Positions 1 to 35,113 of a stretch of DNA of 35,113 nucleotides are shown piece after piece. The notes beneath the pieces are model-generated. The model ran no database searches and was not told where the DNA came from. It saw only the letters and a list, made by a program, of their open reading frames with translations. The position numbers and the translations under genes are program-made. The first letter of the stretch is position 1; the number at the start of each line of letters is the position of its first letter. Origin of the DNA: Nitrosopumilaceae archaeon (GTDB taxonomy: Archaea > Thermoproteota > Nitrososphaeria > Nitrososphaerales > Nitrosopumilaceae); contig JANQNN010000037.1 of assembly GCA_028279545.1 (NCBI GenBank), positions 1 to 35,113 on the forward strand. The letters are read 5' to 3'.

Positions 1-1
1 A

Positions 2-526
2 AGATTAAAGGAGTTAATGAAAGATAAACAAGGCCCAATCAAAAAGTTAGGCAAAATTACACCAATTGAGTTTCATTATGGATTAATTCCAAATGATGGT
101 TTATCGAGAAAAACTGTTTACAATAACCTGATCATGGTTGGAGATACTGCGGGTCAAGCAAACCCTCTAGTTTTAGAAGGAATAAGATATGCTATTAAAT
201 TTGGTAGAGAAGCAGGAGAAGTAGCATCAAATGCAGTAAAATCTGAAAAGACTGACGAAATATCTTTAATGTCCTATGAAACAAATTGGAGAAAAGAAAT
301 AGAATCAAAAATAAAATCCGCTACTAAAGTTCAGAATAGATGGATTAAGCTCTCAGATGAGGAATGGGATAAAGAATTGGATGTTATAAAGGAGTTAACA
401 GCAGAGGAATTTTTAGATTTTATTAAGGCTGACTTTGGATTATCAAGTATTTTGAAACTAGCTACACACCATCCAAAACTAGCAGTAAGACAATTGTTTG
501 GTTTAGTAAAAGTAAATAGAAAATAA
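2..526 (+). CDS. Geranylgeranyl reductase family protein, C-terminal part (5' end outside window)
   Basis: The frame is open to the window edge, so this is the 3' part of a longer gene; the ATG at 17 is internal. The segment GDTAGQANPLVLEGIRYAIKFG (about 40 residues after that Met) matches the GD-AG-x-P-x-x-x-GI-x-A FAD-binding block near the C-terminus of flavoprotein geranylgeranyl reductases. In archaea these saturate the isoprenoid chains of membrane lipids or other prenyl compounds. The usual GGG is replaced by LEG here, which some archaeal members also show. The remaining roughly 110 residues are helical and charged, as is common for the family's tail. The N-terminal Rossmann GxGxxG is not in the window, so which substrate (lipid, quinone or other) cannot be judged. 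Confidence 0.8.
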   Translation, partial: RLKELMKDKQGPIKKLGKITPIEFHYGLIPNDGLSRKTVYNNLIMVGDTAGQANPLVLEGIRYAIKFGREAGEVASNAVKSEKTDEISLMSYETNWRKEIESKIKSATKVQNRWIKLSDEEWDKELDVIKELTAEEFLDFIKADFGLSSILKLATHHPKLAVRQLFGLVKVNRK

Positions 527-593
527 ACTTTATTGGATTTTTGGGTTTTAAAAAAAATTAAAAAAATATTCTTATTTTTACCATAACTAAAAA

Positions 594-842
594 TTAAGCA
601 AAAACAATATCTTTACTATCAGAAATAGGTAAGGTATAATTTTCAGATTGATTCATACCCAATAAACACTTACTATGAAATTGTTCTGCAGATTTGGTCC
701 AACAGGATTTACAAATTAGACTAATAATTTTTTTACAAGTAGCACATTGTGCAAGATCTATCAAAATTCCTCCACATCGTCTGCATGATTCATCAGGCAT
801 TTTCTTTTCAATAAAATCCTTAAAAATTGAAATATAAGGCAA
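594..842 (-). CDS. Small zinc-finger protein of unknown function
   Basis: An 82-residue protein with C-x2-C (CRRC), C-x2-C (CATC), C-x2-C (CKSC) and a following H-x3-C, enough for two zinc sites in about 40 residues. No catalytic domain is visible. The start is TTG at 842; an ATG at 800 (Met15) would still keep all cysteines. TTG is favoured because an AT-rich TATA-like stretch lies about 27 nt upstream (around 865-873), fitting a leaderless transcript. The gene is convergent with the reductase gene and divergent from the methyltransferase. I do not recognise a named family; a small DNA-, RNA- or protein-binding role is plausible only by the zinc-ribbon character. Confidence 0.6.
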   Translation of the reverse strand: MPYISIFKDFIEKKMPDESCRRCGGILIDLAQCATCKKIISLICKSCWTKSAEQFHSKCLLGMNQSENYTLPISDSKDIVFA

Positions 843-864
843 ACGAAGAATTCGTTCATTGTAA

Positions 865-885
865 CCTAATATTGAAGTTTATAAT
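865..885. promoter_or_regulatory. Divergent promoter region between zinc protein and methyltransferase
   Basis: GTTTATAAT at 877-885 lies about 27 nt before the ATG at 908, and CCTAATATT at 865-873 lies about 27 nt before the TTG at 842 on the other strand. Both fit archaeal TATA placement for leaderless or nearly leaderless mRNAs. An inverted repeat AACGAA-gaa-TTCGTT overlaps the minus-strand start at 842-856. Confidence 0.4.
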
Positions 886-907
886 TGGAAAAAATTCATA
901 AAAATAA

Positions 908-1534
908 ATGGATAAAGTTAGAAAAACATTTGATGAATGGGCTCAAAATGGCAGAGCCGAATTAATGGAAAAAGAGCATAGAAAAAATGTATTAAAGTTT
1001 TTAGAAAAAGTTAGCTTTGAAAAACCATTTTCATTTTTAGACGTAGGGTGTGGTAATGGATGGGTTGTCCAAAAAATGGCAAATAACCCAAATTGTAAAA
1101 AGTCCTTAGGAATTGACAAAAGCAAAAAAATGATAATCCTTGCCAAAAAAAATAGTATAAGCCAAAAAGAGGAATATATCCATTCTGATATAGAATCTTT
1201 AAAGCATCCAAGTAAATTCGATTTTATTTTTTCAATGGAATCACTTTATTATGTCGATTCTATAGAAACCGCTCTGAAAAAAATTTTTCAATTGTTAAAA
1301 CCAGGTGGTCGATTTTTTTGTGGTACTGATTTCTATACCGATAACAAAGCAACTTCCAATTGGGCAGATATGATGAATATACAAATGCATTTACATTCCA
1401 AAAAAGAATGGATTGAGTTTTTTAAGAATGCTGGATTTGAAACGAAAACAAAACAGATTAAGGATTTAAAAAACAAAAAAAAATGGAAACGTGAATTAGG
1501 CACATTATTTCTAATTGGAAGTAAACCAGAGTAG
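908..1534 (+). CDS. Class I SAM-dependent methyltransferase
   Basis: A 208-residue protein with the Rossmann methyltransferase core. Motif I is FLDVGCGNGWV (about residues 43-53), followed by GIDKSKKMI (the acidic residue that binds the SAM ribose, about 69-77), a motif II/III region with SDIESL, FDFIFSMESLYYV (motif IV/V) and LLKPGGRFF (motif VI). This is the usual layout and length of the Methyltransf_11/25 group, which methylates many small molecules and cannot be assigned a substrate from sequence. The C-terminus ends in a basic helix and a beta strand (GTLFLIGSK). It sits just upstream of the RNase P RNA on the same strand, but there is no functional reason to link the two. Confidence 0.85.
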   Translation: MDKVRKTFDEWAQNGRAELMEKEHRKNVLKFLEKVSFEKPFSFLDVGCGNGWVVQKMANNPNCKKSLGIDKSKKMIILAKKNSISQKEEYIHSDIESLKHPSKFDFIFSMESLYYVDSIETALKKIFQLLKPGGRFFCGTDFYTDNKATSNWADMMNIQMHLHSKKEWIEFFKNAGFETKTKQIKDLKNKKKWKRELGTLFLIGSKPE

Positions 1535-1563
1535 AAATATTCAAATTAAATTTCGAATAATAA

Positions 1564-1851
1564 AAAATGTGAGCTGGAGCACGACTGCTGTTACGGCAGA
1601 GGAAACTCCTCCCTCCACATAGGAAATGTGATTTGGAGATAAATAATCAGAGATGATTGGCAACGGAGCAGAAAAAAATCCAAACTAGCGCACGATGATG
1701 GCAAAACCTGAGGTTTCTAGGGAAGGAATGAGAGAGACGACCCACATGGAGCAAGGCCAAACAGAACGAAAGGGCCCTATACCAAGTTCAGGTAGGCTGC
1801 AAAGCGAAATGTCGTGGAAACAAAAGGAGGGTTACTCCCAGCACACATTTT
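1564..1851 (+). ncRNA. rnpB: RNase P RNA (archaeal type)
   Basis: The two ends pair as helix P1: AAAATGTG-a-GCTGG at 1564-1577 with CCAGC-a-CACATTTT at 1838-1851. Conserved region CR-I appears as GAGGAAACTCCTCC near 1600, close to the consensus GAGGAAAGTCC. CR-V appears as ACAGAAcgaaaGGGCCC near 1760, and the closing GGAGGGTTACTCCC lies just before P1. The region is far more GC-rich than its flanks and has no sustained reading frame. Together these identify the catalytic RNA that trims tRNA 5' leaders. The ends are set by P1 and may differ by a few bases from the mature RNA. Confidence 0.92.
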
Positions 1852-1905
1852 ATTGTAGAAAAAATTTATAATAATTACTATTTACAAATTTTTTAAATGA
1901 TGATA

Positions 1906-3387
1906 TCAGTTACAAGAAATGCTTTGAACTGAAAATCTTTCATTCATCATAATATACTCATCGATTTTTAGTTTGATGTCATCAGGTGTTGTATCATTCA
2001 TTCCAGAAAAGCCTGCTTGAAATGATATGGAATTGTTAGTAGTCTTAATGCCTGAGACCTCCATGTCAGCATACACGTTAACAATTTCGTTTACCCAATC
2101 CTCTCCTTCGTTTGGATCGATATTATCAACTTGGATGTTTACATTGATCATCTTTGTACCATCATCAGTTTGTGGTTCTGGTTGTGATGGTGGGCTTTGT
2201 GTAGTGGTTTCTTCATAAACACTACGTGTTTGCTGATAATCGGTTTCATCTTTCAATTGTGCTTCACCTCTGTTGGTCTGATAACCTCCAGATGATGAAC
2301 TAGTTTGATAACCTGTTAATCTACTTGGATCAATTCCGGTTTGACCCATCTCTTGGTTTTTGAGTTGTCTATTACTAAATATGAAAAATGCGATTCCTCC
2401 AATAGCTGCCAAACCAGCCATACCATACACAATCATAATTGGGAATTCTCCCGTTGAGGTTGTAGCAAATCCTTCAGGAGCCGTTGGTGTAACTCCTGCA
2501 ATTTCTACACCGTCTAAACTGTCAAGTGCGCCAAATCCAATTGCAGAAAGGTTACCTGCATCTGCAGACTGTACACTTCTAATAATGTATTTTTGGTCTG
2601 CATTTACCTCTGCCTCAAAGACTCTCTCAACTTGTCTTCCTTCTCGAAGACTACTTTCACCCATAGTCCAATGAGATACAACAAAGCCAGCAATAGATTC
2701 ATCTAAACCAAATGTACCTGCATCAACATTAATTCCTGTAGGGTCAAACAAGAAATGCCAATTTGTAATTGGTTGCTCCAAAATAAAGTCCGCGTCAATT
2801 AGATTTGTAGATAAAATTTCCTGAGCCTCACTTCCCTCTAGTACCTGAAATACTACAGGTTCTTGATCTTTAATAATTGAAATTGGAAAATTAATTTCTA
2901 CCCCATCAATTATAATTTCATCAGTAACTGATAATCCTCTCCAGCCCAAATCAACAAGAGTTTTAGTTTGGTCTTTTGATATTACATAATTAGTAAGAGT
3001 TCCTTCAATTATTACTTTAAAATCTACAGAAGTGTTTAGATTTCTTCCTTTCAAATGAAAGTCATAGATTACATCTAGGTCTGAAATTTGAGCTTGGCTG
3101 CCATCACTTGCTAATTTTGAATTTAATTTGTTAATAAAATCCTGAACTCCTGGATTTGAACTATCAGCCGTTCCTTGTACGGTCCATTCTTTTTGATGTA
3201 ATTCATCAAATAATAGTCCGCCATCAGTATATTCTATGAAAACAGTTTTTTGGTAATTTACCTTAAACGAGGATTCCTCATTGTTTGGGTTTAATTGTGC
3301 ATCCAACTGGGCTGCCCAAACTGGAGAAGTAGTTCCTATAACAAGCAAACCAGATAATAAAACCGTAAATAGAAGAGTATTTGACAC
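1906..3387 (-). CDS. Exported membrane-anchored protein with cytoplasmic tail, unknown function
   Basis: A 493-residue protein with a signal peptide (residues 1-25, ending PVWAAQ), an extracellular beta-rich region to about 310, one transmembrane helix at about 315-337 (IMIVYGMAGLAAIGGIAFFI) followed by a positively charged stop (SNRQLKNQ), then a Gln/Ser/Thr-rich linker and a compact C-terminal domain of about 75 residues with alternating hydrophobic strands. Topology is therefore outside-N, inside-C. The start is GTG at 3387, with AATAAAC on the plus strand (TTTATT on the minus strand) about 27 nt upstream. I do not recognise a family; long surface proteins with one anchor are common in thaumarchaea. 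The long linker next to a folded tail domain suggests that the tail binds something in the cytoplasm, which is inference. Confidence 0.75.
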   Translation of the reverse strand: MSNTLLFTVLLSGLLVIGTTSPVWAAQLDAQLNPNNEESSFKVNYQKTVFIEYTDGGLLFDELHQKEWTVQGTADSSNPGVQDFINKLNSKLASDGSQAQISDLDVIYDFHLKGRNLNTSVDFKVIIEGTLTNYVISKDQTKTLVDLGWRGLSVTDEIIIDGVEINFPISIIKDQEPVVFQVLEGSEAQEILSTNLIDADFILEQPITNWHFLFDPTGINVDAGTFGLDESIAGFVVSHWTMGESSLREGRQVERVFEAEVNADQKYIIRSVQSADAGNLSAIGFGALDSLDGVEIAGVTPTAPEGFATTSTGEFPIMIVYGMAGLAAIGGIAFFIFSNRQLKNQEMGQTGIDPSRLTGYQTSSSSGGYQTNRGEAQLKDETDYQQTRSVYEETTTQSPPSQPEPQTDDGTKMINVNIQVDNIDPNEGEDWVNEIVNVYADMEVSGIKTTNNSISFQAGFSGMNDTTPDDIKLKIDEYIMMNERFSVQSISCN

Positions 3388-3410
3388 AGAGAGAATTTCT
3401 GTCGATAAGT

Positions 3411-3417
3411 AATAAAC
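3411..3417 (-). promoter_or_regulatory. TATA-like box for the anchored surface protein
   Basis: Minus-strand GTTTATT is centred about 27 nt upstream of the GTG start at 3387, the spacing expected for an archaeal leaderless transcript. Confidence 0.4.
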
Positions 3418-3462
3418 CTATCCAAAAAACCTGATCGTGATATTTTGAAAAAGTAATATGGA

Positions 3463-3482
3463 GTAAAGTCCGAGGACTTTAC
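3463..3482. repeat. Perfect 9-bp inverted repeat in the cofD promoter
   Basis: GTAAAGTCC (3463-3471), a 2-base centre GA, then GGACTTTAC (3474-3482). It ends 14 bases before the cofD ATG. AGTAATATGG at about 3452-3461 could be the TATA box, which would put the palindrome over the transcription start. The position and symmetry suit a dimeric repressor operator; a short RNA hairpin is the alternative, though a 2-nt loop is too small without fraying. Confidence 0.6.
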
Positions 3483-3496
3483 GTTTTAGGATAAAA

Positions 3497-4420
3497 ATGA
3501 ACATAACAATATTAGCCGGTGGGACAGGGTCTGTTAAACTTGTTAGAGGACTAGTATCCTTAGAGGATAAAGTAAATGTGATTTCAAATGTAGGGGACAA
3601 TTACTGGCTCTACGGATTATACGTTTGTCCAGATATTGACACAATTATTTACGGCCTGGCAGATTTGCTTGACCAAGAAAGAGGTTGGGGTATTAAAAAA
3701 GACACTTTCAACTTTTTAAGGCAGATGGAAGTTTTTGGGGAAGAAACCTGGTTCCGAGTTGGAGATAGGGACGCAGCAACTCATTTGATTAGAACTAATA
3801 TGCTCAAAAATGGAAAAAATCTGAGCGATATTACCAAATGGATGTGTGAAAAATTTGCAGTTAGTGCCAATATAATTCCGGTTACTGATAATAGCGTAGA
3901 AACAAGGATTACAACTGATAAAGGTGAATTACATCTTCAAGAATATTGGGTAAAACATAGAGGAAGAGATAAAGTTGAAGGAATTCAGTATATTGGAGCA
4001 GAAAAGGCAAGACCTAATCCAGAAGCAGTAAATGCAATTCACGATGCAGACATGATAATTCTTGCACCTGGAAATCCATTAACATCTATTGGTCCGATGT
4101 TGCAAATTAAGGGAATACGAAAAGAACTTTCAAAAATAAAGAAAAAAGTGGTTGCTGTTAGTCCATTGATTGGAGACAAAGCAATTGCAGGGCCTGCTGC
4201 AAAATACATGGAAGCTGCAGGAATAGAGCCAAATGCATATGGTTTAGCAAAAATGTACTCTGATGTTTGTTCAAATATTGTAGTTGACTCAAAAGATAAA
4301 GTTTTGGCAAAAAAAATTCAAAATTTGGATATGAAAGCATATGAAACAAAAATTACCATGAAAAATAAAATTGCTGAAGATGCATTGGCTAATTTTATTA
4401 TAAAACAAATACACGTATAG
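3497..4420 (+). CDS. cofD: 2-phospho-L-lactate transferase CofD
   Basis: A 307-residue protein of normal CofD length. It transfers the lactyl-phosphate moiety from the activated LPPG-type donor to the deazaflavin Fo, giving F420-0. The N-terminus (ILAGGTGSVKLVRGL) is the family signature nucleotide-binding loop; NVGDN (about 32-36), DIDTIIYGLADLLD, FRVGDRDAATHL and ILAPGNPLTSIGPML are further CofD blocks. It is followed after one base by cofC, so donor synthesis and transfer are co-expressed. The ATG at 3497 starts exactly at the family's N-terminal strand. A perfect inverted repeat just upstream suggests regulated expression, which is inference. Confidence 0.95.
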   Translation: MNITILAGGTGSVKLVRGLVSLEDKVNVISNVGDNYWLYGLYVCPDIDTIIYGLADLLDQERGWGIKKDTFNFLRQMEVFGEETWFRVGDRDAATHLIRTNMLKNGKNLSDITKWMCEKFAVSANIIPVTDNSVETRITTDKGELHLQEYWVKHRGRDKVEGIQYIGAEKARPNPEAVNAIHDADMIILAPGNPLTSIGPMLQIKGIRKELSKIKKKVVAVSPLIGDKAIAGPAAKYMEAAGIEPNAYGLAKMYSDVCSNIVVDSKDKVLAKKIQNLDMKAYETKITMKNKIAEDALANFIIKQIHV

Positions 4421-4421
4421 C

Positions 4422-5063
4422 TTGAAAACAGCAGCAATAATTCCCGTAAAGACTTTCTCTAATGCAAAAACAAGGTTAGGTTTACCGTTAAATCAAATAG
4501 AAAAAATTTGTAAAATAATGCTAGAAGAGATTCTGCAAACATTATCAATTTCACCTCAAATTGATGAAATAATTATTGTTAGTCAAGATCAAACAGCATT
4601 AAACATTAGTAAAAAGTTTGGAGCAGTTCAAATTATAGATAAAAATGAAACAGGAGTAAACAATGCAGTTTCACTTGCAGATGAGTATTTACTAAAAAAT
4701 AATTTTGAAACTTCGATTGTGTTCCCGCAAGATATACCCTATCTTAAAACTCAAGATATTGATTTTATTTTAAAATTCAAGGGAGAAAAAAATTTTGCAA
4801 TTATTGTTCCTTCTAGAAGATTTGATGGTACAAACGCATTAGTTAGAAATCCTGTTAATTTGATGAAAACTCATTATGATGAAGATAGTTATAAAATACA
4901 CATGAGTGTGGCAAAAGAAAAAACTAGAGATGTGTCAATGGTATTTTCAAAAAGGATAATGTGGGATGTTGATAATTTGGAAGACCTAAAATTTTTACTA
5001 ACTCAAAATGAAAAACCTGCTTTTTCAAAAAAAATCCATGATGTTTTGGAATTGGATGGTTAG
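4422..5063 (+). CDS. cofC: 2-phospho-L-lactate guanylyltransferase CofC
   Basis: A 213-residue nucleotidyltransferase that activates 2-phospholactate with GTP to supply CofD. The N-terminal IPVKTFSNAKTRLG is the CofC/NTP-transferase motif (positive loop with K and R), FPQDIPYL carries the metal-binding aspartate, and SRRFDGTNALVRNP and DVDNLEDLKFLL are typical later blocks. The start is TTG at 4422, one base after the cofD stop TAG. There is no room for another promoter, so translation is coupled to cofD. The TTG directly precedes KTAAIIPVK, the expected first beta strand, so no upstream start is needed. Confidence 0.93.
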   Translation: MKTAAIIPVKTFSNAKTRLGLPLNQIEKICKIMLEEILQTLSISPQIDEIIIVSQDQTALNISKKFGAVQIIDKNETGVNNAVSLADEYLLKNNFETSIVFPQDIPYLKTQDIDFILKFKGEKNFAIIVPSRRFDGTNALVRNPVNLMKTHYDEDSYKIHMSVAKEKTRDVSMVFSKRIMWDVDNLEDLKFLLTQNEKPAFSKKIHDVLELDG

Positions 5064-5083
5064 AATCAGTTTTGCTGTTAAAA

Positions 5084-5120
5084 AATAATTAAATTATTTA
5101 ATCAGAAAAAACTTATATAG
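5084..5120 (+). promoter_or_regulatory. Promoter region of TFB gene with AT palindrome
   Basis: CTTATATAG at 5112-5120 is a strong archaeal TATA box; initiation about 25 nt on would give a leader of roughly 30 nt before the ATG at 5174. Directly upstream is a perfect palindrome AATAATT-a-AATTATT (5084-5098), which could be a regulator site or just the AT-rich end of cofC transcription. Confidence 0.5.
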
Positions 5121-5173
5121 AATAAAATAGTAATGGTTAAATATTATAAGGAAACGATTCAGGATTCATAGAA

Positions 5174-6082
5174 ATGGTTGAAAAGATTAGTCAAAAGGAA
5201 AGGTGTCCCCGATGCGGAAAAGGTGTTCTTGTTACCGACGGAAATACAGGTGAAAATTTCTGTGGGAAATGTGGATTTGTAATAACAGAAAAAGTAGATG
5301 AATCAGGTCCGGAGTGGAGGTCATTTTCAAACGAAGGAGAGAATAAGAGTCGTGCAGGAGTTCCAACTTCTCTAGCAATGCATGATATGGGACTTGCAAC
5401 AATAATTAATCCTCAAAATAGAGACGCGACTGGAAAACCTCTCACAGCAGCTATGAAAAGTACCATTGAAAGACTTAGGACGTGGGATAGTCGGAGTCAG
5501 GTACATGAACCGGTGGATAGAAATTTTAGACAAGCTTTTAGTGAATTAGACAGATTAAAGGACAAACTAGCAGTAGGCGACCCTGTAATTGAGAAGGCTG
5601 CTTACATTTATCGGAAAGCATTAGAAAAAGGACTGGTAAGAGGAAGATCAATTTCTGCACTAATTGCATCTGCTCTTTATGCTGCTTGTCGTGACACTGA
5701 GACTCCAAGAACACTGAAAGATATCGGTCAATCAAGTAACATTAAACGAAAAGATATTGCAAGATGCTATAGATTATTGTTAAGAGAACTCGAATTAAAA
5801 ATGCCAGTAGTTGATCCCGTAAAATGTATATCGAGAATTGCTAGTAAAGCAGAGCTATCTGAAAAAACTAAAAGAAAGGCTACCAAAATATTACAAATGG
5901 CAGAAGATTTGAAAATATCTTCTGGGAAAGATCCCATGGGTTTAGCAGCTGCAGCACTATATGTAGCCTGTGTTACAAATGGCGAAAATAAAACACAACG
6001 TGATGTTGCAGAAGCTGCGGGAGTAACTGAAGTTACAATTAGAAATAGATACAAAGGCCTTAAAATCGCACTAAACATCTAA
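5174..6082 (+). CDS. tfb: Transcription initiation factor IIB (TFB)
   Basis: A 302-residue archaeal TFIIB homologue that bridges TBP at the TATA box and RNA polymerase. The N-terminal zinc ribbon has C11-x2-C14 and C30-x2-C33. The B-finger/linker follows (GPEWRSFS, the conserved EWR-F motif at about 46-52). Two cyclin-like repeats occupy about 105-200 and 205-300, with the signatures YIYRKALEKGLVRGRS and ALYVACVTNGENKTQRDVAEAAGVTEVTIRNRYK, the second containing the BRE-recognising helix-turn-helix. Length and domains are complete. Its stop overlaps by 4 bases the stop of the convergent CPBP gene. Thaumarchaea usually have several TFB copies; which one this is cannot be told here. Confidence 0.97.
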   Translation: MVEKISQKERCPRCGKGVLVTDGNTGENFCGKCGFVITEKVDESGPEWRSFSNEGENKSRAGVPTSLAMHDMGLATIINPQNRDATGKPLTAAMKSTIERLRTWDSRSQVHEPVDRNFRQAFSELDRLKDKLAVGDPVIEKAAYIYRKALEKGLVRGRSISALIASALYAACRDTETPRTLKDIGQSSNIKRKDIARCYRLLLRELELKMPVVDPVKCISRIASKAELSEKTKRKATKILQMAEDLKISSGKDPMGLAAAALYVACVTNGENKTQRDVAEAAGVTEVTIRNRYKGLKIALNI

Positions 6083-7026
6083 CAGATGCTTTTTTTAGAA
6101 TAAAAATAATTTACCAATAAAATACCAGCTGATAAAATTCCCGAAATCAAAAATATTAATTCCATTGAAGTAAGTAGTGGATGCAAAAAGGCGGTTTCAA
6201 TTGAAACAAGATTTATTTGAGAAATAAAATTAACGTATGAAAAGATGAAATAGTTTGTTGCCCAATGCACAAGAATAGAGGCAATTAATCCAAATCTAAA
6301 ATACAACCAGCCTAAAATTATTCCACTTGCAGTAGCTTGAGCAAATTTACCTATACTCCATGGTTCTCCAAAAATAATATGAGCCAAACCAAAAAACACA
6401 GCAACTATTATAATAATTATCATTACTCTTTTTAATTCGAAAATGTGTAAATGCTTGGAAGGAAGCCATAAACATTTTAGAAAATGTTTTAAAGAATTTC
6501 TATGACTGTAGATGGTAAATAGTGGTAGTCCAATTAAAATTACTCTAAAGCCAATTTCTTCAATTAAAGGCGCCAATGAAATGTTAAAAAATTGAATTAG
6601 ATCATTTTCAGAACTTGGAGGGACAGTTGTAATTCCAAATCCTTCTTGAATAAAATTAATTACTGCCGATACCAATATTAAAATTGAAAACCATTTAGTA
6701 ATTGCAACCATGTAATTAGAATTTGTTTTTAGTTTACCTTTGGAAATAAGATTTGACAGATTTTTAAAAAATTCTTCTTTTGGGCCCAACATTGCAATTG
6801 TAAATAAAATAATGTAGATAGACCACAAAATAATAAAACCATCCCCTATTGAAATTATTTCTAAATTAGGTAGGGGAAATTCAAAATTAATATCATCCCC
6901 AAGTTCTGTGTGAAACATTACAAACGCTCCAAGGGGAAAAGAAATTATCATCATTCCAAATATTACTGATAAAAGAGCTGAGTGAGGTATTCCAATTCCT
7001 TGGAGAACTTTATTTGGTGTATACAA
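6079..7026 (-). CDS. CPBP-family intramembrane metalloprotease
   Basis: A 315-residue polytopic membrane protein with about eight hydrophobic helices. The Abi/CPBP (Rce1-type) motifs are present in order: EExxxR as EEIGFR at about residue 154, FGLAH with the catalytic-site histidine at about 215, and a final WATNYFIF where the family has H-x3-N/B-type residues. Family members cleave prenylated or signal peptides in the membrane, and some bacterial ones give bacteriocin immunity; the substrate here is unknown. It lies 5 bases downstream of the aIF1 gene on the same strand, so it is probably co-transcribed, and it converges on TFB. Confidence 0.8.
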   Translation of the reverse strand: MYTPNKVLQGIGIPHSALLSVIFGMMIISFPLGAFVMFHTELGDDINFEFPLPNLEIISIGDGFIILWSIYIILFTIAMLGPKEEFFKNLSNLISKGKLKTNSNYMVAITKWFSILILVSAVINFIQEGFGITTVPPSSENDLIQFFNISLAPLIEEIGFRVILIGLPLFTIYSHRNSLKHFLKCLWLPSKHLHIFELKRVMIIIIIVAVFFGLAHIIFGEPWSIGKFAQATASGIILGWLYFRFGLIASILVHWATNYFIFSYVNFISQINLVSIETAFLHPLLTSMELIFLISGILSAGILLVNYFYSKKSIC

Positions 7027-7031
7027 TTTTT

Positions 7032-7340
7032 CTAATGAAGTTCTATACTTGCGTCTGGAAATCCTAAGCTGATAAGAGTTTCTTTAATTGTATCTCTATG
7101 ATCACCTTGCAAAAATATGTATCCTTCTTTGGCAGTACCTCCACAAGCATACTTATTTTTTAATTCTTTTGCGACATCTTCAAGATTGTTTAATTTTGAA
7201 TCCAGTCCTTCAATCATTGTTCCTTTTTTCTTAAATCGTCTTGTTTCTAATCGAATAATGATTTTTGTACTATCCTTTGCAAGCTCACCACAAGCACAAA
7301 GGTCTTCAGGAAGGCCACATGTTTTACAAATTACTGCCAT
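7032..7340 (-). CDS. Translation initiation factor aIF1 (SUI1 family)
   Basis: A 102-residue protein with a short Cys-rich N-terminus (CKTCGLPEDLCACG) and the SUI1 fold: IIIRLETRRFKKKGTMIEGL, then LKNKYACGGTAKEGYIFLQGDHRD (the conserved K-x-CGGT-x-K-G-x-I-x-LQGDHR block) and a C-terminal strand. aIF1 binds the small ribosomal subunit and controls start-codon fidelity, relevant in a genome with many TTG and GTG starts. Minus-strand GCTTAATAG near 7366-7373 lies about 29 nt upstream of the ATG and is a good TATA candidate. Confidence 0.95.
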   Translation of the reverse strand: MAVICKTCGLPEDLCACGELAKDSTKIIIRLETRRFKKKGTMIEGLDSKLNNLEDVAKELKNKYACGGTAKEGYIFLQGDHRDTIKETLISLGFPDASIELH

Positions 7341-7443
7341 TCGTTCGAAAAATATCCCCTCTTGACCCTATTAAGCCTTCTTAGATGAAAATTTAAGGAC
7401 TTGAGACAATTGGATTTTTTAGACAGCTAATTCAATTAGAAAT

Positions 7444-7767
7444 ATGTCAGAAGATTTAACCAAAAAAGCAGCCGAAATGTTACTTCAAGGTGCAACTTTG
7501 TTAAAAGAACCATGTCCATATTGCTCAGGCGTACGAGTAATGAAGGAAGGTCAAGCTTTTTGCGTAAGTTGTGGAAGAGAACCTGAAAAAAGGAAAATCC
7601 AACAACAAAACAACAAAATCCAAAAATCTACTTTAATGGAGACGCTAGAGAAAAAATTAAACGAATTATCCAAAGAATTAGAAAAAGAATCTGACCATCA
7701 AAAACAACAAGCCATTCTAAAGTCTATAAACTCTATAATTGAAGCCATAAACAAAATAAAAAACTAA
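7444..7767 (+). CDS. Sjogren/scleroderma autoantigen 1 (p27)-like zinc protein
   Basis: A 107-residue protein. Residues 7-22 (KKAAEMLLQGATLLKE) followed by C24-x2-C27 and C40-x2-C43 form the zinc motif of the autoantigen p27 (SSSCA1/ZNRD2) family, found in archaea and eukaryotes. The rest is a Gln/Lys-rich linker and a predicted coiled-coil helix (about 62-107), giving a zinc knob on an oligomerising stalk. Its molecular job is not established in archaea. It is divergent from aIF1. The ATG at 7444 is the natural start just before the family's conserved helix. Confidence 0.85.
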   Translation: MSEDLTKKAAEMLLQGATLLKEPCPYCSGVRVMKEGQAFCVSCGREPEKRKIQQQNNKIQKSTLMETLEKKLNELSKELEKESDHQKQQAILKSINSIIEAINKIKN

Positions 7768-7899
7768 AATTATTTTCCATTCATTTTCGTAAAATTTATT
7801 CTGATGATAAAAAAAATTATTTTGCTCCCTGAATTGTGACAAAAATTTCATTACAAGTTATTATCCTTAATACCGACTTTGAGGTATATACCTGCACAA

Positions 7900-9015
7900 A
7901 TGGATGGTAAAAGAAAAAGAGTTTGTGCAATTGCATTTGCCACAATTCTTCTGTTACAAATAACAAGCATGCAAATTCTTAACCCTGCATATGGAATTCA
8001 TCAAACACAAAAAGTCTCTTGGCAAATTGTTGTTGTATCTCATGAACCTGTTTGTACCATTTATCATTATCAGCTAGCACAAAAATATCAAATTATAACA
8101 ACAGAATATTTCAAACTTTATGAATTTGATACAAACCATTACCAACCTGAATGTTATTCAGTACAAAATTTTGAATGGAAATATCAGAAACCTGATGATC
8201 TTGATTTGTTAATTCTAATTTATGACAGAGACCTTGGAAGAGAAAAACTTCAGCCTCTAGGAATTGGAGGGTTTTACTCTCACTTCGACGGGGACATCAC
8301 TCACAACCACACCATAATTTTCTGTGAATGTTCGAGCTTTAGATTTTCTGATCCTTCCTGGATTCTCAGTCATGAATTATCCCATTTCATTCTTAATTTT
8401 TTAGGATTTGATCTTAACAAAGTTGAAGATCAGATTCATCTTATTGATAACAAATATGATTATTGTATGGAAAAAGAGTATGATAAAACTTGTACAAAAA
8501 TAGCAACCTATATTGAACATCATGATTTGGGCTACAAGGTCAAGGTAATGAAACCATACCATTTGGCAATTGGAATGAGTTTTTTCAATGAAACTCTAGA
8601 GGAGATCAAAATAAAAGCCAAGGATCTTAAACTTTTCAAACAAATTACAAAATGGTGGTATGAAGGAAAAATTACAAATTCCGAATACTCCAACAGTTTG
8701 GAAATATTAACTGGCCAGAGTTTTGATAACGTTTCTTCAGATTCATTTCTTGAAGAATCTGAATCCATAATTTTGACGGAACCCTCAAAAGAAGAAAAAG
8801 TAGTCCCTTCCAGCTCCCAAAAGAGTTTTTCATCAGAGGACATTTTGAGGGCATTTCCTTTTATTGGAGATATGAATTCAAGCCCAAATTTTTCCAATGA
8901 TTATCCTGAATGGTTCAAAACAAGGGCAACATTGTGGTTAAATGAAAAAATTTCTGATAGTAGTTTTGCTAAATCTATTGAAGTTCTTAAAAATTCAATT
9001 ACTGATGAGAAATAG
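7900..9015 (+). CDS. Secreted predicted zinc metallopeptidase (HELSH)
   Basis: A 371-residue exported protein when started at ATG 7900; the open frame extends to a TTG at 7879. ATG is preferred because CTTAATACC (about 7865-7873) is a TATA box placed about 30 nt upstream of 7900 but only 10 nt from 7879. The signal peptide ends near PAYG (about residue 31). H158-E-L-S-H162 in a hydrophobic helix is a classic HExxH zinc site; the third ligand is not obvious. Two degenerate copies of a Trp-rich module follow: ITKWWYEGKITNSEY (about 248-262) and YPEWFKTRATLWLNEKIS (about 334-351). These resemble the W-x-K-N-x-x-x-WW-x-x-G-x-I module common in thaumarchaeal exported proteins. Between them is a Ser/Glu-rich linker. 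No exact peptidase family recognised. Confidence 0.7.
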   Translation: MDGKRKRVCAIAFATILLLQITSMQILNPAYGIHQTQKVSWQIVVVSHEPVCTIYHYQLAQKYQIITTEYFKLYEFDTNHYQPECYSVQNFEWKYQKPDDLDLLILIYDRDLGREKLQPLGIGGFYSHFDGDITHNHTIIFCECSSFRFSDPSWILSHELSHFILNFLGFDLNKVEDQIHLIDNKYDYCMEKEYDKTCTKIATYIEHHDLGYKVKVMKPYHLAIGMSFFNETLEEIKIKAKDLKLFKQITKWWYEGKITNSEYSNSLEILTGQSFDNVSSDSFLEESESIILTEPSKEEKVVPSSSQKSFSSEDILRAFPFIGDMNSSPNFSNDYPEWFKTRATLWLNEKISDSSFAKSIEVLKNSITDEK

Positions 9016-9083
9016 AAATGGTTGTATTAAATTTTCAACGAATTCAACCAAACTAGTCCTTCTATTGTTTTTCCAGAAGATAG

Positions 9084-9209
9084 TTAAGGTAGCATCTTAC
9101 CATATGATCTGCAAAAACCATTGTTGCAATAAAACAGACTTTTACCGTTTGGACTACTTGTAACCAAAAGGGTCTTTTTACAGGATTTACATTCGATTTT
9201 TTCCGACAT
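9084..9209 (-). CDS. 41-residue zinc-knuckle protein
   Basis: A complete small frame, ATG at 9209 to TAA at 9084, encoding MSEKIECKSCKKTLL... with C7-x2-C10 and C28-x4-C33 and a basic tail. The four cysteines are spaced as in a minimal zinc ribbon, and lysine-rich composition suggests nucleic-acid contact. It lies in what would otherwise be a 396-base gap between the metallopeptidase and Sec61-beta genes, on the opposite strand. No family name is recognised. The protein-like cysteine pattern supports a real gene; the short length leaves doubt. Confidence 0.5.
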   Translation of the reverse strand: MSEKIECKSCKKTLLVTSSPNGKSLFYCNNGFCRSYGKMLP

Positions 9210-9411
9210 TGGTAACTATTTTCGGTTTTTCCTTAAGAAGGCACTCTTGTGTAAAAATTCAATATTACAGACCCAAAAAATGGGAATCCAAACCAAAATT
9301 TTGAATTTTTTAAATGATTATTTACTTAGGGTGAAGTAAGGATTTTTTGGGAATTTGGAGGCATTTTTCAACAAAGTTTTTATGTTAAAATCATTTTTTT
9401 GAAAATTAGTC
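9210..9411. promoter_or_regulatory. Intergenic region with secG promoter
   Basis: No further gene is visible. GTTTTTATG at about 9376-9384 is a likely TATA box about 30 nt before the Sec61-beta ATG. A small inverted repeat TTACTT-agggtg-AAGTAA (9322-9339) followed by GGATTTTTT may be a terminator-like or regulatory hairpin. Confidence 0.35.
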
Positions 9412-9582
9412 ATGAGTAGTAGCAATAAGAAATCAGCACCTCTTCCAGCCTCAAGCGGAGGATTAATGAGGTTCTTCGAAGATGAAACTAAAGGATTTAA
9501 GATAGATCCAAGAATAGTTGTGAGTATACCAATTAGTCTAATTGCAATTTCATGGGCAATTGAATTATCCTTAGCTCCGTGA
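9412..9582 (+). CDS. secG: Preprotein translocase subunit Sec61-beta (SecG, archaeal)
   Basis: A 56-residue protein. The conserved archaeal Sec61-beta block is clear: SGGLMRFFEDETKGFKIDP (about residues 15-33), then one transmembrane helix (IVVSIPISLIAISWAIEL) and a two- to four-residue end. It is the small, tail-anchored third subunit of the SecYE-beta channel, with its N-terminus in the cytoplasm. The length is normal for archaea. It is followed after 7 bases by the DUF2070 gene, so the two are surely one operon; this pairing is frequent in archaea and suggests that the DUF2070 protein works at the membrane near the translocon. Confidence 0.93.
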   Translation: MSSSNKKSAPLPASSGGLMRFFEDETKGFKIDPRIVVSIPISLIAISWAIELSLAP

Positions 9583-9589
9583 TCACATT

Positions 9590-11326
9590 ATGGAAAAAGC
9601 AGATGGTGTTTCAAATATCCATAATAGATTTTCTCTTACGTTAATCAATCCCTCATCTCATTATTTTTCTCTAGTAGTTTCATTGTTAGTTGCAACAGCA
9701 ATTACTGCAATCGTGCATATCTTTTATCTTGGAACAGAAGAGTTATGGTTTAGGATTCCATTAGTTGTTACAACTCTAGGAATAATTCAATTAATTGATG
9801 CCCAATTTATCAAAAGAAAGGAATATTCAAAATCACTTCACGCCTCTCTTTTTGGGAATTTGATTTGGCTCTTGACTTTAGCCATGGGAATTGCAGCAAG
9901 TATAGTGTTGTCAAAGGAATTATCATTATTTTTTATTACATTTGGTATGTTTCTTTTTGCAAGTTTTAGAATTGGAATTTTCACGACGGTACTTGGTGCA
10001 ACCATAAAAAAGGGATGGGCTATTTGTTTTGTTCAACCCATTGCAATGTTTTTAGCACTTGTTCCATATGAGCAATGGGGTTCGATGTTAACTGAACCCA
10101 TGAGTATCATATACGGAATTTTATTTTTAATAATTGCAAGTGTTTGGTCTATTGCAACGGATAGAGCAGGAAGACCTGGTATGGAAAGTACTCATAAAAC
10201 GATACAAGCATATTTGGCATCTCAAAAAAATGATTTTTCTGAAGCAGAAGAATTAATGGAGGATCGTTCAAGTAAAACCAAAGTATCTACTACTCAAATA
10301 AGATTACACTCATCTACACATAAAACAGATTTTAGAATGGTTCTACCAGAGATTCACCCAGGACCATATCATCCAGTTGGAGGAAGCAATATTCCATATT
10401 TAATTTACAAAAATCTAGATTCATCTGCTATGGTTTTACATAGTATATCAGACCATTCATTAAATTTACCTTCACGGGATCAAGTTGAAAATTATTTAAA
10501 AAATCTCGATAATTGTGTTTCAAAAGAAGAAGGATTAACATGTACGGAGCCAGTTACTGTTCAAATTAACAAAGCCAGAGTTACAGGATTATTGTTTGGA
10601 AATAACCCATTATTGTTTTTGTCTCTTTCACCACATGGTATGGAGGACATTCCAAATTATATGAAAAAGGATATTGAACAATACGGGAAAAATCGAAATT
10701 ATTCAAAAACGTTGATTGTAGATACGCATAACGCAATGGGAAAAGAAATTGGGAAAGAAGATGCAGAAAACATGCTAAAGGCTGCAAAATCTTGCCTTGA
10801 TACATTGATTGCAAAAGAAAGTCACCCCATTGAATTTGGATATGCAAACTCGGATGACATGGATGTTTGGGCCGAAGATTTAGGAATGGGTGGTTTAGGG
10901 GTTATGTGTCTTAAGATAAAAGATTCTAAATATTTTCTAGGTTGGGCAGATGCCAATAACATGGAAAATGGAGTTAGAGAAAAAATCGTTCAAAATTTTG
11001 CCCAAAAAAACTATAATCTTCTTGAAATTTGCACGTCTGATACACATTTTGCAAGGGTAAAGGCTAGAAACAAAAATGGATACTATCAACTTGGATTAAT
11101 TACCAGTGCTGACAAATTATCTAAATGGTTATTAGAAATTTCAAAAAAAGCAGAAAGCAAGATAAGCACTGCAAAATATGAAATTCTTGAAAATCAAACT
11201 GAAGTAAAAATAATGGGTCAAGGGATTTTTGACGATTATTCTAAAGCCCTAGATAATTCATTAAAAATTACCAAAGTTTTCATGATTGGGTGTACTGGTC
11301 TGTTCCTGACCAGTTTATTTTTATAG
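9590..11326 (+). CDS. DUF2070 family membrane protein
   Basis: A 578-residue protein. Residues 1-195 hold about six transmembrane helices; 205-555 form a large soluble domain; a last hydrophobic helix (MIGCTGLFLTSLFL) ends the chain. The soluble domain carries ordered motifs with potential metal or catalytic residues: EIHPGPYHPVGGSN (about 253-266), SPHGMEDIP (about 347), VDTHNAMGKEIG (about 376), and TSDTHFARVKARNKNGYYQLG (about 482). These are features of DUF2070, an archaeal family without an assigned function. Conserved His and Asp in four separated loops point to an enzyme rather than a structural protein, which is inference. Coupled to Sec61-beta. Confidence 0.85.
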   Translation: MEKADGVSNIHNRFSLTLINPSSHYFSLVVSLLVATAITAIVHIFYLGTEELWFRIPLVVTTLGIIQLIDAQFIKRKEYSKSLHASLFGNLIWLLTLAMGIAASIVLSKELSLFFITFGMFLFASFRIGIFTTVLGATIKKGWAICFVQPIAMFLALVPYEQWGSMLTEPMSIIYGILFLIIASVWSIATDRAGRPGMESTHKTIQAYLASQKNDFSEAEELMEDRSSKTKVSTTQIRLHSSTHKTDFRMVLPEIHPGPYHPVGGSNIPYLIYKNLDSSAMVLHSISDHSLNLPSRDQVENYLKNLDNCVSKEEGLTCTEPVTVQINKARVTGLLFGNNPLLFLSLSPHGMEDIPNYMKKDIEQYGKNRNYSKTLIVDTHNAMGKEIGKEDAENMLKAAKSCLDTLIAKESHPIEFGYANSDDMDVWAEDLGMGGLGVMCLKIKDSKYFLGWADANNMENGVREKIVQNFAQKNYNLLEICTSDTHFARVKARNKNGYYQLGLITSADKLSKWLLEISKKAESKISTAKYEILENQTEVKIMGQGIFDDYSKALDNSLKITKVFMIGCTGLFLTSLFL

Positions 11327-11478
11327 ATTTTTTTAAATTTTAAATAAATAATTTCGTAACCGAGAAAAAATCAAAAGAACTACAATTAAATTAAAAAACA
11401 ATCCAATAATAAAAAATCCATTTTACTCAAAATCTTTTACGAAAAAAAAATAATCGTATTTAGAAATTTTTTTGGAAT

Positions 11479-11506
11479 AAAAAAAAGAGAGAAGTTTTAA
11501 CTCTCT
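11479..11506 (-). terminator. Hairpin plus T-run after the small exported protein gene
   Basis: On the minus strand AGAGAG (11506-11501), a 9-base loop, CTCTCT (11491-11486) and then a run of T (11486-11479). The stem overlaps the last base of the TAG stop codon. It looks like an intrinsic terminator; in archaea the T-run alone may be enough. Confidence 0.6.
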
Positions 11507-11912
11507 ATAGAATTATGTTGCTTACACAAGCTATGGAGTACTCAACATCATTTACAGTGATGTGTGCTTTTCCAAATGGCCCGCCTCCGGTTCTTGTAAA
11601 TCCACCTTCATTTAAGAAATCTACAACCTTTTGTTCAAGATCTGCAACATCCTGAGGATCATCTAAAACCTTAATGTCCACTATATGGTTTTTAGGAATT
11701 AGAGAAGTATCTGGCCTTTTGATTGTAGCAGAACTTGTGAAAATTATTTTGTCCCAGTGCTGTAAACTTCCGTTGAAGTTATCACATGGTGCTCCAAAAA
11801 TTCCACCTCCAAAGGCCATAGGTGCAACAGAACCTACCGACATTCCTAAAAGTCCTACTCCAAAGCAAATTGCAGTTAATTTTTTCCAATTGCTGGAAAT
11901 TAATTCGCTCAT
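11505..11912 (-). CDS. Small exported protein, unknown function
   Basis: A 135-residue protein with an N-terminal hydrophobic segment (about 10-34, AICFGVGLLGMSVGSVAPMAFGGG) preceded by a Lys pair, so it is either secreted or anchored by that helix. The mature part is a compact alpha/beta domain with the motif VVDFLNEGGFTRTGGGPFGKAHITVNDVEYSIAC. Two cysteines (CDNF and IACVS) could form a disulfide outside the cell. I do not recognise the family. It stands alone with its own terminator and a long AT-rich upstream region, consistent with a single-gene transcription unit. Confidence 0.65.
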   Translation of the reverse strand: MSELISSNWKKLTAICFGVGLLGMSVGSVAPMAFGGGIFGAPCDNFNGSLQHWDKIIFTSSATIKRPDTSLIPKNHIVDIKVLDDPQDVADLEQKVVDFLNEGGFTRTGGGPFGKAHITVNDVEYSIACVSNIIL

Positions 11913-12000
11913 TAATTAAACTGGGTTAATGTGATATTTATTAATATCATAACTTATGAAATTTTAAAATTTGGAATTAACATTAGGCAATATACCTCTA

Positions 12001-12027
12001 ATCAAATAATTGTTTAGATTATTTGAT
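12001..12027. repeat. 10-bp perfect inverted repeat
   Basis: ATCAAATAAT (12001-12010), a 7-base loop TGTTTAG, ATTATTTGAT (12018-12027). It lies between the nuclease gene (ending at 12174) and the small exported protein (starting at 11912), both on the minus strand. It may end nuclease transcription or be an operator about 90 bp before the exported-protein start. The rest of the 261-base gap is AT-rich with no gene seen. Confidence 0.5.
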
Positions 12028-12173
12028 ATCTCCTTATTTTTCCTACCGACATAATAATTTTGAACACATCTGTTTTAAGAATATTCATTTGTAAGGAAAT
12101 TTTTAATACCATTTCGAGAGTGTTTGATAAATATAATTTAATTTAGATTTTGCCAAATAGATTTTTAAAAAAA

Positions 12174-12806
12174 TTAATTTTCTATTGTGTTCATTTTTTC
12201 TAAATTCCCATAAAAATCATCTACAAATGATGAGAATTGAAAAATGGGAACAATAGGTACACGGTCGATAAAATTAATCTTGTCTTGGTATAAGGTAGCT
12301 ATTACTGGAACTGCTATAGCGCCTGGAGTTTTTGAAATGTACTGTTTAGTTCTTTTAATTTGTTTTTTTACAGCTTCAGATAAGGAAGCCACACTATATC
12401 GTTTCCAATGTTTACAATCAATTAACATTGCAACTCCAAGACGAATTCCAATTACATCAATTTCCATTCGTGGTTTGGTTAGAATAAGATTTTTTAATAC
12501 AGCAAAATTTTTTGACTCTAAAATTTCTGCCGTTAGTCCTTCAAAATCTTTCCAATCTAAAGCAATAGCTACCTCATCTAATGGAAATCCATTTTCAATT
12601 AGGTTTATTGCAATTTTTAATTTATCTCCAGATTCAAAATAATATGTATTCTCTATTTTTGATCCAATTCCTCCTTTAAAGAAACTTTCTAAAATTTTCT
12701 GAGATTGTTTTTCATCATTTTTAGTTATTTCAGAAAAATCACGTATAGAAATCCCACCAGGAATTATTCCAGGTAATGTATCTAGTATGTTTTTTGTAAA
12801 TTTCAA
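12174..12806 (-). CDS. Predicted PD-(D/E)XK nuclease with N-terminal winged-helix region
   Basis: A 210-residue protein. Residues 1-85 look like a winged-helix DNA-binding region (IRDFSEITKNDEKQSQKILESFF..., helices followed by strands). The second half shows a restriction-endonuclease-like core: E95 in LTAEILES, D117 in MEIDVIG, and D130-C-K132 in LIDCKHWKR, which is the E...D...(D/E)xK order of Mrr-type/PD-(D/E)XK enzymes. Then come a basic helix (KKQIKRTKQYI) and a hydrophobic strand (IAVPVIATLY). The start is TTG at 12806; no in-frame ATG precedes it. There is no methyltransferase next door, so a classical restriction pair is unlikely; DNA repair, Holliday-junction or defence roles are open. 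Confidence 0.65.
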   Translation of the reverse strand: MKFTKNILDTLPGIIPGGISIRDFSEITKNDEKQSQKILESFFKGGIGSKIENTYYFESGDKLKIAINLIENGFPLDEVAIALDWKDFEGLTAEILESKNFAVLKNLILTKPRMEIDVIGIRLGVAMLIDCKHWKRYSVASLSEAVKKQIKRTKQYISKTPGAIAVPVIATLYQDKINFIDRVPIVPIFQFSSFVDDFYGNLEKMNTIEN

Positions 12807-12877
12807 CTAAATTTTCATTAATTATTTACCGGTTATAGGTTTTGAGATTTTTTAAAAATATTTTCAAATAAAATAAG

Positions 12878-12889
12878 TTTTTTTAATAC
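12878..12889 (+). promoter_or_regulatory. TATA-like box of solute-binding protein gene
   Basis: GTTTTTTTAATA centred about 24 nt before the ATG at 12907, the spacing of a leaderless archaeal transcript. Confidence 0.4.
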
Positions 12890-12906
12890 CATCCAAAAAT
12901 AGGAAC

Positions 12907-15387
12907 ATGAAATTTTTGCTAGTAATAATGCTAGCTTTAGTAATTTCCATCATAGGGGTTAATGAAACCTTTGGGGAAAAAGGCACCTACTTTGATTCCG
13001 TAAAATTTATTCAATATCTTGATGAGAATACCGCTTTAGAAGAGGTAAGAAATGGAAATCTCGACATTTATTATTTTAGAATTCCTGCAGACCGGTTAGA
13101 AAACGCCCAGGCAAGAGAAGGGTTAGATGTTTTTTCATCAACCAGTGGATCTTATAGTATCCTTGTAAATCCAGCAGAAACTGAGAAATTTAACCCATTT
13201 TCTATCCAAGAAATCAGATTTGCCCTAAATTATCTAGTTGATAGAAAATTGATAGTAAATGAACTCATGGCAGGCTATGGAGGCCAGATGATCTCCCAAT
13301 ATGGTCCCTTTGATCCAGAATACCTAACAGTGATTGAGGATTTAGAGAAATTTAATTTCAGATACAATCCTTCATTAGCCCAAGAGATAATCACCAAAAA
13401 TCTCAATGAAGTCGGTGCAACCCAAATTAATGAAAAATGGTATTTTGAGGGAGAACCAATTGAATTAACATTTTTTATTAGAAGTGATGATCCAGTAAGG
13501 AAATCCATTGGAGAAATTTTATCTTCTGAGTTAGAGAACGCAGGATTTACTGTAAAAAGAGAATTTGGGGATTTGAATAAAGCATTTGTAGTTGTTTATG
13601 GTTCTAACCCAGCTGATTTAGAGTGGAGCATATACACTGAAGGTTGGAATAAGTCAGTTTTTGTAAAATATGACTCTGTAACCTTGGGACAAATGTATGC
13701 GCCTTGGTTTTCAAATATGCCTGGATTCAATGTTCCCGAATATTGGAATTATCAAAACGAATTACTTGATTCATTAACACAAAAAATCTATACGGGCGAT
13801 TTTGGATCATCCAAAGAACGAGAAGAATTAATTCAAAAAACAATTGTTGAAGGTGTAAATGAATCTGTGAGGATTTTTCTAGCAAGCAAAATTGATCAAT
13901 ATGTAGTAAATGAAAAAATTCAAGGGGTTGTAAATGATTTTGGTGCAGGAGTCCCAACTAGGTTTACTCCAATAAATGCTCAAGGAGACAAAGATGAATT
14001 GATAATTGGTGTAAAACAGATTTATCAAGGAGCTTGGAATCCTATAATGGGATTTAGTGATAGTTACAGTAGACAAATTTGGACTATACTTTCGGATCCA
14101 TTAACATTCAAACATCCTTTCACCGGAGAAACTATTCCAATTCGTGGCAGTTGGGATGTAGAAACAGCTGGTCCAGATGGATTTTTGGAACTTCCTAATG
14201 ACGCAATAATGTGGGATCCCATTACCCAATCCTGGGAAAAAGTGTCAGAGGATTCACAAGCAATTAGCAAGGTTACATTTGATTTTGATTTTAGTGATTG
14301 GCACAATGGTCAAAAGATGGATATGAACGATGTTTTGCATTCCTTGTATTTTACTGTAGAGTGGGGAACTCAAACTGATGAAAATGATAAAACCTTTGAT
14401 GACGAATACACTCCACGTGCTGCCCAATCAGTGGATACTTTAATTGGAGTCAGAATAATTGATGAAAACACAATTGAGGTTTATGTTGATTATTGGCATT
14501 TTGATGAGGGAGAAATTGCAGAATGGGCAACGGTATGGAATACTATGCCTTGGGAACTATTTGCAGCTATTGAAAATGCGGTGATAGACGGAAAAGTTTC
14601 CATTTCAAGATCAGGTGCAGCAAACAAAAACGTCAATTGGTTATCTCTTATAATCCCAAAAGATGCCCAAGAAATACAGAACTATCTAAAACAATTTAAA
14701 CAAGAAAATTATATTCCAACCTCCTTAAAGGGCCTAGAAACAGATGTAGAGTATTTTAATGAAAGATATTCTGCAAGCAATGATTGGATTTCAAAAAATA
14801 ACCATGCCATAATAAGCAATGGGCCATACTACCTAAATTCCTATTCACCAGAATCAAGAACAATTAGTGTATCAGCTTTTGAGGATCAAACATATCCCTT
14901 CAAAGCTGGACATTGGTCAGAATTTGAGCATACAGAATTTCCAAAAATAATTGAAATACAATCTCCAAATTTAATTCAAAAAAATGAAGAATTAAAAATC
15001 AATATCAAAACAATTCACACTGATTCAATTCTATTTTTCTTGAACAATAATAATGGAGAGGTAGTCGTATCAGAAAGAATACAAATTGAGGAAAATCCTA
15101 CAATGATTAAAATTTCTGGGGAACATACCAAAGAATTAGGAATAGGAGCAAATGATCTAAAAATTTTTGCAATATCAAATTCTGTTTTAAAACCTGATTT
15201 TTATTCAACTAGTTTTCTTGTTTCAGAGAATCAAAATCAATTACCTACCATAATGGAAGAAGATATTCAATTTCAAGAAAAGGATCAATTAGAATTTTGG
15301 ATTATTATCCCAATATTAATTATTATTATTATTGTAATAGTTTTATTGAAAAAAAGAGTTAGTAAAGTCCAAAATCCTTTAGAATAG
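12907..15387 (+). CDS. Membrane-anchored extracellular solute-binding protein (SBP_bac_5-like) with swapped halves
   Basis: An 826-residue protein with a signal peptide (1-23), a large extracellular part and a C-terminal transmembrane anchor (about 796-818, WIIIPILIIIIIVIVLL) ending in a basic tail. It resembles peptide/nickel ABC-transporter binding proteins, but in an unusual order. Residues 28-345 read like the second half of the family: ALEEVRNGNLDIYYF, then IQEIRFALNYLVDRKLIV and A-x-x-I-I. Residues 365-690 read like the first half: FSDWHNGQKMDMNDVLHSL (normally W-x-DG-x-P-x-TA-x-DV), RIIDENTIEVY, and SNGPYYLNSYSPESRTI (normally GTGPY). About 690-780 is a beta-rich stalk. No permease or ATPase lies nearby. 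The 3' end overlaps convergent tsr3 by 29 bases. Confidence 0.8.
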   Translation: MKFLLVIMLALVISIIGVNETFGEKGTYFDSVKFIQYLDENTALEEVRNGNLDIYYFRIPADRLENAQAREGLDVFSSTSGSYSILVNPAETEKFNPFSIQEIRFALNYLVDRKLIVNELMAGYGGQMISQYGPFDPEYLTVIEDLEKFNFRYNPSLAQEIITKNLNEVGATQINEKWYFEGEPIELTFFIRSDDPVRKSIGEILSSELENAGFTVKREFGDLNKAFVVVYGSNPADLEWSIYTEGWNKSVFVKYDSVTLGQMYAPWFSNMPGFNVPEYWNYQNELLDSLTQKIYTGDFGSSKEREELIQKTIVEGVNESVRIFLASKIDQYVVNEKIQGVVNDFGAGVPTRFTPINAQGDKDELIIGVKQIYQGAWNPIMGFSDSYSRQIWTILSDPLTFKHPFTGETIPIRGSWDVETAGPDGFLELPNDAIMWDPITQSWEKVSEDSQAISKVTFDFDFSDWHNGQKMDMNDVLHSLYFTVEWGTQTDENDKTFDDEYTPRAAQSVDTLIGVRIIDENTIEVYVDYWHFDEGEIAEWATVWNTMPWELFAAIENAVIDGKVSISRSGAANKNVNWLSLIIPKDAQEIQNYLKQFKQENYIPTSLKGLETDVEYFNERYSASNDWISKNNHAIISNGPYYLNSYSPESRTISVSAFEDQTYPFKAGHWSEFEHTEFPKIIEIQSPNLIQKNEELKINIKTIHTDSILFFLNNNNGEVVVSERIQIEENPTMIKISGEHTKELGIGANDLKIFAISNSVLKPDFYSTSFLVSENQNQLPTIMEEDIQFQEKDQLEFWIIIPILIIIIIVIVLLKKRVSKVQNPLE

Positions 15388-15850
15388 TTTCTACTTGTTC
15401 TTCAGAATCCATGGTCGTATATTCATCTAAAAGATTTTTATTTAATTCATAAAACGTATGTCCCCACTTAAATTTATCAAGTAATTCAGTAGCCTCTTTT
15501 TTTAAACCCAAAATATACAAAGCAGCGGAGATAGCTTCTACAGTAGTAAGTTTGTTTAGTTTTGAATAATTTACAGGATTACCGGCTAGTAAAGGAGGGA
15601 GTTTTCTTTTTACTCCCGTAAATGTTTTTGAAAACGCCTTATCTGCTAAATTCCAGGAGCAATCAATTCCCACTATAGAAGTGATATGTGATTTATCTTT
15701 GGGAAGCAAAGTTTTTTCTGCAAATGGATCTAGAACTAAATTTTTTTTTCCGGTGGTTTTTACATCTCTTGCAATTTTAAACTTCACCAATTTTGCTGCG
15801 GTGCATTTTTTTGGATCATCTTGATTCATTCGCAGGACAAATAATTTCAT
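15359..15850 (-). CDS. tsr3: 18S/16S rRNA aminocarboxypropyltransferase Tsr3 (DUF367)
   Basis: A 163-residue protein typical of archaeal Tsr3, which transfers the aminocarboxypropyl group of SAM to a hypermodified uridine in small-subunit rRNA. Family blocks: DPKKCTAAKL near residue 11, LVLDPFAEKTLLPKD, IVGIDCSWN (about 60-68), LPPLLAGNPVNYSKLNKLTTVEAISAALYILG (about 84-115) and KFKWGHTFYELNKNLLDEY. All are in order and full length. It overlaps the end of the binding-protein gene tail to tail and lies 32 bases upstream of nothing else on its strand except the stop of the lamin-tail gene, which precedes it. Confidence 0.93.
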   Translation of the reverse strand: MKLFVLRMNQDDPKKCTAAKLVKFKIARDVKTTGKKNLVLDPFAEKTLLPKDKSHITSIVGIDCSWNLADKAFSKTFTGVKRKLPPLLAGNPVNYSKLNKLTTVEAISAALYILGLKKEATELLDKFKWGHTFYELNKNLLDEYTTMDSEEQVETILKDFGLY

Positions 15851-15882
15851 TAAAATTCTTTTAAAAAAATTCTATTTGGATT

Positions 15883-18800
15883 TTACTCTAATTGTGAATA
15901 GTTGATTTTGTAATAAAGGCGTGACATTTGGTCTTCTTTTTCTACTTGAATATTCCACTCCGTATCAGGTAACAGTGCAGTAGATGACTCAGGTAAAATG
16001 GAGAATTTTTCCACTCGAGCATCTGGACCGCTATACCTAACCTTCAGGCTAACACCATCTACTTCTACAATATCATAAATCTCTCCTGGTTTTCTAGTAG
16101 ATTCTTGTACCAAGCAATTAACTTGTGAACCAATTACACAAACACCTGATTCAGAAGTTATTCGAAGGTTTACGTTGGGTTCTTCTCCACGTGGTGAGGT
16201 TATCAAGGTACCCAACAAAACTCTAGGCCCAGCAGAAACTCCTTCAAATTCTTTTTGCTCAGTGTTTATTGAAATTTGATTCTCTGATATTCCATTAACT
16301 TTTTCAATTATGATTTGTTTAGGTGTTTCATCAGTTTGTAATTCCAACACCTCAAACTGAAGAGTTTTGGTTTCAAAATCTGACTCAACCGTTACTTCGT
16401 AAGTTCCAACACTGTCAGAAGACTCTGGAATTGAAAATTGGAAAGAAAAAGATCCATTTGGACCTGGTCGAATAGTTGTAACTGGTCCTTCATGAATTCC
16501 ACAAATAAAGGATCCACAGGTAATTTCAGTACCAGTCTTTTTAAAAACACTTACTTTGTATTCTTCCAGGTAAATCAATTTGTTGGGTTTTCCAGCAATA
16601 AATACTTCTTCTCCTGGAGAATATTGAGTCTTATCAGATGAAACCAACAAAGAAATTGGCTCATCACCGCCAAAAGTAAATTCATTTACTACACCAAAGG
16701 AAGAAGTTGCTTGTCTTTGTAGGTATTGTGCTTTAACTTTGTACTGTCCTTCACTGAAAATTGTAATTGGTAATTCAAAATCGCTTTTGAAATTTCCGCC
16801 AAGATCAGGATAAACTGATGCTTGGTGAATAGGAACTGTAGGTTTCATTTCAGAGGTGATAGTTAAATGAACTCTTTCAGGTACTACGAGACCTTCACTG
16901 CCTTGCTCTCTAGGGATTACAGATCCTAGAACTTTTAATACCTCTCCTGCAGTATAGATTGATTTACTTGTAGACACATCCACAGGTACAATTGACAAAG
17001 TGTCATTGTTAGGATTTAATGAGACTTTGAAAAAAAGATCTTTTCCAAATGAAGGAGTGGAGACATGAATTTTGTAAACTCCAATATTTGTAGTAGATAA
17101 TGATCTATCATCTACTTTTAGGTTAGGTTGAGACTCGTAAATGGGGGCAACCCAAGACCAAGAGAATCGTTGATTATCCACCAAGGCTCCAAAATGACTT
17201 ACACTACCATCTGGTTTTGTGAGAGATATTGATACGGTTGTATCAGGAGTTGGAGGTAAAGTTCCAGTAAGAAGAACTGTTTCACCGAGGCCAAAAATTT
17301 CTTTATTTAAAAATATTGGATCATCTCCTTTTGCATCCAATGAATCAGCTACAGAAAATATGGTAGATTTTGAAAGATTAAGATATTTTACAGTTACAAG
17401 ATATTGACCTTCATCAAAAATACTTCGGTTTAGTTGAGTGGAAACAGAAAAACTTCCAGATGGGTCAGGTATTGCTGTAAAATCATATGAAACATTAGAA
17501 CCAGTAGTTCCAAGTCTTCCTCCACCTGTATCACCAATTATTGTCAAAGGATTTCCGTCTCCATCTTTAATTGATACCTCCACAACAGGAACAGTCGCAG
17601 TTGATTGACTCAAATTTTCAATAACACCATTAATTGTTATTTTATCTCCAAAGTCATAAACAGGTTTATCAGTGAAAACAGAAAGTGGCTCTGTGGATTT
17701 TACATATGTTGAGGGATCATCTGCTACGGTTATTACTTTAATTGCTGTTCCAATTTCTTTTGAAACTTTTATTCTATAATCTCCTAATCGTTCAATCCCC
17801 TCTGGAATTTCAAAAGAATAATTGAATGAACCGTCTCCCTCTAATCTTACAACTTCTATAATTTTAAAGGCGAAATCTCCCCCAGCAAAATCATGTACTC
17901 CTAAGGCAGTATTTCGCGTTTGTAGAATTTCTAAATCTAGGGAGCTTATCCAAAGATCATTTACTCTTCCGGTTATTGATACATTGTCTCCTATAGCATA
18001 CACATCCCTATCTGTCCACAATGATATTGGAGTTTCCTCTTTTTCATCCTGGATTAATTGAAAGGTAAATTCTGTCTTATCTGAATATTCTGCAGTTAAA
18101 ACATATGTTCCATAAACTGGATTAACAGTTGTTAAAAATATTGTTCCTGAAAATTCCCCATCGGTTGGGTAAAGAGTTCCTGAGGCCACCAAACTCCCAT
18201 TAGGATCCCTTAATTCATACTCTAACCCTTCAAATGGAATTACCTTAGAAGTAGTTCCTGAAATGGATACTGTTTCACCTGGAAGATATTGGGACTTGTC
18301 AGTACTAATATTAAAAATGAGTTCATCTGGAACTTCTAATTCCTGAATTTCATTTCCAACAAAAAAACTTGTAGATGATGTGGAACCTGCATAACTTACC
18401 GTTACATCATAAACACCTTCATTAATTCCAAGAACCGGATGTAAACTTAGGCTTGTTTCAAAATTCAAATTGTAATCAGGATAAAGTAAAATATTTGAAT
18501 TGAATTCTGGTCCTGAAATTGAAACGGTAATTGATTCTGGTTTAAAATCTCCTTGTTGGACTTTGAATACTTTTTCAGAAATATTTCCTTGAAGAATTGC
18601 TGTCTCACCAAAAACATAATTTGGTTTTATGGAATTTATTGTAACTGAGACCTCTGTTGCTTCATCAACTTGTGGGATTTTTCCATTTGATGAGCCAGCA
18701 GTTGATTTTTCAAATTTCCAATCATCAGTACTGTCAAGATCAAAACCATCATAGATTCTTTGCCAAGAAGTAAAGTCGTTTTGAATATCCGTTAGCAATA

Positions 18801-19167
18801 TGGTTTTATCAACTACGGTGTTGTTTTCATCTCTAAGTTCTATTATTTCATTGATGTCTGTAAACCAAACCGTTTTGTAGGAAAATGTTAGAAACTCTCC
18901 TGCCTCAATTATCGTTCCGGGAGAAATCTCCATTGTTTGTTTTAGAACACTTGTAGATGCAATCTTCCAATTGCTAATATTCACATCAGAATCAGTTGGA
19001 TTGTAAAGCTCCACCCATTCTTTTGGAGAGGATGAATCATCACCCGGGGGGTTAATATCAACCTCATTGATTACAATAGTATCAGAAATTGCGGATTGAG
19101 CACTTGCTGGATAAACAAAAAAGGCTAAAACTAGAATTGAAAATAATATAGTGATGTTCCTAATCAT
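15883..19167 (-). CDS. Large exported lamin-tail-domain protein with seven beta-sandwich repeats
   Basis: A 1094-residue protein with a signal peptide (1-24, ending PASAQS). Residues 28-165 form a lamin-tail (LTD) domain: TIVINEVDINPP, KEWVELYNPTDSDVNISNWKI and a later W-x-R motif. Then come seven repeats, each opening with a pattern like S/T-D-K-x-x-Y-x-x-G-E-x-V-x-I-x-G, at about residues 183, 289, 389, 505, 625, 739 and 850, so the period is 100-120 residues. These are macroglobulin/Ig-like sandwich domains. The last 130 residues form a different beta domain without a transmembrane anchor. Role: probably a long cell-surface or S-layer-associated adhesin or stalk, which is inference. TTTATT about 24 nt upstream supports a leaderless ATG. 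Confidence 0.75.
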   Translation of the reverse strand: MIRNITILFSILVLAFFVYPASAQSAISDTIVINEVDINPPGDDSSSPKEWVELYNPTDSDVNISNWKIASTSVLKQTMEISPGTIIEAGEFLTFSYKTVWFTDINEIIELRDENNTVVDKTILLTDIQNDFTSWQRIYDGFDLDSTDDWKFEKSTAGSSNGKIPQVDEATEVSVTINSIKPNYVFGETAILQGNISEKVFKVQQGDFKPESITVSISGPEFNSNILLYPDYNLNFETSLSLHPVLGINEGVYDVTVSYAGSTSSTSFFVGNEIQELEVPDELIFNISTDKSQYLPGETVSISGTTSKVIPFEGLEYELRDPNGSLVASGTLYPTDGEFSGTIFLTTVNPVYGTYVLTAEYSDKTEFTFQLIQDEKEETPISLWTDRDVYAIGDNVSITGRVNDLWISSLDLEILQTRNTALGVHDFAGGDFAFKIIEVVRLEGDGSFNYSFEIPEGIERLGDYRIKVSKEIGTAIKVITVADDPSTYVKSTEPLSVFTDKPVYDFGDKITINGVIENLSQSTATVPVVEVSIKDGDGNPLTIIGDTGGGRLGTTGSNVSYDFTAIPDPSGSFSVSTQLNRSIFDEGQYLVTVKYLNLSKSTIFSVADSLDAKGDDPIFLNKEIFGLGETVLLTGTLPPTPDTTVSISLTKPDGSVSHFGALVDNQRFSWSWVAPIYESQPNLKVDDRSLSTTNIGVYKIHVSTPSFGKDLFFKVSLNPNNDTLSIVPVDVSTSKSIYTAGEVLKVLGSVIPREQGSEGLVVPERVHLTITSEMKPTVPIHQASVYPDLGGNFKSDFELPITIFSEGQYKVKAQYLQRQATSSFGVVNEFTFGGDEPISLLVSSDKTQYSPGEEVFIAGKPNKLIYLEEYKVSVFKKTGTEITCGSFICGIHEGPVTTIRPGPNGSFSFQFSIPESSDSVGTYEVTVESDFETKTLQFEVLELQTDETPKQIIIEKVNGISENQISINTEQKEFEGVSAGPRVLLGTLITSPRGEEPNVNLRITSESGVCVIGSQVNCLVQESTRKPGEIYDIVEVDGVSLKVRYSGPDARVEKFSILPESSTALLPDTEWNIQVEKEDQMSRLYYKINYSQLE

Positions 19168-19368
19168 TTCTTTTTCCTACATGAAATAAACTAGAAGCCT
19201 CTTTTTAGAATTGAATGGAGGAAAAGTTGAGCTATTTGTTAAAGTTGACCTCAAAAGGACTAATTTTCTGGAGTTTTTCATGCGTATTTGGGAACTTTTT
19301 ACTATTTAGAAAGTGCGCATGATTTATCTTATTTTCAAAAATTTATTTTTCTTTAAACTATAAGAAAA
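19168..19368. other. Intergenic DNA, no gene recognised
   Basis: AT-rich spacer with the promoter of the lamin-tail gene at its left edge (minus-strand GTTTATTTC near 19187). A weak fold-back CATGCG...CGCATG (about 19279-19322) is present. A 35-codon plus-strand frame (19215-19322) has no recognisable features and is not called. Confidence 0.3.
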
Positions 19369-19476
19369 TTAATCACTTGATTGGGTATTTTTAAGGATTT
19401 TTTCGATAATTTTTGAATCGACAAATGGTAGGATGGTTCCCTTTTGATAAGATATTGAAACGTTGAAATCATTGGT
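19369..19476 (-). pseudogene. In-frame continuation beyond the stop of the zinc-ribbon membrane protein
   Basis: After the TAA at 19477-19479 the same frame stays open for 35 codons to the next TAA at 19369-19371. The translation (TNDFNVSISYQKGTILPFVD, then SKIIEKILKNTQSSD) looks protein-like, with a strand-turn-helix pattern and more C in third positions than the flanking spacer. It has no ATG, GTG or TTG of its own. It could be the remnant of a longer C-terminus cut off by a nonsense mutation, a readthrough extension, or chance, since 35 open codons are not rare by themselves. Confidence 0.25.
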
Positions 19477-19722
19477 TTAATTCATTTTTCCATCACAGTT
19501 TGGGCATTTTTTATTAATTATTTTGAAACCACAATCCATACAAACACCCTCACCGATATCATTTTCAATCAACTGTTTTCTTCTATGGACAAAAAATTTA
19601 ATTCCAAAAAAAAGTAAAATTCCTATTAAACTAGAATAATGAAAAGGAACATACTGGGTAATTCCTAGCACAACAAGAAAAACTCCGGCAATTAAGATAA
19701 TGTCTCGTTTTTCAAATTTCAA
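19477..19722 (-). CDS. Small two-helix membrane protein with C-terminal zinc ribbon
   Basis: An 81-residue protein: two short transmembrane helices (about 9-24, ILIAGVFLVVLGITQY; and 31-45, LIGILLFFGIKFFVH) with a basic stretch (HRRKQ), then a zinc ribbon with C61-x2-C64 and C72-x2-C75 (VCMDCGF, KCPNCDG). The ribbon should face the cytoplasm by the positive-inside rule. The start is TTG at 19722; CATTTTTATC lies about 25 nt upstream as a TATA box. No family name is recognised; such zinc-ribbon membrane proteins are frequent and poorly characterised in archaea. See the in-frame open stretch behind its stop codon. Confidence 0.6.
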   Translation of the reverse strand: MKFEKRDIILIAGVFLVVLGITQYVPFHYSSLIGILLFFGIKFFVHRRKQLIENDIGEGVCMDCGFKIINKKCPNCDGKMN

Positions 19723-19864
19723 TTAAATTAAATTATTAAAGAATTGATAAAAATGTGCCGAAGCTCAGATCTATTAGGTTACTTCATTTAAAGTCATTAC
19801 TCTAACTCTTCCTCATTGCTTGGCATTTTTTTTATAATATTATTTGATAATAAGATAGTGAAAA

Positions 19865-19938
19865 TGGGATCGGCGTGATTTGAACACGCGGTCTCTGCGT
19901 CCCAAACGCAGAATCATACCAAGCTAGACCACGATCCC
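19865..19938 (-). tRNA. tRNA-Pro (anticodon TGG)
   Basis: The cloverleaf is complete on the minus strand: acceptor GGGATCG/CGATCCC with discriminator A, D-arm GTCT-loop with GG-T-A, anticodon stem CTGCG/CGCAG around loop TTTGGGA (anticodon TGG, reading CCA and other Pro codons), variable AGACC, T-arm GCGTG-TTCAAAT-CACGC. There is no intron and no encoded CCA end. Confidence 0.96.
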
Positions 19939-19959
19939 AATAATTCCTAAAATATGCCC

Positions 19960-19968
19960 AATTTAAGC
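19960..19968 (-). promoter_or_regulatory. TATA-like box of tRNA-Pro
   Basis: Minus-strand GCTTAAATT sits 22-30 nt before the tRNA 5' end. Besides the tRNA and its promoter, the 375-base stretch 19723-20097 holds only the TATA box of the zinc-ribbon gene (about 19743-19752) and that of the EEP gene (CTTTAATTT near 20066). Confidence 0.45.
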
Positions 19969-20097
19969 TTCACAGATTTTTATTGGAAAAAATAATCCAG
20001 AAAAAATCAAAGAATTATTTCTTTTGAATTTACCTTAATTCTACCTGATTAAACTTAATCTACAACCTTTAATTTGATTAATCTTTAACAATCAAAA

Positions 20098-21063
20098 GTG
20101 AAGGAAGAGTATCACATAGCCTGGTGGAATCTTGAGAATTTATTTGATATTGAAAATTCTTCCAATAGAGAAAACAGAATTAAAGATATTATTAGATTTG
20201 AAGTAAAAGGATGGTCAAGAAAAATTCTAGATAAAAAAATTAGTCAATTAGCAAAAATTATTGGAATGTTAAATGAAAACAAAGGCCCAGATATTTTAGG
20301 AGTTTGTGAAATTGAAAATCGAAATGTCCTTCAAAGGTTGACGGACAGTTTGAATTTAGAAAATAGAGCGTATAAAATTGCTCATGAGGAAATGAGGGAT
20401 GGTCGCGGAATAGATATTGGTTTAATTTATGACTCAAAAAAATTTCATATGACTCAAAAATTTTCTCATTGGATTTTACGTCGTAATTCTACAAGAGACA
20501 TTTTACAAGTTAATTTAGATATAAAAAAATCAAAAAAAAAGTTAGTAATAATTTGTAATCATTGGCCATCAAGAAGAGAAGGAGAGGGGTATAGTGAACC
20601 ATTTCGAATAGTTGCAGCTGATTCTCTGAATTATTTTATTAAAAAAACTCAGCAAATACATGGGAAGAATTCAGCGATTCTTGTAATGGGTGATTTTAAT
20701 GACACCCCAAAAAATAAATCGTTAAGACAATATGCCTTAGCAACAAATCAGCTAAAGAGAGTGATTAGAGATAGAAACAAAACACGACTTTACAACCTGA
20801 TGAGTATTTTACAATCCCAAAAAGGTGCTACATATTATCATAAATCAAAACCTCTTATTATGGATCAATTTTTGGCCTCAAGAGGATTTTTTATCAACAA
20901 CAAAAAATTATCCATTAAACAAAGATCTGTTAAAATTGAAAATTTTCCAGAATTAAAAAATAAGAAAAACCGTCCAAAAAAATTCGGTAGGCCCTGTAAT
21001 AAAACACTAAATGAAAATGGTTATAGTGATCATTTCCCAATTTCACTTGTTATTGAGGATTAA
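20098..21063 (+). CDS. Endonuclease/exonuclease/phosphatase (EEP) family protein
   Basis: A 321-residue protein. EEP (DNase I-like) active-site motifs are present in order: WNLENLF near residue 10 (Asn and metal Glu region), GVCEIENR (about 74, metal Glu), ICNHWPSRREGEG (about 156, His and Arg), VMGDFNDTP (about 198, catalytic Asp and Asn) and GYSDHFPI (about 311, Asp-His). The family cleaves phosphodiesters in nucleic acids or phosphoinositides; the substrate here is unknown. There is no signal peptide, so it acts in the cytoplasm. The start is GTG at 20098, about 28 nt after CTTTAATTT, which fits a leaderless message. It is divergent from the tRNA. Confidence 0.88.
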   Translation: MKEEYHIAWWNLENLFDIENSSNRENRIKDIIRFEVKGWSRKILDKKISQLAKIIGMLNENKGPDILGVCEIENRNVLQRLTDSLNLENRAYKIAHEEMRDGRGIDIGLIYDSKKFHMTQKFSHWILRRNSTRDILQVNLDIKKSKKKLVIICNHWPSRREGEGYSEPFRIVAADSLNYFIKKTQQIHGKNSAILVMGDFNDTPKNKSLRQYALATNQLKRVIRDRNKTRLYNLMSILQSQKGATYYHKSKPLIMDQFLASRGFFINNKKLSIKQRSVKIENFPELKNKKNRPKKFGRPCNKTLNENGYSDHFPISLVIED

Positions 21064-21090
21064 ATTAGATAGTTCTTAAAAATAGTATTT

Positions 21091-21483
21091 TCAACCAAAG
21101 GGGTTAAAATCACTTTTACCTGCTTTGCCAAGCATACTTCCAAACAAATCACCTTTGTCTTGACCTGTATTTTGTTGTAAAGAATTCATAATTTCCGATA
21201 AAACTTGTTTTGATTTTGCTTTATCATTAATACCACATTTACTATCAATCATACTTATCATATCATCTTCAGATAAATTTTGTTGCGTTGTTGTAAAGTC
21301 TTTTTTCTCACTATCTGAAAACATTCCTGTTAAATCATTTGGGAGTGCGGACAATAATCCTGATGCTTGATCAGGGGTTGATTTTTGTAAGAGGAATTTG
21401 GAAATTAGAGGTAATGCCATTTGTACAATTTGAGGACTAATCCCGAGTTTTTGTGCTACAGCGTTTATTATCATGTCCATCAT
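21091..21483 (-). CDS. DUF937/YidB-like small protein
   Basis: A 130-residue helical protein. The N-terminal half (IINAVAQKLGISPQIVQMALPLISKFLL) resembles the helical repeat of DUF937/YidB-type proteins, followed by a Gly-rich or Asp/Ser-rich tail with DLFGSMLGKAG. There is no signal peptide and no cysteine pattern; one Cys only. Assignment is by the look of the N-terminal helices and is tentative. It lies 43 bases upstream of nothing coding on its strand except the end of the EEP gene, which is convergent, and 43 bases downstream of the M6-like protease. Confidence 0.5.
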   Translation of the reverse strand: MMDMIINAVAQKLGISPQIVQMALPLISKFLLQKSTPDQASGLLSALPNDLTGMFSDSEKKDFTTTQQNLSEDDMISMIDSKCGINDKAKSKQVLSEIMNSLQQNTGQDKGDLFGSMLGKAGKSDFNPFG

Positions 21484-21526
21484 GAGTAAACTACAATCAA
21501 TAACAGTATAAATTGTTTTTTTCTAT

Positions 21527-23353
21527 TTATGAGATAATTATTATAGTTCCACCCAATTGAATCAAAACACCACTTCCAGAAATTATAGAAAGTCCAAATC
21601 CTGTTGGGATGGTTAAAGTAATTCCGTCTGGAATTGTTAATACCGAATCATTTTGAATAATTACATTTCCACTCGCAGTAGCATTTGCAGTCATTTCGCA
21701 GCTGGATGTTACTACCCAATCACCTTCGCCTGGAGGTGAGCAATCTGGGGAAGGAGCAACATTATTTGAAACGGTTACTGTGGCTGTATCTGCAGTTTGA
21801 GAATCATGAGTTATTGTAACCCCATTTGCAGTAAAAGAATCACTCAAAGCCAAATTTGCATCCTTCCAATCAGCTGGGGTCACTGCACCATTTACATCAA
21901 CTATTGATGCATTTGGAACTACTGGTCCATTTGGAGGCTCTCCAGATAAAGGATGTCCAGTAGGGCTAATATGATAAATTAACAGTCCTAATTTATCTTC
22001 TGGTGTGTTGTCAAATAGAGTATCTTTACGTAATTCCAACGTATAGTAATCCCCACCTCCACCAAATGGAATTTCTGCCATTAGATAGTTAGGTCCTGGA
22101 GACGGGTCACTTAAAAAATCTAAAGTGAATGTAGCTTCTTCTCCGTCAGCTACTGTCATAATGTCTCCTGCTGGGATCCATCCAGCATGATCTTTTTGAA
22201 ATGCAATTGGGCCTGCAGGATCCAAATTACTAAAATCAGCCACTTTACCCATTACAGACCAGGGATCGGCATATGGTCCGTTAAGAGGATTAAAAGGAGG
22301 GGGAGTGGGAGTATGATTCCAGTTAAAATTATGTCCCGTTTCATGAGCTGCAACACCTATTCCCCCCAAGTACCCTGGTCCTAATGCAAAACCACCAAAG
22401 GCATTCTGGTCTGGAAGAAATAGAAGGTATAACCAAATGTTTCCTTGTGCAGTAACAGTTTGTACTGGACTAAAATATGCAAATGCACATTGACAATTAA
22501 AGGAAAGTTCATTATAAACAAAAAAGATTTGATCAATATCATCACCGTTCGGGCCAGAACTTTGAAGGTTTGCAGCACTCGAATTTTGAATTACATCATC
22601 ATCGCCGTTAAAATCAATTGAGGCTACCGCTTCAGCTAAAACGATTGCAGAAAAGGCATAATCATTAATGATGCTTGCATTTGTATTATTATATTCTGTT
22701 GAATTTTTTGCCACAGTAACCCAATCAGTGATTCCTGCTGGAGTAATGTCTAATGCTCCAAATGACGCATCAAGCCAATAATTCCTCAAAGAGTACTCAC
22801 CAATTGTATTGTTATACAAAAGATCGTTATAGTAAGATGTATCATGGGGCTCAAAGGCTGGAAGATCTGCAAATTTAGTAAGTATCACATATGATTTTAA
22901 TGGACTTGGAATTCCTTGCCCAGAAAGATTATGGGATTGAGTATTTGGGGAATTTGATGGGGAAGTTATAGCAGAGTAATCTAGCTCAATTGAATTTGCC
23001 AATATTTGCACTTCACCAAATGGGCTTGATGAACGGTCTTGAGAATCCACCGTATTTCCTTTAATTACTACATGTTTTCCAGAAAAGGCAGTTAAAAATT
23101 CTCCTGGATTTGTAAATTCGATTTGATATGGAATGGGAATATTTGAAAATTCATCGTCCACAAATAAGTAGTATTTCTCATCATGTCCTCCATTTGCATA
23201 AATTATTTCAAGAATGTTAAAGTACCCTTCCATCTCAACAGGATGCTGGCTAGGTTCTTCCTGACCAAAAGCAGGGTCATCAATATTAATGGATATAAAC
23301 AAAAGAGACGCAAAGAAAATAAAAAGACCAATGGATGGAAACAGGGTTTTCAT
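21527..23353 (-). CDS. Secreted M6-like zinc metalloprotease with thaumarchaeal C-terminal module
   Basis: A 608-residue protein with a signal peptide (about 1-30, ending AFGQE). A peptidase domain spans about 150-480. H336-E-T-G-H340-N-F-N-W-N-H346 is an extended HExxHxxxxxH zinc site, and SVMG about 28 residues later serves as the Met-turn; this layout matches M6 (immune inhibitor A/InhA-like) and related metzincin-type enzymes. NYLMAEIPFGGGGDYYTLELR after it is also typical of M6. The last 70 residues (CSPPGEGDWVVTSSCEM..., then repeated short strands, GSGVLIQLGGTI) form a small beta-ladder module seen in other thaumarchaeal exported proteins. It is probably released or held at the surface; the substrate is unknown. 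Confidence 0.8.
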   Translation of the reverse strand: MKTLFPSIGLFIFFASLLFISINIDDPAFGQEEPSQHPVEMEGYFNILEIIYANGGHDEKYYLFVDDEFSNIPIPYQIEFTNPGEFLTAFSGKHVVIKGNTVDSQDRSSSPFGEVQILANSIELDYSAITSPSNSPNTQSHNLSGQGIPSPLKSYVILTKFADLPAFEPHDTSYYNDLLYNNTIGEYSLRNYWLDASFGALDITPAGITDWVTVAKNSTEYNNTNASIINDYAFSAIVLAEAVASIDFNGDDDVIQNSSAANLQSSGPNGDDIDQIFFVYNELSFNCQCAFAYFSPVQTVTAQGNIWLYLLFLPDQNAFGGFALGPGYLGGIGVAAHETGHNFNWNHTPTPPPFNPLNGPYADPWSVMGKVADFSNLDPAGPIAFQKDHAGWIPAGDIMTVADGEEATFTLDFLSDPSPGPNYLMAEIPFGGGGDYYTLELRKDTLFDNTPEDKLGLLIYHISPTGHPLSGEPPNGPVVPNASIVDVNGAVTPADWKDANLALSDSFTANGVTITHDSQTADTATVTVSNNVAPSPDCSPPGEGDWVVTSSCEMTANATASGNVIIQNDSVLTIPDGITLTIPTGFGLSIISGSGVLIQLGGTIIIIS

Positions 23354-23384
23354 AATTTTTCTGAATTAAAAAGAATATTTATCA

Positions 23385-23960
23385 TTATTTTGTCCATCCA
23401 CGTTCAACAAGTTTTTCTTTAGTATCAGGTGTCACACAAGCAGGAGAGTTATTGTTGGCTTTTATGATTAGCTCAAGGTTATCTTTGCAAACAATTTCAT
23501 CAGAAGAAATTCCCGCACGATGTAAGGTTAGTGGAGGTAATAAAAATTCATCATCAGGATTGAAAAGAACAGCGCTAAAGGAATAAGAGGACATTTGGTA
23601 TTTGCCCTCTTTTTCATTCAAAAACAAAAAGACTCTGTCATTAACATTAAAGATTTTATCCGTAGATTTGATATTTTCACTGCTTATAGCCCCTGAGCCT
23701 GTAGCAAAAATAGTGCTAGAGGATGTCAATACTTTAGTTTTTTTCATAAATTTTTCAACTTTAATTTCATAATCTGTAATATTCTCAGCAGCGTTTTCGG
23801 TAAGAGAAGTAACATTACCAATTAAAATAAGATCGTTTTCTTGATAATGCTCAAGATTTGTTTTTGGTAAAAGCATCCCATATGAATCAGAAAAACCAAC
23901 TCCTAGAACAAAAAGTGCCATTATAGATAAAAATCCCAAAAAGAAAATTTTTTTTCTCAT
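23385..23960 (-). CDS. Exported protein with thaumarchaeal SPACV-type C-terminus
   Basis: A 191-residue protein with a signal peptide (about 1-28, ending DSYG). Residues 40-130 form a beta-rich domain (LILIGNVTSLTENAAENITDYEIKV, RVFLFLNEKEGKYQMSSYSF) resembling small OB- or NTR-like domains, but the fold is not certain. The end reads CKDNLELIIKANNNSPACVT then RGWTK; this C-x(n)-L-x-LI-x-KA-x-x-x-SPACV-x-P-x-T-x-x-K-L-x-x-RGW motif recurs in exported thaumarchaeal proteins. Its two cysteines probably form a disulfide. It precedes the M6-like protease by 31 bases on the same strand, so the two may be co-expressed. Confidence 0.65.
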   Translation of the reverse strand: MRKKIFFLGFLSIMALFVLGVGFSDSYGMLLPKTNLEHYQENDLILIGNVTSLTENAAENITDYEIKVEKFMKKTKVLTSSSTIFATGSGAISSENIKSTDKIFNVNDRVFLFLNEKEGKYQMSSYSFSAVLFNPDDEFLLPPLTLHRAGISSDEIVCKDNLELIIKANNNSPACVTPDTKEKLVERGWTK

Positions 23961-24158
23961 TTTAATATGTTAGATGTAACAATAGTTTTCAATTAAACTT
24001 TATTGTGCGTTATCGTTGGAGATCTTATTCATACAATGAAAAAATTGTGATATTTTGTAGTTAGAAAAATTTAGTTTTTCTTCAATACAATAGAAAATTC
24101 CCGATTTGGGAGTGTTAACAAAATTAAAATTATTCAGATTGGAAACTACGGGTAATCA

Positions 24159-24168
24159 TTTTAAAGGC
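24159..24168 (+). promoter_or_regulatory. TATA-like box of methionine aminopeptidase gene
   Basis: CATTTTAAAG centred about 25 nt before the ATG at 24188, implying a leaderless mRNA. No gene is seen in the remaining spacer 23961-24187. Confidence 0.4.
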
Positions 24169-24187
24169 ATCTATTTGAACAAACACA

Positions 24188-25084
24188 ATGAAAATTGAAG
24201 ATTACATTAAAGCGGGAAAAATTGCTTCTGAGGTTAGAGAATTAGTTAGATCAAAAGATTGGATTGGTAAAACAGTTTTTGAGATTTGTGAAACTGTAGA
24301 AAGTGAAATAATAAACCGAGGAGCAAAATGTGCATTTCCTGTCAATACAAGTATCAATGAAACTGCAGCCCATTATACTGCCGAACCAAATGATCCAATT
24401 ACAATAACCGATTCTGACTTGGTAAAAATTGACCTTGGCGCACAGATTAATGGGTTCATAGCAGATACTGCAGTAACTGTCTGTTATAATCCAGAGTATG
24501 ACCTACTGGTACAGTCAGCCGAAGAAGCTCTAGAAAAAGCAATGTCTATGGTACGAATTGGGGTTAAAGTAAGTGATATTGGAAGAACCATTGAAACTAC
24601 GATAAAACAGATGGGATTCAAGCCTATTGCAAATCTTAGCGGACATTCTTTGGAACAATATACAATTCATGCTGGAAAAACAATTCCTAACGTGTGGTCA
24701 ATTGGAGGATTTTCACTTTCCGGAAACTCTGCATATGCATGTGAACCATTTGTAACTACATCAGAAGGAGGAGGTTTTGTAAGAAACGGAAAAATAAAAA
24801 ATATTTTTGCACTAAATTCTAGAAAAAAAACCAAAAATGAAGAAGCTGATAAATTATTGGATTTCATTTGGGAGAATTTTAACATGCTTCCCTTTGCTTT
24901 GAGATGGATAACAAAAAAATGGGAAGAAAAAGAAGCAAGAGTCTTACTTGATCATTTAATTAAAAAAAAGGCAGTACAGGCCTATCCGATTTTGATTGAA
25001 ATCCATGAACAACCAGTTGCTCAAGCAGAACATACGTTTATTCCAAATGAAACTGGCGTTACAATCACAACTGCTTCTCAATAA
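24188..25084 (+). CDS. map: Methionine aminopeptidase, type II
   Basis: A 298-residue cytoplasmic metalloenzyme that removes the initiator methionine from new proteins. The pita-bread fold metal ligands are in place: D82 (KIDLGAQ), D93 (FIADTAV), H152 (SGHSLEQY, with the family's H at ITIHAGK nearby), E185 (ACEPFV) and E281 (QAEHTF). CAFPVNTSINETAAHYTA near 45-62 contains the His that contacts the substrate. The insert of about 60 residues between E185 and the C-terminal strand (winged-helix-like) marks it as type II, the archaeal/eukaryotic form. Length and motifs are complete. Confidence 0.96.
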   Translation: MKIEDYIKAGKIASEVRELVRSKDWIGKTVFEICETVESEIINRGAKCAFPVNTSINETAAHYTAEPNDPITITDSDLVKIDLGAQINGFIADTAVTVCYNPEYDLLVQSAEEALEKAMSMVRIGVKVSDIGRTIETTIKQMGFKPIANLSGHSLEQYTIHAGKTIPNVWSIGGFSLSGNSAYACEPFVTTSEGGGFVRNGKIKNIFALNSRKKTKNEEADKLLDFIWENFNMLPFALRWITKKWEEKEARVLLDHLIKKKAVQAYPILIEIHEQPVAQAEHTFIPNETGVTITTASQ

Positions 25085-25119
25085 AATCTTAAGAAATATT
25101 CATTGTACAATTAAAAAAT

Positions 25120-25296
25120 TTACTCTATTTCTTCGCCAAAAATTTTTTCTATTCGAATTTTACCCTGGCAAGATTCACAAGTAGAAACATTTGCAAAAAG
25201 ATGGTCACCTTCTTTAAAATCTCTTTTGCGTTCAAAACTACAAGAATTGCATTTTTCCATAGAATATGCAGATATTATTTTTTCTTTTGAGAACAT
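25120..25296 (-). CDS. 58-residue zinc-ribbon protein coupled to DUF1512 gene
   Basis: A complete frame from ATG at 25296 to TAA at 25120. The ATG shares its A with the TAA stop of the DUF1512 gene (TAATG), a strong sign of translational coupling. The protein has C16-x2-C19 and C40-x2-C43 in EKCNSCSFERKRDF and STCESCQGKI, separated by 20 residues, the layout of a small zinc ribbon, and a final acidic end. No family name is recognised. Its linkage to DUF1512 suggests that the two proteins work together, which is inference. Confidence 0.65.
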   Translation of the reverse strand: MFSKEKIISAYSMEKCNSCSFERKRDFKEGDHLFANVSTCESCQGKIRIEKIFGEEIE

Positions 25297-26444
25297 TACT
25301 GTGAGACCCCTATAGTATTTCCTACTCCAATTAACAAAACGGTTTGTCCTGGACTGGTGTTTTCATGAATCATTTCATAAATTTGCGACCGTACATTATC
25401 TGCTTGATTTGCAATGTCCTTTGTCATTAGAGTAATTGCTTCTTTTACGGATTGTTTTATTACGATTGCAAAGATGGGAATATTATTTTTAGATGCAATT
25501 TCTTCAATTAAGAACCTCTCAGTTCCAATTCCTCCAATTGCTGCTCCAAATCCTTGTGCAGTAATTGCGGAATCTTCACCTTCCATTTTTAGTGCTGCAT
25601 CAACCATAATGATAATGTCAGGTCTGTTTTGAGAAACAATTTTCTCTACTGCATCACCAGGTCTTCCCACAGCAGAACCTGGACCCTCTGCTTTTAGCAA
25701 AAATAATTTTCGTTCATCAAAAAGAGTTTCACTCACGACAGTTTGAAAGGCAATTGGTTTTTTTGTAGTCTCAAGCATCATTTTTCCCACTACCATAGGT
25801 CCAATTCCATCACCCACCGGTTGCCCTAATTTAAAAGCAGGAATGGCTTTACTAATTGCTTCAGCTTCTTCCATAATAAAAGGAAGAATCATTTGTAGTG
25901 GTAAGATTAATGGATAATTATTCTGTTTTTTTGCAGTCAAAAACATGTGATTAATAATTTTGTATATCATTTGAAGGGATGAAGCAATTTCAAGAAGAGT
26001 AGTAACCTTACTTAATTCAACTTCATCCGTATCTGGAGATAATGATTTTACATGATTTCTGGTAAAATCTTCCCTTGCCCGAATAGTATGTTTTACCTTA
26101 TCGACTATTCCTGCAGGATCCATATCAACAGGCATAATTGTAAAGTAATCCAAAAATCTGTCAATTTTTTTTGTAGGATCTTCTGAAGGTTTCATAATTT
26201 TTTTTACATAATCTAATAGTTCAGACCTAGCCTCAATTCTATACGCATCTAATTTTTTGATGCTTTTTTTGATTTCTCCTGATGTTACCTGTAATTGGAT
26301 TCTTTGACCATAGAAAATAAACAAAATGATTGGAAGTATCCAAATTAACATCAAAAGAGGGTTTGAATCATCTCCAAATCCAAACAACTGGTCTAGGTCA
26401 AGATTAGTAAAATCTACCATTACTTTTGCAGATTTTGAATCCAA
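25296..26444 (-). CDS. DUF1512 family protein
   Basis: A 382-residue protein with one N-terminal transmembrane helix (about 29-45, LLMLIWILPIILFIFYG) and a large cytoplasmic domain. The N-terminal half is helical (residues 55-190); the C-terminal half is alpha/beta with Gly-rich loops: GDGIGPMVVGKMM (about 211), KAEGPGSAVGRPG (about 252), ITAQGFGAAIGGIGTERF (about 294) and VLLIGVGNTIGVSQ at the end. This is the layout of archaeal DUF1512 proteins, whose function is unassigned. The Gly-rich turns suggest nucleotide or phosphate binding. The ATG start is at 26444. Coupled by TAATG to a zinc-ribbon peptide. Confidence 0.85.
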   Translation of the reverse strand: MDSKSAKVMVDFTNLDLDQLFGFGDDSNPLLMLIWILPIILFIFYGQRIQLQVTSGEIKKSIKKLDAYRIEARSELLDYVKKIMKPSEDPTKKIDRFLDYFTIMPVDMDPAGIVDKVKHTIRAREDFTRNHVKSLSPDTDEVELSKVTTLLEIASSLQMIYKIINHMFLTAKKQNNYPLILPLQMILPFIMEEAEAISKAIPAFKLGQPVGDGIGPMVVGKMMLETTKKPIAFQTVVSETLFDERKLFLLKAEGPGSAVGRPGDAVEKIVSQNRPDIIIMVDAALKMEGEDSAITAQGFGAAIGGIGTERFLIEEIASKNNIPIFAIVIKQSVKEAITLMTKDIANQADNVRSQIYEMIHENTSPGQTVLLIGVGNTIGVSQ

Positions 26445-26641
26445 ATTAAATCATTCGTATAATTTTGAACTTTAATTGAGAGTAATTTTAGGAAATAATA
26501 TCACACAACATTTCGTAATTAACCTGTTAAATTTCTAAATGTAAAATTATTTTTAGAGTTTAAGGACAAGAATTCTATGCTCAAGAAAAGACTATTTTTT
26601 TAAACAATGTAGAGGGGTTTTAGTAAGCATTAACCAATTAA

Positions 26642-26968
26642 TTATTTAATTGGACTTCCAAGAGGAACATCTTCATTTACTGTTAACCAAAATGGCTTAT
26701 CATTTACATCTGCAGCAAGTAACATTGCATTTGATTCCACACCTGCCATTTTTTTTGGTTCAAGATTTGCCACAACAATAACAATTTTACCAATAAGATC
26801 TTCTGATTGGTAATATTCTGCTCCACCAATTATGACGTTTCTTTTTTCATTTCCCAAATCAATTATTCCTTTAATAATTCTAGACTTCCCTGGAATAGGT
26901 TCTGTTTCTATTATTTTTGCGACCCTTAAATCTAATTTCGTAAAATTATCATAGGATATGGTTGACAT
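26642..26968 (-). CDS. tRNA-binding domain protein (MetRS beta subunit/CsaA-like)
   Basis: A 108-residue OB-fold protein from the EMAP-II/Trbp111 group. FTKLDLRVAKIIETEPIPGKSR (about 8-29) and LIGKIVIVVANLEPKKMAGVESNAMLLAA (about 58-86) are the family blocks; archaea encode it either fused to MetRS or free as the beta subunit that improves tRNA-Met binding. The frame extends to a GTG at 26977, but a TATA-like ATTTTAACG centred at 26993 favours the ATG at 26968 as a leaderless start. The 197 bases between its stop and the DUF1512 start hold no gene I can see. Confidence 0.85.
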   Translation of the reverse strand: MSTISYDNFTKLDLRVAKIIETEPIPGKSRIIKGIIDLGNEKRNVIIGGAEYYQSEDLIGKIVIVVANLEPKKMAGVESNAMLLAADVNDKPFWLTVNEDVPLGSPIK

Positions 26969-27009
26969 TAATTTCACTTAATTTCCCCGTTAAAATGAAT
27001 TTCGAATTA

Positions 27010-27207
27010 TCATAATAGATCTTTTTTCTGAATTCCACTGGTTTCAATCTCATATCTAAGAGGAGCTGGTAATTCAAGGTATTTTTTATTTGCAAGAATT
27101 AAAATTTGTTCTTCCGGAACTTTCATTTTTTTTAATAGCTTTCCACGCTGATGGGCATATGCATCTTTCCAAAATCCTGCAGCATCAAAAGTCTTTATTT
27201 TTGCCAT
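27010..27207 (-). CDS. Small conserved-looking basic protein, unknown function
   Basis: A 65-residue protein without cysteines, signal peptide or membrane helix: two or three helices (AAGFWKDAYAHQRGKLLKKM, EEQILILANKKYLEL) and a basic, aromatic composition. No family is recognised. It is followed on the same strand by the tRNA-binding protein after 41 bases; with its basic nature a role around RNA or the ribosome is possible but unproven. Minus-strand CAATAAATGG (about 27221-27230) is a candidate TATA box close to the start. Confidence 0.6.
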   Translation of the reverse strand: MAKIKTFDAAGFWKDAYAHQRGKLLKKMKVPEEQILILANKKYLELPAPLRYEIETSGIQKKDLL

Positions 27208-27234
27208 TGTTTTTTGTTATCCATTTATTGAAAT

Positions 27235-27312
27235 GACTGTGACGGAAGAGTGGCAAATGCCATTAGAACTGGAGTTAGTGTTCTGGATTTTAGGCATATA
27301 CCCATCACAGTC
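27235..27312. ncRNA. Possible structured small RNA (nested inverted repeats), strand unknown
   Basis: Three nested inverted repeats fill the gap between two divergent genes: GACTGTGA (27235-27242) with TCACAGTC (27305-27312), ATGCC (27257-27261) with GGCAT (27293-27297), AGAAC (27265-27269) with GTTCT (27280-27284). The GC content is higher than in the surrounding spacer. It lacks the conserved T-loop of a tRNA. For the minus strand, AAATATATT near 27336-27344 would sit about 26 nt before the fold, a good promoter distance. A paired regulator site for the divergent promoters is the alternative. Confidence 0.35.
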
Positions 27313-27335
27313 TAATGTTCCTTAAAGTGCAATCT

Positions 27336-27344
27336 AATATATTT
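27336..27344. promoter_or_regulatory. TATA-like box, SRPBCC gene (and possibly the small RNA)
   Basis: AATATATTT, about 30 nt before the ATG at 27370. Its near symmetry would also let it serve the minus strand. Confidence 0.4.
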
Positions 27345-27369
27345 ACTGCGCAAGATACTATCATTAGAA

Positions 27370-27786
27370 ATGGCTTTGATAGAGACCTCAATTGAGATTA
27401 ATTCCCCATCAGAAGAAGTTTGGGAGATTGTATCAGACGTTGACAATGAACCTAAATTTTGGAAGGGAACTAAAGAAATTAGAAATATTTCAAAAGAAGG
27501 AAATGTTGTGGTACGAGAAATAATTATTGCGTTTAGAGACCAAAAATGTATGCAAAAAGTAACATTACATCCCAAAGAAAAAATTGTTGCTGTATTTACA
27601 AAAGGGATAATTGATGGTTTTAAGGAATTAAAATTAATTCCCAAAGAAAGTAAAACAGTGCTTGAGGTAAAATGGGATGTTAAACTTACCGGGCTAATGA
27701 GCATGTTTACAGGTATGATAAAAAATCACATTAAGAATGGGACCGATTTGGCTTTACAAAGTATAAAAGAAGAAGTAGAAAAATAA
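27370..27786 (+). CDS. SRPBCC (START-like) ligand-binding protein
   Basis: A 138-residue single-domain protein with the SRPBCC layout: a first strand IETSIEINSPSEEVWEIVSDVDNEPKFWKG (residues 3-32; the S-x-x-x-V-W-x-x-x-x-D motif is typical), curved antiparallel strands, and the long C-terminal helix (MSMFTGMIKNHIKNGTDLALQSIKEEVEK). Such proteins bind hydrophobic ligands, lipids or polyketides. The gene ends 9 bases before a glycosyltransferase, so they are probably one operon, which hints at handling a lipid-linked substrate. Confidence 0.85.
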   Translation: MALIETSIEINSPSEEVWEIVSDVDNEPKFWKGTKEIRNISKEGNVVVREIIIAFRDQKCMQKVTLHPKEKIVAVFTKGIIDGFKELKLIPKESKTVLEVKWDVKLTGLMSMFTGMIKNHIKNGTDLALQSIKEEVEK

Positions 27787-27795
27787 ACCATCAAA

Positions 27796-28998
27796 ATGAT
27801 TATTGATATTTTTAATTATGCATTTACTGCCATTTTAATTGGAATATCAGGGACATGGATAATTCTAATTAAATCTATGATTTTTTCATTTAAATTTACA
27901 CCATACCTTGATAAATTTGAAAAAAAAAATCACAACAATCCAAAAGTATCAATTATTCTTCCATCAAGAAATGAAGAAAAATTTTTGGGTAAATGTTTAG
28001 ATTCATTAATTAATCAAGATTATTCAAATTACGAGATAGTTACTATTGATGATTCCTCAAAAGATTTAACAAAAAATATTATTTTGGAATATGCAGAAAA
28101 AAATTCAAAAATAATTCCTGTAATGGCTAAACCCAAACCAGAGGGATGGATGGGTAAAAACTGGGCTTGTTTTGAAGGTTACAAAAAGGCAACTGGGGAG
28201 TTATTATTGTTTACAGATGCAGATACTACACACGCAAAAAACATAGTATCATTAGCAGTATCCCATTTGCATTCATATAATCTTGATGCACTAACTGTAA
28301 TACCAAAATTATTGTCAATTGATTTTTGGACTAAAATCACATTACCAATGATATCTACCTTTTTACACACAAGATTTTCTGCAATTAGAGTAAATGACCC
28401 TTCAAAGAAAACAGGATATTTTTTTGGAAGTTTTTTTATCATTAAACGAAAAACATACCAATCAATTGGTACACATGAAGGTGTAAAGCAAGAAATTATT
28501 GAGGATGGAGCGCTTGGAAAAAAAGTAAAGGAATCAGGTTATAAAATGAAAATGGTTCGCGGTGATCATTTAATTGATGCAATTTGGGCACGAGATAGGA
28601 GTACCTTGTGGAATGCCCTCAAAAGGCTAATGGTTCCTTTGTATCTTCAAAATAAAGGAATTTCCATTGGAATATTTTTTGCAGTGTTGTTTTTGCTTTT
28701 TATTCCGTTTTCAGTATTAGTTTATTCATCAATTCTTGGTTTTGGAGAATTGTCTAACATTATACTTTTTATTTTTTCATTCATTTCGTCTACACTAATC
28801 TATATCGGAGCCTTGCTAGAAGTAAAAAAGGGATTGCATATGAAATTGATTTATGCAGTTTTTGCTCCGTTAGGGAGTCTAGTTGTAGTTTTAGGGTTTC
28901 TTGAAGGATTATTTCAAGCTAAAAAGGATGCTGCTGTTTCATGGAGGGGAAGAAAATACTCTATGAAAGATCACAATCAGGATTCAGTGCGGATTTAG
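27796..28998 (+). CDS. Family 2 glycosyltransferase, membrane-bound
   Basis: A 400-residue protein: an N-terminal transmembrane helix (about 6-30), then a GT-A domain with VSIILPSRNEEKFLGKCLDSLINQDY (about 50-75), EIVTIDDSSKD (about 80), LLFTDADTTH (the DxD metal motif, about 137), and EIIEDGALGKKVKESGY (the ED motif, about 233), then two or three C-terminal helices (about 290-380). This arrangement is shared with GT2 enzymes that work on lipid or carotenoid acceptors. WARDRSTLWNALKR is the region where processive enzymes have QxxRW; here it is not a clean match. Coupled to the SRPBCC gene. Confidence 0.85.
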   Translation: MIIDIFNYAFTAILIGISGTWIILIKSMIFSFKFTPYLDKFEKKNHNNPKVSIILPSRNEEKFLGKCLDSLINQDYSNYEIVTIDDSSKDLTKNIILEYAEKNSKIIPVMAKPKPEGWMGKNWACFEGYKKATGELLLFTDADTTHAKNIVSLAVSHLHSYNLDALTVIPKLLSIDFWTKITLPMISTFLHTRFSAIRVNDPSKKTGYFFGSFFIIKRKTYQSIGTHEGVKQEIIEDGALGKKVKESGYKMKMVRGDHLIDAIWARDRSTLWNALKRLMVPLYLQNKGISIGIFFAVLFLLFIPFSVLVYSSILGFGELSNIILFIFSFISSTLIYIGALLEVKKGLHMKLIYAVFAPLGSLVVVLGFLEGLFQAKKDAAVSWRGRKYSMKDHNQDSVRI

Positions 28999-29023
28999 GA
29001 GAAATCTTTTTACTAATAGATAG

Positions 29024-30181
29024 TTGAGAAAAAGTCACGTGGATAAAACTGGTGTTTTTGTAGGAGGAATAGCAGGAGTGATAATAGCTTCGGTAATTTT
29101 TGCTTTTGTTTTGATTCCCCCTTCCAATACAATTAAACCCGAAATTTCGGTAACAAATGGTCATGAAGTTAGTACTGTAGGGGAAGTTACTTCATCTTTT
29201 TCAAAAAAATTGAGTTTAATTGAGATTTTTTCAAATTCAGAGGAAGGAGTTGTTAGAGTCAATGTTCAAAGAGCAGAAGAAAATCTTATTCCAACAGGTG
29301 TTGGTTCTGGATTTGTGTTTGATAAAAAAGGGAACATTATTACAAATGCTCATGTCGTAGAAGGGGCAACAAAAGTAGTTGTTACCTTTTTAGACGGTAG
29401 ATCCTATAATGCAGAGATAATTGGAGTAGACAATTTCACGGATATTGCAGTAATAAAAGTAAATGCGGATCTTTCTTTGTTACAACCTTTATCGTTAGGG
29501 GACTCTTCAAACCTACAAGTTGGTGAACCTATTGCTGCCATTGGAAATCCATTTGGATTGTCAGGATCTATGACTTCAGGTATCGTAAGTCAATTAGGGC
29601 GATTACTTCCTTCAGGGTCAGGGTATTCAATTCCAGATGTAATTCAAACCGATGCAGCAATAAACCCAGGAAATTCAGGAGGACCATTATTAAATATGCG
29701 AGGCGAAATTGTTGGGATTAATACTGCAATTCAATCTGCTACGGGAGAATTTACGGGGGTTGGTTTTGCGGTTCCTTCTCAAACAGTCGCAAAGATTGTT
29801 CCAAGTTTAATTAAAGACGGAGAATACAAACATCCTTGGATTGGTATTTCTGGAAGAGATATTGATCCCGATCTTGCCAAAGTTTTAGGACTTAATGATG
29901 CTGTAGGCTTTTTGGTAGTAACGGTTTCTCCAGATAGTCCAGCATCAAAAGCAGGAATACTTGGTTCGGAGGAGATTGAAATGGTAGATGGAGTTCAATA
30001 CAACATTGGTGGAGATATTATAATATCCGTAGATGGAATTGAAGTTAGAAAAATATCTGACATTTTAATTCATCTCCAAAGGGCAAAAACCGTGGGCGAT
30101 GAAATGGTTTTAGAAATTCTAAGAGACGGAAGGACAACTAATGTATCTGTTATTTTGGGAGAAAGACCTAATGGTGAATAA
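29024..30181 (+). CDS. HtrA/DegP-like S1C serine protease with PDZ domain
   Basis: A 385-residue protein with an N-terminal signal-anchor (about 11-32, VFVGGIAGVIIASVIFAFVLI), a trypsin-like domain and one PDZ domain (about 270-375). The catalytic triad is H110 (TNAHVVEG), D140 (FTDIAVI) and S218 (GNSGGPL). GIVSQLGRLLPSG and GVGFAVPS follow as in DegP/HtrA. It is held outside the membrane and degrades or refolds damaged exported proteins. The start shown is TTG 29024; CTTTTTA near 29006-29012 would place a leaderless start at the in-frame GTG at 29039, dropping five residues. Confidence 0.93.
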   Translation: MRKSHVDKTGVFVGGIAGVIIASVIFAFVLIPPSNTIKPEISVTNGHEVSTVGEVTSSFSKKLSLIEIFSNSEEGVVRVNVQRAEENLIPTGVGSGFVFDKKGNIITNAHVVEGATKVVVTFLDGRSYNAEIIGVDNFTDIAVIKVNADLSLLQPLSLGDSSNLQVGEPIAAIGNPFGLSGSMTSGIVSQLGRLLPSGSGYSIPDVIQTDAAINPGNSGGPLLNMRGEIVGINTAIQSATGEFTGVGFAVPSQTVAKIVPSLIKDGEYKHPWIGISGRDIDPDLAKVLGLNDAVGFLVVTVSPDSPASKAGILGSEEIEMVDGVQYNIGGDIIISVDGIEVRKISDILIHLQRAKTVGDEMVLEILRDGRTTNVSVILGERPNGE

Positions 30182-30190
30182 ACACTACAA

Positions 30191-30200
30191 CATTAAATAC
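30191..30200 (+). promoter_or_regulatory. TATA-like box of cofG operon
   Basis: CATTAAATAC, about 26 nt before the ATG at 30222; a leaderless cofG message is likely. The palindrome found before cofD is not repeated here. Confidence 0.45.
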
Positions 30201-30221
30201 TTCTAAAAATGCATTTTCCTA

Positions 30222-31391
30222 ATGAATAATATTGTAATTAATTCGGAACAGCTAAACAATGTTCTAGAAAATAAACCCATCTCATATTCTGAAGCTTTAG
30301 AAATTTTTCAAGATGCTAAAAAAGATCCTTTTGAATTATTTTCAGCAGCACAAAATCTACGAAAAAAATTCAAAGGTAGAAATGTAACATTTTCCAAAAA
30401 AGCATTTTTCAATATTATCAACTTGTGTAGAGATACATGTACTTACTGCACATACAAGGCTGAACCTGCTGAAAAAAAAATATCCTTAATGTCAAAACAA
30501 GAAATAAACCAAATGATTTCTTTGGCTAAGAAATATAGATGTGTAGAGGCGTTATTTGTAACTGGTGAAAGACCCGAAGAAAGATACCAAGAAGCCAAAG
30601 ACTGGCTTAAAAGAAATGGATTTAGTTCAACTGCTGAATATTTGACCCATGCATCTGAATGGGCGTTAGAGCAAGGTCTTTTTCCTCACACAAATGCGGG
30701 AAACTTGACTCTAAATGAAATGAGGGATTTACAAAAAACTAATGTTTCAATGGGATTAATGTTGGAAAATAGTAGTGAAAGACTTTCACAAAAAGGCATG
30801 CCACATTATTTTGCTCCAAGTAAAAATCCTAAAGAGAGGTTAGAGGTATTGGAAAATTCAGGGAAATTAAAAATTCCCATGACCACAGGAATATTAATTG
30901 GAATTGGAGAAACACCTGCAGAAATTATTCAATCCATTTTTGCAATAAAACAACTACATGACAAATATGGGAATATTCAGGAAGTAATTTTACAAAATTT
31001 TCAACCAAAGTCAGATACCCAAATGAGAAATTTTCCCTCGGCTGAAGAAAATTACTTTAAAATTATTGTGGCTATGTCTAGGGTGATTTTACCAGAAATG
31101 AATATACAAATTCCCCCTAATCTTTCTCCAAAATCTTATCAAGACTTTCTTTCCATCGGAATTAATGATTGGGGAGGAATTTCTCCACTAACCCCTGATT
31201 ATGTGAATCCAGAATTCTCATGGCCTGAAATAAAAAACATAGATAAAAATTCCAAACAAGGAGGATTTGAATTAAAGTGTAGATTCCCAATATATCCAGA
31301 ATTTTTCTCATTTATTAGTAAAGAATTAAGAGATAAGATTGCATTGATTGAAAATGAAGAAAGGTTGGTAAGGGAGGATTATTGGAGATGA
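30222..31391 (+). CDS. cofG: FO synthase subunit 1 (7,8-didemethyl-8-hydroxy-5-deazariboflavin synthase), CofG
   Basis: A 389-residue radical SAM enzyme. C69-x3-C73-x2-C76 (NLCRDTCTYCTYK) binds the 4Fe-4S cluster. EALFVTGERPEER (about 104-116), HTNAGNLTLNEM (about 141), MGLMLENSSERL (about 180) and TTGILIGIGETPAE (about 223-236) are CofG blocks; NDWGGISPLTPDYVNPEF near the C-terminus is diagnostic. With CofH it builds the deazaflavin Fo of coenzyme F420 from a pyrimidine and tyrosine. Its stop overlaps the cofH start as ATGA. A N-terminal extension of about 55 residues precedes the cluster motif, within the family's range. Confidence 0.96.
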   Translation: MNNIVINSEQLNNVLENKPISYSEALEIFQDAKKDPFELFSAAQNLRKKFKGRNVTFSKKAFFNIINLCRDTCTYCTYKAEPAEKKISLMSKQEINQMISLAKKYRCVEALFVTGERPEERYQEAKDWLKRNGFSSTAEYLTHASEWALEQGLFPHTNAGNLTLNEMRDLQKTNVSMGLMLENSSERLSQKGMPHYFAPSKNPKERLEVLENSGKLKIPMTTGILIGIGETPAEIIQSIFAIKQLHDKYGNIQEVILQNFQPKSDTQMRNFPSAEENYFKIIVAMSRVILPEMNIQIPPNLSPKSYQDFLSIGINDWGGISPLTPDYVNPEFSWPEIKNIDKNSKQGGFELKCRFPIYPEFFSFISKELRDKIALIENEERLVREDYWR

Positions 31392-32644
31392 AAAACTTTG
31401 AACCCTTGTTTAGAAATGCAGATCCAATTATTTCAGATATCTTAAACAAGGCGTTATCAGAAAAGGAAGTATCTCCAGAAGAAGGATCAGAACTTTATCA
31501 ATCAAGCGGAATGGATTTTCACCTTGTTGGTTTAGTAGCTGATGAACTCAGAAGAAGAAGGGTTGGAAATATTGTAACCTATGTAGTAAATAGAAACATC
31601 AACTTTACCAATGTTTGTATTAAGCAATGTGGTTTTTGTGCATTTAGTCGAGACTTTAGAGAAGAAGAAGGATACTTTCTTCCTACAGAAGAGATTGTAC
31701 GTCGAGCAAAAGAAGCACATAATTTGGGAGCCACAGAAGTATGTATTCAAGCAGGCCTTCCCCCAGATATGGAAGCTGATTTGTATGAAAAAATTTGTAG
31801 GGCAATAAAAACAGAAATTCCAAATATTCACATCCATGGATTTTCTCCAGAAGAGGTGTTATATGGTGCAAGAAGGTCAGAGACTTCATTTGAAGACTAT
31901 CTTAAACGATTGAAAGAAGCAGGTGTAAACACGTTACCAGGCACAGCAGCAGAAATCTTAGACCAAAATTTACGCGATAAGATTTCTCCAGGAAGAATTA
32001 GTGTTGCTGATTGGATTGATATTATTAAAACAGCTCATAAAATTGGAATTAATACAACTTCAACGATGATGTTTGGTCATATGGAAACCCCAATGGAACG
32101 AACTCAACACATTGCCAAAATTAGAGAAATTCAAAAAGAAACAGGAGGGTTTACGGAATTTGTACCTCTTGATTTTGTTCATAGTGAAGCTCCAATGTAT
32201 AAACATCAATTACATGAAGGGATTAAACAAGGTGCAAGTGGGAAAGATGTTTTGTTAACTCATGCTATTGCGCGAATTATGTTAAACAAATACATTGACA
32301 ATATCCAAATGTCATGGGTAAAGGAAGGTCAAAAGATGTCACAGCTTTTACTTATGTGGGGAGCAAATGATTTTGGTGGCACTCTAATTAATGAAAGTAT
32401 TTCAACATCAGCTGGTTCAGAGCATGGGCAATTATTAAAACCAAAAGAAATAAAACGTATTGTAAGAGAAATTGGAAGAATTCCCGCAGAGAGAAATACT
32501 AATTATAAAATTTTAAAAAGATTTGATAATTCAAAAGACGTTGATGAAAAATTAGATGAAATTGAAGATGTTTCCAAGTTTGGGTCATATGTAGAATTAA
32601 TTAAGATTGACAAATACAAATACCAAAATCCCAGGAAAGAGTAA
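31388..32644 (+). CDS. cofH: FO synthase subunit 2, CofH
   Basis: A 418-residue radical SAM enzyme. C77-x3-C81-x2-C84 (NVCIKQCGFCAFSRD) is the cluster site. EVCIQAGLPPDM (about 116-127), HIHGFSPEEVLYGA (about 145-158), GVNTLPGTAAEIL, STMMFGHMET and MWGANDFGGTLINESIS are CofH/MqnC-type signatures. It couples tyrosine-derived hydroxybenzyl to the ribitylated pyrimidine, the first half of Fo synthesis. The frame is open to a TTG at 31382, but the ATG at 31388 overlaps the cofG stop as ATGA, the usual coupling arrangement, so it is preferred. It is followed without a gap by the PmbA-like gene. Confidence 0.95.
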   Translation: MKNFEPLFRNADPIISDILNKALSEKEVSPEEGSELYQSSGMDFHLVGLVADELRRRRVGNIVTYVVNRNINFTNVCIKQCGFCAFSRDFREEEGYFLPTEEIVRRAKEAHNLGATEVCIQAGLPPDMEADLYEKICRAIKTEIPNIHIHGFSPEEVLYGARRSETSFEDYLKRLKEAGVNTLPGTAAEILDQNLRDKISPGRISVADWIDIIKTAHKIGINTTSTMMFGHMETPMERTQHIAKIREIQKETGGFTEFVPLDFVHSEAPMYKHQLHEGIKQGASGKDVLLTHAIARIMLNKYIDNIQMSWVKEGQKMSQLLLMWGANDFGGTLINESISTSAGSEHGQLLKPKEIKRIVREIGRIPAERNTNYKILKRFDNSKDVDEKLDEIEDVSKFGSYVELIKIDKYKYQNPRKE

Positions 32645-34003
32645 TTGGTCGCCTTAGATCAGGCTTTAAATCATTCAAAAAAATTAAAGATTGACGAATG
32701 TGAAATTGTACACGTAAAACGGAAAATAACAACAGTCCGAATCACAGATTCCGAAATTTTTGAAATGAAACAAAACTTTGAAGAAAATTACGGAATCAGA
32801 ATTATTCATGATAAAAAAATTCTCTTTAATCAAACAAGTAGTTATGAAGATATTCAAAATGTAATTGAAGATTCTCCGAAACTCTTGGCACATGTTAAAC
32901 CAAGTAAATTTTGGAAATCTCTTCCTTACAAATTAGAATCAACTAGTTTATCTGGGGTTTATGATAAAAAATTAGATGACATTTCAGGGTCCAAAATAAC
33001 GGATATCGCACAAATTTTGATTAATAATGCTGATGATCCGAAAATAAATGCCATTTCTGGTTCCTTAAACATTGTTTCTGAAAATTTTCATATTGAAAAC
33101 ACAAACGGTTTATTTACTTCAGATAAAGGAACTTACATTTCCGGAATAATAAACGCTGATTCACAAGAGGGTACACTCGAAGTTTCTGGAATAGGTCAAG
33201 ATTGTTGTAGGACACTAGATAATTTTTCAGCAAAAAAAATTGCAGAAGATGCAAAAACTATGTGTGTGGAATCCATTAATCCTAAAAAATGTGAAAGTGG
33301 TGAACATACAATTATTTTTGAGCCATATTCAGTAGGAGAGATTTTGGCATTTGTAATGGCTTCTAATTTTAATTTCAAAACATATTCTGAAAAGAAAAGT
33401 TGTTTTTTTGAAAAACTAAATGAAGAGATTGCTGTAGAGGATTTTACTTTGAAAGATAATCCACATATTTCACAAGGAATCGGAACAAAACCATTTGATG
33501 ATGAAGGTGTAAAAACAAAAATTAATACATTGATTGAAAATGGATTATTCAAAAACACATACTGTAATCTTTTTGATGCGTTTAAAGAAGATGAAGAATC
33601 TACAGGAAATGGCCTAAGACCTTCATCACCTATGGGAAGAGGTGCAGAATCTATTCCAGTTTCTTTGCCTCATAATTTACAAGTAGAATCTGGAAGTTCA
33701 TCTCAAGATGATATGATAAAAGAAACCAAACATGGATTACTGGTTGGAAGGTTATGGTATACCTATGCAGTTAATCCGATAAAAGGTGATTTTTCTTGTA
33801 CTGCTAGAAGTGGGATTAGAATAATTGAAGATGGTGAAATCAAAAATCCTGGAAAACCAGTACGAATTATTCATAATTTACCAAAACTATTGCAAAACAT
33901 TTCTTCTGTAGGAAATAATGAAAAAAATGTTTTACAGTGGGCTTCGCTTCCCTCAATCACTCCATCAATTAAAGTTGAAAAAATTAATGTAAACCCAATT
34001 TAA
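32645..34003 (+). CDS. TldD/PmbA family protein, TldE (PmbA)-like
   Basis: A 452-residue protein. The start is TTG directly after the cofH TAA, so translation must be coupled. Family blocks: KITTVRITDSEIFEMKQNFEENYGIRI (about 27-53, N-terminal strand set), IENTNGLFTSDKGTYISG (about 147-164), GIGTKPFDDEGVKTK (about 278-292) and GLLVGRLWYTYAVNPIKGDFS (about 362-382). I see no HExxxH zinc motif, so this is the TldE (PmbA)-type non-catalytic partner rather than TldD, unless the pair lies elsewhere. TldD/TldE heterodimers cleave peptides in maturing RiPPs and antitoxins. The tie to cofGH is unexplained. Confidence 0.85.
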   Translation: MVALDQALNHSKKLKIDECEIVHVKRKITTVRITDSEIFEMKQNFEENYGIRIIHDKKILFNQTSSYEDIQNVIEDSPKLLAHVKPSKFWKSLPYKLESTSLSGVYDKKLDDISGSKITDIAQILINNADDPKINAISGSLNIVSENFHIENTNGLFTSDKGTYISGIINADSQEGTLEVSGIGQDCCRTLDNFSAKKIAEDAKTMCVESINPKKCESGEHTIIFEPYSVGEILAFVMASNFNFKTYSEKKSCFFEKLNEEIAVEDFTLKDNPHISQGIGTKPFDDEGVKTKINTLIENGLFKNTYCNLFDAFKEDEESTGNGLRPSSPMGRGAESIPVSLPHNLQVESGSSSQDDMIKETKHGLLVGRLWYTYAVNPIKGDFSCTARSGIRIIEDGEIKNPGKPVRIIHNLPKLLQNISSVGNNEKNVLQWASLPSITPSIKVEKINVNPI

Positions 34004-34041
34004 AAAATATAGAAAAAAAGGAAAATTAGGCACAAAATTTC

Positions 34042-34986
34042 TCAAATTAGGAAAGCAGATACAAGATAGGCCACATATGCAATTGCTAAAATTAATCCCA
34101 TAGGCCTACTTATCAAACCGATTTTCCATGTTACGATTAATGATACGCTAAATGCAATCATTATTGCATAATCAATAAAAACGTCAGCTGAAACCATAAT
34201 ACTTCCCAACGCTGCCCCAACACCCATTATCATTAAAATATTGTAAATATTACTTCCAATGATATTACCAACTCCGATATCAGTATGCCCCTTACGAATT
34301 GCAATTACTGATGTTATTAATTCTGGAAGAGAAGTTCCAATTGCAATAACTGATAATCCAATAATTTTTTCAGATAAGCCAAACTCTTTTGCTAGAACAA
34401 CTGCATTTTCAACTGTGAGGTAAGCACCTGCACCAAGCAGAGTTACACCAAGGACAATTAATCCTGTAGCTTTGAGGTAAACATTCTTTTTACCATTATC
34501 TGCATCTTCATACTTCTCATTATTTTCTTCTCTTTGTTTTTTTGCATCCTTGAATGTAAAAACTGTAAAAGCAATTAGACCCCCAATTAAAAATAATCCA
34601 TCATATTGTGAAAGTTCACCATCTGTCGATAAAGCAATCAACAAAAGAGATACACCTAACATTATTGGAATTTCTTTTCTTAGAGTTTTCTTACTTATTA
34701 CAAGTGGAACTATTATTGCTGCAACACCTATAACCATTCCAATGTTTGCAATATTACTTCCAATTATGTTCCCTAAAATTATTTCACCATGATCACCAGC
34801 TGCCGCTATACTTGCAGCTAATTCAGGAGTAGAGGTACCATAAGCAACCACAGTCATTCCAATTAGTAAATTACTTATCCGTAATTTTTTGGAGATTATT
34901 ACTCCCCCATTTACCAACCAATTTCCACCAAAGCATAGCATTGCAAGCCCCACTGCAGTTAGTACAGCGTTGATTGCAATCTCCAT
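34042..34986 (-). CDS. CaCA-family Na+/Ca2+ exchanger (YrbG-like)
   Basis: A 314-residue polytopic membrane protein with ten or eleven helices in two inverted halves. Each half carries an alpha-repeat with the ion-binding signature: LIGMTVVAYGTSTPELAAS (about 42-60) and IIGLSVIAIGTSLPELITS (about 203-221), each including the essential Glu, plus GNIIGSNIANIGMV and GNIIGSNIYNILMI after them. An acidic cytoplasmic loop with KKQREENNEKYEDADNGKKN (about 147-166) joins the halves. The protein is full length for prokaryotic CaCA members and exchanges Ca2+ for Na+ or H+. TTTAAAC on the minus strand lies about 25 nt upstream of the ATG. Confidence 0.93.
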   Translation of the reverse strand: MEIAINAVLTAVGLAMLCFGGNWLVNGGVIISKKLRISNLLIGMTVVAYGTSTPELAASIAAAGDHGEIILGNIIGSNIANIGMVIGVAAIIVPLVISKKTLRKEIPIMLGVSLLLIALSTDGELSQYDGLFLIGGLIAFTVFTFKDAKKQREENNEKYEDADNGKKNVYLKATGLIVLGVTLLGAGAYLTVENAVVLAKEFGLSEKIIGLSVIAIGTSLPELITSVIAIRKGHTDIGVGNIIGSNIYNILMIMGVGAALGSIMVSADVFIDYAIMIAFSVSLIVTWKIGLISRPMGLILAIAYVAYLVSAFLI

Positions 34987-35113
34987 AAAGAGTCATCAGG
35001 TCAAGGTTGTTTAAATTGGGTGATTTACCATTAATTCACTATTCTAACAAGCAAATTAGATTCCCAGGCTCCAAAATAGTGTAAAAAAACCATCCAGATA
35101 GACAATCAATATA
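34987..35113. other. Right-end spacer
   Basis: Contains the TATA-like box of the exchanger gene (about 35008-35014). I see no gene or RNA in the rest up to the window end. Confidence 0.3.

Follow-up and report, generated by a model that had tools for sequence, protein, structure and literature searches.

In this study, we investigated a window of 35,113 nucleotides from a Nitrosopumilaceae archaeon, by which we mean the whole stretch of DNA that was analysed, with attention to the gene at positions 12907-15387 of the forward strand. The gene is a single uninterrupted reading frame of 826 amino acids, and a genome-wide search detected it as the only SBP_bac_5 gene of the source genome. Its product displays, in this order, a signal peptide, the late half of a solute-binding fold, the early half of the fold, an Ig-like domain and a C-terminal membrane helix. 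The features are given below, with TkOppA denoting the natural-order archaeal OppA of T. kodakarensis (PDB 7fi3, endogenous pentapeptide bound).

12907-15387, forward strand: solute-binding protein of the SBP_bac_5/OppA type, assigned as circularly permuted, 826 aa (Pfam, 7fi3 comparison, profiles and model)
12907-12978, forward strand: predicted signal peptide, residues 1-24, with a hydrophobic helix at 2-18 (hydropathy and model)
12976-14001, forward strand: late half of the natural fold, first in the chain, residues ~24-365, corresponding to TkOppA 310-722 (Pfam, 7fi3 and profiles)
13999-14019, forward strand: new junction, a short linker between what were once the C-terminus and the N-terminus, residues ~365-371 (profile boundaries and sequence)
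14002-14976, forward strand: early half of the natural fold, second in the chain, residues ~366-690, corresponding to TkOppA 12-305 (profiles and 7fi3 fold match)
14977-15231, forward strand: Ig-like beta-sandwich domain leading from the binding fold to the anchor, residues ~691-775 (model, conserved profile match and fold matches)
15232-15288, forward strand: flexible linker with low pLDDT, residues ~776-794 (model)
15289-15366, forward strand: C-terminal transmembrane helix, residues ~795-820, with a short tail after it (hydropathy and model)

The motifs WHNGQKMDMNDV and SNGPYYL both lie within the early half (14002-14976), and the C-terminal membrane anchor claimed in the preliminary description was recovered as the helix at residues ~795-820. 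Near the binding-protein gene, on the reverse strand (15883-19167), the window also harbors a gene for an exported protein whose 1094 amino acids include a lamin-tail domain and two stretches of the MG2 type.

With reference to the SBP_bac_5 family (PF00496), the protein scored 93 bits against a curated cut-off of 32.4, and comparison of its halves with the model placed the later part ahead of the earlier one: model positions 138-351 correspond to residues 20-252 (83.8 bits), and positions 29-140 gave a weak match in the downstream part that stays below the cut-off (15.4 bits). In several relatives, among them G029, G014, G005, G015 and G035, the swapped pair shows up directly in the matches to the curated Pfam model. 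The elements known from cluster C, the OppA-DppA-NikA group, namely the R-x-A-x5-DR helix and the W-H-x-G...D and G-P-Y elements, are all present in the window protein and are cyclically shifted with respect to the family order, which suggests a permuted subclass rather than a plain family member.

Comparison with TkOppA gave the same picture at higher resolution of the chain. A phmmer search matched 7fi3 in two swapped pieces, residues 371-684 to chain positions 17-327 (101.6 bits) and residues 27-274 to 320-592 (81.7 bits), with a total E-value of 4e-51. A diverse profile of 20 homologues placed 382-681 on chain positions 12-305 (173 bits) and 31-374 on 310-722 (206 bits), so that the 732 residues of 7fi3 are covered once and nearly end to end, with few residues between the two pieces. 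Each part of the SBP_bac_5 fold is present once, and the collinear family order is absent from the protein in both the 7fi3 and the profile comparisons. Both halves align to TkOppA over nearly the whole chain at ~22-26% identity, and the distinctive early half and the YTEGW motif are common to the two proteins; TkOppA, however, retains the natural half order, whereas the window protein is swapped and ends in the Ig-like domain and the membrane helix. A profile of 85 homologues gave 189 and 196 bits for the two halves on a single TkOppA, and on TkOppA doubled in tandem it produced one uninterrupted collinear match of 385 bits over profile positions 23-668, indicating a cyclic shift and neither tandem copies nor a chimera. 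The remoter binding proteins AgaA, AppA and YliB show the same short motifs in the natural order against the swapped profile.

The preliminary description had read the two halves as standing in swapped order, and this is borne out by the two exchanged pieces of 7fi3, with each part occurring once. Its proposal of a circular permutation is very strongly supported by sequence, profiles, predicted structure and 156 homologues. Neither a single collinear match in the normal order nor two full tandem copies appeared in the comparison with 7fi3, and tandem copies are ruled out because 7fi3 is covered once and not twice and the doubled TkOppA gave one match.

The AlphaFold2 model of the 826-aa protein, obtained from 62 homologues and no templates, reached a mean pLDDT of 91.2 and a pTM of 0.86, with uncertainty confined to the leader, the linker at ~783-795 and the last residues. 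The top PDB match of the whole model in Foldseek was 7fi3, with only 402 columns aligned, as is to be expected of a sequential program when one half of a chain has been displaced. Folded alone, the second half with the Ig-like domain (pLDDT 92.9, pTM 0.85) again displayed 7fi3 as its top fold match, over 302 columns with an rmsd of 2.4 and an E-value of 5e-19. All the top PDB fold matches of the whole model were cluster C proteins, and the separate second-half model also finds cluster C first. Residues ~691-775 matched Ig-like/SoxY folds, and a Foldseek search of a viral library gave nothing beyond Ig-like domain matches for this stalk. Profile annotation and sequential structure searches detect one half only, so that the early half is overlooked.

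Taken with the partner genes discussed below, the gene very probably specifies the substrate-binding component, with a circularly permuted SBP_bac_5 fold, of an ABC importer of the oligopeptide (Opp) type, and the 826-aa product is most likely the membrane-tethered binding protein of the only Opp-type importer of the genome. In such a permutation, the old N- and C-termini would have been joined and the chain reopened in a lobe I loop just before the YFDSVKF strand. The position just before this strand agrees with the earlier proposal, but its placement at the inter-lobe hinge does not hold, as we take the cut, from the structure of bacterial OppA, to fall in a loop of lobe (domain) I. A cut in that loop need not change the opening and closing of the lobes. 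The late half would supply the second lobe together with a portion of lobe I, the remainder of which, like the extra domain, would come from the early half. The protein would be exported through its signal peptide and held by the Ig-like stalk and C-terminal helix at the outward side of the membrane, near OppB/OppC; an oligopeptide-like solute would be caught between the two lobes, as in ordinary OppA, and passed to the OppB/OppC channel encoded elsewhere in the genome, with two OppD/F-type ATPases driving it.

The swapped order is extensively distributed. A single-sequence search detected homologues of the 826-aa protein in 48 of the 61 relative genomes, mostly at full length, and phylum-wide a match was noticed in 211 of 300 genomes, many covering nearly the whole query. 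When the half-profiles were applied separately, in a survey that left out Thermococci, Halobacteriota and Asgard, the permuted order was found in 156 distinct proteins versus the natural order at 2 loci, and the profile of the Ig-like domain matched 145 of the 156. These 156 extend from ammonia-oxidising archaea and other Thermoproteota to several phyla of bacteria. Permuted SBP_bac_5 proteins are thus common rather than rare, being the usual form of the family in the relatives sampled. Among the best 80 loci in the named genome collection, all 80 were permuted, although in one the gene is divided by a broken frame. They include archaea (Pyrodictium, Pyrobaculum, Caldarchaeum, Nitrosocaldus, Nitrosopumilus and Nitrosopelagicus) and bacteria (Bipolaricaulota/Acetothermia, Calidithermus of the Deinococcota, Caldilineae and other Chloroflexota, Spirochaetota and Poribacteria), and many of them come from metagenome bins in which a stray contig is possible, whereas Calidithermus is represented by strains in culture. 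Families f9 and f10, of the same order as the source genome, harbor divergent versions in which Pfam positions 146-351 precede 17-141 and which the single-sequence search missed.

Several variants were observed during this survey. The divergent permuted proteins of f9/f10 (genomes G044, G045 and G059) are ~820-840 aa long, with apparently several copies in G045. In Wolframiiraptor gerlachensis (L133, 7980-10556), the permuted gene lies in two reading frames of 283 and 537 aa, separated by a frame interruption. The bacterial homologues at L145, L151, L171, L177 and L179 keep the Ig-like domain and display no obvious C-terminal membrane helix, suggesting that the stalk is conserved without the anchor. 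An apparent loss of this helix in some Nitrosopumilus members proved to be a threshold effect, their tails carrying short hydrophobic helices.

A permease gene was detected within 400 bp on the same strand at 74 of the 117 loci examined, and in divergent orientation at 6 more. In distant relatives the binding-protein gene normally adjoins oppB (~350 aa) and a long oppC (~450-500 aa), and in the Nitrosopumilales loci L140, L153, L167 and L182 an oppB of 350 aa and an oppC of 453-454 aa lie directly downstream; other members are without the operon, and in many Nitrosopumilaceae the binding-protein gene stands alone. The source genome holds an oppB-oppC pair on another contig (G000:C49, L061 5116-7532), with lengths as in the relatives, and the best matches of this pair include the operon-borne genes of the four Nitrosopumilales loci. 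The pair has no binding-protein or ATPase gene as a neighbour, and its OppC of 454 aa displays a long segment before residue 268, where the conserved permease domain begins. Two OppD/F-type ATPases with an oligo_HPY tail are encoded on contigs C25 and C4, so that binding protein, permease and ATPases are spread over four contigs and the pairing of binding protein with permease in this genome derives from orthology and co-occurrence. The remaining PF00528 permeases of the genome have phosphate-type (C13) or other non-Opp neighbours. Of the 61 genomes, 52 gave matches to both SBP_bac_5 and OppC, 7 gave neither, among them a genus reduced to 0.8 Mb, and 2 were discordant; shared descent inflates this co-occurrence. 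In closed genomes the binding-protein and oppBC loci are ~300 kb apart in G012 and adjacent in G017, indicating that the separation is genuine and due to operon dispersal.

These observations weigh against the earlier suggestion of a receptor rather than an importer, which had been drawn from the lack of a nearby permease. A membrane-anchored receptor or sensor of this kind would bind its solute and feed no transporter, and its C-terminal anchor would have a role in signalling or in surface display. It would explain why no permease or ATPase gene stands beside the reading frame within the window, why the model ends in an anchor and why the gene is solitary in many Nitrosopumilaceae. We nevertheless consider it improbable, because the majority of distant relatives and several Nitrosopumilales have oppBC directly beside the gene, the source genome itself contains oppBC orthologues and oppDF-type genes, the two families co-occur with only the two discordant cases, and the G012 and G017 arrangements point to a dispersed operon. 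C-terminal anchoring is, besides, ordinary for archaeal Opp-type binding proteins. A permuted importer that is otherwise unchanged might carry a non-peptide cargo, such as a metal chelate, a sugar oligomer or another solute. Besides peptides, the ligands of SBP_bac_5 proteins include nickel chelates, chitin oligomers, EDTA and opines; structures of this kind appear in the list of fold matches, and the best curated (NCBIfam) name match is nickel-type, though far below threshold at 36 of 600 bits. Against this, the one close relative of known structure, 7fi3, contained a peptide in the crystal according to its structure title, and the permeases belong to the OppB/OppC type and the ATPases carry an oligo_HPY tail, although nickel systems fit these too. 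We regard a non-peptide cargo as possible but rather unlikely; it is kinship with TkOppA that suggests a peptide as the probable ligand.

Two further readings concern the swapped order itself. The protein could be a chimera of the second half of one solute-binding protein and the first half of another, with no true permutation of a single gene. Nothing positive speaks for it except the unequal Pfam scores of the first and second parts, and this weakness of the early half is shared by the natural-order protein L214, where the Pfam match begins at position 101. Moreover, 7fi3 is the closest relative of both halves at similar strength, all other solved binding proteins trail it widely (374 versus 55 bits), and the halves fold together with high confidence, making a chimera very improbable. 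A rearranged contig or a frame error in sequencing, assembly or annotation might be considered, as the source is a draft genome of 57 contigs. The unbroken reading frame and the same order in closed genomes and in the 156 distinct proteins reduce this to a negligible chance, and we treat an artefact as already refuted by the conservation of the order.

The circularly permuted importer protein may be compared with TpMglB-2 (Tp0684) and its relatives, which are naturally circularly permuted glucose-binding proteins with the proposed name 'Type Ic' and for which tethering was noted as a possible reason for the permutation (PMC4990184). In both cases a tethered binding protein of the ABC type is permuted in nature, and TpMglB-2 still binds its ligand. 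They differ in that TpMglB-2 has a Type I / cluster B fold and a sugar ligand, only its last ~70-100 residues have moved and there is no sequence kinship; the Type I / cluster B periplasmic binding fold is not found in the window protein, in keeping with its cluster C fold matches. Natural permutation of ABC binding proteins is documented for the type I class, and our data add a second, unrelated case in the large OppA class. We found no report of permuted family-5 binding proteins or permuted archaeal OppA in the open-access literature, and as far as that literature goes, the permuted form, which is widespread in archaea and present in some bacteria, is apparently undescribed. It also has a bearing on how the abundant ammonia-oxidising archaea might acquire organic nitrogen.

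Three natural-order relatives were recognized, namely TkOppA and two loci of one crenarchaeal genus, L214 and L215. The protein of L214 (G305:C11, 7877-10123, reverse strand) has 748 aa and consists of a membrane helix, a T/P-rich linker, the early half and the late half, where it ends; the half-profiles match it at 162 and 257 bits. Its gene opens an operon that also contains oppB, an oppC of 434 aa and two genes for ATPases. L214 thus resembles the permuted relatives in both half-profiles and in its opp operon, and differs in its natural order, its N-terminal membrane helix and the absence of an Ig-like domain. The natural and permuted forms have the long-oppC kind of permease in common and carry the anchor at opposite ends.

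A late-half tree with ordinary SBP_bac_5 proteins as the root gave TkOppA no firm position. Constraining all permuted rows to one clade was not rejected (p-AU 0.70) and improved on the free quick tree by 7.85 log units, and the permutation may accordingly have a single, old origin with TkOppA and the two crenarchaeal loci outside it, a scenario that these trees allow but do not establish since the natural-order rows and the outgroups are long branches. A tandem duplication followed by loss of the outer halves, which had been put forward earlier, is a possible route that looks the same as other routes from here, and no intermediate of it was found among the homologues surveyed. We advance with reserve a broader idea, in which a single ancient permutation might have given rise to a separate and very widely distributed subclass among the OppA-type importers. 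The tether would have shifted from the beginning of the fold to a break within lobe I, alongside an Ig-like stalk and a long additional segment on OppC, so altering the docking on the permease. Ammonia-oxidising archaea and much of the Thermoproteota would then have this subclass as their main Opp system. The permuted proteins offer a clean natural experiment on the effect of chain order and of the side of tethering in a binding-protein-dependent importer, and L214 is a natural comparator for the side of anchoring.
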